In this document: positions 1 to 64,000 of the stretch, piece by piece
Numbering within the stretch: the first letter of the stretch is position 1
Layout: every line of letters begins with the position of its first letter
Assembly: GCF_001027745.1 (NCBI RefSeq)
Contig: NZ_LECU01000006.1
Coordinates: forward strand, 806,001 to 870,000
From: Pedobacter sp. BMA
GTDB taxonomy: Bacteria; Bacteroidota; Bacteroidia; Sphingobacteriales; Sphingobacteriaceae
Reading direction: 5' to 3'
Length of the DNA: 64,000 nt
Translations under genes and position numbers: made by a program
The notes under the pieces: model-generated
Databases searched by the model: none
Told to the model about the DNA's origin: nothing
What the model saw: the letters and a program-made list of their open reading frames with translations, nothing else

Positions 1-1051
1 GGATAATCTCATGCATACAGCCGATATTATTCACGAGGTCTAAAGCATCCTGAACGGAGTGGTCTGATGAGAACTTCGATGGCATTAATACTGACATGAC
101 ATTTTCTGGACCCAGGGCACAGCAGGCCAGCGCACAAACCACCGCCGAATCGATTCCGCCGGAAAGACCCAAAACCGCTTTTTTAAAGCCTGATTTGCGA
201 AAATAATCCTGAATGCCTAAGATAAGCGCGTCGTGAATTTGTTCGATATCTGTTAGTCTTTCTGGTTGCGGATATTTATTCCGGACGTTTTCGATTTCTT
301 CCAGATCAAATACCTGCAGATCTTCCTCGAAATACTTCATTTCCGCTTTTATCGTTCCTTCAGCATCAAAAACCAATGAGCCGCCGTCGAAGATAATTTC
401 GGTTTGTGCGCCTATCTGATTAACGTAGAAAACAGGTAACTGATATTTTCTGGCATTATCTGAAAGTACTTTGATCCGTTCATCATCGTGCGTATAAGAG
501 AATGGCGAAGCTGCAATGTTTATCATTACATCAGGTTGCTCTTTGATGAGCTCATCCATCGGATTCGAAACATATAACGGGTTATCATTAATATTCCATA
601 AATCTTCACAGATGGTTAAGGCAATTCTTTTTCCTTTAAAATCAATACAATTAAAAGAGGTAGCAGGCTCAAAGTAGCGGTACTCATCAAAAACATCGTA
701 GGTAGGCAGCAGTGCTTTTTTAGTCACTGATTGCACTTTTCCATCTGCTATGAAATAGGCAGCATTGAACAAATCTTTACCCTGAAGTACGTCGTTTTTA
801 ACAGGTAACCCAACGATACAGGCAATATCGCTACAATGTTGGGCAATTTCCTGCGCGGCCTGATCACAGAGCACAACGAACTCATCGAACTCTAAAAAAT
901 CACGGGGAGGGTAGCCGCAAATGGCCAGCTCAGCAAAAACAACAAGGTCTGCACTTTTTTCTTTTGCAGCACGAATATTGTCGATAATCTTCTGTGTATT
1001 GGACTCAAAATTTCCAATATGGTAATTCAGTTGCGCTAAGGCTATTTTCAT
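1..1051 (-). CDS. nadE: Glutamine-dependent NAD+ synthetase, C-terminus cut by window edge
   Basis: Makes NAD+ from nicotinate adenine dinucleotide, ATP and ammonia released from glutamine; cytosolic. The visible 350 residues hold an N-terminal nitrilase-type amidase domain with the expected catalytic set: Glu about 41 (FAELAICGYP), Lys in KKALLPTYDVFDE, and Cys in TICEDLW. The synthetase domain then begins with the ATP PP-loop SGGIDSAVVCALA. The start ATG (complement of 1049-1051) gives MKIALAQLNYHIGN, the usual N-terminus. The rest of the synthetase domain lies beyond base 1. Fused amidase-synthetase architecture is standard for Bacteroidota, and nadE lying close to gldB is a common arrangement there. 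Confidence 0.95.
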   Translation of the reverse strand, partial: MKIALAQLNYHIGNFESNTQKIIDNIRAAKEKSADLVVFAELAICGYPPRDFLEFDEFVVLCDQAAQEIAQHCSDIACIVGLPVKNDVLQGKDLFNAAYFIADGKVQSVTKKALLPTYDVFDEYRYFEPATSFNCIDFKGKRIALTICEDLWNINDNPLYVSNPMDELIKEQPDVMINIAASPFSYTHDDERIKVLSDNARKYQLPVFYVNQIGAQTEIIFDGGSLVFDAEGTIKAEMKYFEEDLQVFDLEEIENVRNKYPQPERLTDIEQIHDALILGIQDYFRKSGFKKAVLGLSGGIDSAVVCALACCALGPENVMSVLMPSKFSSDHSVQDALDLVNNIGCMHEII

Positions 1052-1135
1052 GTTAGTCGTATCAAGCTGGGTATCAGGCCTGCATATCAAGTATTGGGCC
1101 TGTCAAGCCAGAGGTCAATTTAACTCAATGGTTTA

Positions 1136-1810
1136 TTAAAAAAATACTCCGAAATTCAGGGCTATATAATGATTCTTCACCGTTCTGCTTCCGTCAGATA
1201 CGATATTTGTAAAACCATTGTTAAATGTTAAGCCAGCCATAATGCTTGCATTTCCGCTGATGTCGAATTCGCCGCCTCCACCAATAATCAAGCCAGCGCG
1301 GTAAAAACTGGTTTGATCTGATATTTTAGTGTCATCCGCAACTTTGACTCCATTTGAAACTGCATCCTGTTTGGCACCGATGTTAATCGAGTTTGATAAT
1401 CCAAACTGACCATACCACCTTGTGTCGTTAGCCTTTACTGTCTTCAGCTTAATTGTTAAAGGCAAATCCACATACTGAAGCTTATATTTCAAATCGTATG
1501 CTTTTGGATTGGAACTGCTACTCAAACCCTGATAGGGTGATACATTGGCTTCTGTACTTTTTCCGTTAATAGTGGTAATGGTTAGCGCAGTAGAAAAGCT
1601 GTAATTTGGTGCGAAATTAAAATCGCCCATCAAGCCGTAAGAAAAGCCTAAACTCAGGCCATTTGTTTTGCCCTGCTCAGGTTTAATCCAGCCAACGGTT
1701 GGTGTTGCAGTAAGGCCCAGTCTAAAACCATAACTGGTGAGGGGTGAGTTTTGTGCCCAAGTACCAATTGTTATAAAAGATAAAATTAAAATCGTCGCTA
1801 GTTTTTTCAT
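1136..1810 (-). CDS. Outer-membrane beta-barrel protein (PorT-like family)
   Basis: A 224-residue protein with a clear signal peptide (MKKLATILILSFITIGTWAQ, cleavage after AQ). The body is made of alternating polar/aromatic strands with many Gly, Asn and Tyr, and it ends in Phe-Phe (ALNFGVFF), typical of small outer-membrane barrels. It resembles the porT/outer-membrane beta-barrel domain proteins common in Bacteroidota, but no specific substrate can be assigned. It lies between nadE and the divergently read gldB, with only about 26 bp between its start and that of gldB. It could be a structural or assembly barrel rather than a transporter. Confidence 0.75.
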   Translation of the reverse strand: MKKLATILILSFITIGTWAQNSPLTSYGFRLGLTATPTVGWIKPEQGKTNGLSLGFSYGLMGDFNFAPNYSFSTALTITTINGKSTEANVSPYQGLSSSSNPKAYDLKYKLQYVDLPLTIKLKTVKANDTRWYGQFGLSNSINIGAKQDAVSNGVKVADDTKISDQTSFYRAGLIIGGGGEFDISGNASIMAGLTFNNGFTNIVSDGSRTVKNHYIALNFGVFF

Positions 1811-1822
1811 GCTTTATGTGAT

Positions 1823-1830
1823 TATATTTG
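1823..1830 (+). promoter_or_regulatory. Candidate -7 element of the gldB promoter
   Basis: TATATTTG matches the Bacteroidota -7 consensus TAnnTTTG exactly. It overlaps the TTG at 1828 and lies 6 bp before the ATG at 1837, which argues that the TTG is not the start and that the message has almost no leader. No clear -33 TTTG is seen at the right distance. Confidence 0.4.
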
Positions 1831-1836
1831 CTTTAC

Positions 1837-2871
1837 ATGATGTACAACGTAAAAGCTAAGCAAATTTATCTAATTTTTCTTTTTGCCCTTGCATTTATTT
1901 CCTGCAAAGACAGTAAGCGGCCAGATGTTAGTCAGATAAATGTCGAAATAAAGATCCAAAGATTTGATAAAGAACTGTTTGCCATGAAAGGAAAAGATGT
2001 TGTGCAAACAAACAGCCTGTTGTCGGCTAAATATGGTTTGTTTTATGATGATTATATAAAAAAAATGGTTGGTTCGCCAGACTATAGCAATGGGGAAGTA
2101 CTAAGTACCCTGTTCAAAGATCAGGCTTATACCGATCTGACCAAAGAGGTAGACAGCGTTTACCCTAACCTGAAAATCCAGGAAGCAGGCCTTACCAAAA
2201 CATTTAAGTACATTAAATATTATTATCCTAAAGCAAGGCTTCCCAGATTTGTGTCTTTTGTTTCGGGGTTCGCTTACCAGATGCCCGTTGGCGATCAATA
2301 CCTGGGTATTGGCCTTGATATGTTTCTGGGAAAGGACAGCAAGTTTTACAAGGCCATTGTACAGAGCGTGCCCTTGTATCTTTCGAGGCGGTTTAGTCCT
2401 GAATACATTGTTCCAAGGGTAGCTGAAACCTATGCGCACGAGGAGCTTTTTCAGGAGCCTGATGAAGACAGATCTTTGCTTGCTAAAATGATCTTTCAGG
2501 GTAAGATTCTTTATTTTCTTGATCAGGTTTTACCAGAAAATATGGCGGACTCTGTAAAGATAGGCTATAGTGCAGAACAGCTGAAGTGGGCACAGAATTT
2601 TGAAGGCGATATATGGGCATACTTTTTGGAGAACAACTTTCTGTATGAAACGGATTACCAGAAGATTCAGGTTTTTTTATCGGAAGGCCCGTTTACCCCG
2701 GGCCTTGGGGAAAACAGAGATTCTGCTCCCAAGTTAGGTGTTTACACTGGTTGGCAAATCGTTAAGAAGTACATGCAGGAAAATCCGAAGACTACCTTGC
2801 AACAACTCATGGCTGATAATGACGCGCAGAAAATTCTAAATCAGTCAAAGTATAAACCTAAACAGAAATAA
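1837..2871 (+). CDS. gldB: Gliding motility lipoprotein GldB
   Basis: Lipoprotein of the GldB family, required for gliding in Flavobacterium and conserved in many Bacteroidota; its exact biochemical role is unknown. The N-terminus has a hydrophobic segment and a lipobox ending in FALAFISC, followed by charged residues. The body carries family-typical stretches such as IQRFDKELF, FVSGFAYQ, PRVAETYAHEE and the C-terminal GENRDSAPKLGVYTGW. Length 344 residues from ATG 1837 is normal. An upstream in-frame TTG at 1828 sits inside a promoter-like box, so ATG 1837 or 1840 is preferred. A patatin gene follows after 18 bp in the same direction; gldC, often the partner, is not adjacent. Confidence 0.88.
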   Translation: MMYNVKAKQIYLIFLFALAFISCKDSKRPDVSQINVEIKIQRFDKELFAMKGKDVVQTNSLLSAKYGLFYDDYIKKMVGSPDYSNGEVLSTLFKDQAYTDLTKEVDSVYPNLKIQEAGLTKTFKYIKYYYPKARLPRFVSFVSGFAYQMPVGDQYLGIGLDMFLGKDSKFYKAIVQSVPLYLSRRFSPEYIVPRVAETYAHEELFQEPDEDRSLLAKMIFQGKILYFLDQVLPENMADSVKIGYSAEQLKWAQNFEGDIWAYFLENNFLYETDYQKIQVFLSEGPFTPGLGENRDSAPKLGVYTGWQIVKKYMQENPKTTLQQLMADNDAQKILNQSKYKPKQK

Positions 2872-2889
2872 ACACAACAAATCTCGCTA

Positions 2890-3660
2890 ATGAAAGTAGG
2901 AATCGTATTGTCTGGAGGTGGAATCAGGGGAATTGCACACTTAGGTGTTTTAAAAGCTTTCAGTAATCTGGGAATAACTTTTAGTCACATCAGTGGAACA
3001 AGTGCAGGTGCCATAGCGGGTGCTTTTTTTGCAGCTGGTATAGATCCCGAAGAGGGTTTAAGTATTTTCCTCAAGACAAAGTTGTGGCGCTTTATTCGTC
3101 CAGCTGTAGGTTCCCTTGGTTTGATCAACATTGAAAATACGGCTTTAATTCTGAAGGAGTATTTCCCGGAAGATTCAATAGAGAAACTTAAAATCCCATT
3201 AACAATCGCAGCTGTAAACTTTAGTGAGGGCAGATTAGTCTATTTTACAAAAGGACCATTAATCAGGTCTATACATGCTTCAAGCTGTATACCCGGAATT
3301 TTTAAGCCCATCATGATTGATGGACAGATGTATGTAGATGGAGGCATTCTAAATAATTTTCCGGTAGAACCGCTGATGCAGGATTGCGATTTTATTATTG
3401 GTTCTTCCTGCAATCACCTTAAACCGGTTGATAAAATTACCGGCATTACCAATTTAATGGGTAGAGCAGGCGTGATGTCGATCAATCATGATATGGAAAG
3501 AAAAGCGAAATTTTGTAATGTAATGATCGAGCCTAAAGGTCTTGGCGCAATAAGTACTTTCGATATGAAACGGGCAGAAGACATTTACTGGCTGGCGCAT
3601 GAGGAGGCATTGATTACTATTAAAAACAGTCCGACTATAAGAGCGTTAATTACCAAATAA
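2890..3660 (+). CDS. Patatin-like phospholipase
   Basis: A 256-residue acyl hydrolase of the patatin/RssA class, probably cytosolic because no signal peptide is present. The oxyanion motif GGGIRG is at 9-14. The nucleophile elbow GTSAG puts catalytic Ser at 38, and the dyad Asp is at 150 in VDGG. Residues 158-161 (FPVE) fit the usual NxP(V) loop after the Asp. It follows gldB closely and is probably co-transcribed with it; a strong hairpin terminator lies 22 bp after the stop. The substrate is not determined; a membrane lipid is likely for the family. Confidence 0.9.
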   Translation: MKVGIVLSGGGIRGIAHLGVLKAFSNLGITFSHISGTSAGAIAGAFFAAGIDPEEGLSIFLKTKLWRFIRPAVGSLGLINIENTALILKEYFPEDSIEKLKIPLTIAAVNFSEGRLVYFTKGPLIRSIHASSCIPGIFKPIMIDGQMYVDGGILNNFPVEPLMQDCDFIIGSSCNHLKPVDKITGITNLMGRAGVMSINHDMERKAKFCNVMIEPKGLGAISTFDMKRAEDIYWLAHEEALITIKNSPTIRALITK

Positions 3661-3681
3661 CCCGAAAGTTACTAAAAACAA

Positions 3682-3707
3682 AAAGCCCCAATCTATTTTG
3701 GGGCTTT
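3682..3707. terminator. Bidirectional hairpin terminator
   Basis: AAAGCCCC and GGGGCTTT arms around a 10-nt loop, with A-run and T-run on either side. It lies between the convergent patatin gene and the DUF2807 gene and can end both. Confidence 0.85.
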
Positions 3708-3725
3708 TACATGATTAATGCTCAG

Positions 3726-4457
3726 TTAGACCTTTCTAACGCCTCCTGATCCAAATACTGTTTTCTCTACAGATGCATTTCCCGAGTAGTTGATGCTACC
3801 AGATCCGCTGATGACTGCTTTGATGCTTTGATCTGCTTTAATATTAACCTGGCCTGAACCGCTGATGGTTGCAGATAGCGTGCTTACTGAAAATGATTTG
3901 CCGGCAAAAGCGCCAGAACTGCTCATTACGATTTTAGCATGCTCTGCATTGCCGCTGAGGTTGATCGATCCTGATCCACTGATCACTGCATTCAGGTTAT
4001 CAACATCTGCTGTAGCTTTAATACTTCCGGAACCGCTTACCGTTGTAGCCAGAGATTGTGCATCCACTTTACCGTTTACTACCATGCTCCCCGAACCACT
4101 TACTGCTAAACTGCTAATGCTTTTTGCCGTAACATAAGCGGTAATTTTCTTGCCGTCATACTTTCTCGACCAGCTGGTAATACTGGTTTGAGGACGAATA
4201 ATCAGTATGTTTCCCTTAACTTCAGTTACAATTGTTTCCAAAGCTTCGTCATCACCTTCTAATCTGCAGCTTTCAGTATTACCAATGGTAAGCACCACAT
4301 TAATTGGACCAGCTGCAGCAACACCATTAAAGTTTTTTACAGCGCGTTCGTCTTCAAAACGTTTTGATGAGGAAATGTTAATCTGGTCTTTCGCGATTGC
4401 GTCAATACTTGCAGTAAGTGTTAAAGCAACTAATAGTGTGGAAAATATCTTTTTCAT
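3726..4457 (-). CDS. Secreted DUF2807 (GIN/adhesin-head-like) protein
   Basis: A 243-residue protein with a signal peptide (MKKIFSTLLVALTLTASIDAIA). From about residue 40 it follows the DUF2807 pattern: FNGVAAAGPINVVLTIG, then a ladder of short beta-strands, each marked by G-S-G-S (SGSGSMVVNG, SGSGSIKAT, SGSGSINLSG and others, at least six copies). This repeat structure predicts a right-handed beta-helix-like fold. The family is abundant in Bacteroidota and its function is unknown; adhesion or cell-surface roles are only suggested by fold. It ends facing the patatin gene across a shared terminator. Confidence 0.85.
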   Translation of the reverse strand: MKKIFSTLLVALTLTASIDAIAKDQINISSSKRFEDERAVKNFNGVAAAGPINVVLTIGNTESCRLEGDDEALETIVTEVKGNILIIRPQTSITSWSRKYDGKKITAYVTAKSISSLAVSGSGSMVVNGKVDAQSLATTVSGSGSIKATADVDNLNAVISGSGSINLSGNAEHAKIVMSSSGAFAGKSFSVSTLSATISGSGQVNIKADQSIKAVISGSGSINYSGNASVEKTVFGSGGVRKV

Positions 4458-4563
4458 AATTTAAGAAGAATAAATGTTAGTTTAATAGATGATAATGTAT
4501 TCTTTTCTATAAGACGGATAGATGATTAAAAAGTTGCACAGGAAAGAAAATTTGTATCTTTTA

Positions 4564-6213
4564 TTAATCTTTCTTTACCTCAACATAAAATGAAGGATCG
4601 ACCTTGAAATTCTCGGAGGTAATGCCACTAAGATTGATTGTTTTCCAATCGTTTCCAGGTTTAATCAACGTATACCCCCCAGAGTTAACAGTTACCTTTA
4701 CCGGCATATCAAAGCCTTTAACATCGGTGTTCCATTTATAAGAAAGGATGCCGTTGCTGATTTTATATTCGAAAACCGGAATTTTTGTAAAGCGAAGGTA
4801 TTGGTCAAAAACTTTATCCAGTTTTAATCCACTTTGTTTAGAGATGTAATTTTCGATTTCAGCAGTGGTAACGGTTTTATGATAAAAGGTTTTGTTCAGT
4901 CCGCGAAGAATTTGTCTGAACTTTTCATCATTACTAATCAACTGACGAATAGTATGAATCAGGTTCGCACCCTTCGGGTACATGTCTCCTGAGCCTTCCT
5001 TGTTTACACCGTAAGGGCCAATAACCGGTACATCGTTATTTATTCCCTTTCTCAAGCCGATTGCATACTCATCACCCGTGGTTTTTGATCCTATACACTC
5101 TGAAAACAGCACTTCAGAATAATTTGTAAAACCTTCATGTATCCACATATCAGCAATATCTTTCGCTGTGATATTGTTTCCGAACCATTCATGGCCACTC
5201 TCATGTACGGTGATAAAATCAAATTTTAAACCCAGTCCGGTTCCACTTAAATCTCTTCCAAGGTATCCTTTCATAAATTTGTTGCCGTATGCCACTGCAC
5301 TCTGGTGCTCCATGCCCAGATGTGGCGCCTCTACCAGCTTGTACCCGTCTTCGTACCATGGATATGGCCCAAACCAATATTCGAAACATTTTAGCATGGG
5401 TTTAACATCAGCATCCCAATGTGGGCGGGCCCTGGCACTATCAGTTTGTAGTGCCCAGAAATCTATACTAAGTTTTCCCTTTTCGCCATCATAGGTATCC
5501 ATCCAATGGGCATATTTGCCAATATAGAAGGTTACATCGTAATTGTTAATCGGGTTCTTCACGAACCAGTTGTATTGCTTGTATCCATCTGGCTGGTCAA
5601 CAGTATTCCTCAATCTTCCATTGGAAATTTCCTGCAAATCTTTAGGAACGCTAATGCTGATCAGCATGCTGTCTACTTCATCACTTTGATGGTCTTTATT
5701 TGGCCACCATACGCTTGCGCCTAATCCCTGGCAGGCTACAGAAACAAACGGATTTCCTGCCGTATCTTTTTTAAAGATAAAGCCTCCATCCCAGGGAGCA
5801 TTTTTGGCAACGCGGGGATTTCCACTATAGAATACTGTAAATTGATCTTTACTTCCTTTTTTTATCGTTTTAGGAAAAGTTACAAATACCGCATGATATG
5901 CACGTGTGAACGGGATGACTTTACCACTGTAAACAACCTTTTCTACCTTAAGGTTATCAAATAAATCAAACTGCAGTCTGGTGAAATCCTGAGTCGCTGT
6001 GAAAGCAAATTGATTGCTTCCTGAAACCGATTTCTGGTCAATATCAATTTTAACATCTAAATGGTAATAATTGATATCGTAACAGGTTCTGAGAGGGGTA
6101 AGTGTTCCACGCAGAGTGTCTGCTATGGAGTTAACCTGCTCTTTACCCAGCATCTGCGCTTTTGCGGTGGTTATACATAATGCCGCAATAAAAAGAATTA
6201 AGGTTTTTTTCAT
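4564..6213 (-). CDS. Secreted M1-family zinc aminopeptidase
   Basis: A 549-residue metallopeptidase with signal peptide MKKTLILFIAALCITTAKA. An M1 N-terminal beta domain occupies about 40-240. The exopeptidase motif usually written GAMEN appears as GMEHQ at 300-304. Zinc ligands are HESGH at 337-341 and Glu 360 in WIHEGF, the exact spacing expected. A catalytic Tyr is likely in the GANLIHTIRQ region or after it. Compared with full-length M1 enzymes (about 600-900 residues) the C-terminal helical domain is short, as in many Bacteroidota paralogues. It probably trims peptides in the periplasm. Two further secreted hydrolases lie upstream on the same strand. Confidence 0.9.
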   Translation of the reverse strand: MKKTLILFIAALCITTAKAQMLGKEQVNSIADTLRGTLTPLRTCYDINYYHLDVKIDIDQKSVSGSNQFAFTATQDFTRLQFDLFDNLKVEKVVYSGKVIPFTRAYHAVFVTFPKTIKKGSKDQFTVFYSGNPRVAKNAPWDGGFIFKKDTAGNPFVSVACQGLGASVWWPNKDHQSDEVDSMLISISVPKDLQEISNGRLRNTVDQPDGYKQYNWFVKNPINNYDVTFYIGKYAHWMDTYDGEKGKLSIDFWALQTDSARARPHWDADVKPMLKCFEYWFGPYPWYEDGYKLVEAPHLGMEHQSAVAYGNKFMKGYLGRDLSGTGLGLKFDFITVHESGHEWFGNNITAKDIADMWIHEGFTNYSEVLFSECIGSKTTGDEYAIGLRKGINNDVPVIGPYGVNKEGSGDMYPKGANLIHTIRQLISNDEKFRQILRGLNKTFYHKTVTTAEIENYISKQSGLKLDKVFDQYLRFTKIPVFEYKISNGILSYKWNTDVKGFDMPVKVTVNSGGYTLIKPGNDWKTINLSGITSENFKVDPSFYVEVKKD

Positions 6214-6272
6214 TTATTTATCATTTTCATCATTGCTTTCTAATATGTTTACAGGCAATGACGCAACGTTCA

Positions 6273-8135
6273 TTATTTAATTACATCAACCTCCACAAAG
6301 CTATCATTAAAAACAGATTGCGTTGCCTTTATATAGTCAGCCTCAGTAGCCTTATAAGGGTTATCTACAAATTTTTGAGGATTACGGGCAAATAAAGGAA
6401 AAGCCGTACTTTGCACCTGGATCATTAACCTATGCCCTTTTTTAAATGTGTGCAGTACATCCTGTAATTTGAAATTCACATCAGTTTTCTGGTTTGCTAC
6501 CAGGGCCTCAGGCTTTTCAAAGCTATTGCGAAAACGCGCGGGCATGATTTCCGAACGCACCATTTGCCAGTAGTTACTCAAGGTGATGCTTTTATTTGGC
6601 ATGTATGGGTTATTTGGCTCATCTGCCGGATAAACATCAATTAGCTTAACGATAAAATCAGCATCGGTACCGGTTGTGGCAATTTTAAGATGCGACATGA
6701 TTTCTCCGCCCAGGGTGATATCATCTTCCAAAATCTCAGTCTGAAAAACGAGGACGTCTGGTCTCCTTCCTGCGAAGCGCTGATCTTCGCTCATGTAATT
6801 GTGTGGCGTGAAGCCGAGCGTTGTAGTAATATCTTCGGTGTAGGGCACAGGTTTAGCAGGATCGCTGATGTAAGTTACCGAGGCTGCCGAAGCTGGAGAA
6901 CTGAATGTCAGTTTACCATCAGCGCCTAAATAAAGTTTTTGTTTTATTGCTTTTTCTGTTGGCCATTTGGAAAAGGTTTCCCATTGCTTTTTACCGGTAT
7001 CAAACATATAGGCCTCCGGTAAACCTGTGTTTTTATCGCCATTACCTTTCAGGAAGTGATTGAAGAATTTAGACTCAATTTCTTTTTGATAAAAGGTAGC
7101 GATGCTATCACCGAAATATACGTTACTATGCATGGTATGCCCGGTTTCACGGCTCCACCTGCCATGTCCGAATGGACCCATCACAATCGTGTTATAAGCA
7201 TTCGGGTTTTTCTTCTCAATAGTTTTGTAAATATTTAAGGGGCCAGACAGATCTTCTGCATCATACCATCCACCGACAACCATTACGGCCGGTTTTACAG
7301 TATTATAATGCTTTAATAAACCCCGTTTTTGCCAAAATTCATCGTAATTAGGGTGGTTCACTGTTTCCTGCCAGAAGAAATTATCTTTATAGTATTTGTC
7401 GGCATTGGTTAAAGGTCCTAAATCTAAAGCAAACTGATACCCATCTTTTGTTTTTGGATTGATCATTTGCATATTGTACCATGGCTTTGATGTAGTATCT
7501 GTTTTTTGAACGCCAAAAACCGGGAAAGTAGAAAAATAACTTTGCAGGAAAGATCCGTTATGGTGAAAATCATCGAAGAAGAAATCTGAGATCGGTGCCT
7601 GTGGGGAAGAAGCCTTCAACGCAGGGTGGTTACTTAAAATACCTGCTGCGGTGTAAAAGCCCGGATAGGAAATACCCCACTGCCCCACCTTACCGTTATT
7701 ATAGGCTACATTCTTCACCAGCCAATCAACGGTGTCGTAGGTATCTGAACCTTCGTCTACATCTTTTTTAGTTTTTTTGTTATCGATTACCGGGGTCATA
7801 TTGGTCCAGGTGCCTTCACTTTTCCAGCGTCCGCGTACATCCTGATAAACAAAAATGTATCCCTCCTTCATCATTAATTCCGATGGGCCCAAACGCACCG
7901 GAAATTTGTCTTCTCCATAAGGTGCAACACTGTAACAGGTGCGCTGCATGATCACCGGGTATTTTTTGTCCTTTGCGGCGTCTTTAGGGCTATAAATTGC
8001 GGTAAAGAGCTTAGTGCCATCGCGCATCGGGATATACACTTCTTTTTTTATATAATTCGATTTAGGGTAACCAGCTTCCTGTGCAAATGTTGTCGCAGCG
8101 GAACAAAGCGTGATAAACAGAATGAGGTATTTCAT
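6273..8135 (-). CDS. Secreted CocE/NonD (S15) hydrolase, copy 1
   Basis: A 620-residue alpha/beta hydrolase of the CocE/NonD, X-Pro dipeptidyl-peptidase S15 family, with signal peptide MKYLILFITLCSAATTFA. The nucleophile Ser156 is in GISYPG. The catalytic Asp is likely in VVGGWYDAEDLSGPL and the His in GPFGHGRW. The C-terminal third is the jelly-roll domain typical of the family (LVANQKTDVNFKL, FKKGHRLMIQVQS). Family members cleave acyl or peptide bonds such as cephalosporin side chains, cocaine esters or X-Pro dipeptides, so the substrate is open. It ends 59 bp before the M1 peptidase start and follows a close paralogue by 6 bp, so an operon is likely. Confidence 0.9.
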   Translation of the reverse strand: MKYLILFITLCSAATTFAQEAGYPKSNYIKKEVYIPMRDGTKLFTAIYSPKDAAKDKKYPVIMQRTCYSVAPYGEDKFPVRLGPSELMMKEGYIFVYQDVRGRWKSEGTWTNMTPVIDNKKTKKDVDEGSDTYDTVDWLVKNVAYNNGKVGQWGISYPGFYTAAGILSNHPALKASSPQAPISDFFFDDFHHNGSFLQSYFSTFPVFGVQKTDTTSKPWYNMQMINPKTKDGYQFALDLGPLTNADKYYKDNFFWQETVNHPNYDEFWQKRGLLKHYNTVKPAVMVVGGWYDAEDLSGPLNIYKTIEKKNPNAYNTIVMGPFGHGRWSRETGHTMHSNVYFGDSIATFYQKEIESKFFNHFLKGNGDKNTGLPEAYMFDTGKKQWETFSKWPTEKAIKQKLYLGADGKLTFSSPASAASVTYISDPAKPVPYTEDITTTLGFTPHNYMSEDQRFAGRRPDVLVFQTEILEDDITLGGEIMSHLKIATTGTDADFIVKLIDVYPADEPNNPYMPNKSITLSNYWQMVRSEIMPARFRNSFEKPEALVANQKTDVNFKLQDVLHTFKKGHRLMIQVQSTAFPLFARNPQKFVDNPYKATEADYIKATQSVFNDSFVEVDVIK

Positions 8136-8141
8136 GTGGGT

Positions 8142-10010
8142 TTATTTTAAAACAGAAATGGTGATGAATGAACTATTATTTACGTCGTGAAAGATCCTGT
8201 GTGTCGCTTTTTGAAAGTCAGCCGGCTCAGCCTGATAAATGTCCATAAATTTTTGTGGATTACGGTCTGCCAAAGGAAACCATGAATTTTGTACCTGGAT
8301 CATGATTTTATGCCCTTTTTTAAAAGTATGCGCTACATCAGGAAGTGGATAATTCACTTTAGTAACCACTCCGGGATTGAAAGCCTCTGGTTTTTCAAAG
8401 CTATTGCGGTATTTTCCACGCATAATTTCACCACGAATCAACATTTCGTATCCGCCCATAACCAGGTTTTTAGGATTCGGAACGGGGTTTGGTGCGTCTT
8501 CCGGATATACATCTATGAGTTTAACTACATAGTCGGCATCTGTACCGGTTGTTGAAACCGCCAGGTTAGCCAATACGGGTCCGGTTAGGGTGATGTCTTC
8601 ACTTAAAGCATCGGTTTGATAGGTTTTAACGTCTGGTCTGCGTGCTGCAAAACGCTGATCATCTATCATGTACTCGCGTGTACGTCGCGCCTGGATACCA
8701 TCCTGATAGGGTACGGGATTGTTCGGATCACTCACATATTCATCCCAGCTGTCGGTTCTGCCCACTTTTTCAAAACTAAGTTTTCCATTGGGCTGCAGGT
8801 AAAGATTTTTGCTTTCCACATTCTGCGGTGGCCAGGTTTTAAACTTTTTCCATTCATTAGATCCGGTGACGAAGATGTTTGCTTCAGCCGCATTAAAATC
8901 TCCTTCACCCTTCAGGTACTGTTTGAAAAATGGCAATTCATATTGCTCCTGATAGTCGATGCTGGTTGTTCGTCCAAAGGGGATATCTCCGAAATACGAA
9001 CCATCACTTCTAACCCAACCGCCATGAAACCAAGGGCCGGCTACCAGAATGTTGTTAGCACCAGGGTTTTGTTTTTCAATGGCTTTATAGGTATCGAATG
9101 TACCGTAAGCATCTTCAGCATCAAAAAAACCACCTACAACCATTACTGCCGGTTTCACATTTTTTAAATGAGGTGTAATTAATCTGGCTTTCCAGAAAGT
9201 ATCGAGATTAGGGTGTTTAAACAGGTCATTCCAGAATTTAATGCTGTCGACAAAATATTTATCTTTCAGGTTTTTAACCGAACCCGATTCCAGGTAAAAA
9301 CGGTAGTTGTCCTGAATAGGAAATTCAAAACCTTTTGGCCCTTTATCTGGAGTAATTGGCTTCGGACGAGGTACCCCGAAACTGCTCATAAATCCGAAGG
9401 CATCCATCAGGAACAAAGTGCCACGATGGTGAAAATCATCTCCCATGAACCAGTCGGTTACAGGTGCTTGTGGTGAAACTGCTTTCAAAGCAGGATGTGC
9501 GTTAGGTAATGATGTTGTGGAGTAAAATCCCGGATAAGAAATTCCGTATATGCCGGCATTTCCGTTGTTCCCCTTGATGTTCTTTACCAACCAATCTATA
9601 GTGTCGTAGGTATCGGTGCTCTCATCAATATCTTTTTTACTTTTTTTTGTGGTTTGTGGCCGGATATCGGCAAAGTTGCCTTCGCTCATCCACCTTCCAC
9701 GTACGTCCTGATAAACGAAAATAAATCCCTCCCGCATCATGGCAGGAAAATTTCCAAGACTCATTTTGTACTTATCTGCACCATAAGGTGCTACGGTATA
9801 AGGCGTTCTGTTAATCAGAAAGGGGTATTTTTTAGTTTGGTTTTTGGGTATGTAGATCGAGGTGAAAAGCTTGACCCCATCTCGCATGGGAATCTGACGT
9901 TCTATTTTGGTATAATTTTCCCGTACATAAGCCGAATCGGATTGTTGAGCCAGCAATTGATGAGAGATAAACAGACAAAACAGGAGGCTGAAAAATCTTG
10001 AAAAGTTCAT
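8142..10010 (-). CDS. Secreted CocE/NonD (S15) hydrolase, copy 2
   Basis: A 622-residue paralogue of the next gene, with the same order of parts: signal peptide ending in LLAQ, PMRDGVKLFTSIY, nucleophile Ser158 in GISYPG, Asp in VVGGFFDAEDAYG, His in GPWFHGGW, and a C-terminal jelly roll (FKKGHKIMIQVQN). It differs in the lid region around 180-250, which holds an insertion (MGDDFHHRGTLFLMDAFGF), so substrate preference may differ. It is first in the three-gene minus-strand run copy 2, copy 1, M1 peptidase. The pair is a tandem duplication. Confidence 0.9.
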   Translation of the reverse strand: MNFSRFFSLLFCLFISHQLLAQQSDSAYVRENYTKIERQIPMRDGVKLFTSIYIPKNQTKKYPFLINRTPYTVAPYGADKYKMSLGNFPAMMREGFIFVYQDVRGRWMSEGNFADIRPQTTKKSKKDIDESTDTYDTIDWLVKNIKGNNGNAGIYGISYPGFYSTTSLPNAHPALKAVSPQAPVTDWFMGDDFHHRGTLFLMDAFGFMSSFGVPRPKPITPDKGPKGFEFPIQDNYRFYLESGSVKNLKDKYFVDSIKFWNDLFKHPNLDTFWKARLITPHLKNVKPAVMVVGGFFDAEDAYGTFDTYKAIEKQNPGANNILVAGPWFHGGWVRSDGSYFGDIPFGRTTSIDYQEQYELPFFKQYLKGEGDFNAAEANIFVTGSNEWKKFKTWPPQNVESKNLYLQPNGKLSFEKVGRTDSWDEYVSDPNNPVPYQDGIQARRTREYMIDDQRFAARRPDVKTYQTDALSEDITLTGPVLANLAVSTTGTDADYVVKLIDVYPEDAPNPVPNPKNLVMGGYEMLIRGEIMRGKYRNSFEKPEAFNPGVVTKVNYPLPDVAHTFKKGHKIMIQVQNSWFPLADRNPQKFMDIYQAEPADFQKATHRIFHDVNNSSFITISVLK

Positions 10011-10203
10011 TTAATTTAATATTTAGGAATAAACTTTAAATATAGGCGATTCAGATTTGATTAGAAAAAACATCCCGTAAAAGGTTTGTTAGCATCAACA
10101 AAGCTATTCGTCATCACTTTATCAAAATTTAGTTAAATTTAGTTAAGAGATAATCTTTAGGCAATTTTTCCCGTCATACTATCAATTGAATTAGACACAA
10201 AAG

Positions 10204-11070
10204 ATGAATAGGTTATTAAATAAAGGATTGGTTGTCTTCGCTGCAGCAGCGATGATTGCAACATTCAGTACTGAAAGTGTTTTTGCACAGCGTCCGGGCA
10301 GGGGGGGTGGTTCTTCTGGTGGAAGCAGATCCAGTGCAGCACCATCGAGAGGGGGTTCTGTTTCGAGGGGTGGCGGTCAGGCACCATCAGGAAACAGAAT
10401 TTCACAGGCCCCTAATCGTGGTAATTATGCTCCGGCACCAGGAAGGCCGGGCAGACCGAGCTACGGGTACAACAGACCAGGTTATCGCCCCGGACCAGGT
10501 TATCGTCCAGGTTTTGGAGGACGTCCAGGATATGGTGGTCGCCCGGGATATGGCAGGCCTTATTATCGCCCATATTATAGCTACTATAATTTCTACAGAC
10601 CATTTCTAGGTTTCCGGATAGGTGTTTTGCCCTATGGTTATTATCCTTTTTATTATGGGGATGCACAGTTTTATTATTCCGGAGGACTGTTTTATCAGCA
10701 AAATAACAATCAATACGAAGTAGTTATACCGCCGGTAGGGGCAGAAGTACCATCGCTACCTCAGGATGCGAATCTGGTTACCATCAACGGTGTAGATTAC
10801 TATGAATACAAAGGCGTTTATTATACCCAGGGACAAAATGCAGACGGTAAACAGGTGTATGTTGTTGCAGGAAAGGATGGCGTACTCAACACAACTGATG
10901 GACCGGTAGATTCTCACCAGATTGGTGATATCATTACGCAGCTACCTGAAGGATGCAGAGAAGTGACCATCAAAAATGAGAAATATTATGTATCTCCTGA
11001 TGATGTATACTATGAAGAAGTTGCTGATGGAAGCAATATTTCATACAGGGTTATTGGTAAGCTTTTTTAA
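10204..11070 (+). CDS. Secreted DUF6515 protein with Gly/Arg/Pro/Tyr-rich N-terminus
   Basis: A 288-residue protein. A signal peptide ends near VFAQ. Residues 29-135 are low complexity, rich in Gly, Arg, Pro, Ser and then Tyr (repeats of RPGYG and GYRPG type). The C-terminal part has the DUF6515 pattern: PYGYYPFYYGD, then GLFYQ and Y-EVV-PPVGAEV-LP, then two short modules with VTINGVDYYEYKGVYY and VTIKNEKYYVSPDDVYYEE. Function unknown; probably periplasmic or surface. A strong terminator follows. The low-complexity part could bind water, polysaccharide or metal, but this is a guess. Confidence 0.8.
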   Translation: MNRLLNKGLVVFAAAAMIATFSTESVFAQRPGRGGGSSGGSRSSAAPSRGGSVSRGGGQAPSGNRISQAPNRGNYAPAPGRPGRPSYGYNRPGYRPGPGYRPGFGGRPGYGGRPGYGRPYYRPYYSYYNFYRPFLGFRIGVLPYGYYPFYYGDAQFYYSGGLFYQQNNNQYEVVIPPVGAEVPSLPQDANLVTINGVDYYEYKGVYYTQGQNADGKQVYVVAGKDGVLNTTDGPVDSHQIGDIITQLPEGCREVTIKNEKYYVSPDDVYYEEVADGSNISYRVIGKLF

Positions 11071-11090
11071 TAAATACCTGATAAAACGTT

Positions 11091-11120
11091 AAGCCGTTCC
11101 ATTTGGAACGGCTTTTTTAT
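11091..11120 (+). terminator. Hairpin terminator after the DUF6515 gene
   Basis: AAGCCGTTCC and GGAACGGCTT around an ATTT loop, followed by a run of T. It lies 20 bp past the stop at 11070. Confidence 0.9.
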
Positions 11121-11172
11121 TTTCACAAAAAAAGCCTGCTGTGTGGCTGTCGAATCCGGTTATTAACTTTTA

Positions 11173-11207
11173 TTTGTTTTTAATTCCAATATGCTTCCAT
11201 ACTTTTA
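11173..11207 (+). promoter_or_regulatory. Possible promoter of the phytase-like lipoprotein gene
   Basis: TTTG at 11173 and TACTTTTA at 11200 (7 of 8 to TAnnTTTG) with a 23-bp spacer, slightly longer than usual. The coding start lies 19 bp further on. Confidence 0.3.
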
Positions 11208-11225
11208 CCAATAAAATGTTCCGGT

Positions 11226-12383
11226 TTGAAAAAAACACCCTTTAGCATTGTTCTGTTATTACTCGCTGTGATTATTTCTTCCTGTTCCTCCACTAAAAGT
11301 ATTTCTTCAAAGAAACAGGAACTTAACATATCAGCTGTTCACTTTCTGGATGAATACGTTCTGCCACTTAATGGGACTTTCCAGAATACCCTGGTTGGCG
11401 GATTATCTGGTATCGATTATGATGTTAAAGAAGATCAATACTACCTGATCAGTGATGATCCTTCGCAATTTAATCCGGCAAGGATTTACACGGCGGAGAT
11501 TCGTATCAGCGGAAATAAAATAGATACGGTAAATATCACCGGGGTTACCTCCATATTGCAGGAGAACGGATTACCGTATCCAAAATATGAGTACGGTAAA
11601 AACTCAAAGGCTGATGGAGAATCCGTGAGATACAATCCCCGAAACAAAACCTTTATCTGGAGTAACGAGGGAGAGCGTTTGTTCCGGAAAACAGATACCA
11701 CTATTGTGCAGCCGGCAGTGACTTTTATCTCTACTTCTGGTAAATTCATAGATACAATTCCACTGCCCACAGGCTTTCACATCACCAAAAGGGCATATGG
11801 GGTTAGAAAGAATGCATTTTTTGAAGGATTGAGCTACACCAGCGACTATAAAACCTTATTTGCGAGTCTGGAAGAACCACTTTATCAGGACGGGGAGCAA
11901 TCACATTTTGGTTTTGACAGGGCATTGACCCGAATTTTGAAATTTAATGTAAAAACAAAGAAGAATACTGCACAGTATGCTTATCGTCTGGATGCGTTGC
12001 CCATAAATCCAACGGTTGAAAGCGATTGGAATATCAATGGGATTTCTGAAATTTTGGCTGTAAACAACCATATACTTCTGGTAATGGAAAGGGCTTGGGC
12101 AAAAGGCCGTGATGACCATTCTTTTGTGAAGCTTTACCTGGTTGATCTGGATGGAGCAGAAAATGTAATGGATAATCCATCTTTTATCAGGCATACTCCA
12201 AGGCCTTTAAATAAAAAACTGCTATTTGATTTTGATAGTCTAAACATGCATATCGATAACATTGAAGGCATAACTTTTGGACCTAAATTACCCAATGGCC
12301 ACAGTAGTCTAGTTTTTTGCGTAGATAATAACTTCGGTAAAACCCAGATTCAGCAGTTTTTCCTGTTCGAAATCATGCCATAA
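11226..12383 (+). CDS. Phytase-like/esterase-like lipoprotein
   Basis: A 385-residue lipoprotein (TTG start, MKKTPFSIVLLLLAVIISSC; Cys after ISS is the lipid site). The rest matches the phytase-like domain family (esterase-like activity of phytase), a beta-propeller. Diagnostic parts are GGLSGIDYDVKEDQYYLISDD near the start, KADGESVRYNP, FEGLSYTSDYKTLFASLEEPL, ISEILAVNNHILLVMERAW and IEGITFGPKLPNG near the end. Activity on phytate has not been shown for most members. No ATG exists in frame before the signal segment, so the TTG start is accepted. Confidence 0.85.
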   Translation: MKKTPFSIVLLLLAVIISSCSSTKSISSKKQELNISAVHFLDEYVLPLNGTFQNTLVGGLSGIDYDVKEDQYYLISDDPSQFNPARIYTAEIRISGNKIDTVNITGVTSILQENGLPYPKYEYGKNSKADGESVRYNPRNKTFIWSNEGERLFRKTDTTIVQPAVTFISTSGKFIDTIPLPTGFHITKRAYGVRKNAFFEGLSYTSDYKTLFASLEEPLYQDGEQSHFGFDRALTRILKFNVKTKKNTAQYAYRLDALPINPTVESDWNINGISEILAVNNHILLVMERAWAKGRDDHSFVKLYLVDLDGAENVMDNPSFIRHTPRPLNKKLLFDFDSLNMHIDNIEGITFGPKLPNGHSSLVFCVDNNFGKTQIQQFFLFEIMP

Positions 12384-12419
12384 CTGGCACACAATTTTAA
12401 GAAATAGTCCAAAATAAAA

Positions 12420-13100
12420 ATGAATAAAATAAAAGCCCTGTTGTTTGATCTTGACGGTACATTGATTGACTCAGAAAAGTTCCATTTCAATTGCTGGAAT
12501 GATTTTCTAGTCCAATACGATGTTCAGCTCGATTTTAAAGACTGGCTAACGAATTACGCAGGAATACCTCTGCCACAAAATGCCAAAACCATCCTTACCA
12601 GATATAAACTGAATGAAGATCTGGATAGTTTTATCGAAAGACGGGAGCAGATTACCTTAGAAGGATTTAAAACGAAGGATATCGAACTCATGCCGTTCGC
12701 ACTCGATTTTGTGGACTATTTTTACCATAAAGGTTTTGCATTGGCCGTTGTAACTGCAAGCCCGCGGGCGGATGTAGAAGCCGTTTTTGAAAAAAACGGA
12801 ATGGCAAAATATTTTAGTGTTTTCATAACGCGTACGGATGTAATCAAAAGCAAGCCCGATCCTGAAAGCTATAACCTGTGTGTGGAGAAGCTAGGCCTGG
12901 CGAAAGAAGAATGTCTGGTTTTTGAAGACACATTGAATGGCGTGAAAGCTGCGGTTGCTGCAGGAATTACCTGTTATGCTATCCAGAATAATATCAGGGC
13001 ACATTTGAAACTCAAAGCAGCCGATCAACTTTTCCTTAACTTTTCACACGCAAAAAACTATATGCTCGAAAATGTTTTAGCTGGCCAGACACCTAGATAA
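12420..13100 (+). CDS. HAD-superfamily phosphatase/phosphoglucomutase-like
   Basis: A 226-residue cytosolic HAD hydrolase of subfamily I with a helical cap. Motif I is DLDGTLID with nucleophile Asp10 and acid Asp12. Motif II lies at VVTASP, the motif III Lys is in KSKPDPESY, and motif IV is VFEDTLNGVKAA. This is the beta-phosphoglucomutase/phosphoglycolate phosphatase pattern, so the substrate is a small sugar phosphate or similar, not resolvable here. It ends 8 bp inside the convergent response-regulator gene. Confidence 0.88.
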   Translation: MNKIKALLFDLDGTLIDSEKFHFNCWNDFLVQYDVQLDFKDWLTNYAGIPLPQNAKTILTRYKLNEDLDSFIERREQITLEGFKTKDIELMPFALDFVDYFYHKGFALAVVTASPRADVEAVFEKNGMAKYFSVFITRTDVIKSKPDPESYNLCVEKLGLAKEECLVFEDTLNGVKAAVAAGITCYAIQNNIRAHLKLKAADQLFLNFSHAKNYMLENVLAGQTPR

Positions 13101-13725
13101 GCAATTGTTCATTGGCGATGTTAATCAGCTCAATGGAGTTTTTGACATCAAGTTTCTGCATCATATTGCGACGGTGAGTTTCTACGGTAAGCGGACTTAA
13201 AAATAGTTCTTCGGCAATTATAGGTGTCGTTTTTCCCTGCGCAATGAGCTGAAGGATTTGCTTCTCCCTTTTGGTAAACTTCGGACGACCCTTTAGATCA
13301 TTTACAGAAGGTTTGGCGATAATTTCAATCACTTCCTTGCTAAAGGCAATGTCGCCCTTCCGGGCAGTTTCAATGCAGGCCTGAAGTTCTTCTACCGAGG
13401 CATTTTTCAAAATATACCCACTTGCACCATTTTGTAGAATCTGCATAATGATGCTCCGCTCCGTGTGATTGCTAATGGCAATTACGGCTGTTGCCGGTGA
13501 TATTTTTTTAATATGTGCACACAGTTCAATACCGTTGATATCGGGTAACATAATGTCGAGTAAAACAATATCCAGCTGGTGCGATGATAAAAAGTTAATC
13601 AGTTCTGTACCCGACTGGAAACTTCCGGCAACTTCCATGTTCTCCAGGTTATTTAGCAGGGAAACAATCCCTTGTATCACAATGGGGTGGTCATCTACCA
13701 CCGCCAGCTTAATTGTTTTATTCAT
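13093..13725 (-). CDS. NarL/LuxR-type response regulator
   Basis: A 210-residue two-component regulator. The receiver domain has acidic pair Asp11-Asp12, phospho-acceptor Asp57 (VLLDIMLPD), Thr/Ser about 83 and Lys about 105. A LuxR helix-turn-helix lies at the C-terminus (LTKREKQILQLIAQGKT type, then LSPLTVETHRRNMMQKL). An 18-residue upstream extension exists in frame, but the start at 13725 (MNKTIKLAVVDDHP) is the family start and its ATG overlaps the kinase stop by 8 bp, indicating translational coupling. Target genes are unknown. Confidence 0.9.
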   Translation of the reverse strand: MNKTIKLAVVDDHPIVIQGIVSLLNNLENMEVAGSFQSGTELINFLSSHQLDIVLLDIMLPDINGIELCAHIKKISPATAVIAISNHTERSIIMQILQNGASGYILKNASVEELQACIETARKGDIAFSKEVIEIIAKPSVNDLKGRPKFTKREKQILQLIAQGKTTPIIAEELFLSPLTVETHRRNMMQKLDVKNSIELINIANEQLLI

Positions 13726-15736
13726 ATCGTAGTGGAATTTCAATGTTAATGGTTGTTCCATTTCCGGGCTGCGATTCAATATCGAAATTCCCTTTCAGGT
13801 AAGCAACACGGTTTTTAATGTTTTCTATGCCCATACCCTTTGTGTAATTTGCAGTATCGAAACCGCTGCCGTTATCTTCAATGGTAACGTAAAAGCGTTT
13901 TTCATTTTCACTACACTGCAAAACTACCTCACTCGCCCGGGCATGTTTTAAGGTGTTATTCAGCATTTCCTGTACAATCCGGTATATGATAATCTGTTCT
14001 TCGAGGGCGATATTTCCGGAAATGTTGATTGCCTGAAAGTCTACATGCATATCATGGCTCATAGCCGATTCAGAAAGATCTTTTAACGCCGTTTCCAATC
14101 CGAATTTCAACAAGGTCTGTGGCATCATATTCCTTGCAATATGCCTGAGTTCAGTTACTGATCCATCGAGCTGATTGACAATTCTTTGCAATTCAATATC
14201 CGGAAGTGCAGCTTCCTGCTGTTTAGCCCAGTTTGATAAATTGATCTTCAAGCCTGATAACATGCCACCCAAACCATCGTGTAAGTCTCTCGCAACCCGG
14301 TTTCGTTCCTTTTCTTCTGCGTTTAACATTGCCCTTCCAATTTCGAGTTGTTGTTTTTGCTCTAAATCTGCCATTTTCTGATGGTAATTAATTGCCCGTT
14401 GCTCAGCAAGCTTTCGGTAATTTCGGTAATAAATCAGCAAAAGGATTAAAATGACAAGCAGCAGTACTGAAGCAGCAATCAAAAGAAAAGCGGTGGTTTT
14501 GCTTTTCCTGATAATCAGTGCATTTTGCTTTTTATCGGCATTTAATGTTGCTATTTTTTTCTGATTTTCGACATTCTTATATTTAATTTCAAGTGCATTC
14601 ACATCCTGTTTTAGTTTGCTTTCGCTCAGGCTGTCATTCAGGTGTTTGCTTTTCTGTAACCAGCCATATGCTTCCTCGAAATTACGGGTGGCAAAATTGA
14701 CTTCTGCTGCAGCCTCTGCCAATGCAAGTTGATTACCGGCAAGAGCGTTAAACTCTGGTTTATCGATCACTGCATTCAGCGCGCTTTTAGCCATAGCATA
14801 CTTTTTTTGCGCGAAGAATATTTTATAGCGCTCAAAACTCATTTCCTGAATAGAATAATGATCGCCGAATTTCTCTGCGAGAGTAGCCGCTTTGCTGGCA
14901 TGTTGCAAAGCAGCGAAGTAATTGTTCGTACTGATGCAGTAACGTGTTGATGTTTTATGATAGTCCAGCCAGAAGTTATCGATTAATGCACCAAATTGCT
15001 TGTTTTCAGACTCCTCGAGTGTGTTTTTGGAAAGGTTCAGATAGCGTTTAGTCAGTTCATATTCTTTAAGCTGACAATAGTTATCCGCAAGCACCAAGTA
15101 GGCATTGATGAGTAAATATCGTTGTTTGGGAGGGGCACTTTTCAAGAGCCGTATTCCCTGGGTAAGGTAGGTTGTCGCTTTCGCGTATTGTTCCAGGTTC
15201 ATGAATACCGTTCCGATAGAAATGTACTCGGTTCCAAGAAGTTCATTATCTCCAGCCACTTTGGATAGAGGAAGTACATGATGAATCAATACATCGAGCA
15301 TGCCCTTTAAATTATCCTGATGCTGAAGGATTAATCCGTAATTATGCCAAACCATTGATCGTAATCTGTATACTTTTTTGGTATGGAATTGTTTAAGCAA
15401 GGACTCTGCCTGCATCAGCAGCATTTGTGCCTTTTCAAAATCGTTTTCCTGATAAATCCTGGACTCATACCAATAGGACCTGGCCACGAGCAGCGGGAAT
15501 TTCTCAGCAAGGGATCTCGCTTTATTAAGTGAAGAAATCGCTTTTGAACTATCGGTTTCTGCCCAGAAATCCGTTAATCTGAAAGCAGCTTCAGCTTTTA
15601 AACTATCGCTGACATTGCCGGTTATCAGCCGGTTTAAGCTATCCGTAAATTTTCGGTCTGTTTCCCTGAGTTGTTGTGCATGGCTGCTTGAAGGATTAGA
15701 AATTAAGAATAGCAGGAAGATGATATAATTTCTCAT
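13718..15736 (-). CDS. TPR-containing sensor histidine kinase (HisKA_3 type)
   Basis: A 672-residue kinase with a signal peptide (MRNYIIFLLFLISNPSSSHA), so the long N-terminal part is periplasmic. Residues about 50-370 are tetratricopeptide-like helices (WYESRIYQENDFEKAQMLL, YISIGTVFMNLEQYAKATTY). A coiled segment comes next, then one membrane helix at 415-437. The HisKA_3 dimerisation box has phospho-His486 in RDLHDGLGG. The HATPase domain shows a G box (DNGSGFD, GMGIENIKNRV). The partner is the overlapping NarL regulator gene downstream. TPR sensors of this form are frequent in Bacteroidota; the signal is unknown. Confidence 0.92.
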   Translation of the reverse strand: MRNYIIFLLFLISNPSSSHAQQLRETDRKFTDSLNRLITGNVSDSLKAEAAFRLTDFWAETDSSKAISSLNKARSLAEKFPLLVARSYWYESRIYQENDFEKAQMLLMQAESLLKQFHTKKVYRLRSMVWHNYGLILQHQDNLKGMLDVLIHHVLPLSKVAGDNELLGTEYISIGTVFMNLEQYAKATTYLTQGIRLLKSAPPKQRYLLINAYLVLADNYCQLKEYELTKRYLNLSKNTLEESENKQFGALIDNFWLDYHKTSTRYCISTNNYFAALQHASKAATLAEKFGDHYSIQEMSFERYKIFFAQKKYAMAKSALNAVIDKPEFNALAGNQLALAEAAAEVNFATRNFEEAYGWLQKSKHLNDSLSESKLKQDVNALEIKYKNVENQKKIATLNADKKQNALIIRKSKTTAFLLIAASVLLLVILILLLIYYRNYRKLAEQRAINYHQKMADLEQKQQLEIGRAMLNAEEKERNRVARDLHDGLGGMLSGLKINLSNWAKQQEAALPDIELQRIVNQLDGSVTELRHIARNMMPQTLLKFGLETALKDLSESAMSHDMHVDFQAINISGNIALEEQIIIYRIVQEMLNNTLKHARASEVVLQCSENEKRFYVTIEDNGSGFDTANYTKGMGIENIKNRVAYLKGNFDIESQPGNGTTINIEIPLRYE

Positions 15737-15883
15737 TAAAAATAAAAATGCAAGGTTTATTCCTCAACCCGAAATCTAATGAATAATATACCTGAAAACA
15801 GGTATAAAAAAATGCCGGATAAAGGTTATTGTGTACTAAAACGCCCGTTCGTTTATTTGTGTATCTATTATTTAAATCTAATT

Positions 15884-16288
15884 ATGAAAAACACAAAAAT
15901 TAAAACATGGGTGCTTTCTTTCTTTGCGCTCATGCTCGTTACCGGTTTTACGGGATGTAAGAAAGACGATGACAATGTTGACGGTCCTTCGAAAACATCG
16001 CATAAGGTAGTTTTTAAAATGGTGGCATCTGCAGGCAGCAGCATCAGTACCGTAGTATATGGTTACGACAGTCAGATTACTTCTGCAACAACGTTAAGCG
16101 GTACTACCTGGACAAGCCCTGAAATCACCGTTCCTGCCGGAACAGTTTCTCTAAACGTAACCGGAAATGCACGCGGAGTAGATGCTTCCTCATCGTTAAA
16201 AGCACAAATTTACGTGGATGGAGAATTAAAGAAGGAAGGTTCATCAACCGGAGCTGTTCTCAGTGCACTTGCTTCTTACAGCCTTTAA
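15884..16288 (+). CDS. Small lipoprotein of unknown function
   Basis: A 134-residue protein from ATG 15884 (MKNTKIKTWVLSF, lipobox ending VTGFTGC, then KKDDDN). An earlier in-frame ATG at 15779 would add 35 residues that hide the signal peptide, so it is rejected. After the lipobox come about 100 residues of predicted beta-strands rich in Ser and Thr (VVFKMVASAGSSIST, ITVPAGTVSLNVTGNARG), which look like an immunoglobulin-like or fibronectin-like fold. It is read divergently from the histidine kinase gene. Function not recognised. Confidence 0.75.
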   Translation: MKNTKIKTWVLSFFALMLVTGFTGCKKDDDNVDGPSKTSHKVVFKMVASAGSSISTVVYGYDSQITSATTLSGTTWTSPEITVPAGTVSLNVTGNARGVDASSSLKAQIYVDGELKKEGSSTGAVLSALASYSL

Positions 16289-16320
16289 AATTTCGCTCTC
16301 TTTTTAAGGATGATTCGTAT

Positions 16321-16355
16321 AACAGACTTCACAATGGTTGAAGTCTGTTGTATTT
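16321..16355 (+). terminator. Probable terminator of the small lipoprotein gene
   Basis: Perfect 11-bp arms AACAGACTTCA and TGAAGTCTGTT around a 7-nt loop, followed by a weak T-rich stretch (GTATTTTCC). Confidence 0.6.
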
Positions 16356-16505
16356 TCCGATATCGCTACCTTTTCGCTCGTCTCGTTTTTAACTTAAATT
16401 AGAACCGAATAAGAGCTGATTTTACGGAATGCGTTTAAAAGGTAAAATTGTTCATTTTCAGGGTAGTGTTTAAGGTTTAACTTTCAGCTTTCCGCCTTTT
16501 TTCCC

Positions 16506-16513
16506 TACATTTG
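16506..16513 (+). promoter_or_regulatory. Candidate -7 element of the lpdA promoter
   Basis: TACATTTG matches TAnnTTTG exactly and lies 24 bp before the ATG at 16538. The -33 region is T-rich but has no perfect TTTG. Confidence 0.45.
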
Positions 16514-16537
16514 GTCAATCAAAATTTTAAAAGAATT

Positions 16538-17944
16538 ATGCAATACGATGTCGTTGTTATCGGTTCAGGGCCGGGCGGTTATGTAGGCGCAATCCGTTGT
16601 GCTCAGTTAGGTTTGAAAACTGCAGTTATAGAAAAATACAAAACTTTTGGAGGTACCTGCTTAAACGTAGGGTGTATCCCATCTAAGGCTTTACTGGATT
16701 CTTCAGAGCATTTTCACAACGCCGCTCATACCTTCACTACCCATGGTATTAATCTTAAAGATCTAAAAGTTGATATGAAGCAAATGATCGCCCGTAAAGA
16801 CGACGTTGTTGCTCAGAATACTGCGGGTATCACTTATTTATTCAAAAAAAATAAAATTGATTCTTACGAAGGTATAGGCTCCTTTGTAGATAAAAATACT
16901 GTACTCATTACTAAAGCTGATGGAAGTACTGAAACCCTGACAGCGAAAAATGTGATTATCGCTACTGGCTCTAAACCAACTGCATTGCCATTTTTGCCAA
17001 TCGATAAAAAACGCATCATAACCTCAACAGAAGCTTTAAACATCAAGGAAGTTCCTAAAACAATGGTTGTAATTGGCGGTGGCGTAATTGGTCTTGAATT
17101 AGGTTCAGTGTACGCTCGGTTAGGTACAAAAGTTTCCGTTGTTGAATACTTACCATCAATCATCGCTACTATGGATGCTGGTTTGGGTAAAGAATTACAG
17201 CGTGTTTTGAAAAAAACACTGGGAATGGAATTCTATATGGGGCATAAAGTTACCGGAGCTACTACAAAAGGGAACACCGTAACCGTTACAGCTGATACGG
17301 CCAAAGGTGAATCAATTTCACTGGAAGCTGATTATTGCATTGTAGCTGTAGGCCGTACAGCATACACTGAAGGTTTGGGTTTAGAAAAAATCGGGATTAC
17401 CGTTGAAGAGCGGGGTAAAAAAATTCCTGTAAACGAGCATCTGGAAACTTCCGTAAAAGGTGTTTATGCAATTGGCGACGTGATTACAGGAGCGATGCTT
17501 GCACATAAGGCTGAAGATGAAGGCACGTATGTGGCTGAAACCATTGCCGGACAAAAACCGCATATCAATTACAATTTAATTCCTGGGGTAGTTTATACCT
17601 GGCCTGAAGTTGCTTCTGTAGGTTTAACAGAGGAGCAATTGAAAGAAAAGGGTACGAAATATAAAGCAGGTTCATTCCCGTTCAAAGCGAGCGGACGTGC
17701 TAAAGCCAGTATGGATACAGATGGCTTCATTAAAGTTCTGGCAGACGCTGCAACTGATGAAGTTCTGGGTGTACATATGATTGGCCCACGTGCTGCAGAT
17801 ATGATTGCAGAGGCTGTAATCGCAATGGAATTCCGTGCATCGGCAGAAGACATTGCACGTACCTGCCATGCTCACCCAACTTATACTGAAGCCTTGAAAG
17901 AAGCGGCGTTAGCTGCAACTGATAACAGGGCCATCCATATTTAA
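16538..17944 (+). CDS. lpdA: Dihydrolipoyl dehydrogenase (E3)
   Basis: A 468-residue flavoprotein that reoxidises dihydrolipoamide in the pyruvate and 2-oxoglutarate dehydrogenase complexes and the glycine cleavage system. The FAD site is GSGPGGY at 9-15. The redox disulfide is Cys41/Cys46 in GGTCLNVGCIPSK. The NAD site is GGGVIGLELG, and a second FAD motif is VYAIGDV. The C-terminal dimer domain ends with the active-site His-Glu dyad in HAHPTYTEA. An upstream in-frame extension of nine codons (from 16511) is discarded because the -7 box overlaps it. It stands alone, with its own promoter and terminator. Confidence 0.96.
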   Translation: MQYDVVVIGSGPGGYVGAIRCAQLGLKTAVIEKYKTFGGTCLNVGCIPSKALLDSSEHFHNAAHTFTTHGINLKDLKVDMKQMIARKDDVVAQNTAGITYLFKKNKIDSYEGIGSFVDKNTVLITKADGSTETLTAKNVIIATGSKPTALPFLPIDKKRIITSTEALNIKEVPKTMVVIGGGVIGLELGSVYARLGTKVSVVEYLPSIIATMDAGLGKELQRVLKKTLGMEFYMGHKVTGATTKGNTVTVTADTAKGESISLEADYCIVAVGRTAYTEGLGLEKIGITVEERGKKIPVNEHLETSVKGVYAIGDVITGAMLAHKAEDEGTYVAETIAGQKPHINYNLIPGVVYTWPEVASVGLTEEQLKEKGTKYKAGSFPFKASGRAKASMDTDGFIKVLADAATDEVLGVHMIGPRAADMIAEAVIAMEFRASAEDIARTCHAHPTYTEALKEAALAATDNRAIHI

Positions 17945-17951
17945 ACATCCT

Positions 17952-17993
17952 GCAAAGCCTGCTGATGATCAAAATCTGCAGGCTTTGCTTTTT
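17952..17993 (+). terminator. Hairpin terminator after lpdA
   Basis: 11-bp arms GCAAAGCCTGC and GCAGGCTTTGC with a 15-nt loop, followed by TTTTTA. Confidence 0.85.
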
Positions 17994-18062
17994 ACCCCTT
18001 CTCCAACAATTCCTTAACAAAAAGATAACAATTAAAGGCTGAAAATCAGCGTTATCCAAATC

Positions 18063-18070
18063 TATTTTTG
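18063..18070 (+). promoter_or_regulatory. Candidate -7 element, choice-of-anchor I gene
   Basis: TATTTTTG matches TAnnTTTG and lies 19 bp before the ATG at 18090. Confidence 0.45.
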
Positions 18071-18089
18071 CGGATCAGATAAAACAATC

Positions 18090-19610
18090 ATGAACCGTAA
18101 AAAACTTTTCTTTGCCTTACTAACGGCAACGATGGCATTTTCTGCCTGTAAAAAAACTTCAGAACCTATAGATGAAACTGAGCCGATTGTAGCGGAGGAT
18201 ATTGCTTCTTTCAAAGAAATTGCTTCTATTGATCTTGGAGGCGAAACCTCAGCAGAGATTTCAGCATACGATCCATCTACCAAAAAGCTTTTCGTATTCA
18301 GTAACGAAGGCGGTGCGAAAGTGGAAGTAATCGATTTAACCAACTATCCAACGGTGACTAAATTAAGAACACTTACCTATCCATCCAATGCCGGAATTAA
18401 CAGCGTGGCTGTTAACAATGGTTTGCTGGCTGTAGCTTTAGACGGCGCTGATAAGCAGGGAAATGGAGATGTGGTGGTTCTAAAGACTTCCGATTTATCT
18501 GAAGTAAAAAAAATTACTGTAGGTGCCATGCCTGATATGGTTACATTTAGTCCTGATGGAAATTACATCCTGTCGGCTAATGAAGGTGAACCAAATGATG
18601 CTTATACAGTTGATCCAGTAGGATCCATATCGGTTATCAATGTAAAAAGTAATTATTCGGTTAAAACAGTAGATTTCTCCGGATTCGAATCTCAAAAAGC
18701 AACTCTACTTGCCGGTGGTTTTAGAATTTATGGGCCTAATGCAAGTTTTGCGCAGGATATTGAGCCTGAATATATCGCGGTAAGTGCTGATTCAAAGAAA
18801 GCATTTGTAACACTTCAGGAAAATAATGGTGTTGCAGAAGTGGATATCGTAAGTGGTACCATCACTAAAATTAATCCATTGGGTACAAGAGATATCAGTA
18901 TGGCAGAAAATGCATTCGACGTGAGTGATAAAGATAGCAAGACTGTTTTGGGGACCTGGCCAATTAAAGCTTTTTATCTGCCTGATGCCATTTCCTATTT
19001 CACCACAGGTGGTACATCTTATCTTGCATTGGCAAATGAAGGTGATACCCGTGCCTGGAAAGGTTATGATGAAGAAGCAAGAGTGAAAAGTTTAAAGTTA
19101 GATGCTGCGAAGTTTCCAACAGCTGCGACATTTCAGATTGATGCAAATCTGGGTAGATTAACCGTAACTAAAGCATTTGGCGACACGGATGGTGATGGTG
19201 ACTATGACGAATTGTATGCAACTGGTGGAAGAAGCCTAAGTATTTTAAACGCAAGTACAGGTGCATTGGTAGCGAACATAGGCAAGGACCTGGAGCAGCA
19301 TGTTATAGATGCCGGTAAATACGACGATGAGCGTTCGGATAATAAAGGTGTTGAGGTTGAGGGCGTAACAGTAGCTCAGGTTAATGGAAAAACACTTGCT
19401 TTTATTGGTATGGAGCGGGTAGATATGATCGCTGTTTATGATGTTTCTACACCTGCATCTCCAAAATTTGTTCAATTGTTTGCAACAGGTGATGCGCCTG
19501 AGGGTGTTTTATTTGTGAAACCTAAGGATAGTCCGAATGGGAGAAGTTTACTTATTGTTGCCAGTGAAGGAGATGGAACAGTAAAGTTTTTTCAGCCAAA
19601 TAAAATATAA
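18090..19610 (+). CDS. Choice-of-anchor I family lipoprotein
   Basis: A 506-residue lipoprotein (MNRKKLFFALLTATMAFSAC, Cys20 is the lipid site). It is a beta-propeller of the choice-of-anchor I family, related to surface-layer and phosphatase-associated propellers: GAMPDMVTFSPDGNYILSANEGEPND, then EDIEPEYIAVSADS-like DIEPEYIAVSAD, and a final DAPEGVLFV. A calcium-loop-like DTDGDGDYDELY sits near residue 370. Many relatives in other phyla carry LPXTG or T9SS sorting ends; here the anchor is the N-terminal lipid. Enzymatic activity is not established. Confidence 0.85.
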   Translation: MNRKKLFFALLTATMAFSACKKTSEPIDETEPIVAEDIASFKEIASIDLGGETSAEISAYDPSTKKLFVFSNEGGAKVEVIDLTNYPTVTKLRTLTYPSNAGINSVAVNNGLLAVALDGADKQGNGDVVVLKTSDLSEVKKITVGAMPDMVTFSPDGNYILSANEGEPNDAYTVDPVGSISVINVKSNYSVKTVDFSGFESQKATLLAGGFRIYGPNASFAQDIEPEYIAVSADSKKAFVTLQENNGVAEVDIVSGTITKINPLGTRDISMAENAFDVSDKDSKTVLGTWPIKAFYLPDAISYFTTGGTSYLALANEGDTRAWKGYDEEARVKSLKLDAAKFPTAATFQIDANLGRLTVTKAFGDTDGDGDYDELYATGGRSLSILNASTGALVANIGKDLEQHVIDAGKYDDERSDNKGVEVEGVTVAQVNGKTLAFIGMERVDMIAVYDVSTPASPKFVQLFATGDAPEGVLFVKPKDSPNGRSLLIVASEGDGTVKFFQPNKI

Positions 19611-19653
19611 CCGCCCGTATTGATCGGCTTTCGGTCATATCATTTCGGAATGT

Positions 19654-19690
19654 AATCCCCGTAGAATTTAATAATTTACGGGGATTTTTT
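19654..19690 (+). terminator. Hairpin terminator after the choice-of-anchor I gene
   Basis: AATCCCCGTA and TTACGGGGATT arms with an A/T-rich loop, followed by TTTTTT. Confidence 0.88.
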
Positions 19691-19793
19691 CTAACCTGCT
19701 TTTATTGTATCTAAATGATAAATAGGTCTTCCATTTACCAATTCATTTTGGGAACTTTGCAAAATATAACGAATACCATTTAAACCCTTTATT

Positions 19794-20993
19794 TTGGAAG
19801 AAATAAGTCCTGGTCAGGAAATTCTAAGTCGATCGAATATTAAAACTGAAGGTTCAGAAAGCACATTAAACCGCATTCGTCTTGCTGTTGCACTATTTTA
19901 TTTCGGACAAGGAATTGCTTTCGCATCCTGGGCAAGTCGTATTCCTGATATCAAGCATACTTTAAACCTTTCAGATGGAGAGTTGGGAAGTATATTGCTC
20001 GCACTACCTGCCGGACAATTACTCACCATGATTATTTCAGGACGTTTAGTCACCCGTTTTGGAAGCAAAAGAATATTAACGATTACGGCGCCATTGTATG
20101 TTTTAGCGTTAACTAATCTTGGCCTTGCCACTGCCCCCTGGCATCTTGCCGCCTTTCTTTTCCTTTTTGGAATCGTAGGTAATATGTGCAACATCTCCGT
20201 AAATACCCAGGGTTCGGAAGCTGAAAAACTATTCGGACGCCCGATCATGACTTCCTTCCATGGGGCCTGGAGCATTGCAGGGTTTACCGGTGCTTTGGTA
20301 GGCTTACTGATGATTAACCTGCATATTGTCCCATATTATCACTTCTGGATAATTGCCCTCCTAATCTTTGGAAACGTCACCCTTAACTATAAGCATCTGG
20401 TTCCCGGAAAAGGAGTTGTTACCGAACGCAAGAAGAAATTTGTAATGCCTGACTGGGGATTGATTCAACTGGGCATCATTGGTTTCTGCAGTATGGCAAC
20501 TGAAGGGGCGATGTTCGACTGGAGCGGTGTTTATTTTAAGGATATCGTTCGCGCACCTTCATCGCTTGTGATTTTAGGTTATACTTCTTTCATGATTATG
20601 ATGGCTACAGGCCGCTTTATAGGGGATAAAATTATTGCCCGCCTGGGACGCAAACGCACCATTCAAATCAGCGGACTGATTATATCAGCAGGAATGTTTA
20701 TCTCTGTGTTTTTGCCATATGTACTCACGGCAACTATTGGTTTTATGTTAGTTGGGGTAGGGGTATCCAGTATTGTACCAACCGTTTATTCTGTTGCTGG
20801 TAAAAACGGAAAGATCGCGCCCGGAATTGCCATTGCCATTGTTTCCAGTGTGAGCTATTTCGGATTTTTACTTGGTCCGCCGCTAATAGGTGGAATTTCC
20901 GAACTGTCAAGCCTTCAGTATTCTTATGCGGTAATCGGCTGTTTTGGATTGCTGGTAAGCTTTCTGGTGAGTAAAATGAGTGCTATTGAGTAG
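19794..20993 (+). CDS. MFS transporter (YbjJ-like)
   Basis: A 399-residue inner-membrane carrier with about 12 hydrophobic helices. The opening ALFYFGQGIAFASWASRIPDIK and the A-loop between TM2 and TM3 (GRLVTRFGSKRIL) match the YbjJ/fucose-permease-like branch of MFS; a second loop motif GDKIIARLGRKRTIQ occurs after TM8. The start is a TTG (no ATG occurs before the first helix). Substrate unknown; sugars or drugs are both known for the branch. Its last 11 bases overlap the end of the convergent gene. Confidence 0.82.
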   Translation: MEEISPGQEILSRSNIKTEGSESTLNRIRLAVALFYFGQGIAFASWASRIPDIKHTLNLSDGELGSILLALPAGQLLTMIISGRLVTRFGSKRILTITAPLYVLALTNLGLATAPWHLAAFLFLFGIVGNMCNISVNTQGSEAEKLFGRPIMTSFHGAWSIAGFTGALVGLLMINLHIVPYYHFWIIALLIFGNVTLNYKHLVPGKGVVTERKKKFVMPDWGLIQLGIIGFCSMATEGAMFDWSGVYFKDIVRAPSSLVILGYTSFMIMMATGRFIGDKIIARLGRKRTIQISGLIISAGMFISVFLPYVLTATIGFMLVGVGVSSIVPTVYSVAGKNGKIAPGIAIAIVSSVSYFGFLLGPPLIGGISELSSLQYSYAVIGCFGLLVSFLVSKMSAIE

Positions 20994-21828
20994 GTTTACT
21001 ACTCAGATTATCCTTGGTGGTATTCATCGTATTTTTAATTAATCCGTATTCCTTCAACGCTGCCACTGCAAGTTCAATCAGCCTTAGGTTTTCATTTTGA
21101 TGTCCGTGTTGCACTTCAACATTGATATATGGAATCTTTTCCTGCATGGCGTATACCGATAAGGACCCGTCATTCTCTACAAACTTCGATTGCAGAATGA
21201 CATTTACATTCGCTTTTTTAAAACTAGTAAATAAGCGAGGCTCGGTAACGTAAACCAGGTCATCGCCGTCCATCTGGAAATTGATGTAAACCGAATCTGC
21301 TGTGCTCGATAAATCATAGCCGGGGAGGTAAGAAGATATTCCGAAACCACCATCAGCATTATTATGCAATGTTAATATATAACCTGTTTCTTTCGGGTTA
21401 TAGAAATCTAAGATTTGTTTGCCGGCATTCAAAATCATTTTTTCCACCTCATTCGAGCTATAGGCGCTTTTTTTCAGACGTGTATTTACTCCTTTCTCTG
21501 TGTAAATGGCATTGGGGTCGATGCGATACGGGTCATCCATATAATTGAAAACGTAGTCTCTTGCTCCGCCATACTGGCTGTCGATCAATTCCCCGCCACT
21601 CCACCGGATATAATCAAATCCTGCCTTAACACCGGTATCTTCGTTATCATGTACCACCAAAAACCTTACTCCATTTGGTTTGTAACTATACTTTACCAGA
21701 TTAATGTTTAGATTGGCAACTTTAATGAATGATGAATCAGTAGTCATTGCAGAAAAAACAGGAGGGTGTTGAGCGTATGCGGTGAAAACAATAAACGCTA
21801 GAATTATTTGCTGAATAATTTTAAACAT
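20983..21828 (-). CDS. Secreted protein of unknown function, possible hydrolase
   Basis: A 281-residue protein with a signal peptide (MFKIIQQIILAFIVFTAYA). I do not recognise a named family. Conserved-looking polar motifs resemble metal or active sites: VVHDNEDTGVKAG, ARDYVFNY followed by RIDPNAIYTEKG, TLHNNADGGFG, and INVEVQHGHQNENLRL. The order His-x-x-Glu, His-Asn-Asn, Glu-x-x-His-x-His suggests a zinc-dependent amidase or carboxypeptidase-like fold acting in the periplasm. That is inference only. It is a single gene that ends overlapping the MFS gene; the RND operon terminator lies upstream of its start. Confidence 0.6.
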   Translation of the reverse strand: MFKIIQQIILAFIVFTAYAQHPPVFSAMTTDSSFIKVANLNINLVKYSYKPNGVRFLVVHDNEDTGVKAGFDYIRWSGGELIDSQYGGARDYVFNYMDDPYRIDPNAIYTEKGVNTRLKKSAYSSNEVEKMILNAGKQILDFYNPKETGYILTLHNNADGGFGISSYLPGYDLSSTADSVYINFQMDGDDLVYVTEPRLFTSFKKANVNVILQSKFVENDGSLSVYAMQEKIPYINVEVQHGHQNENLRLIELAVAALKEYGLIKNTMNTTKDNLSSKPTQ

Positions 21829-21925
21829 ATCAGCTAATATACAAGAATGAAGCCGAAATGTTTTCTAACGCACTTTTTAACAAATTGCAGTAGCCGCTAC
21901 AGCAAATTTTGTTATGGTAAACATA

Positions 21926-21953
21926 AAAAGCCCCGCGGGTTAGCGGGGCTTTC
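21926..21953 (-). terminator. Terminator of the RND efflux operon
   Basis: Read on the minus strand: AAAGCCCCGC, loop, GCGGGGCTTTTT. It lies 24 bp after the permease stop. Confidence 0.9.
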
Positions 21954-21976
21954 TGATTGTTAATCTGGGTGTTTAA

Positions 21977-24900
21977 TTAGTGTCCGTGGTCTAAATCGTA
22001 TTCCAGAACATCTTTATGGTCATAAGGTTCAACCATTAAGTCATCGATGGTTTTTCCTTTTTTATTAAAGCCAAAGCGCTCTAACATTCTGTCGAATATT
22101 AAATAAACTACCGGTACTACAATTAAGGTTAAGAATAGTGAGCTGGTTAATCCGCCTACAATAACCCAGGCCAGACCATTTTTCCATTCGGCACCTGCAC
22201 CGCTTGCCAATGCAATCGGAAGCATACCAAATACCATGGCGATGGTGGTCATCAGAATCGGACGTAAACGGGCATGGTTAGCGAGTACCAAAGCTTCTTT
22301 AGTTTCTTTACCTTCTGCTTTAAGGTGGTTGGTGAAATCGACTAATATAATCGCATTCTTCGCTACCAGACCCATTAACATAATCAAACCTAAAATGGTA
22401 AAGATACCGATCGAATTATTGGTCAATGCCAGGGCCAGTAATGCTCCGATTACTGCTAATGGAAGCGAGAACATCACTACCAGCGGATAAATAAAACTAT
22501 CATATAGCGCTACCATGATCAGGTAAACTAAAATTACCGATGCTAATAAGGCAATACCCAATGTTCCGAAACCTTCTGACTGGTTTTCCTGGTCACCTGC
22601 CCAGGTATAGCTTACCCCTACAGGTGCTTTAAGCTTACCATTCTTCTGCATGTCTTCCAGTTTCTGCTGGAATTCTGCAACAATGGTTCCTGTTGGCCTA
22701 CCAATAGATTGCGCCTGAACAGATACTGAGGTGGATTTATTCAATCGCTCCAGCTGACTTGGGCCTGAACCTTCGGTGATTTCAGCAAATTGTGAGAGCT
22801 TGATTTGCGCACCTTTATCATTTATGAAGATCAGGTTACGTACATCATCAATGTTTTTTCTGTTAAAATCCTGGTATTGGATATTGATGTCGTACTCATA
22901 TTCACCTTTCCTGTATTTACCATCCGTATTTCCGGCAAATGCGGTTTGCATCGTCGACCCTACTGTAGCAAGCGTTAATCCAACCGCCGACATTTTATCT
23001 CTGTCTACCTGAACATTAATTTCAGGTGTACCTTTTTCGACTGATAATTTAATCTCAGTTGCTCCGGGAATGGTTTTAAGTAGTGCTTGTGCGCCTTCTG
23101 CATATTTAAGTGCGCTATCTAAATTCGATCCCATCACCACCAAACTAATCGGCGCATTTTCTGCAATACCCAAAATACTGATAGGCACCGTTTTCACTTT
23201 TGCACCCACTAATTCTTTGGCTAAAGCACGACTCATCTTTGTTGCAAATACATCAGAAGATACGCCTTCTCTTTCTTTACGATCAACTAATTTTACGTTA
23301 ATCTCTGATTTGTAAGCAGTAGCTTGCGTACCGCCCATATCGCCACTGGCCTGACCAACTGTTGTAATCAACTGCGTAATTTCCGGTTGTTTTTCCAGGA
23401 AAGCTTCAGCTCTTTGGGTGAAGAAGTTCGTTTGTTCTAATGGTGCATCTTTAGGTAGTTCAATCTGAACAAGGAATTCACCTTTATCCGATTTAGGGAA
23501 GAATTCTGAACCGATAAATCCTGCTCCTAATAAGCCACATGAGCCCAGGAACATTACAAATACCATGATTAAGGTAAGTGCCTTATGGTTAAGCGACCAT
23601 GTTAAGATACTCGTGATCCATAAGGTGAATTTCTTCAACTGTTTTTCGAACCACAAAATGAAGCGGCCAAACATGTTCTTGCCTTCGATATGTTCTAATT
23701 TTCCGAAACGAGAGAAAATTAAAGGTACAATGGTAAATGAAGCCAATAAAGACAGTAAAGTTGCGATGATTACAACGATACAGAACTGACGCAGAATGTT
23801 TGATACCAGTCCGCTACTTACAGCGATAGGGAAGAATACCACTACAATTACGAACGTAATGGACACAACGGTAAAACCAATTTCGCGTGTTGCATCGGAT
23901 GCAGCCCGTACTTTGTTTTTACCCATTTCCATGTGTCGCTGGATATTTTCAAGTACCACAATCGCATCATCCACCAGGATACCCACTACAAGTGATAGTC
24001 CCAGTAGCGACATTAGGTTCAAAGTGAAACCGAATAAGCTGATACCAATAAATGTTGCTACCAGAGATACCGGAATAGATACCATTACAATTAATGCATT
24101 ACGCAAACTATGCAGGAAGAAAAGCATTACAAAGGCTACCAGGATAACCGCTAAGATTAAATCGTGTATTACGGCATCTGCAGATTCAAGTGTAAAGATA
24201 GAGCTATCATTAACGATATTGATATCCAGTTTGTTGGCCGCATATTCTTGTTTCAGTTTTGCGATAATGGCGTGTGTGCCTTCACTTACCTCAACAGCGT
24301 TTGCATCACTTTGCTTGATAATCTGGATGGCAATGGAAGCCTGACGGTTAATACGTGCAAGTTTTTCAGTTTCCTTTTTCGAGTCCTGTACATCTGCAAC
24401 ATCACCTAAGCGGATCTGAGAACCATCTTGCGAAGTGGTTAAAACCAGGTTTCTCAATTCATCAATACTTCTGTATTTACCCGATAAACGGATCAAGACA
24501 TCTTGTTTAAGTGTTTTTACACTTCCTGTAGGGAAATCTAAGTTTGAACTTAAAATCATTTGCTGTACCTGAGGTACAGAAAGGTTATAACCCTGAAGGT
24601 TGGCTGCATCAAGTGAAACCTGAATTTCACGTTCCGAACCACCTACTAAATTCACCTGTGCCACGCCACTTACCCTCGAAATCACGGGGGCGATTCTCTG
24701 ATCAATTAAATCGTAGAATGACACGTCGTCCATGTTTGCCGAAGCAGTCATGGTAATTACCGGTAAATCATCCAGCGAGAATTTACTTAAAGATGGTGTT
24801 TTTACGTCTTCGGGCAGATCAGCCAGGATAGCATTTACCTTACGTTGTGCATCATTCAGGGAAATATCGATGTTGGCCTTATCCGTTAAGGTGATGGTCA

Positions 24901-25171
24901 CTGCCGATAAACTCTCATAAGATACTGAGTTGATCTTTTTGATGTTTTCCATTGATGATACCGCATCCTCGATTTTCTTGGTTACGGTATTCTCAACCTC
25001 ATTTGGTGAAGCGCCAGGGTAAATTGTTGAAATAGATACTACGTTGTTCGAGAATTTTGGAAGTAATTCATAGCCCAACGAAAAGTAACTGAGTAGCCCC
25101 AATAAAGTAAGTGCGGTAAAAACCACAATTACCAGCGAGGGCCTTTTTATAGATATATCTGTTATCTTCAT
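21977..25171 (-). CDS. RND efflux pump inner-membrane permease (HAE1/AcrB family)
   Basis: A 1064-residue proton-driven exporter. It starts MKITDISIKRPSLVIVVFTAL and has TM1, then a large periplasmic porter domain with AcrB-like signatures (YPGASPNEVENTV, VSRVSGVAQVNLVGGSEREI). TM helices 2-6 include the proton-relay segment GLSLVVGILVDDAIVVLENIQRH with the Asp pair. A second periplasmic loop and TM7-12 follow (LMGLVAKNAIILVDFTNHL). Length is normal. It is last in the operon tetR, outer-membrane factor, adaptor, permease. Substrates are probably hydrophobic toxins, but the HAE1 branch is broad. Confidence 0.93.
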   Translation of the reverse strand: MKITDISIKRPSLVIVVFTALTLLGLLSYFSLGYELLPKFSNNVVSISTIYPGASPNEVENTVTKKIEDAVSSMENIKKINSVSYESLSAVTITLTDKANIDISLNDAQRKVNAILADLPEDVKTPSLSKFSLDDLPVITMTASANMDDVSFYDLIDQRIAPVISRVSGVAQVNLVGGSEREIQVSLDAANLQGYNLSVPQVQQMILSSNLDFPTGSVKTLKQDVLIRLSGKYRSIDELRNLVLTTSQDGSQIRLGDVADVQDSKKETEKLARINRQASIAIQIIKQSDANAVEVSEGTHAIIAKLKQEYAANKLDINIVNDSSIFTLESADAVIHDLILAVILVAFVMLFFLHSLRNALIVMVSIPVSLVATFIGISLFGFTLNLMSLLGLSLVVGILVDDAIVVLENIQRHMEMGKNKVRAASDATREIGFTVVSITFVIVVVFFPIAVSSGLVSNILRQFCIVVIIATLLSLLASFTIVPLIFSRFGKLEHIEGKNMFGRFILWFEKQLKKFTLWITSILTWSLNHKALTLIMVFVMFLGSCGLLGAGFIGSEFFPKSDKGEFLVQIELPKDAPLEQTNFFTQRAEAFLEKQPEITQLITTVGQASGDMGGTQATAYKSEINVKLVDRKEREGVSSDVFATKMSRALAKELVGAKVKTVPISILGIAENAPISLVVMGSNLDSALKYAEGAQALLKTIPGATEIKLSVEKGTPEINVQVDRDKMSAVGLTLATVGSTMQTAFAGNTDGKYRKGEYEYDINIQYQDFNRKNIDDVRNLIFINDKGAQIKLSQFAEITEGSGPSQLERLNKSTSVSVQAQSIGRPTGTIVAEFQQKLEDMQKNGKLKAPVGVSYTWAGDQENQSEGFGTLGIALLASVILVYLIMVALYDSFIYPLVVMFSLPLAVIGALLALALTNNSIGIFTILGLIMLMGLVAKNAIILVDFTNHLKAEGKETKEALVLANHARLRPILMTTIAMVFGMLPIALASGAGAEWKNGLAWVIVGGLTSSLFLTLIVVPVVYLIFDRMLERFGFNKKGKTIDDLMVEPYDHKDVLEYDLDHGH

Positions 25172-25236
25172 TTTAATTCGTATTGCGTTTTGCGATTGGC
25201 ATTTCGCGATTTCAAAGCCGACTAAATCTCTCTAAC

Positions 25237-26304
25237 TTATTTTACAATGCTTACAGCAGTACCTTCAGCTAAGTTGATCTGACCGCTGGTGATCACTGTT
25301 TCGCCTTCTTTTAGTCCATCAAGAACTTCTACATTGTCGCCTAAAATACGGCCTGTAACCACATTACGAACTTTAGAAGTATTGTTGGTTTTATCATAGA
25401 TAAATACCTGATTGCTACTTACACTGCCCACGAATGAAGTACGGGGAATCAAAATGCTTGGAGCCTGTTTCGGGAAGTTAAATACTGCAGTTCCATACAT
25501 TCCTGCTCTTAAGCTGTTTTTGGTGTTATTGCTTACCTCAATTTCAACCGGGAAGTTTAAAGTACCATCAGCTTTTGCTGCAATGAAAGTCACTTTTCCT
25601 GAGAATTTTTCATCAGGGAAAATAGTAGATTTGATCGCGATATCGTCGCCGATTTTCAAGCTTGCAACCTGAGCTTCGTTTACATTTACTTTCAGTTTCA
25701 GTTTAGATACGTCAACCAATTCAAATAACTGGGTTCCCTGAGCGGTTACAAACGCACCAACTTCTATGTATCTCTTGTTCACAATACCGTTAATTGGTGA
25801 TTTAATGTTAGCATCGCTTACTTTTCTTTGTGAGGCTTGTAAACGAAGTTTTGCATTTCTGGTAGCCAGTTTAGCCTGGTCAAGTTGTTGCTGGGTTACC
25901 CCGCCGGTTTCGTAAGAGCTTTGATATCTTGCTTCATCTCTTTTGGCGTTTTCGTAAGATGCCTGAGCAGTTTCTCTATCAGTATTGATAATCTCAGCAT
26001 CAATACGTGCCAGTACCTGTCCTTTGCTTACACGTGAACCTTCGTCAACGTAAATAGCAGTAACACGACCGGCATTTTCAGATAAGAAATTAAGTTCCTG
26101 TTTCGGCGCAAAGGTTCCATTTGCTACGAAGTCGATGTCTACAACTTTCTTCTCAACAGTAGCAACCCGAACGGCAACAGCACCTCCACCTTTAGCAATG
26201 AAAGCAGTTTTCTCTTCGTTCTTCTTTTTATTGTTGCTTAAAACATAGGCTATTGCACCAAGGGCAACAACAACTACGATGATTATGGTAATTACTCTTT
26301 TCAT
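25237..26304 (-). CDS. RND periplasmic adaptor (membrane fusion protein)
   Basis: A 355-residue adaptor that links the permease to the TolC-like channel. An N-terminal hydrophobic anchor (VITIIIVVVVALGAIAYVL) is followed by a barrel-sandwich/lipoyl half (FVANGTFAPKQELNFLSENAGRV, VDEGSRVSKGQVLARID). Next come a short coiled-coil hairpin about 110-160 and the second lipoyl half (DANIKSPINGIVNKRYIEVGAFV). A beta-barrel and a membrane-proximal domain complete it. There is no lipobox Cys, so it is membrane-anchored. It lies 65 bp upstream of the permease gene. Confidence 0.92.
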   Translation of the reverse strand: MKRVITIIIVVVVALGAIAYVLSNNKKKNEEKTAFIAKGGGAVAVRVATVEKKVVDIDFVANGTFAPKQELNFLSENAGRVTAIYVDEGSRVSKGQVLARIDAEIINTDRETAQASYENAKRDEARYQSSYETGGVTQQQLDQAKLATRNAKLRLQASQRKVSDANIKSPINGIVNKRYIEVGAFVTAQGTQLFELVDVSKLKLKVNVNEAQVASLKIGDDIAIKSTIFPDEKFSGKVTFIAAKADGTLNFPVEIEVSNNTKNSLRAGMYGTAVFNFPKQAPSILIPRTSFVGSVSSNQVFIYDKTNNTSKVRNVVTGRILGDNVEVLDGLKEGETVITSGQINLAEGTAVSIVK

Positions 26305-26306
26305 TT

Positions 26307-27647
26307 CTATTGTACTAGCGATTTAATATTTCCGTTTGATTTGATTAGTTGTATTTCGGCGATCTTATAATTTAATAAAGCCTGGGTATAGCTGTTCTGC
26401 GCCTCTGTTAATGAGTTTTCTGTTTCCAGTAGATCTGTCAGGGAAGCCAGTCCATTGTTGTAATTGTTCTGGGTGCTTTTGTAGATCTCCTGAGCTAAGT
26501 CTGCATTTTTACGTTGCGAATTAATCGTGTTCAGATTATTACGAAGCTGAATTTTTGCATTTTCGTAAGCCAGATTCAATGAATTGGTAGATTCTTTGCG
26601 GTCTTCTTTTGCCTTTAGGATGTCAACATTAGCCTGGCGAACTTTTGAACGTGTTAAAAAGCCATTAAAAATTGGAACCCTAAGCGTTAATCCAATTGCA
26701 GAAGCACCGTAACCAATTGCAGCAGCATTTGAATTAAGGAAATCGAAGCCATCACTTTGGCTCGAATAGGTATAGTTCCCGGTCAGTGCCAATGAAGGAT
26801 AGTATTCTGCCAGGTAAGCTTTACGCTGCAGGTTGAGCAGTTTATCCTGGTTATCCAGTAATTTAACTTCAGTTCTATTGGCTAAATCCACAGAATCGGT
26901 AAATACGGGTAACTGGGTAACCTGAGTTAATTCTGTAGCTGGTAGTTCAATTGGATTGCTCACCGGCATACCCATTGAAAATTTTAATTGATTTTCTAAC
27001 TGGGTGATGGCGTTTACTACCTGATCGCGCTGCGTATTCAGATTGGTGAGGTTGACCGTGATCCGATCAACATCAATTTTTCTGGCTAAACCATTTTTAA
27101 ATTGATTTGAGATCACCTTTTCAACGATTTTTACATTTTTGATGTTGGTATCAATTACATTCAGTTGTTGTCTGTTTACCAGTACCTGATAATAATTGTT
27201 TGCTACCAGCTCGATAATTTGTTCTTCAGTTAACTGAGAAGTGAGGTTGTAATATTCCTCACTTGATCTCGCAGCCTGAAGGCCGGTGAACACCTGCTGG
27301 TTAAAAAGTTGTTGTGAAAGCTGAACGCCGGCTGATGAGTTCCAGTTCTGGCCTAATTTAAAGGCTTGTGTTTGTCCACCTAAATTGGCAACTAACTGAC
27401 CGATAACAGGATTATAGGTTAGGCCGGCGGTACCTGTAATTTGTGGTAAAGCCTGAGCCCTCACTTCTTCAACCTTGTAGCGGCCGCCCTGTATATCCAG
27501 TTTCGCCTTGCGAACGCGGGCATTGTTTTGTAAGGCATAATTTAATGCGTCTTTTAGGGTAACCTTTTGTTGGGCAGCCACCAGTTGTGGTATGGCCATG
27601 CCAGCAAAGAGGATGAGCATTAATCTTACCGTTTTTACTCTAAGCAT
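26307..27647 (-). CDS. TolC-family outer-membrane efflux channel (RND operon)
   Basis: A 446-residue outer-membrane factor with signal peptide (MLRVKTVRLMLILFAGMAIPQLVAAQ). Two OEP repeats with long helices follow (TLKDALNYALQNNARVRKAKLDIQG type; later NSLNLAYENAKIQLRNNLNTI and NNYNNGLASLTDLLETENSL). The upstream in-frame ATG at 27719 would add 24 polar residues before the signal peptide and is rejected. Its stop is 2 bp from the adaptor start, so the genes are tightly coupled. Confidence 0.92.
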   Translation of the reverse strand: MLRVKTVRLMLILFAGMAIPQLVAAQQKVTLKDALNYALQNNARVRKAKLDIQGGRYKVEEVRAQALPQITGTAGLTYNPVIGQLVANLGGQTQAFKLGQNWNSSAGVQLSQQLFNQQVFTGLQAARSSEEYYNLTSQLTEEQIIELVANNYYQVLVNRQQLNVIDTNIKNVKIVEKVISNQFKNGLARKIDVDRITVNLTNLNTQRDQVVNAITQLENQLKFSMGMPVSNPIELPATELTQVTQLPVFTDSVDLANRTEVKLLDNQDKLLNLQRKAYLAEYYPSLALTGNYTYSSQSDGFDFLNSNAAAIGYGASAIGLTLRVPIFNGFLTRSKVRQANVDILKAKEDRKESTNSLNLAYENAKIQLRNNLNTINSQRKNADLAQEIYKSTQNNYNNGLASLTDLLETENSLTEAQNSYTQALLNYKIAEIQLIKSNGNIKSLVQ

Positions 27648-27753
27648 AATGTATTGTTTTTTTGTTTTTGGGTTCCTTTTTTTAGCAAGCAGCTGGTAAT
27701 AAGTATCAGGACAGCACACTACTCCTGTTTAGCTTATGCTTTGGTATCTGGCT

Positions 27754-28359
27754 TTAGCACTTTAATCCTTTTATAAAAATCGATGAAAGATCTTTCTGTT
27801 TCTGCGCCATTTTGTTCACTGCTTTTTTATCTGGAGTCAAATCTTTTCCAATTTCCAGCAAACACATGTTTACTAAACCCATCAAACTTTCCAGATAGAG
27901 TTCTGCTACATGTGACATACTTTCGTGTTTGATCTCCCCGTTAACCTGTGCCTTTTCGAAAATATTTGCAAAAAAAACTTTTTCGTTATCCTTTAGTGCA
28001 GTTAACTTTTTCTTCATCGAATCATCGTTGAAAATATCCGGCAATCCTTCCGATATTCTTAGCATGAAATATTTCAGGAAGAAGCTGCTTCGGATGTCGA
28101 TGGTTTGGTACAAGACAGTTTCCAACGATGCATCCGGATTATACTTTTTCTTTAACAAATCAAAATAATCGGTAAATACTTTTTCAATCACACCAACAAT
28201 CAAACTTTTCTTGTCGGGGAAATAATAATAAAGGGAGGGCTTGGAAACGGAGAGATCTTCAGCAATATCGTTCATGGTGGTTTTACCAATTCCGAAGTGA
28301 CTGAAACGCTTGATGGCTCCATCAATAATTTGTTCTCGCTTTTTATCAGCTACAATCAT
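27754..28359 (-). CDS. TetR-family repressor of the efflux operon
   Basis: A 201-residue regulator. The N-terminal helix-turn-helix (about 8-55) reads IIDGAIKRFSHFGIGKTTMNDIAED followed by LSVSKPSLYYYFPDKKSLI, the standard TetR recognition helix. The C-terminal helical domain would bind ligand. It is the first gene before the channel, adaptor and permease, all in the same direction, 106 bp upstream of the channel start. Control of that operon and of itself is therefore likely, with release by an exported compound. Confidence 0.9.
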   Translation of the reverse strand: MIVADKKREQIIDGAIKRFSHFGIGKTTMNDIAEDLSVSKPSLYYYFPDKKSLIVGVIEKVFTDYFDLLKKKYNPDASLETVLYQTIDIRSSFFLKYFMLRISEGLPDIFNDDSMKKKLTALKDNEKVFFANIFEKAQVNGEIKHESMSHVAELYLESLMGLVNMCLLEIGKDLTPDKKAVNKMAQKQKDLSSIFIKGLKC

Positions 28360-28523
28360 TTTACTTTTCTACTTTCTGACTTTTTTAATACTTTGGTCAA
28401 AGTTAGATGTTTTAAATGAAATTGTTAATTGCCTGATTCATAATTCGAACGCAAGCTTACAATCATGTGACAATTAAAACCTTTTTCGTTGGTTTATAGT
28501 ATATTTAGGAATTAATTTATATT

Positions 28524-28970
28524 ATGCAGGTGATAATCGTTAGGCTTCTCGTTGTTTTGGTAACTATTGTATTAATGGAATGTTTTTCCTGGTGCATCCA
28601 TAAATATCTGTTTCACGGACCATTATGGTTTATGCATAAGAGCCATCATCAAAAAAGGGATTCGTTCTTTGAATGGAATGATTTGTTTGCAGTTGGCTTT
28701 GCTGTGATTTCGTTAGCCCTGATGTTTGCAGACAGGCATCATTTCGGAAATGTTTTTTTTATCGGTTTAGGGATCAGTATTTATGGGGTCATCTATTTTA
28801 TTGTGCACGACTGGTTTGTTCATCGAAGATTAAAAACTTTCTCGAGTAAGAACAGCTATTTAATGGCAGTAAGAAAAGCACATAAGATCCATCATAAAAA
28901 CAGAAATAAAGAGCAGGGGAAAGCTTTCGGATTGTTATTCGTAAACAAAAAGTTCCTGAAGGCCAAGTAA
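28524..28970 (+). CDS. crtZ: Beta-carotene 3-hydroxylase (fatty acid hydroxylase superfamily)
   Basis: A 148-residue membrane di-iron enzyme that adds 3-OH groups to beta-carotene rings, giving zeaxanthin through cryptoxanthin. Four hydrophobic helices hold the His boxes HKYLFH, HKSHH, HDWFVHRR and HKIHHK, the exact CrtZ set. Length is close to the usual 150-175. It is the first carotenoid gene of a dispersed set (sigma factor at 31102, crtI at 31958, lycopene cyclase at 34115). It is divergent from the TetR gene. Confidence 0.9.
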   Translation: MQVIIVRLLVVLVTIVLMECFSWCIHKYLFHGPLWFMHKSHHQKRDSFFEWNDLFAVGFAVISLALMFADRHHFGNVFFIGLGISIYGVIYFIVHDWFVHRRLKTFSSKNSYLMAVRKAHKIHHKNRNKEQGKAFGLLFVNKKFLKAK

Positions 28971-29048
28971 AATACAGTTTGCTTTAATTCGGTTTATCCG
29001 GCGTTGTTGTACCGCACAAGTTTGTTTTTGTAATCATTTAATTTCCGT

Positions 29049-29696
29049 CTAAGGTAGCGGGACGGAATAAAGTCCGAAACAAATACTTGTACATGCCTGC
29101 TGTCTGTTGTTGCTTAAAAATGTTCCATACACATAAATCTCCTGTCTGTGAAAATTTTCAGGTAGGGTAAATTCGTAATGGCCAGATCCTCTACTCGCGG
29201 CGCATGTGCTAGCTGCGATATCCATTTTATCATTTTTTTTGAATACCGCAAATGCCAGCAGGTCATCAATCTTCATGTTCGGGTAATCAGAGGGCAACTT
29301 TTTCCAGGTAAACAAAAGAGTTTGATCACTTAATTGAAGTTGAAAATTTTCCGGTAAAGCTAAGGTGCCTTCGCTGATTTTGATTTTTGGATAATCTAAA
29401 TCAAAATCCGGGTATTCGCCAATTACGACATCCTTATTAAAATGGTGAACTGCATTCTGGGCAGAATGTGTTGCAGTTTGATTGAAGAAGGTAATCGCAA
29501 AGAATGTAGAAAAGGGATTCCGCCATTCATTAAAATACCTGAACTTTGCCCTGGCGGCAATTTGTTTCGAGGTAGCCGGTTTACTTGATTTTTCAGGTAA
29601 ACCCCTCACATAATTCTTTCCCCTCATAACAACTCCTACTACTGAACCCACTTTTCCACTGAAAGTTCCTAAGATTCCATTTTTTACTCTTCCCAT
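29049..29696 (-). CDS. DUF6266 family protein
   Basis: A 215-residue protein with no signal peptide, starting MGRVKNGILGTFSGKVGSVVG, the family hallmark, followed by RGKNYVRGLPEKSSKP and ATSKQIAARAKF. The rest has beta-rich stretches (LQLSDQTLLFTWKKLP, ETPENFHRQEIYVYGTF-like LPENFHRQEIYVYG). The family occurs in Sphingobacteriaceae and relatives, often in many copies, and its role is unknown. Its resemblance to phage-structural-type beta domains is only an impression. It sits between crtZ and murB, read opposite to both. Confidence 0.8.
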   Translation of the reverse strand: MGRVKNGILGTFSGKVGSVVGVVMRGKNYVRGLPEKSSKPATSKQIAARAKFRYFNEWRNPFSTFFAITFFNQTATHSAQNAVHHFNKDVVIGEYPDFDLDYPKIKISEGTLALPENFQLQLSDQTLLFTWKKLPSDYPNMKIDDLLAFAVFKKNDKMDIAASTCAASRGSGHYEFTLPENFHRQEIYVYGTFLSNNRQQACTSICFGLYSVPLP

Positions 29697-29954
29697 ATCG
29701 AAAAAATTTAATAATTGAATTTACAACTATTAAGAATGAATTGCAAATTTATTTTTTGCTTAGACTTAATTTGGTCTCATGTTAACCGGCTGATTTCCAT
29801 CAAACTCCGATGAAACTCCGTACAATCTCCGTTGAAAGTCGGTTTTAGCAGCGCATACTTCTATACCCAGATAATCAGTTTTTGAAACACTTTTACCTGT
29901 TAAAATCCGGGCAGTTATTTTTTTTGCTTTACTTTGCAGCATAATATTTCAACC

Positions 29955-30971
29955 ATGCTTCAAATTCAGGAAAACGTTTCGCTTAAGCCCTTTAATTCAT
30001 TTGGTATCGATGTAAGGGCAGCTTATTTTGTGGAAATTTTTGATGAACAGGATTTAACAGATTTGTTCGGGCTTGAGCTGGCTAAAAATCAGGAACTTTT
30101 TATTATCGGCGGTGGAAGCAATGTGCTTTTTACCAAAGATTACGATGGTATGATCATCAGAATGTGTATTAAAGGTATTTCTTCGGAAACAAATGGTGCG
30201 GATGTACTGGTTACTGCCGGAGCTGGAGAGGTATGGAATGATTTTGTTAATTATTGTGTGGACCATAACTTTGGGGGCGTAGAAAACCTGAGCCTGATTC
30301 CCGGTACTGTTGGCGCTTCACCTATTCAGAATATTGGCGCTTACGGCGTAGAACTAAAAGATGTATTTGAGCGTTGCAGGGCTTTTGATATCAGTACAGG
30401 TGAATTTAAGGTTTTTACATTTGATGATTGCCATTTTGGTTATCGTGAAAGTGTTTTCAAAGGCGAATTAAAAGGTCAGTATATCATAACATCTGTAACA
30501 TTCAGATTGAAAACAGATGCAAATGTTAATACATCGTATGGTGCAATCGAGGCCGAATTGCAAGAACGTGGTATTGAAGCGCCGGGAATTGCAGATGTTT
30601 CTGCGGCGGTGTCTCATATTCGGGTTAGTAAACTCCCCGATCCATCCACTATAGGAAATGCAGGCAGTTTTTTTAAAAATCCCATTATTGAAAAATTCGA
30701 GTTCGCAGATGTGATCGCCAGGCACCCGGATGTAGTGCATTATCCAACAGCTGATAATAAAATTAAGCTCGCAGCAGGATGGTTGATTGAACAATGTGGC
30801 TGGAAAGGGAAAGTTGTAGGTAAAACTGGTACGTGGAAAAACCAGGCACTGGTACTGGTGAACCACGGAGGGGCTTCTGGCACAGATGTTTTCGATTTTT
30901 CTGCCCAGATTATAGACAGTGTAAAGTCTACTTTTGGAGTCACCCTAGAACGTGAAGTAAATATTCTGTGA
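29955..30971 (+). CDS. murB: UDP-N-acetylmuramate dehydrogenase
   Basis: A 338-residue cytosolic flavoenzyme that reduces UDP-GlcNAc-enolpyruvate to UDP-MurNAc in peptidoglycan synthesis. FAD-domain motifs are FIIGGGSNVLF and LSLIPGTVGASPIQNIGAYG. The catalytic Ser is in GNAGSFFKNP, near the C-terminal domain, and a Glu is near the end (LEREVNIL). A TTG at 29934 extends the frame by seven codons, but ATG 29955 (MLQIQENVSLKPFNSFGID) is the normal start. It looks like a single-gene unit inside the dispersed carotenoid region, without functional link. Confidence 0.95.
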   Translation: MLQIQENVSLKPFNSFGIDVRAAYFVEIFDEQDLTDLFGLELAKNQELFIIGGGSNVLFTKDYDGMIIRMCIKGISSETNGADVLVTAGAGEVWNDFVNYCVDHNFGGVENLSLIPGTVGASPIQNIGAYGVELKDVFERCRAFDISTGEFKVFTFDDCHFGYRESVFKGELKGQYIITSVTFRLKTDANVNTSYGAIEAELQERGIEAPGIADVSAAVSHIRVSKLPDPSTIGNAGSFFKNPIIEKFEFADVIARHPDVVHYPTADNKIKLAAGWLIEQCGWKGKVVGKTGTWKNQALVLVNHGGASGTDVFDFSAQIIDSVKSTFGVTLEREVNIL

Positions 30972-31101
30972 CGAAATCTTCCCCTAAAACCCGTACAGGG
31001 GTTAGCGGCCATGCCAAAAATTTTTGGTACTAATTTTGTTTAAGCTAAAGGGAATGAAACCTAGTTCATTTGACTTTTTATCTTACCTAAAGCTAAACAT
31101 C

Positions 31102-31632
31102 ATGACAAAATTCGAATTCAATCACCTAGTTAATCACCATTCAGTATCGCTTAGATCTTACGCTTTAAATTTTACCAAAGATGCAGAAGATGCAAATGAT
31201 CTTGTACAGGATACCATGCTTAAGGCTATTACGTATTATAATAAGTTTAAAGAAGGTACAAATTTAAAAGGGTGGTTGTTTACCATCATGAAAAATACCT
31301 TTATCAATAACTATCGCCGTCTGGTTAAAACCAATACATTAATTACCCAAAGCGACGATATATCTTCAGCGAATCTTTCTTATAGTGCAACCAAAAATCA
31401 GGCAGAAAGTAAATTCGTGCTCGGCGATATAGATAAGGCTTTAGCGCAACTGCCTGAAGAATATTATATTCCTTTTATCCGTTATTTCGAAGGCTTCAAA
31501 TACCATGAAATAGCAGATATGCTGAACATTCCAATTGGAACAGTAAAAACTCGTATTCACGTTGCGCGTGGAATTCTTAAAAAATACCTGAAAACATACT
31601 CTAAAGATATTGCTTTAGCTGAAATGGCTTAA
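31102..31632 (+). CDS. ECF-type RNA polymerase sigma factor
   Basis: A 176-residue sigma-70 family member. Region 2 has NDLVQDTMLKAITYYNKFKEG, with WLFTIMKNTFINNYRR at its end. Region 4 has EEYYIPFIRYFEGFKYHEIADMLNI with the recognition helix PIGTVKTRIHVARG. ATG 31102 (MTKFEFNHLV) matches the family start; the ATG at 31054 and further upstream codons add a non-conserved tail. No anti-sigma gene is next to it. Sigma factors of this type commonly lie beside carotenoid genes in Sphingobacteriaceae, and here crtI follows on the opposite strand, so control of carotenoid genes is possible. Confidence 0.88.
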   Translation: MTKFEFNHLVNHHSVSLRSYALNFTKDAEDANDLVQDTMLKAITYYNKFKEGTNLKGWLFTIMKNTFINNYRRLVKTNTLITQSDDISSANLSYSATKNQAESKFVLGDIDKALAQLPEEYYIPFIRYFEGFKYHEIADMLNIPIGTVKTRIHVARGILKKYLKTYSKDIALAEMA

Positions 31633-31655
31633 AATACACCACATGAAAAACATGA

Positions 31656-31684
31656 AGCCCGGGATTATTTCCGGGCTTTTTTTG
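31656..31684 (+). terminator. Terminator after the ECF sigma gene
   Basis: AAGCCCGG and CCGGGCTT arms around an 8-nt loop, followed by a seven-T run. Confidence 0.9.
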
Positions 31685-31957
31685 TTAGGAGTCACCGGAG
31701 ATTTGATGAAGAATTAGTTTTGTATGGCTAATGCGTGTTGGTTCAAAGGGAAATTGAATTAAAAGCAAAAGGCCCGGATGTCTCCAGGCCTTCTTGCTTA
31801 TCATATATTTGGTTAGTTGATTCTTATTTTTTCTTTCAACAACTTATCTTCTCTCTTATTTCGAAACAAATGAAAACCTTGAACGATTATGTGTTTTCAG
31901 GCTTTTAAATAGTGTTTTTGTTTTGTGGTTATAAAGATAGGGGAAATTTTAAGTTTG
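31685..31957. other. Intergenic stretch between sigma and crtI genes
   Basis: This 273-bp gap (325 bp counting the sigma terminator) holds no supported gene. Phytoene synthase often lies near crtI in related clusters, but no coding remnant of it is visible here. The only structured element is a partial hairpin at 31767-31792 read on the minus strand. Confidence 0.5.
31767..31792 (-). terminator. Possible terminator for crtI
   Basis: On the minus strand: AAGGCC, imperfect stem, GGCCTTTT followed by GCTTTT. It lies about 165 nt past the crtI stop, so it is weakly supported. Confidence 0.4.
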
Positions 31958-33439
31958 TCAAGCTTTTTTTAACTTTTTTTTTATTTCTTTTGCTACCACT
32001 TGCCCTGATATGATTGCAGGGGGCACTCCAGGGCCTGGAACGGTTAATTGTCCGGTGTATAAAAAATTTGTTACAACGGAAGCCATCTTTGGTTTTAAGA
32101 ATGCGGTTTGTTTCAATGTGTTTGCTAAGCCATAGGCATTTCCTTTGAAGGCATGGTAGTCCTGCTCAAAATCTTTCATGGCATAGCTCCTTTTGAACAA
32201 AATATTGTTATGTATGTCGTTTCCTGTTAATTCATTGAAGCGTTTAAGGATCAAATTAAAGTATTCTTCTCTTTTGCTTTCGATATCTTTCAGTCCGGGT
32301 GCTACAGGAATTAAAAAGAAAAGATTTTCGCATCCTTCAGGTGCTACACTGCTATCGGTAACAGAAGGGCAGCATACATAGAACAATGGTTTGGATGGCC
32401 ATTTTGGTTCTGTATAAATTTCTTCAGCGTGTGCATCAAAGTTTTCATCGAAAAACAGGTTATGGTGTAAAATGTCTTTCAGTTTTTTATCTACAGCAAC
32501 ATAGAATAATAAACAAGAGGGAGCCATCGTTCGGCTGTCCCAGTATTCCTCGGTGTATCTTCGGTTTTCGGAATTTAAAAGTTTTTGTTCGATATGGTTG
32601 TAATCGGCATTTCCGATAACGAAGTCACTTTTATAATTCCCGTCGCTGGTCACTACCTCATCTGCAATATTATTTTTCACATTGACTTTCGTAACCTCCG
32701 TATTGAATTTGAACTTCACGCCTTGTTCTATGGCAATGGTTTGCATAGCTGAAACAATTTTATGCATACCGCCGTTTGGGTACCAGGTGCCCAATACCAG
32801 ATCGGCATAATTCATCAAGCTATACAGTGCGGGTGTATTTTGCGGGGTGGCCCCGAGAAATAGAACCGGAAATTCCAGCAGCTTTCTGAGCTTATCATTT
32901 TTAAACAGCTTATGTACATGTTTTCGCATGTTGCCTAATAGTTGCAGCTTGATCCCGCTAACGGCTAAACGCGGATCAAAATATTCCATTATACTATGGG
33001 ATGGCTTGAATACATACTCGTTCATTCCTACATCGTATTTGTATTTTGCCTGTGCCAGAAATGAGTCGAGATTTTTACTGCTGTTGGGTTCAAGTTCTTC
33101 AAATAGTTGATACAAATCTGTTAAAGTGGAAGGAATATCCATACGATCATTCTGTCCAAAATAAATCCTGTATGATGGACTTAAGCGTTGCAGGTCATAG
33201 AAATCAGCAGTGGTTTTGTTAAATAGCTGATAGAAATTCTCAAACACATCAGGCATCCAATACCAGCTCGGCCCCATATCGAAGGTAAAGCCGTCTTTCT
33301 CCCAGGTTCTGGCCCTTCCTCCTGCCATTTCATTTTTTTCGAGTACGGTAACCTCAAAACCATCTTTAGCTAAAACTGCAGCGGCTGCCAATCCTGCAAA
33401 GCCTGCGCCGATCACAATTACTTTTGGTTTATTATCCAT
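31958..33439 (-). CDS. crtI: Phytoene desaturase
   Basis: A 493-residue FAD enzyme converting phytoene to lycopene at the membrane. The N-terminal dinucleotide fold is VIVIGAGFAGLAAAAVLAKDG, then EKNEMAGGRARTW, and FDMGPSWYWMPD follows. The C-terminal signature is LYTGQLTVPGPGVPPAIISG. Length is normal. The longer reading from 33484 adds 15 codons without conservation; ATG 33439 (MDNKPKVIVIGAG) is chosen. It is divergent from the 33584-34825 gene pair. The next enzyme upstream in the pathway, phytoene synthase, is not encoded in the window. Confidence 0.93.
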   Translation of the reverse strand: MDNKPKVIVIGAGFAGLAAAAVLAKDGFEVTVLEKNEMAGGRARTWEKDGFTFDMGPSWYWMPDVFENFYQLFNKTTADFYDLQRLSPSYRIYFGQNDRMDIPSTLTDLYQLFEELEPNSSKNLDSFLAQAKYKYDVGMNEYVFKPSHSIMEYFDPRLAVSGIKLQLLGNMRKHVHKLFKNDKLRKLLEFPVLFLGATPQNTPALYSLMNYADLVLGTWYPNGGMHKIVSAMQTIAIEQGVKFKFNTEVTKVNVKNNIADEVVTSDGNYKSDFVIGNADYNHIEQKLLNSENRRYTEEYWDSRTMAPSCLLFYVAVDKKLKDILHHNLFFDENFDAHAEEIYTEPKWPSKPLFYVCCPSVTDSSVAPEGCENLFFLIPVAPGLKDIESKREEYFNLILKRFNELTGNDIHNNILFKRSYAMKDFEQDYHAFKGNAYGLANTLKQTAFLKPKMASVVTNFLYTGQLTVPGPGVPPAIISGQVVAKEIKKKLKKA

Positions 33440-33566
33440 TGCGTAAATAAAGTGATTTTTTACCGATTTTGTTTTATAAAGCACGTTAAGGAATGTGCCA
33501 TCATGAACTAATTTTCGAATCTTTTACTGCTGATTCTCCAAACCTTAAAAAACAACTGACTTTTTA

Positions 33567-33574
33567 TACCTTTG
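33567..33574 (+). promoter_or_regulatory. Candidate -7 element for the 33584-35102 gene run
   Basis: TACCTTTG matches TAnnTTTG and ends 9 bp before the ATG at 33584, which implies a nearly leaderless message. It lies in the crtI divergent gap. Confidence 0.4.
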
Positions 33575-33583
33575 TTTTACTAG

Positions 33584-34114
33584 ATGAGGAAATTTCAAAT
33601 TTTATTACTGTTTTTTTTTGGTTCCATTCAGGTTAGCTATTCACAATTGTCTCCGAAAGAGGTTGCCATACTAAAGAATAACTTAATCAAGGCTGTTGAT
33701 AATTCATCACTTACCGACTCACTCTATCTGAAACTAAGCGAATTCAAAAATAAGACTGCTTTAATTAACGGGTATTGCGGTACGTTAGAGGCGCTCAAGG
33801 CCAAGCACGCCTGGAATCCATACAATAAGATCAAATATTTGAAGCAGGCGTTAAAAACAATGCAAAAAGCCATTAATATGGATGCTGAAAATTTGGAGCT
33901 TCGTTTCATGCGTTTTTCGATTGAACATTTTACACCAGGTTTTCTAGGGTTTAGTAAAGATCTGGATGTAGACAGGAAAGAAATTATAAAGCACTACCAA
34001 AACCGTAACTTTGGCGTAGCCAACGATGAATTAATTAAAAATGTTGCCCGGTTTATGATTGACAGTAAACGATGTTCTGCGGTTGAAGTCAATATTTTAA
34101 AGAAATTTAACTAA
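33584..34114 (+). CDS. Secreted protein of unknown function in the carotenoid locus
   Basis: A 176-residue protein with a signal peptide (MRKFQILLLFFFGSIQVSYS). The mature part is mostly helical and TPR-like: TLEALKAKHAWNPYNKIKYL, KQALKTMQKAINMDAENLEL, RFMRFSIEHFTPGFLGFSKD. I know no family name. Its stop codon directly abuts the ATG of the lycopene cyclase gene (34112-34114 then 34115), so the two are co-translated. A role in carotenoid handling or in the cyclase complex is suggested only by this position. Confidence 0.75.
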   Translation: MRKFQILLLFFFGSIQVSYSQLSPKEVAILKNNLIKAVDNSSLTDSLYLKLSEFKNKTALINGYCGTLEALKAKHAWNPYNKIKYLKQALKTMQKAINMDAENLELRFMRFSIEHFTPGFLGFSKDLDVDRKEIIKHYQNRNFGVANDELIKNVARFMIDSKRCSAVEVNILKKFN

Positions 34115-34825
34115 ATGAATTATATCTACCTGCTCATTAATATTGCCGTCATTTTTTTTCCCCTTGTGCTGTCATTTGATAAAAAGGTTTACTTTTTTAG
34201 TAAATGGAGGTTTGTAATACCTGCGATTTCAATCACAGGTGTTGTTTTTCTGGTGTGGGATTTATTATTTGTTAAACTGCATGTATGGTCATTCAATCCT
34301 GACTATATTGTGGGTATTCAGTTTTTTGGTTTGCCACTTGAGGAAATACTTTTTTTCCTGACTGTTCCCTATGCCTGTATTTTTATTTATGAATGTTTGA
34401 ACGTTTATTTTCCAAATAATGATTTACAGAAATACAGTTTTTCGCTCAGTAACCTGTTTCTGGGACTTTCCGTTGCCATGTTATTCTTTGGGTATGACCG
34501 GTGGTATACGATTATCAATTTTGGCTTTCTGCTGATTTTGCTTTCCTATGTGGAGTACGTGAATGTTAAGTTCCGGTTTATGTACAAATTTTACAGGGCT
34601 TACCTTGTTTCGCTCATACCCTTTTACATCGTAAATGGCTTTTTAACTGCAATACCCGTTGTGATGTATAATGATAAGCAGAATCTTGGTTTTAGGGTGG
34701 GTACAATTCCGTTTGAAGACCATTTTTATTTAATGGGCTTATTGCTGATGAATATTTATCTGTACGAATTTTTTAAAGACAGGTATAGCTCTGTTAAATA
34801 TAACACCGAACACCTGATGGTGTAA
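34115..34825 (+). CDS. Lycopene cyclase (CrtYcd/CarR-type, two fused domains)
   Basis: A 236-residue integral membrane protein with about six to seven helices. It is the fused form of the heterodimeric CrtYc/CrtYd cyclases seen in Bacteroidota. The characteristic charged motif appears twice: FGLPLEEILFFL in the first half and GTIPFEDHFYLM in the second, each followed by a hydrophobic segment ending in a Tyr-Glu (FIYE, YLYE). It cyclises both ends of lycopene to beta-carotene, the substrate of CrtZ. It begins immediately after the preceding stop; a cytochrome b5-like gene follows after 34 bp. Confidence 0.9.
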   Translation: MNYIYLLINIAVIFFPLVLSFDKKVYFFSKWRFVIPAISITGVVFLVWDLLFVKLHVWSFNPDYIVGIQFFGLPLEEILFFLTVPYACIFIYECLNVYFPNNDLQKYSFSLSNLFLGLSVAMLFFGYDRWYTIINFGFLLILLSYVEYVNVKFRFMYKFYRAYLVSLIPFYIVNGFLTAIPVVMYNDKQNLGFRVGTIPFEDHFYLMGLLLMNIYLYEFFKDRYSSVKYNTEHLMV

Positions 34826-34859
34826 CTTACTTACCATTGGAGCTATTAGAACATATTAA

Positions 34860-35102
34860 ATGGATTTACCGGTTTATACCAAACAACAGCTTGCATTAAG
34901 AAACGGACAGGATAAGCCGCAAATATGGGTAGCCTATAAAGGTTTGATATATGATATGACCGACAGCCGCTTATGGCGGAACGGCAAGCATTACGAACAT
35001 TGGGCTGGCCAGGATCTAACAGATGAACTCCAGGATGCGCCACATACCGATGCTGTATTTGAAAAATTCAGCCCTGTTGCAATACTAGCTATACCAGGTT
35101 AA
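34860..35102 (+). CDS. Cytochrome b5-like heme-binding domain protein
   Basis: An 80-residue single-domain protein of the cytochrome b5-like heme/steroid binding family: YTKQQLALRNGQDKPQIWVAYKG is split here as YTKQQLALRNG and IWVAYKGLIYDMTDS. It continues with GKHYEHWAGQDLTDELQDAPH. His47 and His62 are the likely axial heme ligands. It has no signal peptide or membrane anchor. It is last in the lycopene cyclase run, so an electron-transfer role for the membrane carotenoid oxygenase is conceivable but unproven. The last 14 bp overlap the convergent AraC gene. Confidence 0.8.
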   Translation: MDLPVYTKQQLALRNGQDKPQIWVAYKGLIYDMTDSRLWRNGKHYEHWAGQDLTDELQDAPHTDAVFEKFSPVAILAIPG

Positions 35103-35916
35103 TTCTGGTTAGTGTAGCCAGCTTCAATTCTTTAAATTCTGAGGGCCGTTTGCCAACCATTTTATAAAAGGTATTGCTAAAAGATGAAATGCTGTTATAG
35201 CCAACCTCATAGGCAATTTCACTGATGGTGAGTTCGGTTTCGAGTAACATTTCCATTGCTTTGATCATTCTTGCCAGTTTCAGGTACTGGAAAAAAGAAG
35301 TGTCCATGGCCGATTGAAATAAACGTGATAAAGTACGCTCACTAAATCCATTGGCCTTTCCTACACTTTCCAAACTCATGTTGTCATTAGCAAGGTTGTC
35401 GATAATGTGTTTTAGAACGGACCTTAAACGCTGATTTTCGGTAGTGGGTAGTGCGATTGGCAAGGGGTGCCGGCTCACCACAGGGAGGATATTTTTCAGC
35501 GTGTTTAAAAAATCATATTCTTTGGTTGCTGGCTCTATATTTCCGTTCCATCTCTCCGAGTATAAAAACATTTCGAGCAGGAGATTATTCACAGGGTAAA
35601 TGCCAATCTGATTATAGAAAGGATTTTCATCATCTGTGGTGGTGTCAAAATAAATATTCCTTACCACTGCAGCATGATACCGGTGTTGTAAATGGTGCTC
35701 TATACCTGCCGGTATCCATACGTAATGCCTGGCCGGCAGAAAGTAAGATTTTTCTTTGGTGTATAAAAAGATGATGCCTCCCTCTACGTAAGTCAATTGT
35801 CCTTTAGAGTGGGTATGGTCTTGAAATCGGTCTTCGAACCTGCTGTGCCAAACGTACATGGTTTCTGGTTTTTCGTCGATTGCAAATAAAAGGTCTTCGT
35901 TGCTAACTTTTAACAT
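35089..35916 (-). CDS. AraC-family transcriptional regulator
   Basis: A 275-residue regulator. The N-terminal cupin-like sensor domain has HTHSKGQLTYVEGG and the ARHYVWIPAGIEHHL pattern. The C-terminal double helix-turn-helix has LESVGKANGFSERTLSRLF, then LTISEIAYEVGYNSISSFSNTF and the KRPSEFKE end. It is divergent from the TolC/EmrA/EmrB-type operon (85-bp gap), so it most likely controls that operon. Its end overlaps the cytochrome b5-like gene. Confidence 0.9.
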   Translation of the reverse strand: MLKVSNEDLLFAIDEKPETMYVWHSRFEDRFQDHTHSKGQLTYVEGGIIFLYTKEKSYFLPARHYVWIPAGIEHHLQHRYHAAVVRNIYFDTTTDDENPFYNQIGIYPVNNLLLEMFLYSERWNGNIEPATKEYDFLNTLKNILPVVSRHPLPIALPTTENQRLRSVLKHIIDNLANDNMSLESVGKANGFSERTLSRLFQSAMDTSFFQYLKLARMIKAMEMLLETELTISEIAYEVGYNSISSFSNTFYKMVGKRPSEFKELKLATLTRINLV

Positions 35917-36001
35917 TTGGCCGGTTTGAATAAATATCTGTCACTTTAGATAAAACAAAGAAACAAATCTCTGTCGAAATTTGCACCATTAATTAACAGG
36001 T

Positions 36002-37336
36002 ATGAATTTTATAGCATATAAAAGAATAATTTGGCTGTGCATGGCCTTTCGTTTATCATCCAATTTTTTACATGCACAAACCGCTCCTTCCAATCATATT
36101 ACCATCAATGAGGTTTGGGCGCTGGCAGACAGTAACAGTAAGAAAAACCAGTTACATGAATTGGCCGCCCAGGCCGCAGAAACACATATTAAGGTAAGTA
36201 AGGCAGAACGTTTGCCTGAGGTATCTGCGGCAGGTACCTATGCGCATGTGCTTCCTTTGCCCATCTATGATAGCGGTTTATTCCATACTCCATCGCAGTT
36301 TGAGGTTGCACCAACGTATTACAAAGCGGGAGCTGAAGCTTATGTAAACATCTATAACGGTGGAAAAACTAATACTGAAATTGCAGCCTCAAAGGTAGAA
36401 AGCGAACTAAGTAATGTGCAGAAGCGGCAAAGCCGTCAGGAAATTCACTATACCGCTGCAGTTTATTTTTATGATGTTTTTCGGAACATCTCATACAAAA
36501 GTTTGCTGGAACAGGATATTCGTGACAGAGAGAAGCAACTTGCCGAAATTAATCAGCTTTATAAAAACGGAACGGTTTTAAAAAGTGATGTGCTGAGGGC
36601 TGAACTCCGTTTATCGAAGCAAAAAATGCTGCTTACGGAAATTGAAAACAGTATCAGGATTGCAAAACAGAAACTTAATATTTTAATTGGAAGACCTGAT
36701 GATGCGGCATTAAGCCCTGAGGTTTTAACCGTTGAAACCGATGCGGTTGCTTTGAAACAGATTGAAGATTATGTTTCTGATGCAAAAACTGCTTCTTTTA
36801 AACTACAGGTTTCGGAAAAAGAACAGGAGCTGGCTAAGCTGAAACTAAAGAACGTTAAATCTAATATTTTGCCAACGCTGGGCTTCTTTGGAGAATATGC
36901 TTATGCTTATCCTCAAATTCAGTTTTATCCTTATGCGCTTTCGCTGTACAGCAACGGGATGTTTGGTTTGAAGTTAAAGATTCCGATATCATCATGGTAC
37001 ACCAACCAGCATAAGGTGAAGGAAGCGCAGATCCGGTTAAAGCAACAGGAGGTTGAGGATGAGGATGTGAAGGACAATATCAGGCAGGAAGTGCAGGAGA
37101 ATTATATCCGTTACAAAGAATCGTTACAGCGGATCAATCTGGCGGAAGAAAATATCAAACAGGCTACGGAAAGTTACAGGATTGTACAGAATACATATTT
37201 CAATCAACTTTCGCTCTTAACAGATTTACTTGATGCAGAAACACAGGTTTTACAATCGAAATTCGAATTAACCACTGCGAAAGTAAACGCCAGAATTCAA
37301 TACTATCAATTACAAAAAGCTGTAGGAAATTTATAA
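36002..37336 (+). CDS. TolC-family outer-membrane efflux channel (EmrAB-type operon)
   Basis: A 444-residue outer-membrane factor. The N-terminal signal segment ends near FLHAQ. OEP repeats are visible in ITINEVWALADSNSKKNQLH, LAEINQLYKNGTVLKSDVLR and QNTYFNQLSLLTDLLDAETQ. It is first of three genes in an operon, with the adaptor 1 bp downstream. Compared with the RND channel at 26307 it is a distant paralogue. The regulator AraC is divergent. Confidence 0.92.
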   Translation: MNFIAYKRIIWLCMAFRLSSNFLHAQTAPSNHITINEVWALADSNSKKNQLHELAAQAAETHIKVSKAERLPEVSAAGTYAHVLPLPIYDSGLFHTPSQFEVAPTYYKAGAEAYVNIYNGGKTNTEIAASKVESELSNVQKRQSRQEIHYTAAVYFYDVFRNISYKSLLEQDIRDREKQLAEINQLYKNGTVLKSDVLRAELRLSKQKMLLTEIENSIRIAKQKLNILIGRPDDAALSPEVLTVETDAVALKQIEDYVSDAKTASFKLQVSEKEQELAKLKLKNVKSNILPTLGFFGEYAYAYPQIQFYPYALSLYSNGMFGLKLKIPISSWYTNQHKVKEAQIRLKQQEVEDEDVKDNIRQEVQENYIRYKESLQRINLAEENIKQATESYRIVQNTYFNQLSLLTDLLDAETQVLQSKFELTTAKVNARIQYYQLQKAVGNL

Positions 37337-37337
37337 A

Positions 37338-38396
37338 ATGAACACACAAACACAAAATAAGGCAGATAAAATCATCAGTAGGATTACCACCATTATAGCG
37401 CTAATTGTGCTTGCTGTTTTGCTGGTATGGGGCGTGAAAACGCTTCTGGGCTATTTACGTTACGAAGAAACCAATGATGCACAAGTAGATGAATATATTA
37501 ATCCGGTTACTGCCCGGGTAAGTGGCTATATCAAATCAGTCAGGTTTGAGGAGAATGAAGAGGTTAAAAAGGGCGATACACTGGTTTTGATAGATGACGA
37601 CGATTACACCGTTCAGCAGGATGAGGCTTCGGCTTCGCTGATGAATGCAAAAGCTCAGGTCTCGGTTCAGCAGAGCAATATTAAAACGGCTCAAAGTGCA
37701 GCTTCGGTTACGCAGGCCAAGATTGCTGCGGCTAAGGCGAAACTATGGAAGGCTGAAACGGATTATAACCGATACAAAAAGCTTTTTGATGCCGAGTCTG
37801 CTACCCGTCAGCAGCTGGAAACCATTGAGAGTACTTTACAGGTTGCTCAGGCAGAGTATCAGGCTGCGAAAGAAGATTATGTTACAGCAATTTCAAAGAC
37901 CAATGATATCAAGGCGCAAAGTGACGTGCTTGAATCAGAGATCAAAAGGAGGGCGGCTGTTGTGAAAAGAAATAACCTGAATACCTCCTATACGGTAATT
38001 GTTGCGCCTTATGATGGGAAGATGGGGCGCAGAACTATTCAGGCAGGGCAATTGGTTCAAGGCGGACAAACAATCGCTTATATTGTGGATAGAAGTGCGG
38101 GTAAATGGGTTGTTGCAAATTTTAAGGAAACACAGATTGCCAAAATGCATGTGGGCGAAAAGGTTGATGTAGAGGTTGATGCTTTTCCAAATGTGCTTTT
38201 TTTAGGTGAAATAGAGTCATTATCGGGTGCAACAGGTTCGAGGTTTTCATTGCTTCCTCCAGATAACTCGACAGGAAACTTTGTGAAGATTGCACAGCGG
38301 ATCCCTGTTCGAATCAAACTGTCAAATACCGGGAAGGATTTTGGTTTGTTAAGTGCCGGAATGAGTGCAGGTGTTAAAGTGAAAAGAAATGACTAA
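37338..38396 (+). CDS. HlyD/EmrA-type membrane fusion protein
   Basis: A 352-residue adaptor with one N-terminal membrane helix (TTIIALIVLAVLLVWGVKTLL). The motif TNDAQVDEYINPVTARVSG is the biotinyl-lipoyl start of EmrA proteins. A long coiled coil spans about 95-210, then the second half-motif VIVAPYDGKMGRRTIQAGQLV. It bridges the MFS pump and the TolC-type channel. The last 8 bp overlap the pump gene. Confidence 0.93.
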   Translation: MNTQTQNKADKIISRITTIIALIVLAVLLVWGVKTLLGYLRYEETNDAQVDEYINPVTARVSGYIKSVRFEENEEVKKGDTLVLIDDDDYTVQQDEASASLMNAKAQVSVQQSNIKTAQSAASVTQAKIAAAKAKLWKAETDYNRYKKLFDAESATRQQLETIESTLQVAQAEYQAAKEDYVTAISKTNDIKAQSDVLESEIKRRAAVVKRNNLNTSYTVIVAPYDGKMGRRTIQAGQLVQGGQTIAYIVDRSAGKWVVANFKETQIAKMHVGEKVDVEVDAFPNVLFLGEIESLSGATGSRFSLLPPDNSTGNFVKIAQRIPVRIKLSNTGKDFGLLSAGMSAGVKVKRND

Positions 38397-39984
38397 GGTG
38401 TTGTCCATATTTAAGGCAAGAGTACCCGAATGGTTGGTTGTTTCCAGCATTGTATCGGTATTGCTTTCATCGGTTTTGCTTTTTGCATTGTCTACCGCTG
38501 ATGGTATTGCTGCCGCAGGATATTACGGTGGTGAGCCTGCTGATGTACAATTTTCACTATTGATGTTTTATGCTGCTGTAGCGAGTTTTGCGGTAGTTGA
38601 ACGACGCTTTTTTGCCCGAGTGGCGACGAAGGATTATTTGCTGATCTGTGTGATTTTGGAAATTGCCATTGCCTATTGCTGTTACCATACCCGAATTATG
38701 GGTATTATATTTGCCCTCCGGTTTTTACAGGGGGTTGTAAATTGTGGAATTACCAGTATTTCCTTGAATTTGCTTTTTAGCCGCTTAAAATCGGAACATG
38801 CAAAAGAAACTGGTTATACTATATTCTACGGGATGATTCTTTGTGTTTCACCTATTACGGCTTTGTTTTCTGTACCTATCGTTGAGAATTTTGAATACAA
38901 TGTGGTATATAAGGCAATCATTTTTTGTTTTTTACCCAGTGCTGTTTTACTTTTCAGTGTAATGAACAGGGTACATGTGCTGAGGAAAATGCCGCTGTAT
39001 CGAATCGACTGGATGAGCTTTGTATTGTTTTCGGTCATGCTGGTGCTGATTGCCTATGTGCTGGTGTATGGTCAGGAGCGAGATTGGCTGGACAATCCGG
39101 GTATTGTGCTATCAATTGTGGCTATTGTCACTTTAGGGCTCACCTCCATTTTAAGGCAAAAAACATTGAAAAGGCCGGCGATTGATCTGAGCGTTTTTAA
39201 GTCGCGGAATTTTTCAATCGGGATTGTGTTTCTGGTTATCCTGTATATTATTCGCGGGGCCTTTTCCCTCACTTCGTCTTACTTTATCAATGTATTGGGT
39301 ATGGATTCATTGCATGCCAATGAGATTATGCTTTTCAATATCGCTGGCGTTGTTTTCGGTTCTGTTATTGCCATAAGGTTTTTAACCCGGCAAAAACATC
39401 TGCGGGTTTTATGGGTAACAGGTTTTACCTTGCTATTCATATTCTTTCTTTGGATGTGCTTACTTTTTGCCAGTGAGGCGGGAACTTATAACTTCTATAT
39501 TCCTTTATTTTTGCAGGGCGCAGGTGCTGGAATGGTGATGTCGCCCATAGTGATGTTCATCATGTCGTCTGTTCCCGATAGCATGAGTCAATCGGCATCT
39601 TCGGTTGGGGTATTTGTGCGGTTTTCGACATTTAGCTTAAGTCTGGCATTTATTAATTTTTATCAGATTTATTTCAAAGGAGAGCACAACAACAAATTGC
39701 GTGAAAAACTTTCCATGCTTGATTTTACCCTGGCAGAGCAGTTGAAAATGTATCAATCGGCTTTAACAGCAAGGGGAATGCCCAGGGATGAGGCGGGAAA
39801 AGCAGCCATGGGATTGCTTAATAAGGCTGTGCAGAAGCAAACTTTTTTGCAGTTCTGCGTAAGCTATTATGAATGGATTGCTGTGCTTTGTTTAGTAAGC
39901 ATTATTTTGATTGCGTTGCAGCCTGTTATCAGTCGTACTGTAATCAACCTCAGAAACAAGCAGCCTGCAGCAGCAGGATTTTAA
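38389..39984 (+). CDS. MFS drug exporter (DHA2/EmrB-like)
   Basis: A 531-residue inner-membrane pump with about 14 hydrophobic helices, as expected of the 14-TM DHA2 family. Helix 1 is SSIVSVLLSSVLLFALSTAD. A central helix holds LRFLQGVVNCGITSISLNL, the motif C-like region. A hydrophilic stretch near the end (KLREKLSMLDFTLAEQLKMYQ) precedes the last helix, as in EmrB. It works with the preceding EmrA-type adaptor and TolC-type channel to export compounds across both membranes; substrate unknown. Confidence 0.88.
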   Translation: MTKVLSIFKARVPEWLVVSSIVSVLLSSVLLFALSTADGIAAAGYYGGEPADVQFSLLMFYAAVASFAVVERRFFARVATKDYLLICVILEIAIAYCCYHTRIMGIIFALRFLQGVVNCGITSISLNLLFSRLKSEHAKETGYTIFYGMILCVSPITALFSVPIVENFEYNVVYKAIIFCFLPSAVLLFSVMNRVHVLRKMPLYRIDWMSFVLFSVMLVLIAYVLVYGQERDWLDNPGIVLSIVAIVTLGLTSILRQKTLKRPAIDLSVFKSRNFSIGIVFLVILYIIRGAFSLTSSYFINVLGMDSLHANEIMLFNIAGVVFGSVIAIRFLTRQKHLRVLWVTGFTLLFIFFLWMCLLFASEAGTYNFYIPLFLQGAGAGMVMSPIVMFIMSSVPDSMSQSASSVGVFVRFSTFSLSLAFINFYQIYFKGEHNNKLREKLSMLDFTLAEQLKMYQSALTARGMPRDEAGKAAMGLLNKAVQKQTFLQFCVSYYEWIAVLCLVSIILIALQPVISRTVINLRNKQPAAAGF

Positions 39985-39990
39985 GTAGTA

Positions 39991-40037
39991 AAGCCGCAGA
40001 TTTGCAGATTAGCGTATCATCTGTAAACCTGCGGCTT
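39991..40037. terminator. Long hairpin between the convergent exporter and kinase genes
   Basis: AAGCCGCAG and CTGCGGCTT arms with a second, weaker inner pairing. Only short T tracts follow on either strand, so efficiency as a terminator is uncertain. Confidence 0.45.
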
Positions 40038-40052
40038 CATCAAGGCGTAAAC

Positions 40053-40973
40053 CTAAAGCTCGATGGTAAAGGCACTTAACTTCACAAACTGTTGAATTCT
40101 CCCTGCAACTTCTTCTTCTGTTAAGTTTAACAGTTTCTCAGTTCCAAACTTTTCTACGCAGAAAGAGGCAAGGGCCGAACCGTAAATAATAGCATTTTTC
40201 ATGTTATTAAAATTGATGGTTCCAACTTTTGCTAAATAACCAATAAAACCACCCGCGAATGTATCGCCTGCACCGGTCGGATCGAAAACTTCTGCCAATG
40301 GTAGGGCTGGTGCTGAGAAGATCTGATCTTCGTGAAATAGCAATGCGCCATGCTCACCTTTTTTAATGATCAGGTATTTAGGTCCCATGGTCAGGATTTT
40401 TTTAGCAGCCTTAACTAAAGAATATTCGCCTGATAATTGACGGGCTTCTGCATCATTAATCGTTAATACATCAACAAGTTTAATGGTTTCGAGTAAATCA
40501 TCCATCATAATGTCCATCCAGAAGTTCATGGTGTCCATCACGATTAATTTCGGGCGGTTTTTAAGACGTTTAATCACGGTTTGCTGTACCTGCGGTGTCA
40601 GGTTGCCTAACATCAGGTATTCGCAATCCTGATAGCTCTCAGGGATAACCGGATCAAAGTTTTCCAATACATTTAATTCAGTAATTAAAGTATCGCGACT
40701 GTTCATATCGTTATGGTATTTTCCCGACCAGAAAAAAGATTTTTCACCAGCTTTAATCTGTAATCCTTCGGTATCAATTCCGTGTTCGGTAAAGGTGTTG
40801 ATATCGGCTTTTTGGAAATCATCTCCAACAACGGCAACGATTTTCGCTTTATTATAGAAATATGAAGCAGCTAAACTTGCGTAAGTTGCGGCGCCACCAA
40901 CAATTTTATCCGTTTTTCCGAAAGGAGTTTCAATAGCATCAAAAGCTACAGTACCTATGATTATCAGGCTCAT
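40053..40973 (-). CDS. PfkB-family sugar/nucleoside kinase
   Basis: A 306-residue cytosolic kinase of the ribokinase/PfkB fold. The start MSLIIIGTVAFDAIETP and GGAATYASLAASYFY form the substrate lid side. The C-terminal signature DPTGAGDTFAGGFIGYL has the catalytic Asp in GAGD. The family spans ribokinase, fructokinase and adenosine kinase; substrate is not assignable. It is single-gene and read toward the exporter operon. The tRNA locus lies about 140 bp upstream. Confidence 0.88.
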   Translation of the reverse strand: MSLIIIGTVAFDAIETPFGKTDKIVGGAATYASLAASYFYNKAKIVAVVGDDFQKADINTFTEHGIDTEGLQIKAGEKSFFWSGKYHNDMNSRDTLITELNVLENFDPVIPESYQDCEYLMLGNLTPQVQQTVIKRLKNRPKLIVMDTMNFWMDIMMDDLLETIKLVDVLTINDAEARQLSGEYSLVKAAKKILTMGPKYLIIKKGEHGALLFHEDQIFSAPALPLAEVFDPTGAGDTFAGGFIGYLAKVGTINFNNMKNAIIYGSALASFCVEKFGTEKLLNLTEEEVAGRIQQFVKLSAFTIEL

Positions 40974-41116
40974 ATATTTTAAATTGAATTTTTTTAAAAA
41001 TTTTTCACTGCAAATATTGCATAAATAATTTAAAAGCCCTAATATTGCATTCCCAAAACGAACAAGGGAATGTTTGCTGAAAAGCTTAAAAACCTTGTTT
41101 ATTTGGAAAGCCGGAT

Positions 41117-41190
41117 TCCTTCTTAGCTCAGCCGGTTAGAGCATCTGACTGTTAATCAGAGGGTCGCTGGTTCGAGCCCAGCAGAAGGAG
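41117..41190 (+). tRNA. tRNA-Asn (anticodon GTT), copy 1
   Basis: 74-nt cloverleaf: acceptor TCCTTCT pairs with AGAAGGA plus discriminator G, D-arm with GGTTAGAGC, anticodon stem TCTGA/TCAGA with loop CTGTTAA (anticodon GTT), T-arm GCTGG/CCAGC with loop TTCGAGC. CCA is not encoded. Confidence 0.97.
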
Positions 41191-41193
41191 CGA

Positions 41194-41226
41194 AAATCCT
41201 CACAGCAATGTGGGGATTTTTTATAA
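41194..41226 (+). terminator. Terminator after tRNA-Asn copy 1
   Basis: AATCCTCACA and TGTGGGGATT (one G-U pair) with GCAA loop, then TTTT. Confidence 0.8.
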
Positions 41227-41262
41227 CAAAGTTGCCAGAGGATTTTGGTGGAAAAAAAATAT

Positions 41263-41336
41263 TCCTTCTTAGCTCAGCTGGTTAGAGCATCTGACTGTTA
41301 ATCAGAGGGTCGCTGGTTCGAGCCCAGCAGAAGGAG
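41263..41336 (+). tRNA. tRNA-Asn (anticodon GTT), copy 2
   Basis: Identical to copy 1 except one base in the D-arm (C to T in GCTGG). All arms pair. It is the nearest intact tRNA to the AbiE genes and the likely original integration site of the accessory segment. Confidence 0.97.
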
Positions 41337-41541
41337 CTCAGATTTTCAAGTCCGAAAATCACTTGAAAACCCCATTTCTAGTTAATAGGATGGGGTTTTT
41401 TATTTTCATAATAGGAAGTTTCCTACCTCCATTTGTCTTAACGACACACGGTAGCGTCCGTCTATTAAAGCGGAGGCCCCAGCCATCCGCTTGTCTTAGT
41501 AGTTTCCATCTTTTAATTCAGTATTATTGTTGAATAAACAT
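41337..41541. other. Intergenic region between tRNA-Asn and the AbiE operators
   Basis: About 205 bp without a supported gene. It holds the tRNA copy 2 terminator (41366-41406) and a short imperfect hairpin at about 41469-41491 (AGCGGA/TCCGCT). No integrase or transposase remnant is visible. Confidence 0.6.
41366..41406 (+). terminator. Terminator after tRNA-Asn copy 2
   Basis: AACCCCAT and ATGGGGTT arms around a 14-nt loop, then TTTTATTTT. Confidence 0.85.
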
Positions 41542-41570
41542 AAGATAAACGAATTAAATCCGTTTATCTT
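41542..41570. promoter_or_regulatory. Inverted repeat 1, likely AbiEi operator
   Basis: AAGATAAACG and CGTTTATCTT, perfect 10-bp arms, 9-bp spacer. The arms are identical to those of repeat 2. It ends 8 bp before the proposed -33 box. Confidence 0.7.
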
Positions 41571-41578
41571 GTTAATAT

Positions 41579-41609
41579 TTTGCATATTTAAATATTTTAT
41601 GTATCTTTA
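41579..41609 (+). promoter_or_regulatory. Candidate abiE promoter between the two operators
   Basis: TTTG at 41579, 19-bp spacer, TATCTTTA at 41602 (7 of 8 to TAnnTTTG). Inverted repeat 2 begins 4 bp further on, about where transcription would start. Confidence 0.55.
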
Positions 41610-41613
41610 ACAT

Positions 41614-41642
41614 AAGATAAACGAAAATAAGCCGTTTATCTT
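41614..41642. promoter_or_regulatory. Inverted repeat 2, likely AbiEi operator
   Basis: AAGATAAACG and CGTTTATCTT again, 9-bp spacer, centre 72 bp from that of repeat 1. It overlaps the expected start of transcription and lies 14 bp before the abiEi ATG. Confidence 0.7.
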
Positions 41643-41656
41643 ATTGATATTTTACA

Positions 41657-42295
41657 ATGGATATTCAGACAGCACTAAGAGAGTTATCTAACCAACCGCT
41701 GACCCACCAGCTACTGGCTGGCCTTTTGAAAGACTATAAACGGCCAAATGATAAGATACTATCTTTAAAAGCAGATGGTCTGATCGAACCGATCAAAAAG
41801 GGACTTTATATAGCAGGTAGGTCTCTTGGCGCTGAACGGCCTGAAAGCGCTCTGCTTGCCAACCATATACTCGGACCAAGCTACCTTTCAATGGAAAGTG
41901 CGCTCGCCCATTACGGGCTAATTCCAGAAAAAGTGTTTGCGGTAACTTCAATGACTACAAAAGCATCGAGGAAATTTCAAACCAGCATTGGACTATATAG
42001 CTATACCAACCTGCCATTGCCTTATTATGCATTCGGCCTTGCCACTGTGAATCTGTCTAAAGATCAGCAAGCCATAATGGCAACCCCCGAAAAGGCCCTA
42101 TGCGATAAAATAGCTACAACAGCAGGCATAACCTTAAGAAGCCAGTCTTCTACAAGGGACTATGTTTTTGGAAACCTGAGAATGGAAGAAGAAGATCTCG
42201 CTAAGTTTAATCTAAATGCGATGTTCAGCTGGCTGGAAAATGCACCCAAAAGGGAAAGCCTGGAAATGTTAATCAAAATGATTGAAAAATTATGA
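41657..42295 (+). CDS. abiEi: Type IV antitoxin AbiEi-family transcriptional regulator
   Basis: A 212-residue antitoxin of the AbiE abortive-infection toxin-antitoxin class. Residues 1-55 form a winged helix (LLAGLLKDYKRPNDKILSLK, wing GLIEPIKKGLYI). The AbiEi central pattern follows: ESALLANHILGPSYLSMESAL, AHYGLIPE, then EKALCDKIATT. In known AbiE systems AbiEi represses its own promoter by binding inverted repeats and counteracts AbiEii without direct contact. The two matched inverted repeats upstream fit this. Its stop overlaps the toxin ATG by 4 bp (ATGA). Confidence 0.9.
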   Translation: MDIQTALRELSNQPLTHQLLAGLLKDYKRPNDKILSLKADGLIEPIKKGLYIAGRSLGAERPESALLANHILGPSYLSMESALAHYGLIPEKVFAVTSMTTKASRKFQTSIGLYSYTNLPLPYYAFGLATVNLSKDQQAIMATPEKALCDKIATTAGITLRSQSSTRDYVFGNLRMEEEDLAKFNLNAMFSWLENAPKRESLEMLIKMIEKL

Positions 42296-43230
42296 TAAAG
42301 GAATGGCTCGAAGATTATCATCCCGCAAACAGGGAGGAAGCTAAAGATGCATTGAGGGAAATCATGCAGGAGATTACCCTGGCTGGACTTAACCGTGCTG
42401 GTTTTTTTGAAAAAGCGGCATTCTATGGCGGAACTGCCCTTAGGATATTCTATGGGCTAGACCGATTTTCGGAGGATCTGGATTTTTCGTTGCTTGTCGT
42501 TGATCCAGATTTTTCGCTGGAAAAATACCAAGATGCTATCATAAACGAGTTCGCCGCACTAGGAATGCAGGTATCTATTTCGGAAAAACAGAAGGCAGCG
42601 AAGAGCAACATCAACTCAGCCTTTCTAAAGTCGGAAACCATTTGGAAGGAATTGGTGTTGGAGGGTGTTATCCCACAGAACGGACTTAAGGAAGTAGCCA
42701 ATATCAAGATAAAGATAGAAGTGGATAGAGAACCGCCATTGGGCTTCTCTACCGAAGAAAAATTATTGCTTCGACCTTTTTCATTTTACGTGAAGTGCCT
42801 GTCGCTTCCCGATCTTTTTGCAGGAAAAATGCATGCATTGCTTTTTCGCAAGTGGGGCACAAATGTAAAGGGACGGGACTGGTATGATATGGAATGGTAC
42901 ATCAAAAAAGGATACCCCCTCAATCTCGACCATTTCTTGCTAAGGGCAATCGATAGCGGTGACTGGAAAAAAGAGACCATCAACGAAGAGGAGTTCAGGA
43001 AATTATTGGGCGAAATGATTGAAAGGGTTAAAATGGACTTTGTCAAAGCTGACATCTCCAGATTTATAAAGGATTCAAAGGTACTTGAAATATGGTCCTC
43101 AAGTTATTTCCACGACTTGAGTGCAAAACTAAAAATCGAGACATGTAGTCAAGCTCTGGGCCTCGGTTTGGAAAAATTAAAGTCAGCAGCCATGTATTCA
43201 AAAGAATGTACTAAATCTGTATTTAATTAA
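42292..43230 (+). CDS. abiEii: AbiEii-type nucleotidyltransferase toxin
   Basis: A 312-residue toxin of the AbiEii/AbiGii family, a DNA-polymerase-beta-like nucleotidyltransferase. Motif I is GGTALR at 46-51, motif II is SEDLDFSLL with metal-binding acidic residues near 61-64. The C-terminal part carries LFAGKMHALLFRKWGTNVKGRDWYDM, split here as LFAGKMHALLF and VKGRDWYDMEWY, the family motifs III and IV. Known relatives bind GTP or modify tRNA and arrest growth; phage defence by abortive infection is the usual role. Start is translationally coupled to abiEi. Confidence 0.9.
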   Translation: MIKEWLEDYHPANREEAKDALREIMQEITLAGLNRAGFFEKAAFYGGTALRIFYGLDRFSEDLDFSLLVVDPDFSLEKYQDAIINEFAALGMQVSISEKQKAAKSNINSAFLKSETIWKELVLEGVIPQNGLKEVANIKIKIEVDREPPLGFSTEEKLLLRPFSFYVKCLSLPDLFAGKMHALLFRKWGTNVKGRDWYDMEWYIKKGYPLNLDHFLLRAIDSGDWKKETINEEEFRKLLGEMIERVKMDFVKADISRFIKDSKVLEIWSSSYFHDLSAKLKIETCSQALGLGLEKLKSAAMYSKECTKSVFN

Positions 43231-43236
43231 AAACCC

Positions 43237-43254
43237 TTACAAATATTTAACGGC
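43237..43254 (+). repeat. 18-bp direct repeat, left copy
   Basis: TTACAAATATTTAACGGC, identical to the copy at 43337, exactly 100 bp apart. It lies 6 bp after the toxin gene. Confidence 0.85.
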
Positions 43255-43292
43255 ATCTCTTTGATAGTTTGTAACCAATTGGTTAATATGTA

Positions 43293-43338
43293 GTTAGAGG
43301 TGGTCAGCCTCCGTCTTTTAATCAGAGGGGCGCTGGTT
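43293..43338 (+). pseudogene. Degraded tRNA-Asn-like fragment
   Basis: The last 21 bases (43318-43338) match the anticodon-stem to T-arm part of the adjacent tRNA-Asn genes at 20 of 21 positions, and GTTAGAG near 43293 matches the D-arm. The anticodon region reads TTTT rather than TGTT, and the 3' acceptor half is missing. It resembles a decayed attachment-site copy left by insertion at tRNA-Asn. Confidence 0.6.
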
Positions 43339-43354
43339 ACAAATATTTAACGGC
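43337..43354 (+). repeat. 18-bp direct repeat, right copy
   Basis: Second copy of TTACAAATATTTAACGGC. It overlaps the last two bases of the tRNA-like fragment and begins the remaining reading frame of the cupin fragment. Confidence 0.85.
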
Positions 43355-43591
43355 TACCGTTTTGTAGTAGTAGGAGAAACGATAATGATGGCGCCCGGCG
43401 ACACTACTTTTTTACCCCGAAATATTCCACATACCTGGATACAGCTCACCGATCAGGGCAAGCTGGTTTACTTTGTTCAGCCCGCAGGCAGGGCCGAGGA
43501 ATTTTTCAGAACCATGAATAACCTCAAACACGCTCCAACCCAAAAGGAGGTTGATGAAATTCATTTGCGGTGTTATTACCGAGTTGCCTGA
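43337..43591 (+). pseudogene. 5'-truncated cupin-domain protein
   Basis: The open frame reads LQIFNGYRFVVVGETIMMAP, then GDTTFLPRNIPHTW and KLVYFVQPAGRAEEFF. These are the second half of a cupin: a beta strand, the GDT-x(3)-PRN-x-PH metal-binding turn and the next strand. The first half, which should supply the other His ligands, is absent upstream, where the tRNA-like remnant and repeat take its place. An internal ATG at 43385 could give 68 residues, but not a complete fold. The 3' end overlaps the convergent gene by 68 bp. Confidence 0.65.
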
Positions 43592-44555
43592 TCTTTTTCC
43601 AGTCTTCACAGGTACCTTCCATATTGCCCAGCATCTGCTTACAAATCCCGCGGCGGTAAAGATTGCTGACATCATTAGGGTTTGCCTCAAGTGATTTATC
43701 GTAATGATACAAGGCAAGGGTATAATCTTTTAGCTGGTATGCGTCATTTGCAGATTTCGAACTAAAATAATAAGGCATCGCCACACCTATACTCAGGTAT
43801 TTCAATGATATATTCATCAATACTTTAACAGCTTTTCCGTTGTGATATGCCGGTAACCACATTCCGGCGGCCGAGTTGAAAGCTTTCCGATATTCTTCGT
43901 CGTACTTTTTGCTGATGCCCTGAAGGATTCTCAGACTATCAGGTTTACCATTTTCGTTGATGATAAAGGTAGAAATGAGTTCCACATCTTTTGGGTTCAG
44001 TTTCTTTTTACCAATTTCCAGCTGTAAATACCGTTGAAAAGAAGAGCCTTTAAAGGGTGCATATATTTTTTGTCCCGATTTATATACTGTATCATTTTCT
44101 TTAATGCTGAAAATATCATCAGCTTTTAACGGCATACTTCTCTGAACCAGTTTTTCATTGTAGAAGGTGTATTGCAGAGACATTGCATCATCAAGTGCCC
44201 CGGTAGCCGAAGCGCTAATCAACACCATCTTATTATTGTCCCATTCCATGATTCTCAAAGTATTGATCACCGAACCTTCAAGGGTTTTAATCATCAAACG
44301 GTTGCCCGATACCTGATAGAGATATTCTAAACCTTTATCGTTATAAGCTGATGAACTACCAAATTCTCCGGTTGGGGTAAAGGTATATTTTACATATGTG
44401 TATTTCAGGATGTTGTCATCAGGGAGATCTTCCCCGCTCAGGTAATTAATCTTTGCCGCTACGTAAGAACTGTTGAGTTTATTCTGAGCAAAAAGGTTAA
44501 TGGAAAAGAGCAAAAAAGCAATCAAAACTTTAACTAAGGTTAATCGATACTTCAT
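43524..44555 (-). CDS. Secreted TonB-C-like/TPR protein
   Basis: A 343-residue protein with signal peptide (LLFSINLFAQ). A beta-rich N-terminal half (about 30-170) has no recognised family. Residues about 185-260 resemble a TonB C-terminal domain: FIINENGKPDSLRILQGISK, YRKAFNSAAGMWLPAYHNGK, VLMNISLKY. A TPR pair follows (NDAYQLKDYTLALYHYDKSL, EANPNDVSNLYRRGICKQML). Related Bacteroidota proteins with TonB-C plus TPR are poorly understood. It lies between the cupin remnant and a DinB-like pseudogene. Its final 68 bp overlap the cupin frame. Confidence 0.72.
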   Translation of the reverse strand: MKYRLTLVKVLIAFLLFSINLFAQNKLNSSYVAAKINYLSGEDLPDDNILKYTYVKYTFTPTGEFGSSSAYNDKGLEYLYQVSGNRLMIKTLEGSVINTLRIMEWDNNKMVLISASATGALDDAMSLQYTFYNEKLVQRSMPLKADDIFSIKENDTVYKSGQKIYAPFKGSSFQRYLQLEIGKKKLNPKDVELISTFIINENGKPDSLRILQGISKKYDEEYRKAFNSAAGMWLPAYHNGKAVKVLMNISLKYLSIGVAMPYYFSSKSANDAYQLKDYTLALYHYDKSLEANPNDVSNLYRRGICKQMLGNMEGTCEDWKKIRQLGNNTANEFHQPPFGLERV

Positions 44556-44579
44556 AACAGAGCATTAATTTTCAAATAT

Positions 44580-44870
44580 AAAATAATGCAAATGAATTAT
44601 CTTATCTGCAAACCTCACCGAACTTTTCCAAAGGGATTCCAAAGGTCGCGCTTATTGATGCCATAAAAGCGACGGAAGTAATGATTAAACAGGTTTTTGC
44701 AGAGCTGACCGAGGATGTGCTTGCAAAGGAATACCCTTAACTTATACTCGATAAAACAACAACAACGGTCTTTTTCATGATCCATCTGTATGGGCAATCC
44801 AGTTATCAATTGGGAATAGGCCGTTGCACAATACCGCGGCAAGGAAAAAAATTAATACATTCGGTTAAAA
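44580..44870 (+). pseudogene. DinB/DUF1572-like pseudogene
   Basis: No start codon and an in-frame stop (TAA at 44738-44740) break the frame. Before the stop it reads GIPKVALIDAIKATEVMIKQ and VFAELTEDVLAKEYP. After it, in the same frame, it reads TTTTVFFMIHLYGQSSYQLG, which is the HLxxHxxYHLGQINYHR pattern of DinB-like four-helix proteins with the metal-binding His partly lost. So a DinB-superfamily gene decayed here. It ends just before the SGNH hydrolase. An opposite-strand frame (44615-44842) is a shadow. Confidence 0.6.
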
Positions 44871-44885
44871 TCGATTCCGGCCAAT

Positions 44886-45671
44886 ATGAATAGAATGAGC
44901 CTTTACAAATTGTTTTTTTTATTTGCGGTAATATGTTTAACCGTTTCAGCCGCTTTTCGTTTAAAAGAGAAGAACAATTACGATATCATTTTTATCGGCG
45001 ACAGTATTACAGAATCGCGGATGGTAGAAAATGCCGGCACTTTCGGTCCTGCGGCTATTGCAACAGATTATTTAAAGGTTTCAGGAAAGTTTCAAAATGT
45101 CCGATTCAGCAATCAGGGACACAGCGGTTATACAACGGTCGACTTTTTGCCCGTTACCAATAAGGCATTTCCGGAGCTGGTAAAAGCTGCAGATGCTTTT
45201 TTTGCTGAAAAAAATGCCGGCTTGGTTTTTAGTATTATGCTGGGCACCAACGACAGCGCAGAGAAGGGACCTAATGGATCTCCCGTTTCCGCTGAGACAT
45301 ATCGCTCTAATTTAAAAACCCTGGCCGACACGCTACTGAGCATGTACCCTAATGCTAAAGTTGTATTCCATACACCGATTTATTACAGTGACAGCACACA
45401 AAACCGATCAGTATATCTCCGTGCAGGAAGAGCAAGATTGCAGAGCTATTTCCCTCAGATCAGGTCTTTGGTTAAGGCATACAAGCAAGTGCAGCCAGGG
45501 CGGGTTTACCTTGGCGATGAAGATGCATATCCATATTTTAAGAAAAAATACTTAAGCGATATGAATGAAGAACATGGCCCCGCCGGTACATTCTATCTTC
45601 ATCCAAACAAAAAGGGGGCACAGGCGCTTGGTACGTTTTGGGGAAAAGCATTAAGCAGAAGTCTTAAATAA
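44886..45671 (+). CDS. Secreted SGNH/GDSL hydrolase
   Basis: A 261-residue esterase-fold enzyme with a signal peptide (LYKLFFLFAVICLTVSAAF). Block I is IIFIGDSITESR with nucleophile Ser40. The Gly block is GHSGYTT, the Asn block is LGTNDSA, and the catalytic Asp/His is near the end, in YLHPNKKGAQALG. Family members act on acyl esters of sugars, lipids or glycans. It could remove acetyl groups from the glycans handled by the neighbouring SusC/SusD systems, which begin 300 bp downstream. That link is inferred from position alone. Confidence 0.88.
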   Translation: MNRMSLYKLFFLFAVICLTVSAAFRLKEKNNYDIIFIGDSITESRMVENAGTFGPAAIATDYLKVSGKFQNVRFSNQGHSGYTTVDFLPVTNKAFPELVKAADAFFAEKNAGLVFSIMLGTNDSAEKGPNGSPVSAETYRSNLKTLADTLLSMYPNAKVVFHTPIYYSDSTQNRSVYLRAGRARLQSYFPQIRSLVKAYKQVQPGRVYLGDEDAYPYFKKKYLSDMNEEHGPAGTFYLHPNKKGAQALGTFWGKALSRSLK

Positions 45672-45970
45672 GAGAAAACACAGCTCTTTATTATCTCTTT
45701 AATACCTCACCAATCTTCTGGTGCACTCTCGCGGTATAATTCTGCTTTCCCAGAACAGATTGTGCGAAATTTAATTTTAGTACCACTTACCTGATTCAGT
45801 CAAGGACCTTAGTTTTTCGAAAGATTTAGAATTTTCATCCCTTTTATTAAGGATTTTCACCCTACTCCTTTTATGATAATGATCAAATTTGGTATAACAA
45901 GCAATTTACGATAGCAGCAATTCGTAAGCCTTGCTTGAGGTATAACCAAATTAACCAACATTAAACTAAT
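45672..45970. other. Upstream region of the first SusC gene
   Basis: 299 bp without a supported gene. It should carry the promoter of the SusC/SusD pair. CAAATTTG at about 45883 is 7 of 8 to TAnnTTTG, with no clear -33 box, so no firm call is made. Confidence 0.5.
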
Positions 45971-48900
45971 ATGATCAAAATTTACAAAAAGGGTTATTTA
46001 CATCCTAAAAAAAATGAGAGCTTATCGCGCATGAAGTGCGTATGGCTTGGAATTGTCTTTGTTTTATGCACGGTAACTCATGCTTTGGCGCAGGAAGCTA
46101 AAATTTCAGGGACTGTTAAAGATGAAAAAGGGGAAACCTTACCAGGAGTAAGTGTTAAGGTAAAGGGTAGTACGGTGATTACTGTAAGTGACCCAAAAGG
46201 TAACTATAGCATTACAGCGCCAAAAAATGCGGTGCTTTTGTTTTCATATGTAGGCTATCAGGCACAGGAAAAGCCGGTTGGCACTGGTGTAGTGGTAAAT
46301 GTCACCATGTTGCCTGATGCCGGCTCATTAAGCGAAGTGGTTGTAGTAGGCTATGGAACGCAAAAGAAGGTGAACTTAACAGGATCTATTGCAACAATAA
46401 GCGGTAAGGATATCGAAAACAGGCCGGTTACCAATTTGTCCAATTCTCTTGCAGGCCTGGCTTCAGGTTTATATAGTAATCAATCTTCAGGTCAGCCCGG
46501 GAGTGATGCATCGAGTTTGTCCATACGCGGGCTAAGTACGCTTAGCAGCTCAAGTGTTCTGGTCTTGATTGATGGCATTAGCGGTTCTATCGATGCGGTG
46601 AATCCTCAGGATGTGGAAAGTGTAACAGTGTTAAAAGACGCTGCATCAACCGCAATTTACGGTTCGCTTGCTGCAAACGGAGTGATACTGATTACGACTA
46701 AAAAAGGATCAGGAAAACCAACATTGAGTTACAGTGGTATATTTTCTTCCACCCGACCTTCACAGCTGCCAAAATTCGTAACCAATAGTGTGGATTATAT
46801 GCGGTTAATCAATGAGGCTTCAGCAAACATCGGTGGGGCAGTAATCTATTCCCCGGATATCATCCAACCCTACATAGACGCGGCTTCTAACCCTGATGGT
46901 ACAACTGCCCAGGGTATACCAAATGATGTTGCCTATGCCAATACAGACTGGGCTAAAACGACCATAAACCGAAGCGCATTGCAAAACAACAATATTTCAT
47001 TAAATGGTAAATCGGAAAGCACTAGCTATCTTCTTTCCCTCGGTTACATCAATAATCCCGGAATAATCGACAATACCGCGTATAGCGATTACCGTTTTCG
47101 CATTAATCTGGAAACAAAGATCAATGATTACATTACTGTTGGCACCAACACATTTGGTGATTTGGGTAAATACAGCCTAACCAATGTTTCAGACTTTCTG
47201 AATTTTCTCAGACAGATTGCACCTATGGCTTATCCCTATTACGATGGTTATTATGGTATAGATCCGGTACCCGTAAACGGGAGTACAGGTAATGTGCTTT
47301 CACGTTTGCGAGGAACAAAAGGGAACCGGATTTCCACAAATATCAGTAGTACCTGGTACGTGAAAGCCAATCTCGCTAAAGGGTTAACCTTTGAACCAAG
47401 AATTAGTTATGCACCCAAATTTAATGAAACCAATAGCTTCACCGATCCCCAATCCTTGCGTTTTAAAAACTTTCAAATGAATGCAATTACGCAAAGTAAT
47501 GATCAAGCCGATCCGGTTAATTCCACAACAGCTAATACCTTCAGCAAATCTTACAACATGACCATGGAAAGTCTCCTTCGGTATAATACTAATTTTGGAG
47601 AAAAACACCATCTTGGTTTACTTGCGGGGTATAATCAATACAAAGTTTATGCTTATGCAACCAGTATTACCGCCAAAGGATTAGTTGATGGTTCTGTAAC
47701 AGCAATCAGTACAGCCAGTTCTTTTCCAACCAATCCAACAGGTAGCGCGGGCGACAACTATGCTTTCCGATCATTTTTCGGCCGCTTGAATTATAGTTAC
47801 GTAGACAAGTATTTGTTTGAGGCAAATCTGAGACGAGATGGATCCTCTAAATTCGGGCCGGTAAATCAATTCGGATATTTTCCTTCTTTTTCGGCAGGAT
47901 GGAACCTAGACAAAGAAGCATTTTTGAAAAATTTCCTGGAAAAAATAAAAGTTAATACATTCAAGATTAGGGCTTCATGGGGAAGGGTAGGTAATGTAGC
48001 GTCAGGAAATTATGACTGGCAATCGTTGTACTCTACAACCAGTGCTACCACAACGGCGTACTCACTTAATGGTACGTCAGTAGTGGGATTGTACACTTCC
48101 AAAATAGGGAATCCCGCATTACATTGGGAAACCACTGAAGAAACTGATTTTGGAATCGACCTAACCGCGCTAAAAGGATTGAGCTTTACCGCGGATTGGT
48201 TTAGTAAGAAAACATCGGGAATCCTTTTTCTTCCGACAATTGATATCACCCACGGTACCGCTACCGCTCCCACAGTTAATCTGGCAGGCGTAAGTGCCAA
48301 GGGAATGGAATTTACATTGGGCTGGCAGGGTAATAAAGGCCAGTTGCATTACAGTGCTACAGCTAACCTGGCATACTATTACAAAAATCAGGTGACGAAT
48401 TACAAGGGATTAATCGCTACTACATATGGTGTAAATGCGGTTGACGGCAGTGTTTCCACTTCTAACAATGTTTCGGCAGTTTCCAGTGGGGGTAATAACC
48501 GTGTTGTAGAGGGTCACTTAATTAATGAGTTTTATTTGCAAACCGTTTACAAAGGCTCGGGTACCTATACCACAGCTACCGGTGCGGTTGATCCGAAGGG
48601 AGGACCCAAAGATGGTATGATCAGAACAGATGCCGATTTGAACTGGGTGATTGCAATGAAAGCTGCCGGTTATAGTTTTGGCCCGGTGAACACCGTTGCA
48701 GCAGGGAATCTTTATAAGGGTGATTTACTTTATTCGGATAACAATAATGATGGTGTTTATGGTAATGCAGGAGATGCACAATTCCAGAATTATTCAACCT
48801 TGCCAAAATACGTGTTCGGCCTGAACCTAAATGCGAGCTACAAAGGCTTTAATCTTTCGGTGATTCTGGCTGGGGGAGCAGGGATGAAGTTTTATACCAA

Positions 48901-49282
48901 TTACGCTTATATCAACAGCTCATTTGTGCGGTTGGCTTCCAGCATTCCTCAACAAGTAGCAGATGATCATTATTCGGCAAGCAATCTGAACGGATATTAT
49001 CCAAGGATAAAAACAGCCGATGTAATTAATGATGTTGCCAGCGATTTCTGGTTAAAAAACGGCTCATACCTGAAGATCAAAAATGTTCAGCTGGGCTATA
49101 CCATCCCCGAAAGTTTAATGAACCGACTGGGAGGTGTAGTGAAATCTCTCAATTTCTATGTTACCGGCGAGAATATATTAACCCTTAGTGCTTATAAACT
49201 GGGAGATCCTGAACAAGGTAGCTTGGGAACGCCTTATCCGATCATGAAACAGTTTTCTTTAGGTGTTAATGCTAAATTTTAA
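45971..49282 (+). CDS. SusC/RagA-type TonB-dependent outer-membrane transporter 1
   Basis: A 1103-residue beta-barrel transporter. A signal peptide ends at HALAQ. A carboxypeptidase-regulatory-like domain follows (ISGTVKDEKGETLPGVSVKV). The plug starts at VVVVGYGTQKKVNLTGSIAT and holds LSIRGLSTL and VLIDGISGSIDAVNPQDVES. The barrel ends in GVNAKF. It forms a SusCD complex with the next gene, 23 bp downstream, and imports an oligosaccharide or peptide with energy from TonB. No ECF-sigma signalling extension and no anti-sigma gene are present nearby. Confidence 0.95.
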   Translation: MIKIYKKGYLHPKKNESLSRMKCVWLGIVFVLCTVTHALAQEAKISGTVKDEKGETLPGVSVKVKGSTVITVSDPKGNYSITAPKNAVLLFSYVGYQAQEKPVGTGVVVNVTMLPDAGSLSEVVVVGYGTQKKVNLTGSIATISGKDIENRPVTNLSNSLAGLASGLYSNQSSGQPGSDASSLSIRGLSTLSSSSVLVLIDGISGSIDAVNPQDVESVTVLKDAASTAIYGSLAANGVILITTKKGSGKPTLSYSGIFSSTRPSQLPKFVTNSVDYMRLINEASANIGGAVIYSPDIIQPYIDAASNPDGTTAQGIPNDVAYANTDWAKTTINRSALQNNNISLNGKSESTSYLLSLGYINNPGIIDNTAYSDYRFRINLETKINDYITVGTNTFGDLGKYSLTNVSDFLNFLRQIAPMAYPYYDGYYGIDPVPVNGSTGNVLSRLRGTKGNRISTNISSTWYVKANLAKGLTFEPRISYAPKFNETNSFTDPQSLRFKNFQMNAITQSNDQADPVNSTTANTFSKSYNMTMESLLRYNTNFGEKHHLGLLAGYNQYKVYAYATSITAKGLVDGSVTAISTASSFPTNPTGSAGDNYAFRSFFGRLNYSYVDKYLFEANLRRDGSSKFGPVNQFGYFPSFSAGWNLDKEAFLKNFLEKIKVNTFKIRASWGRVGNVASGNYDWQSLYSTTSATTTAYSLNGTSVVGLYTSKIGNPALHWETTEETDFGIDLTALKGLSFTADWFSKKTSGILFLPTIDITHGTATAPTVNLAGVSAKGMEFTLGWQGNKGQLHYSATANLAYYYKNQVTNYKGLIATTYGVNAVDGSVSTSNNVSAVSSGGNNRVVEGHLINEFYLQTVYKGSGTYTTATGAVDPKGGPKDGMIRTDADLNWVIAMKAAGYSFGPVNTVAAGNLYKGDLLYSDNNNDGVYGNAGDAQFQNYSTLPKYVFGLNLNASYKGFNLSVILAGGAGMKFYTNYAYINSSFVRLASSIPQQVADDHYSASNLNGYYPRIKTADVINDVASDFWLKNGSYLKIKNVQLGYTIPESLMNRLGGVVKSLNFYVTGENILTLSAYKLGDPEQGSLGTPYPIMKQFSLGVNAKF

Positions 49283-49305
49283 GTACAAATAATCATCAAA
49301 CGATC

Positions 49306-51081
49306 ATGAAAAAAATAATACAGATATGCGTTGTTGCTTTGGTATTTGTAAGCAGCTGCAAAAAGAATTTACTAAATACGGTGCCGGATAATCAATTGTC
49401 TTCCAAAACGATGTGGACATCCGATGCATCGACCATAGAAGGTGTAAATGGTGTTTATGCCGCACTAAGGGGAGGAACAAAAAACGGAGAAGGTGATATG
49501 CTTTATGAATTATACAGTACTGACCGATACGGCTATACTGGGCAGGCCTATTTTGCTACTGATCTTACCGCAGGAACTGCAACGCCAAGTTTGTCGCTGT
49601 TTAGCACCGCCTGGCAGGCATTATACGAAGGCATAGCAAGAGCAAACGATGCGATTAAGAATATCCCGCTTCAATCGCCGTCTACGGCGGTAAAAAAAGC
49701 GCAGTATGTGGCAGAATGTAAGTTTTTAAGGGCCTATTTCTATTACCGTTTAAATCAGGTTTTCCAGGGGGTTCCCATTTATCTTGAACCTACGGAATAC
49801 GATAAATTCAACAAAGCCCGCAGCACTACAGATGAAGTGTGGACAAGCATTATCACCGATCTTACCGATGCGATCAATGAGACTAATCTACCTGGTAAAT
49901 ATGCTGCAGGGTCTGGTGACTATGGACGTATAACTAAAGGAGCAGCCTATGCGTTACGTGGAAAAGTTTACATGTATCAGAAGAATTGGGCTGCTGCTAT
50001 TGCAGATTTTCAGCAGCTACCAAGCTTAGGATTTGCTCTATATACAGGGGCGGGCGCAGACAGTTATAATCAGCTGTTCAAGCTGGCTAATGAGCAGTCG
50101 CCGGAAATGATTTTTTCGATGCAGAATATAGATCTTGCAGGTTATGGTTCGGATATCAGTTTTTATAACGGAACCAGGGCTGCAAATGGATCTTGCTGGA
50201 GTTACTACAATGCATCGCCCTACCTTGCGGATCTTTACGAAAATGTTGATGGCTCTAAATTTAACTGGGATACTGTCATTCCCGGATATTCCACATTAAC
50301 ACCGGCACAGCGTGAAGTCTATTTTATTCGCGACGGTGCAACAGCTGCGGAATTATCGGCTGCTGCTACGAGAGGCGCACAGGTGTCGCTATATCTGCCA
50401 GCTGGAAACGAAGCCAGGATACTCAGGGCATACGCCAGCCGGGATCCGCGGATGAACCAAAGTTTAATTACCCCTTACAGTACATTTTTCGGTCCGAATA
50501 CCGTAGCTAAGTACTGGCGCTGGCCATATCGGGCAGAGACGGCACCTTCGTTCGATATCAGGGCAGACAATACAGTTGGTTTTTATTACTACCGGAAATT
50601 TGTGGAAACCGGTACCGCTGAGACCTGGGTGAGGACCCAAACGCCGGTTGATTTTCCGATTATTCGCTATGCTGATGTGTTGCTGAATTGGGCAGAGAGC
50701 ACGAACGAAGTATCAGGAGTAACACAATCAACCGTAGATTTAGTTAATTTAGTGAGGTCCAGAGCAGGAGTTGCTTTATTACAGATTACCAATGCTGCAT
50801 TGCCTACTTATGTGAGTTCGCAGGCCGACCTTCGTGAACGGATCAGAAATGAGCGGAGGATTGAATTTGTGAATGAAGGCATCAACTATTTCGACGAATT
50901 ACGTTGGGGTACCTGGCTGACCAATAAATTTAAAGCGAATAACGGCGCGTTATATCCATGGGGAAAACCCTATGTTACTTATGTTAAGCAAGGCGATTAC
51001 ATAACAGCCTGGCCAATACCTAACTCTGTTGTGCAGATTACTGGCGGCAATGTAAAGCCCTCTCCTGGCTGGATATATTAA
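49306..51081 (+). CDS. SusD/RagB-type surface lipoprotein 1
   Basis: A 591-residue outer-membrane lipoprotein (VALVFVSSC is the lipobox). It follows the SusD plan: TPR helices (TAWQALYEGIARANDAIKNI, ECKFLRAYFYYRLNQVFQGV) hold a ligand-binding face. The C-terminal RagB part has ADVLLNWAEST and LRERIRNERRIEFVNEGINY. It caps the SusC barrel upstream. Its ligand is unknown. A terminator follows. Confidence 0.95.
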   Translation: MKKIIQICVVALVFVSSCKKNLLNTVPDNQLSSKTMWTSDASTIEGVNGVYAALRGGTKNGEGDMLYELYSTDRYGYTGQAYFATDLTAGTATPSLSLFSTAWQALYEGIARANDAIKNIPLQSPSTAVKKAQYVAECKFLRAYFYYRLNQVFQGVPIYLEPTEYDKFNKARSTTDEVWTSIITDLTDAINETNLPGKYAAGSGDYGRITKGAAYALRGKVYMYQKNWAAAIADFQQLPSLGFALYTGAGADSYNQLFKLANEQSPEMIFSMQNIDLAGYGSDISFYNGTRAANGSCWSYYNASPYLADLYENVDGSKFNWDTVIPGYSTLTPAQREVYFIRDGATAAELSAAATRGAQVSLYLPAGNEARILRAYASRDPRMNQSLITPYSTFFGPNTVAKYWRWPYRAETAPSFDIRADNTVGFYYYRKFVETGTAETWVRTQTPVDFPIIRYADVLLNWAESTNEVSGVTQSTVDLVNLVRSRAGVALLQITNAALPTYVSSQADLRERIRNERRIEFVNEGINYFDELRWGTWLTNKFKANNGALYPWGKPYVTYVKQGDYITAWPIPNSVVQITGGNVKPSPGWIY

Positions 51082-51112
51082 GTGCCAGAAAAAACATTCA
51101 GGTTATTTTACA

Positions 51113-51150
51113 AAAAAAAGCAACAAGGAATTTCCCTGTTGCTTTTTTTT
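51113..51150. terminator. Hairpin terminator between the two SusCD operons
   Basis: GCAACAAGG and CCCTGTTGC arms (one mismatch), flanked by A8 and T8. It can stop both the plus-strand susD and the minus-strand sulfatase transcripts. Confidence 0.88.
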
Positions 51151-51168
51151 GTACTTCATCTGCCAAAT

Positions 51169-52824
51169 TCAGAATCCGAAACCGCTTGGGCCAACGGGAT
51201 CCTGAATTTTACTTTTCCTGAAGTCCTTCATCGATTGCGGTTCCTTATCTTCGAGCGTGCTGAAATCTACTACACCGGTTTTCTTTGCCCAGTCAAAATA
51301 TTTAACTGATAACTGACTAACCAGCTCATGGTTTTTCGCTGCGAGATTTTGAGTTTCACCTCTGTCATTCTCGAGATTGTATAACTCCCAGCTGTAGCTC
51401 GGCCAATGTGAAACCAGTTTCCATTTACCAGATCTTACTGCCCTGTTTCCTGCCCTTTCCCAAAACAAAGGCTCGTTTCGCTGAACAGTATCCTGTTTGC
51501 TAAATAAAACAGGCAATAAACTCTTACCCGGAAGCGCGTTTGGTATTGTCTGATTAAATTTTTTCGGATATGCGGCGCCTGATAATTCGTAGAAGGTTGG
51601 TGCTAAATCGATAATATGTCCTGTACCTTTTCTGATTTGTCCGGCCTCAATTTTTGATGGAAACCAGGCAATGAACGGAGAGCTGATTCCACCCTCATAC
51701 ATGTCATCTTTGAAGGCGAGAAACGGCGTATTGGAAGCATAGGACCAGTTTTTGCTTTGCGATTCGTACGACCCGATAGTGCCTACAGGCCCGGTGTTTC
51801 TGATGGCTCCGTTATGCCATTTTATCATCTCCTCTGCGGGAGCACCATTGTCGGATATAAAGACGATCAGGGTGTTCTGGTCTGCTCCGCTTTTTTTCAA
51901 CTGTTCCAATACCTTGCCAATTCCCTGATCCATCCGATCTACCATTGCAGAGAAGACTTCCATCTTGGTGGCCCATTGATGGCGTTGATCATAAGAAAGT
52001 CTACTCCAGTCGTAGATGTCATCATTTTTAACTGATGGAGTGGTATTGTCAGCTACAATTCCCAGTTGCTTCTGTTTAGCAAAACGCGTTTTTCTTAGTT
52101 CATCCCAACCTTTGTCATATTTGCCTTTGTATTTGGCGATATCTTCAGGCAGGGCATGTAAAGGCCAATGGGGCGCGGTATAGGCTAAATAAAGAAAAAA
52201 GGGTTTGTCTTTTTTGGCCTCTTCAGCAATGTAAGTTACTGCCTGTTCGGTTACCACATCTGTCTGATAAAACTTCCCTGCTTCCAAGGGGTAAGGTTTT
52301 CCATCCAGCATATAAGGCTGTTTTTTTCCACCATTAAAGTCGCCCTGATCGAAGTAACTGCCGTTATTGGCCATCAGACTTCTGTCGAAGCCGCGTTGCC
52401 AGGGGAAACTCTGATCTTTTCCTGAAACATGCCATTTACCCGAAAGCAACGTGGTATACCCGTTATTTTTGAGTACTTCTGCCAGGGTTAGCGATTCCTT
52501 ATTCAGGTATCCCTGATAGGCCGGCAAACCCAGGTCGTTAGCGAAGTAACCTACGCCAGCTTTGTGCTGATACTGCCCTGTAAGCAGAGATGCCCTCGTT
52601 GGAGCACAGATGGAATTGTTATAAAACTCTTTCAATCTGATGCCTTGATTCGCTAATTTATCCAGATTCGGGGTTTGAATCTCAGATCCATATGCCCCTA
52701 TATCCGAATAGCCTAAATCATCAGCTAAAATAAGGATGATGTTTGGGTGCTTGTTTTGTTGTGCACGTGTATTGTAGGAATTGATCAGTGTCAAAACCAG
52801 CAATATTAAAAATGAATTCTTCAT
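51169..52824 (-). CDS. Secreted arylsulfatase 1
   Basis: A 551-residue sulfatase of the alkaline phosphatase fold with a signal peptide (ILLVLTLINSYNTRA). The formylglycine motif is CAPTR at 73-77 with Cys73 to be matured. The metal ligands start with ADDLGYSDIG. A second cluster is in LIVFISDNGAP with Asp-Asn. The C-terminal subdomain holds GKWKLVSHWP. It hydrolyses sulfate esters from glycans or aryl compounds, probably in the periplasm. It lies 17 bp after the next sulfatase stop in the same operon and resembles it closely. No maturation enzyme is seen in this operon. Confidence 0.93.
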   Translation of the reverse strand: MKNSFLILLVLTLINSYNTRAQQNKHPNIILILADDLGYSDIGAYGSEIQTPNLDKLANQGIRLKEFYNNSICAPTRASLLTGQYQHKAGVGYFANDLGLPAYQGYLNKESLTLAEVLKNNGYTTLLSGKWHVSGKDQSFPWQRGFDRSLMANNGSYFDQGDFNGGKKQPYMLDGKPYPLEAGKFYQTDVVTEQAVTYIAEEAKKDKPFFLYLAYTAPHWPLHALPEDIAKYKGKYDKGWDELRKTRFAKQKQLGIVADNTTPSVKNDDIYDWSRLSYDQRHQWATKMEVFSAMVDRMDQGIGKVLEQLKKSGADQNTLIVFISDNGAPAEEMIKWHNGAIRNTGPVGTIGSYESQSKNWSYASNTPFLAFKDDMYEGGISSPFIAWFPSKIEAGQIRKGTGHIIDLAPTFYELSGAAYPKKFNQTIPNALPGKSLLPVLFSKQDTVQRNEPLFWERAGNRAVRSGKWKLVSHWPSYSWELYNLENDRGETQNLAAKNHELVSQLSVKYFDWAKKTGVVDFSTLEDKEPQSMKDFRKSKIQDPVGPSGFGF

Positions 52825-52841
52825 CGCTTTTAATTTATTGA

Positions 52842-54497
52842 TTAATTTCTTCTTTCTCTCGCTGCTGAGGTTTGTGGTCTGCCAGGTTGAACAGTTGCTT
52901 TGGGGCGGAGGATATTGTAATCTACAACGTCATTTTTCTGAGCCCATTGGGCATATTCCAACTTGAGTTTATCTACAATTTCGGGGTGTTTTGCTGCAAG
53001 GTCATTATTTTCAGCCCTGTCTTTTTCAATATCGTACAGCTCATATTTGCCACCATTGGTGCCTATTGAAACGAGTTTCCATTTTCCATCACGAATGGCT
53101 TTGTTACCACCCCTTTCCCATGCCAGTGGTTCTTTTCGCTGGATTTCCTCAGCATTTCCGGTCAACAGCGGAAGCAGGCTCTGGCCCGCTAAGGGGTTTG
53201 TTTGTACACCATTAAATGTGGCTGGATATTTGGCTCCTGCCAGTTCGTAGAAAGTAGGTGCCAGATCGATGATGTGTCCGGTTCCTTTTTTGATTGTCCC
53301 TGCTTTAATTTTTGACGGAAACCAGGCAATAAATGGGGCACTGATGCCACCTTCATAGGGCGTAGCTTTATAATTGCGGAGAGGTGAATTGCCGGTTTGT
53401 GACCAGTTGCTGTTTTGGGTTTCGTAAGAACCTGGGGCACCTACTGTTTCTGTAGTGCGCTGGCTGTAAGGTCGCGTTCCATTTCCACCCTGAGCGCCGT
53501 TATCGGAAATGAAAACGATCAGGGTATTGTCGTCTTTTTTGAGCTCTTTCAATTTACCGCGGAGCTTCCCTATACTCTGGTCTACATGATCGATCATGGC
53601 CGCAAAAACGGCCTGGCGAAGTGACCAGTATTGTTGTTCATCATATGTTAGTTTATCCCATGGTTTCACGTCCTGATCGTGTGAGGTAATTTTTTGATCC
53701 GCTGAAATGACACCTGCTTTAATGGCATTTTGATAACGTTGTTTACGGAGCGAATCCCAGCCAAGTTTGTAGACATCTTTATATTTTTCGATATCGGCTG
53801 GTAAGGCTTGCAAAGGCCAGTGGGGTGCGTTAAAGGCCAGATATAGGAAAAACGGTTTTTTATCTTTATCAGACTCGGAAATGAAATTCAGCGCGTTATT
53901 GGTAATCTCATCTGTGAGGTATTTCCCCGGTTCCAGGTAAACCGGCTTGTTGTTTCTGACTAGTGGAACAGTTGGATTTTGCTGATCGGCAATTTCATAG
54001 TAATTGCTTGCACCACCGATGAAGCCAAAGAACTGATCAAAGCCACGTTGATTTGGCCACTGGTCTTTGTCGTCGCCAACATGCCATTTTCCCGACATTA
54101 ACGTAGTGTACCCGGCATTGCGCAACACCTCTGCAAGGGTCAAACTTTCTTTATTGAGAAAGCCCTGGTAGGCTGGCAGACCGAGGTTAACGTTAAAATA
54201 GCCCACGCCAGCTTTATGTTGGTATTGACCCGTTAATACGGAGGCCCTGGTGGGGGCACATATCGAGTTGTTATAGAATTCCTTGAGTTTTAATCCGCCC
54301 TTTGCCAGTTCATTCAGGTTAGGAGTCTGGATTTCATTTGCACCATAAGGCCCGGTATCTGAAAAGCCTAAATCATCTACGAGAATGAGAATGATATTTG
54401 GTTTTTTTTGTTGTGCAAAACTAGTTGACACCGTTAATCCGATTCCTGCGCTTAATATTGCCGCCCTGATGGCGGATTTACTGATTAATATCTTCAT
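52842..54497 (-). CDS. Secreted arylsulfatase 2
   Basis: A 551-residue paralogue of the previous gene. A signal peptide ends in SFAQ. The formylglycine motif is CAPTR at 80-84 (Cys80). Metal-site motifs are VDDLGFSDTGP and LIVFISDNGAQGG. The C-terminus has GKWKLVSIGTNGGKYELYDIEKD with the final subdomain normal. It follows the susD-like gene by 23 bp. Equal length and shared motifs with sulfatase 1 indicate a tandem duplication with later divergence. Confidence 0.93.
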   Translation of the reverse strand: MKILISKSAIRAAILSAGIGLTVSTSFAQQKKPNIILILVDDLGFSDTGPYGANEIQTPNLNELAKGGLKLKEFYNNSICAPTRASVLTGQYQHKAGVGYFNVNLGLPAYQGFLNKESLTLAEVLRNAGYTTLMSGKWHVGDDKDQWPNQRGFDQFFGFIGGASNYYEIADQQNPTVPLVRNNKPVYLEPGKYLTDEITNNALNFISESDKDKKPFFLYLAFNAPHWPLQALPADIEKYKDVYKLGWDSLRKQRYQNAIKAGVISADQKITSHDQDVKPWDKLTYDEQQYWSLRQAVFAAMIDHVDQSIGKLRGKLKELKKDDNTLIVFISDNGAQGGNGTRPYSQRTTETVGAPGSYETQNSNWSQTGNSPLRNYKATPYEGGISAPFIAWFPSKIKAGTIKKGTGHIIDLAPTFYELAGAKYPATFNGVQTNPLAGQSLLPLLTGNAEEIQRKEPLAWERGGNKAIRDGKWKLVSIGTNGGKYELYDIEKDRAENNDLAAKHPEIVDKLKLEYAQWAQKNDVVDYNILRPKATVQPGRPQTSAARERRN

Positions 54498-54520
54498 GTT
54501 TTATTTGCATTGAGGGTTAA

Positions 54521-55999
54521 TTAATATCCCACCCAATCAGGGTGCTGTTTCAGTTTGGGGTTTAGGTTAATTTCCCTTAGCGGAGTAGGGAAGTGGATGT
54601 GACGTTTAGCTGCGAGTGTTTTTCCTGCGGCCTTCAAAGTTGCGATATAATAATCAGCGCCGCGTCTAACCAGGTCAAACCAGCGTTGATATTCATAAAC
54701 GAATTCTTTGCGGCGCTCCAGGAATACAGCGTCTCTAAATTCACTTTCGTTTAAAGCTGGTGAAATGTCGGCAAGTTTCGCAATACGTGCCCGTTGGCGA
54801 ACGAGGTCGATAGCAGCATAAGCGTCGGCATTTGGCCCATGATTGATTTCATTAGTGGCTTCTGCATAGATTAATAAAACCTCTGCATATCGGATAATTG
54901 GCGTGTTTTTAGACGACTGACTTTGATTGCCGATCACAGCGGGATCGTAATATTTATTAAACTGTGGCGCGAAGGTATATAGCTTGCCGTCTGTTGGGCT
55001 CACCAATTGCGTTACAAAAGTCACTGCTTTTCGCGTATCTTCATTTGCATAGGTATTATAAAGCCCTCCTGCGGTGTGAAGCGCATCGGCATAATCACCA
55101 TTAATTCCAGGTACATCTGCCGAAGCTGATCTGCTTGCAAGGCTATTGCCCTGGTAGCCTGAATTTCCCTGGAATTGTGCTGAAAAGATGTGTTCCTTTC
55201 CGTTTTTGGTAGCTACATTGAATACATCAGCAAAATTATCGAAGAGGCTATACCATTTGCTATCAATCACTTCTTTGCTTTTGGCAGCAGCATTTGACCA
55301 GTCTTTTCGCGTGAGATAGACTTTCGATAGCAGGCTTTTAGCGGAGCCCGCTGTTGCACGGCTAATATCCTTTGCTGTTTGTTGTAATGGATTGGGTAAG
55401 GATTCGGCGTCTTTTAAATCTTTAATGATTTGTGCGTAAACATCTGCTTCCGGTGATTTCGCGATATAAAGACTTTCAGGGCTTAGGCTCGTGGTTTCTT
55501 TTAGTATGAGCGGCACATCGCCAAACCACCGCACAAGATTAAAATAATGCAGTGCTCTCAAAAATTTTGCTTCATTAATCAGTTTCGCTCTTGATTGCTC
55601 ACTAATCTGGCTGGCATCAATCAAAGCAATTTTTTCGATAGCAATGTTTGAAACGTTGATGGCGTCATAACTTTGTTTCCAGAGTTGTTCCATTCTGTCA
55701 TTTGATGAATCGTGTGTGAGCCCTGAAATTGCCCGTACATGGGCATTTCTTGCCCGTGGTCCGGCTTCGTAGTCATCGGTAGCCATTTCAACTCCGATCT
55801 GGAGCAGGCTGTTGTAAAGCGACTGGCCGCTATCATATAATTTTCGGTAAGCGGCGGTAACAGCAGCGGTGGCTTGTGACTCATTTTGATAAAATTCGCT
55901 GGTTACCAATATCGATTCGGGCTTTTCATCAAGTTTGCTGCAACTCCACACCGTAAGCAAACTAACAGTGAAAAGGTACAATATTATATTCTTTCTCAT
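54521..55999 (-). CDS. SusD/RagB-type surface lipoprotein 2
   Basis: A 492-residue lipoprotein (LLTVWSC lipobox). SusD helices are visible: SQATAAVTAAYRKLYDSGQS and EAKFLRALHYFNLVRWFGDVPL is read as FLRALHYFNLVRWFGDVPL. The C-terminal part holds RYAEVLLIYAEATNEIN and AVFLERRKEFVYEYQRWFDL. It follows the SusC gene by 11 bp and precedes the two sulfatases, so the four form one operon. It would bind the sulfated ligand at the surface. Confidence 0.95.
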   Translation of the reverse strand: MRKNIILYLFTVSLLTVWSCSKLDEKPESILVTSEFYQNESQATAAVTAAYRKLYDSGQSLYNSLLQIGVEMATDDYEAGPRARNAHVRAISGLTHDSSNDRMEQLWKQSYDAINVSNIAIEKIALIDASQISEQSRAKLINEAKFLRALHYFNLVRWFGDVPLILKETTSLSPESLYIAKSPEADVYAQIIKDLKDAESLPNPLQQTAKDISRATAGSAKSLLSKVYLTRKDWSNAAAKSKEVIDSKWYSLFDNFADVFNVATKNGKEHIFSAQFQGNSGYQGNSLASRSASADVPGINGDYADALHTAGGLYNTYANEDTRKAVTFVTQLVSPTDGKLYTFAPQFNKYYDPAVIGNQSQSSKNTPIIRYAEVLLIYAEATNEINHGPNADAYAAIDLVRQRARIAKLADISPALNESEFRDAVFLERRKEFVYEYQRWFDLVRRGADYYIATLKAAGKTLAAKRHIHFPTPLREINLNPKLKQHPDWVGY

Positions 56000-56010
56000 A
56001 TCTGATCAGG

Positions 56011-59000
56011 TTATAGTGTGATTTTTATTCCGGCGTAAATGGCTCTGGATACAGGGTAAATCCCTGAATCTGTTCCGGGAGAAACATTGCTTCCTGATGT
56101 AATTTCAGGATCAAATCCGGTGTATTTTGTCCATGTCAATAGATTCTGGCCGCTTACGTAGAAATAGATGTTATTTATTTTAGCCTTTTGAGTAAAAGCT
56201 TTGGGTAAGGTGTAGCCTAGATTCACATTCTTTAATCTAAGGAAAGAACCGTCCTCAATAAACCGGTCTGAGAACACAGGCGCAGGATCCAGTTTTGCTC
56301 TTGGAATAGTTTGGCTTGGATTTGTGGGTGTCCATCGATCTAATGCCGATGCTGAAGCGTTCTGCTGTCCGGTGAACAATTCCAGTGTTTGCTTATTGGC
56401 ATTCAGGATCTGGTTGCCATAAGCACCCTGGATAAATATAGACAAATCGATACCCCTCCACTCAAAGGTGTTGGTTAAACCGAAGATGAAATCTGGTTGG
56501 GCGTTGCCAATAATGGTTCTGTCTAATGCCGTAGTGAAAGTACCATCGCCATTTAAATCTTTATATATTCTGTCACCAGCCTTAGGAACGGCGCTTCCGG
56601 TGTATTTACCTTTGGCAGCTTCTTCACCCGTTTGCAGAATTCCATCGGTGACTGTTCCATAGAAACTTCCCAATGGCTCACCAACGCGTATAATGTAGTT
56701 GCCAGTGATATAGGATGTTGCGCCATTACCAATGGTTAATACCTTATTCCTATTTACAGAAAAGTTTACATTTGTGTTCCAGGTAAAGCCATCAGTTAAA
56801 TTTCTGGTGTTCAATCCAATTTCAAAACCTTTATTACTTACTGATCCGAAATTCTGTAAAACGGAAGCCTGTCCGGTAGTCCATGGCAATTCTACGTTCA
56901 GTAATAAATCAGTTGTTTTTTTGTAATAGGCATCCAGTGTGAGTTGGATACGGTTGTTGAACAGGCCAATGTCTAAGCCTGTATTGTATTGGTAGGTTGT
57001 TTCCCAGCTTAACTGATCATTGGCAATTCGAGTGGGTGCGAAACCGGTAAGAATATTTCCGCCAATGATGTAGGTATAAGTTCCCAAAGTAGCCAGCGAC
57101 TGATATTCTCCAATTTCAAGGTTCCCTGTAGTACCAAAGCTGGCGCGGAGTTTTAAATCGCTGAATGTTTTAAGCAAAGGTTGGAAGAATTTTTCGTTGC
57201 TTAACTTCCATGATAAGGCGGCGGAAGGAAAGTAACCCCATTTATTGCCCGCACCGAATCTGGATGAACCATCAGCACGTAAACTGGCCGTTACAAAGTA
57301 TCTGCGATCGTAGTTGTAATTTATACGGCCCAGGTAGGAATGAAGAATCCACTGTGAGGCGTCTGAAGCCGGGCGTACAAGGGTTGATCCACTTTGCAAC
57401 GAATTATAGCTCAGGTCGTCGAGTATAAAGTTTTGTGCCCCTGCGTTGAATTCTTCAATCCGATATTCCTGTTGTGTAAAGCCTGCCAATAAATCAAAGT
57501 TGTTTTTGCCAATGGTTTTATTGTAAGTGATCGTATTTTCATTTAGCCATGAGTACGAGTTTAAAGCACCTCTGGCGGCAGTTCCATTTGTCAGGCTACC
57601 CTCGTAAATTGTAGCCGGGATATAACTTTTTTCAATGCCATTATTTATGTCAGTACCAAATAATACTTTCACGTTTAGTCCTGGGATGATGGTGTATTCT
57701 GCGAAGGCCGTCCCCAGTAAGCGGTTGGTAGTTGATTTATTAACCTGTTCATTAAGGGAAGCAATGGGGTTTGCGAAAATGTTTTCGAACGGGTTTCTGA
57801 GTGTATAAGTTCCGTTAGGCTGATAAACGCTTGCAGTTGCAGGCATGGTGAGTAAGCCACTGATGATACCAGAAGGAGACAGGTTCGCATCAGATTTACT
57901 GAAATTCAGGCTGGCACTAATTTTCAATTTTTCGAATGGATTGGCATCAACATTCGCTCTGAAACTCAGTCTGCTAAAATCCGTATTCTTAACAATCCCA
58001 TCCTGTCTGAAGTAATTTGCCGAAAGGAGATATCTGGTTTTTGAATTTCCTCCACTTACTGAAAGGTTGTGATTTTGGGTATTTGCAGATCTGAACGCCT
58101 CATCCTGCCAATCGGTACCTGTGCCGAGATTATTAATCTGCGCCTGACTCAGGTACTGAAAACGACCGTTTGCAGGCGTTGCATCATATAAGGCGTCGTT
58201 GCGCAGGATGGCAAAGTCGCGGGCGTTTAATAAATCAATTTTCTTGCGTAGCGACTGCACACCTACACTGCCTTCGTAGTTGATTGCGGCACGATCTGCC
58301 TTGCCTTTTTTTGTAGTTACGATCACCACGCCGTTTGCGCCGCGGGATCCATAAATGGCAGTTGCAGATGCGTCTTTTAAAATATCAATGGTTTCGATAT
58401 CTGCTGGATTAATGCTGGATAATGGATTGATTAACGTGCCGCTAACTACGCCAGACGTGGTTGGACTATTATAGACCGGGAATCCATCAATCACATACAG
58501 CGGTTCATTTCCTCCCTGAATTGAGCTTCCTCCCCTGATTCGAATACTTACGCCGCCTCCTGGTTGTCCTGAAGTTTGTGTAACCTGTACGCCTGCTGCG
58601 GCACCTTTCAGCGCCTGATCCAGTGATGATACCGGCTGCTTTAATGCTGTTTGTGAAATCGTTGAAATTGATCCGGTTAAGTCGCTCTTTTTTTGAGTAC
58701 CATAGCCCACTACAACCAGGTCGTTGAGATTATTGGCGGTTTCTTCCAATTCGATATCAAGATGTTTACCTGTTGCTATGACCTCGGTTTTTTTATATCC
58801 AATGTAGCTTACCAATAAGGTATAGGGGAATTTCTGCCCGGTTACAAAGTTGAATCTACCCTGGTCATCTGTTACTACTTCGTGTGTGGTGCCCTGAATG
58901 TGTACAATTGCGCCCGGAATAGGCTGTTTGTCTTTCGCATCCAGTACCCGCCCGGTGAGGGTTGAATTGACCAGAGGCTGGGTTTTGATTTGTGCCTGGG

Positions 59001-59136
59001 CATACACGACGTACAGGCTAAAAGCCATTGCGACAAGCATTGGCTTTTTGATTTCTTTAAATCTGTACCTCAGTTTGTTGAAACTATTTCGCAGCACAGA
59101 TTGAAAGGTCATCCCGACCTTTTCATTTATTTGCAT
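56011..59136 (-). CDS. SusC/RagA-type TonB-dependent outer-membrane transporter 2
   Basis: A 1041-residue transporter. A signal-like hydrophobic segment ends in YVVYAQA after a long basic N-terminus. The regulatory-like domain has LTGRVLDAKDKQPIPGAIVH. The plug has VVVGYGTQKKSDLTGSIST, then IRIRGGSSIQGGNEPLYVID, and TAIYGSRGANGVVIVTT. The barrel ends in AGIKITL. It heads the operon with SusD 2 and both sulfatases, a sulfatase-type utilisation locus. The substrate is unknown. Confidence 0.95.
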   Translation of the reverse strand: MQINEKVGMTFQSVLRNSFNKLRYRFKEIKKPMLVAMAFSLYVVYAQAQIKTQPLVNSTLTGRVLDAKDKQPIPGAIVHIQGTTHEVVTDDQGRFNFVTGQKFPYTLLVSYIGYKKTEVIATGKHLDIELEETANNLNDLVVVGYGTQKKSDLTGSISTISQTALKQPVSSLDQALKGAAAGVQVTQTSGQPGGGVSIRIRGGSSIQGGNEPLYVIDGFPVYNSPTTSGVVSGTLINPLSSINPADIETIDILKDASATAIYGSRGANGVVIVTTKKGKADRAAINYEGSVGVQSLRKKIDLLNARDFAILRNDALYDATPANGRFQYLSQAQINNLGTGTDWQDEAFRSANTQNHNLSVSGGNSKTRYLLSANYFRQDGIVKNTDFSRLSFRANVDANPFEKLKISASLNFSKSDANLSPSGIISGLLTMPATASVYQPNGTYTLRNPFENIFANPIASLNEQVNKSTTNRLLGTAFAEYTIIPGLNVKVLFGTDINNGIEKSYIPATIYEGSLTNGTAARGALNSYSWLNENTITYNKTIGKNNFDLLAGFTQQEYRIEEFNAGAQNFILDDLSYNSLQSGSTLVRPASDASQWILHSYLGRINYNYDRRYFVTASLRADGSSRFGAGNKWGYFPSAALSWKLSNEKFFQPLLKTFSDLKLRASFGTTGNLEIGEYQSLATLGTYTYIIGGNILTGFAPTRIANDQLSWETTYQYNTGLDIGLFNNRIQLTLDAYYKKTTDLLLNVELPWTTGQASVLQNFGSVSNKGFEIGLNTRNLTDGFTWNTNVNFSVNRNKVLTIGNGATSYITGNYIIRVGEPLGSFYGTVTDGILQTGEEAAKGKYTGSAVPKAGDRIYKDLNGDGTFTTALDRTIIGNAQPDFIFGLTNTFEWRGIDLSIFIQGAYGNQILNANKQTLELFTGQQNASASALDRWTPTNPSQTIPRAKLDPAPVFSDRFIEDGSFLRLKNVNLGYTLPKAFTQKAKINNIYFYVSGQNLLTWTKYTGFDPEITSGSNVSPGTDSGIYPVSRAIYAGIKITL

Positions 59137-59761
59137 ATCTTTAATGGGTTTATTTTGTCAGTTGGAACAGGCGCCAACGCCAATTGATAGCCTGTTTCAT
59201 TAATTTGAACCTGGGAGGGATGCACTGCATTCCTCTCCTTTTTATGTTAATTTATTTCTTGTTAATTTCCTCCTCTCTTATTTATCGCCAACTTCTTAAA
59301 GCCAGGCAATTGAATGCTATTGATCACTATTTTGTTGTTTCTCTCAAGGAGTAAACAGGGCTATGCCAGGTAATGATATATTTCTTTTCAAGATTTAAAG
59401 TTTACAGGTGTTTTCAAATAGTCGAATTGATATTTGCTTATTCCAGTACAAAGACTGGGCTATCGTATATTTTTCAACAACAACACATGTTTGCCATTCG
59501 CATAGAAAATTCTAAATTTTTTACGAAATCAGGGGGGATGATGGCACCGTGAACTGACATGGTCTATTGTTTTTTTCTTCGCTTATTCCGGGCAAATTTA
59601 AAAATAAAACTTACAACTGCAATTATATCTATAGAATTAGTAGATATAATTTTAACGCTGCATTTAGTTTCCAGTTTTTTAGGTAATCTGAAATCTGTTT
59701 ATTTATTTAGGTAAACAATGATTAATGCTATACTTTTGCATTTTGAGCTATCGTTTAAAGC
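59137..59761. other. Long intergenic region between divergent susC and DUF4271 genes
   Basis: 625 bp with no supported gene on either strand. It should carry the promoter of the minus-strand susC operon, which I could not place, and that of the plus-strand DUF4271 gene near its end. It is A/T-rich without repeats that I could recognise. Confidence 0.6.
59731..59738 (+). promoter_or_regulatory. Candidate -7 element of the DUF4271 gene
   Basis: TACTTTTG matches TAnnTTTG exactly, 23 bp before the ATG at 59762. The -33 position has no clear TTTG. Confidence 0.45.
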
Positions 59762-60739
59762 ATGTCGAAATTTTTTTACCTTTTGTTTGCCTTTCTTTTG
59801 TCTGCAAGTGTTTTAGCAGCTCAGGAACCCGTTAGTGGCTTAGATTCGGTTGCGGCGGTAAAATATCGGTATAAAAGATATAGGGTGGATTCAGCTACAG
59901 AAGCACGTCAGGTTTTTGTTACTGATTCTTTGATGAGACATACCTGGGTATTGCCTGACAGCTTGATTAACAAGGGCGCTCTGCTTGATACACTTCAGAA
60001 AGAATACATTTATCCTAAACTTGATTTACTTGCCTGGCAACACCAATACCAGCACTTAAAGAAAAAAGCAAATCCTTACCAGCTGGGTACCCGTATAAGA
60101 AAGGGGAATGTAGGGTTATTGGGTTTTGTATTTCTAATGCTGATTATTTTTGCGATCCTGAAGTATGCATTTTCGAAGCAGCTATATGCCATTGTCCAAT
60201 CTTTCTTCAGCAACCGGATATTAAATAACATTAATAAAGAAGATAACCTGTTTAGCTCCTGGCCGTTTTTGTTGCTTTTCGTGCAATTTGGTTTTGTGTT
60301 CGGAATGTTCTTCTTTCTGGTTGCGCAGTGGAAAGATATGTATCAGGCAAAAGACGGATTTAAGTTTTTCTTTACCATCTCTGTTACTATAATTGTTTTT
60401 TATGCCCTTAAGATGTTGGTATTGAGGTTTTTGGGTTTTCTGTTTAATGTTCAAAAACCAGTAGGTGAATACATCTCCATATTGTATTTGAGTTATTTTA
60501 ATGCTTCACTTTTGTTTATTCCCCTTGTAGTGTCGTTTGCATTATCCCCACTTAAATATGGTGAAGCATATATTGTGTTGGCATTCTTATTGTTAGGACT
60601 GATTTTTGCTATACAATTATTGCGGGCGGGAGTGACGATACTTTCAAATAATAAGTTTTCAAAAATGCATTTAATTTTGTACTTTTGCGCCCTCGAAATA
60701 TGTCCTATTTTAATACTAATTAAAACTATAGGATTGTAG
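59762..60739 (+). CDS. DUF4271 membrane protein
   Basis: A 325-residue protein with a signal peptide (SKFFYLLFAFLLSASVLAAQ). A short periplasmic stretch is followed from about 120 by six or seven membrane helices (GLLGFVFLMLIIFAILKYAF, WPFLLLFVQFGFVFGMFFFL and others). It fits DUF4271, a Bacteroidota family often next to uroporphyrinogen-III synthase and gliding genes. Its role is unknown. It lies 14 bp upstream of the hemD-like gene, in the same direction, so the two are likely co-transcribed. Confidence 0.85.
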   Translation: MSKFFYLLFAFLLSASVLAAQEPVSGLDSVAAVKYRYKRYRVDSATEARQVFVTDSLMRHTWVLPDSLINKGALLDTLQKEYIYPKLDLLAWQHQYQHLKKKANPYQLGTRIRKGNVGLLGFVFLMLIIFAILKYAFSKQLYAIVQSFFSNRILNNINKEDNLFSSWPFLLLFVQFGFVFGMFFFLVAQWKDMYQAKDGFKFFFTISVTIIVFYALKMLVLRFLGFLFNVQKPVGEYISILYLSYFNASLLFIPLVVSFALSPLKYGEAYIVLAFLLLGLIFAIQLLRAGVTILSNNKFSKMHLILYFCALEICPILILIKTIGL

Positions 60740-60753
60740 CAGGAAAAAGGAAA

Positions 60754-61524
60754 ATGCAAGAAAAGAACGACTCTAGAATTCGCAAAGTGAAAAGTATTTT
60801 GGTTACATTACCAAAACCTGAAACAGAAAAATCTCCTTACTACGATTTGGCTAAAAAACACAACTTAAAGGTTGATTTCAGGTCATTTATCCATGTTGAA
60901 GGAGTGCCGGCAAGGGACTTTAGGAAAGATAAGATTAACCTTGCTGATTTCACAGCGGTTATTTTTACCAGCCGCAACGCAGCGGATCATTTCTTCAGAA
61001 TCTGCGAAGAAATGCGTTATGAAGTACCAGCTGAGCTGAAGTATTTTTGTCTGTCTGAAACTATCGCGTTGTATTTACAGAAATATATACAATACCGTAA
61101 ACGCAAAATCTTTTTTGGAAAGCAAACAGCGGCCGACCTTGCGGAAGTGTTAAAAAAACATGCAAGCGAAAAATTTTTGTACCCATGTTCTGACGTAGCT
61201 ACAGAAGATACGATGAAATTTCTGGAAAAAAGCGGATATGATTTTACACCGGCTGTATTATTTAGAACGGTAGTGAGTGACTTGTCTGATCTTGCTGAAG
61301 TTTTTTACGATGTAATCGCTTTCTTTAGTCCTTCCAGTATTCAATCTTTATTTAAAAATTTCCCTGATTTTAAGCAGAATAATACCCGTATTGCGGCTTT
61401 TGGTGTGAATACCAGTAAGGCTTGTACGGACATGGATCTGATTGTAGATATTGCAGCACCAACCCCGGGTGTTCCCTCAATGACTATGGCTATTGAGAAT
61501 TACATTAAAGTATCTAATAAATAA
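60754..61524 (+). CDS. Uroporphyrinogen-III synthase-like protein
   Basis: A 256-residue protein of the HemD family. Two alpha/beta halves are seen: SILVTLPKPETEKSPYYDLA and FTAVIFTSRNAADHFFRICE in the first, then FLYPCSDVATEDTMKFLEKS with VIAFFSPSSIQSLFKNFPDF and IAAFGVNTSKAC in the second. The enzyme closes and rearranges hydroxymethylbilane in tetrapyrrole synthesis. Sequence divergence in this Bacteroidota subgroup is large and the gene sits beside gld genes rather than other hem genes, so an altered role is possible. No hem gene neighbours it. Confidence 0.78.
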   Translation: MQEKNDSRIRKVKSILVTLPKPETEKSPYYDLAKKHNLKVDFRSFIHVEGVPARDFRKDKINLADFTAVIFTSRNAADHFFRICEEMRYEVPAELKYFCLSETIALYLQKYIQYRKRKIFFGKQTAADLAEVLKKHASEKFLYPCSDVATEDTMKFLEKSGYDFTPAVLFRTVVSDLSDLAEVFYDVIAFFSPSSIQSLFKNFPDFKQNNTRIAAFGVNTSKACTDMDLIVDIAAPTPGVPSMTMAIENYIKVSNK

Positions 61525-61538
61525 TACATTAAATATTT

Positions 61539-61571
61539 TTTGTTAGTCAATACAATAAATGCGTAACTTTG
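61539..61571 (+). promoter_or_regulatory. Promoter of the gldK-gldL-gldM operon
   Basis: TTTG at 61539, 21-bp spacer, TAACTTTG at 61564. Both boxes match the Bacteroidota consensus (TTTG, TAnnTTTG). Transcription would begin near 61578, leaving about 170 nt of untranslated leader before gldK. The -7 box lies at the end of the left arm of a palindrome. Confidence 0.6.
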
Positions 61572-61600
61572 CTGTTATTAGAGAGTTACGCATTTATTGT
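61552..61600. repeat. Perfect 17-bp inverted repeat over the gldK promoter
   Basis: ACAATAAATGCGTAACT at 61552-61568 and its exact complement at 61584-61600, with a 15-bp spacer. No T-run follows on either strand, so it is not an ordinary terminator. It spans the -7 box and the expected start site, fitting an operator. Confidence 0.85.
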
Positions 61601-61746
61601 AACAAGAATATTAGGCTCCGTAGTTTTGATAAACCAACTTTCTTTGTTAAATAATACTATTTGGCGTAAAATATTTGCTTTTGTTGATAATTTCAGTGAT
61701 TTTTGAGAAAATTGCTCCTAATCGTGCTTTGCACACCATAACGAAT

Positions 61747-63072
61747 ATGAAGAAAATTTACCTTCTAGCTATTGTAGGTATAACTGTATTGCTGGCAAGC
61801 TGTGGCCATGGAGGTCAGGGTGAGTTAGTAGGGTCTTATAACCGAAAATTTAAAAATAACAGAATTCCATTAGGAATGGTTTACATCCCACCGGGCCATA
61901 CTCCGCTGGGAGGGGCAGACGAGGATATCACGTTTTCGCAGAACGGCCCGAGCAGAATGACAACAATCAGTGCATTCTTCATGGATCAGACGGAAATTTC
62001 AAATGCAGAATACCGCCAGTTTACAAACTGGGTACGTGACTCGATTGCAGTAACGATGATGGGGATGCCGCAGCAATTTACAGTTACGCCAAGAAACGGT
62101 TCTGCTACAGCTGTTGGTGGCGATAAGTATATCGACTGGAAAAAAGTGGGCTACAACGGAGCAAACATTTGGCGTGCAAGAGGAAGAGGTGGCAATCAGG
62201 CGCAGCAAAGTCAGTTAGATGGAATGTATTACTCTGGTTTGGACGCCCTTCCAGGTAAAAAAGAATTTGACATCCGTAAATTTGTTTACACATATGCGGA
62301 GCTTAACATGGATAAGGCTGCAGCTGGTCATAAAGACCCCAATAGCAAACGTCAAGACTATATCGATCGCTTTACTATTGCCATCTATCCTGATACGATG
62401 GTTTGGAAAACCGATTATTCCTATTCGCAAAATGATCCGATGGTTCGCGGTTATTATAACCATCCCTCATATGATGATTATCCTGTTGTTGGTGTGAGCT
62501 GGGAACAAGCTAAAGCATTTTCACACTGGAGAACCAGACTTTACGACGGTGTTGCGGCATCAAGAAGATTGCCGGTAGGATCGAGGTCTGACTACAGACT
62601 GCCTGCTGAAACTGAGTTTGAATATGCTGCACGTGGGGGCAATACTAAAACCAAGTATCCATGGGGCGGACCATATATCAGAAATACGAAAGGCTGTTTA
62701 CAAGCTAACTTTAAACCAGGACGCGGAGATTATTCGAGTGATGGGGGTATTTATACTGTAGGCGTAAGGTCTTACTTCCCGAATGACTATGGCTTGTATA
62801 ACATGGCTGGAAACGTTGCCGAGTGGACTTTGACAGCTTATAACAAAAGTGCCTCGCCATTACTTCACGATTTAAACCCAAATTTTACTTATGATGCGGC
62901 CGCTGGCGATAGCAAATATAAAAAGCGAAAAGTGGTTAAAGGTGGTTCGTGGAAAGACACTGCTTACTTTTTACAAAATTCAGTTGGAACATATGAATAC
63001 CAGGATACGCAAAGATCTTACATCGGATTCAGATGCGTTTCATCATACCCGGGCACAGATTTAAGAAATTAG
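61747..63072 (+). CDS. gldK: Gliding motility/T9SS lipoprotein GldK
   Basis: A 441-residue lipoprotein with lipobox ending LLASC and an FGE/SUMF1-like fold: MVYIPPGHTPLGGADEDITF, MDQTEISNAEYRQFTNWV, YPVVGVSWEQAKAFSHWRTR, MAGNVAEWTL, KGGSWKD and YIGFRCV. GldK (PorK) with GldN forms the periplasmic ring that contacts the outer membrane in the type IX secretion/gliding machine. The reading frame opens at 61675, but ATG 61747 (MKKIYLLAIVGI) is the lipoprotein start. It leads gldL and gldM, as in other Bacteroidota. Confidence 0.95.
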   Translation: MKKIYLLAIVGITVLLASCGHGGQGELVGSYNRKFKNNRIPLGMVYIPPGHTPLGGADEDITFSQNGPSRMTTISAFFMDQTEISNAEYRQFTNWVRDSIAVTMMGMPQQFTVTPRNGSATAVGGDKYIDWKKVGYNGANIWRARGRGGNQAQQSQLDGMYYSGLDALPGKKEFDIRKFVYTYAELNMDKAAAGHKDPNSKRQDYIDRFTIAIYPDTMVWKTDYSYSQNDPMVRGYYNHPSYDDYPVVGVSWEQAKAFSHWRTRLYDGVAASRRLPVGSRSDYRLPAETEFEYAARGGNTKTKYPWGGPYIRNTKGCLQANFKPGRGDYSSDGGIYTVGVRSYFPNDYGLYNMAGNVAEWTLTAYNKSASPLLHDLNPNFTYDAAAGDSKYKKRKVVKGGSWKDTAYFLQNSVGTYEYQDTQRSYIGFRCVSSYPGTDLRN

Positions 63073-63118
63073 AAACAAACCAAACAAGAACTAAAGACTA
63101 AAGAAAAACATCAATTTT

Positions 63119-63928
63119 ATGGCAGCAAAAAAACAACCAAGCTGGTTACACGTAGCGATTTCATGGGGAGCAAGTATTGTAATTATCGGAGCGTTATTCA
63201 AAATCCTTCACATTGGAGGTATTGTGGGTAATTATATGATAGGTCTTGGTCTTGGCGTAGAGGCTTTCTTATTTTTCTTAACAGGATTTTTTCCACCAGA
63301 ACCTGAACCAGCATGGGAAAAAGTATATCCTGAATTAAGAGAAGATTTTAAAGGTGAATTACCGGTTGCTTCTGCAAGACCTGTTGCAGCTGTTTCTTCA
63401 GCTTCAAATACCGCAGCTTTAGACAAAATGTTATCTGATGCTAAGATCGGTCCTGAATTAATTGAAAGCCTTGGTTCTGGTTTACGTACCTTTGGCGATA
63501 AAGTGAGTTCAATTTCAAATGTTGCTGACGCAGCTACTGCAACGAACGAATTTACAGGTAAAGTTAAAACTGCTTCTGCAGGTTTCGACAGCTTAAGTTC
63601 TTCTTTTGAAAAAGCTACTGCTAATCTGAAAGCTATGGGCGACAGCAATGTTGACACTCAGGCATACCACGATCAGGTAAATAATCTGGCTAAAAATCTT
63701 TCTGCTTTAAATGCAGTATATGAATTAGAGTTACAGGATTCAAGCGCGCACTTAAAATCAATGAATAAGTTCTATTCAAACTTATCACTTACCATGCAGA
63801 ACTTTAATGAATCAATGGAAGATTCAAAACAGTTTAAAGAGGAAGTTAACAAGTTGGCTAAAAACTTATCATCACTTAATGCGATTTATGGTAACATGTT
63901 ATCGGCTATGAATAGCCCGCGTGTTTAA
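63119..63928 (+). CDS. gldL: Gliding motility/T9SS inner-membrane motor protein GldL
   Basis: A 269-residue protein with two N-terminal membrane helices at about 8-27 and 35-55 (AISWGASIVIIGALFKILHI, MIGLGLGVEAFLFFLTGFF). A cytoplasmic tail follows that is mostly helix and coiled coil with two NLAKNLSALNA-like repeats (NNLAKNLSALNAVYELELQD, NKLAKNLSSLNAIYGNMLSA). GldL and GldM form the proton-driven motor of the type IX system; a buried Glu in helix 2 (Glu about 49) is the conserved charge. It lies 46 bp after gldK. Confidence 0.95.
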   Translation: MAAKKQPSWLHVAISWGASIVIIGALFKILHIGGIVGNYMIGLGLGVEAFLFFLTGFFPPEPEPAWEKVYPELREDFKGELPVASARPVAAVSSASNTAALDKMLSDAKIGPELIESLGSGLRTFGDKVSSISNVADAATATNEFTGKVKTASAGFDSLSSSFEKATANLKAMGDSNVDTQAYHDQVNNLAKNLSALNAVYELELQDSSAHLKSMNKFYSNLSLTMQNFNESMEDSKQFKEEVNKLAKNLSSLNAIYGNMLSAMNSPRV

Positions 63929-63968
63929 TTATTTAGTTTTTAATTTTAAAAAGAAAGCTACATAACAC

Positions 63969-64000
63969 ATGGCAGGCGGAAAAGAAACAACAAGGCAGCG
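63969..64000 (+). CDS. gldM: GldM, first residues only
   Basis: The ATG at 63969 opens MAGGKETTRQR, the known GldM N-terminus, and the window ends after ten codons and two bases. Forty bases separate it from gldL. GldM pairs with GldL in the T9SS motor. Only the start is visible. Confidence 0.85.
   Translation, partial: MAGGKETTRQ

Follow-up and report, generated by a model that had tools for sequence, protein, structure and literature searches.

In Bacteroidetes, promoters recognized by sigma-A have the consensus TTTG at -33 and TAnnTTTG at -7, as given in PMC7366714. According to PMC4800418, SigP of P. gingivalis bound to a number of T9SS promoter regions, but did not bind upstream of porK. 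The main text of PMC9723704 does not mention gldK. Literature searches in a limited collection found no paper on gldK together with uroporphyrinogen-III synthase, and none on gldK together with promoter, transcription start site and type IX secretion. Operators of dimeric regulators typically, though not necessarily, have further sites in the genome. Like intrinsic terminators, the palindrome analyzed here is a hairpin found soon after a stop codon, with A-rich sequence ahead of the stem and T-rich sequence behind it, and the A/T tracts lie partly within the palindrome itself. It differs from them in its imperfect T-tract, in a nominal loop of 15 nt which partly pairs as RNA, and in the extra conservation of its 5' arm.

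The window (the whole stretch of DNA that was analyzed, 64 kb) contains the palindrome between a hemD-like gene and gldK, and the features of the locus are as follows.

59762-60739, + strand: gene for a DUF4271 protein (Pfam PF14093, E 5.4e-37), the first of the upstream pair
60754-61524, + strand: hemD-like gene (HEM4, uroporphyrinogen-III synthase family; Pfam PF02602, E 8.8e-32)
61551-61568, + strand: left arm of the hairpin, a perfect inverted repeat with covariation, which changes less than the right arm
61569-61583, + strand: loop, whose ends as RNA pair on (U-G, U-A, then C-G, U-A beyond a bulge)
61584-61601, + strand: right arm of the hairpin, with a T-rich tract as its outer half (61593-61600)
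61679-61714, + strand: conserved promoter-like block (TTTTGTTG, 20 nt, (T/G)AAAATTG), the putative main promoter of gldK
61724-61734, + strand: small inverted repeat (GTGC-TTT-GCAC), presumably within the 5' leader of gldK
61750-63072, + strand: gldK (PorK/GldK ring lipoprotein; TIGR03525, E 8.7e-165, above cut-off), with its ATG at 61750
63119-63928, + strand: gldL (TIGR03513, E 2.5e-68, above cut-off)

The hemD-like gene scores under the NCBIfam equivalog cut-offs, the gldK product has a lipoprotein-like start (MKKIYLLAIVGITVLLASC), and gldM is not reached since the window ends first, after gldL.

The palindrome starts 26 nt past the hemD stop on the same strand, and its two arms of 18 bp are 100% complementary with 15 nt between them. 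The original prediction had described a perfect 17-bp palindrome with a 15-bp spacer and no T-run, embedded in the gldKLM promoter and more likely serving as binding site of a protein that controls type IX secretion and gliding genes. The repeat itself was confirmed, with one pair more than claimed; a strict T-run is indeed absent, and the tail after the GC-containing core (TTTATTGT) still has 6 T in 8. No other perfect repeat in the window (loop 3-40) is as long. The Rfam search of 61400-61800 gave eight matches, all far under gathering scores, and no described RNA family was found there. Inspection by eye also led to the rejection of a small ORF within the arms, since its start codon (ATG at 61559) is missing from relatives that have AAAAGCG.

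Searching the intergenic DNA against 145 genomes of the genus gave matches in 60, and 57 of these were aligned (G079, G150 and G158 were dropped for short matches). The distance from the hemD stop to the gldK start is 217-226 bp in 53 aligned genomes and 182-213 bp in the remainder. A recognizable stem is kept in 46 of the 57, with loop length differing by 1-3 nt among relatives. These 46 main rows (L032-L061 and L063-L078) were picked by eye for their aligning arms, while L079-L089 were left outside the pair counts. In the other 11 genomes the left arm is recognizable, with AATAAA kept, and the right arm is decayed, changed or differently paired. Absence of the repeat from related genomes had been named as grounds for abandoning the original prediction; the palindrome is conserved in relatives, and the prediction therefore withstood this check. 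Just 3' of the palindrome, TGTAACAAGAATATTAGG (61598-61615) is kept as TGTAACGAAAATATTAG in L082, L087 and L088, and with one further difference in L086; the hairpin core is altered in all four.

Changes in the arms were counted by parsimony over 16 pairs (61551/61601 and 61552/61600 excluded) on a tree from about 350 bp of flanking coding sequence. Eight double substitutions retained Watson-Crick pairing. Pairs were lost to G-U 20 times and to A-C nine times (19 versus 5 for the nine inner pairs, and 12 versus 5 without the innermost pair), and 26 more losses were other mismatches, mainly in the outer arm. In a DNA element, G-T and A-C breaks are expected to be equally tolerated, whereas of these two only G-U forms a pair in + strand RNA. 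The covariation score was 0.131, while the shuffled mean was 0.085 (sd 0.005, 0 of 500 shuffles as high, the shuffles leaving relatedness among genomes in place), and sliding the partner out of register gave 0.019-0.080. A simpler measure, the number of pairs changed on both sides, does not stand out: it was 7, against 4.9 in shuffles (38 of 500 as high), and a slide of +2 gives 10. Pairing continues into the nominal spacer, where the first pair as RNA is U-G in 39 and U-A in 4 of the 46 rows, the second is U-A in 38 and U-G in 5, and the pairs further in are C-G (37/46) and then U-A (40/46). The + strand folds more stably than the - strand in 44 of the 46; among the 11 omitted rows it does so in nine, with a mean difference near zero. 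The region 61525-61625 has a folding z-score of -6.6, and the hairpin is stable as RNA of the hemD strand, as in intrinsic terminators. Considering the preference of G-U over A-C, the pairing within the spacer and the + strand folding, the target of selection therefore appears to be an RNA hairpin of the + strand. This hairpin is contained only in transcripts leaving hemD, which fits the earlier remark that a hairpin could form only in hemD read-through. Covariation together with strand bias in relatives can help to distinguish RNA hairpins from operators bound by proteins.

The palindrome is most likely (probability about 0.6) the 3'-end RNA hairpin of a DUF4271-hemD transcript, presumably shared by the two genes, and a modest intrinsic (Rho-independent) terminator. 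RNA polymerase exiting hemD would transcribe both arms, which would fold into a stem of about 20 bp while the T-rich outer right arm is being made. Part of the hemD transcripts would end at the hairpin, at an efficiency that is probably modest, and hemD transcription would be kept out of gldK and gldL, which may be served by their own promoter-like block just upstream of gldK. The tail agrees in part with termination: the 8 nt after the core stem hold on average 5.7 T, while about 3.0 are expected from base composition (46 rows), but a run of 5-8 T is present in only 10 of the 46 tails. The tail letters vary (TTTATTGT, TTTTTTTT, TATTATTG, TTATTTTG), while few changes occur in the left flank ACAATAAA, which gained no matching A run where T runs arose in the outer right arm.

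We also calculated a terminator-type score after the d'Aubenton Carafa formula, which serves for comparison only. The window copy scores 5.5, and the maximum of 100 mononucleotide shuffles is -11.8. Ten other scores in the window, obtained from eight gene-end hairpins of which two were scored on both strands, are 18.6-56.5 in nine cases and 5.3 in one, against which the score of the palindrome is low. Among the 46 rows, 19 score above 0 on the + strand and 4 on the - strand (another count gave 18 of 57). The imperfect T-tract and the 11 of 57 genomes with a decayed or re-paired right arm count against a terminator, and a terminator alone does not account for the left arm changing less than the right.

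Terminators are also found in the same gap of other lineages. In 6 of 16 more distant loci of the genus (L024, L029, L030, L031, L091, L092), the hemD-gldK gap contains a hairpin with 7 consecutive T behind it, and in L025 the stem shows compensating changes and the tail is shorter. A second set, of named genomes, comprised 80 loci, 55 of them with hemD upstream on the same strand; the two sets probably share some genomes. Scores above 0 were found for only 21 of the 55 gaps on the + strand and 8 on the - strand (raw counts, without shuffle control). Four of the 55 gaps (L148, L149, L170, L177) exceed 1.1 kb, so that hemD is probably non-adjacent there, and one of these, L170, counts towards the 21 with a score of 0.1. 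Examples of loci with a hairpin and T-tract no more than 60 nt from the hemD stop are L132 (Mucilaginibacter), L138 (Pedobacter), and L141, L144 and L145 (Sphingobacterium). The gap terminators in other Pedobacter, Sphingobacterium and Mucilaginibacter are canonical and unrelated to the palindrome.

The same covariation and strand evidence would be expected from an RNA hairpin that does not terminate, and instead shields the hemD mRNA at its 3' end or marks where hemD-gldK read-through is processed, and the weakness of the T-tract in many relatives agrees with this. However, the tail remains T-rich despite its letter changes and other lineages have canonical terminators in this gap, which makes such a role unlikely.

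The two arms have not evolved alike. In the 46 rows the left arm shows 1.4-1.8 changes per site, the right arm 3.9-5.3 and the proximal block 1.2, while over all 57 genomes the values for left and right are 2.0 and 7.5 in the outer arm, and 4.8 and 6.4 in the core. Judging from these rates, the left arm is constrained by something besides pairing, and a distal promoter or a regulator site is possible there, since the arm is conserved beyond the needs of pairing. It is conceivable, though with low probability, that the element has a dual role: its RNA would terminate hemD transcripts, and the DNA of the 5' arm would be under selection of its own as a distal promoter of gldK or a regulator site. 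In that case, read-through into the type IX secretion operon and initiation of its transcription would be mutually exclusive.

Slightly less probable still is a direct overlap of promoter and terminator, in which the left arm with its TAACTTT box is also a distal promoter of gldK, so that hemD transcripts end and a second gldK transcript starts at the same place. The boxes are present as the original prediction claimed, with TTTG (61539-61542) 21 nt before TAACTTTG (61564-61571), and in this respect the left arm of the window genome resembles sigma-A promoters. TAACTTT is kept in 44 of the 57 genomes, and the low rate of change in the left arm would agree with such an overlap, but over all 57 the lead of the left core narrows to the values above. 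In relatives the two boxes are poorly conserved. The distal -7 box is exactly TAACTTTG in 17 of the 57 and TAACTTTA in 19, its last base is G in only 20, and TTTG occurs 17-23 nt before it in three (the window genome, L076 and L080), which argues against a gldKLM promoter at the palindrome.

The block at 61679-61714 is better conserved. The best-conserved stretch of the gap, 61670-61716, shows 1.2 changes per site (46 rows), while 61602-61669 shows 7.4. The block reads TTTTGTTG, 20 nt, TAAAATTG in most aligned genomes, TTG is found at a spacing of 17-23 nt in 52 of the 57, and TTG-N20-TAAAATTG occurs in all 16 more distant loci of the genus. By the consensus in PMC7366714, this is a fair -33/-7 pair. 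From conservation and consensus we infer that this block, about 80-115 bp beyond the palindrome, is the gldK promoter, which shifts the likely promoter about 140 bp downstream. At 61707, the first base of the -7-like box, the window genome has G and the other 56 aligned genomes have T (GATAAAATTG block). The window genome has this G together with the exact TTTG-N21-TAACTTTG pair in the palindrome, a combination which possibly reflects a shift in promoter use, or nothing.

About as improbable as the overlap is the view of the original prediction, that the palindrome is a DNA operator on both arms of which a dimeric regulator would sit and control a gldK promoter in the left arm. The perfect 18-bp arms, their overlap with the TAACTTTG box and the strong conservation of the left arm speak for it. 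However, the arms of such an operator would be free of strand bias in tolerated mismatches, and those of the palindrome evolve like a + strand RNA stem (G-U over A-C, 20 versus 9; U-G pairs in the spacer; + strand better in 44 of 46). The variation of the loop by 1-3 nt, the T runs of the outer right arm unmatched by A runs in the left flank and the presence of TTTG at promoter spacing in only 3 of 57 genomes also stand against it. No second copy of the core with the same spacing was found in the 5.04-Mb genome at up to 3 mismatches, so the palindrome is a single copy in this search. When 150 of 3055 candidates in the genome were scored with a covariance model, the next match on the + strand (C6:446625, E 0.27) was an ordinary terminator, and a weak match was found on the - strand (C6:733994, E 1.6). 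Control of type IX secretion and gliding genes by the repeat as a gldK operator is not supported, and no switch is demonstrated. The palindrome, its conservation and the hemD read-through hairpin of the original prediction stand, while the protein-binding site and the gldKLM promoter are not supported; the tempting regulatory reading of a striking palindrome is thereby corrected.

A mobile or genome-wide repeat element is not supported by the single copy found, and a chance repeat was rejected, since the 18-bp arms exceed the maxima of all 40 first-order Markov windows of equal length (longest perfect arm 9-16 bp, one value above 13; loop 3-40).

Between the proximal promoter-like block and the gldK ATG lies the small inverted repeat at 61724-61734. 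A repeat of 4-5 bp is kept there in 54 of the 57 genomes (GTGC/GCAC in 44, GTGT/ACAC in 10), while any 4-bp mini hairpin was found in 291 of 1140 control stretches. It could be a hairpin in the 5' part of the mRNA or an operator close to the start site.

Other repeats were also observed in the window. The second-longest perfect repeat, at 51109-51153, has 17-bp arms (TACAAAAAAAAGCAACA/TGTTGCTTTTTTTTGTA) separated by an 11-nt loop. It is placed between convergent ORFs and resembles a strong bidirectional terminator. Its build is like that of the palindrome, with A/T tracts on the outside and a short core that contains GC, which speaks for a terminator at the palindrome as well, but it differs in its clean run of 8 T and in its scores of 31.6 and 46.6 on the two strands, compared with 5.5. 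At 41542-41644 there are two similar inverted repeats about 70 bp apart, with the arms AAGATAAACG (41542-41570) and ATAAGATAAACG (41612-41644).
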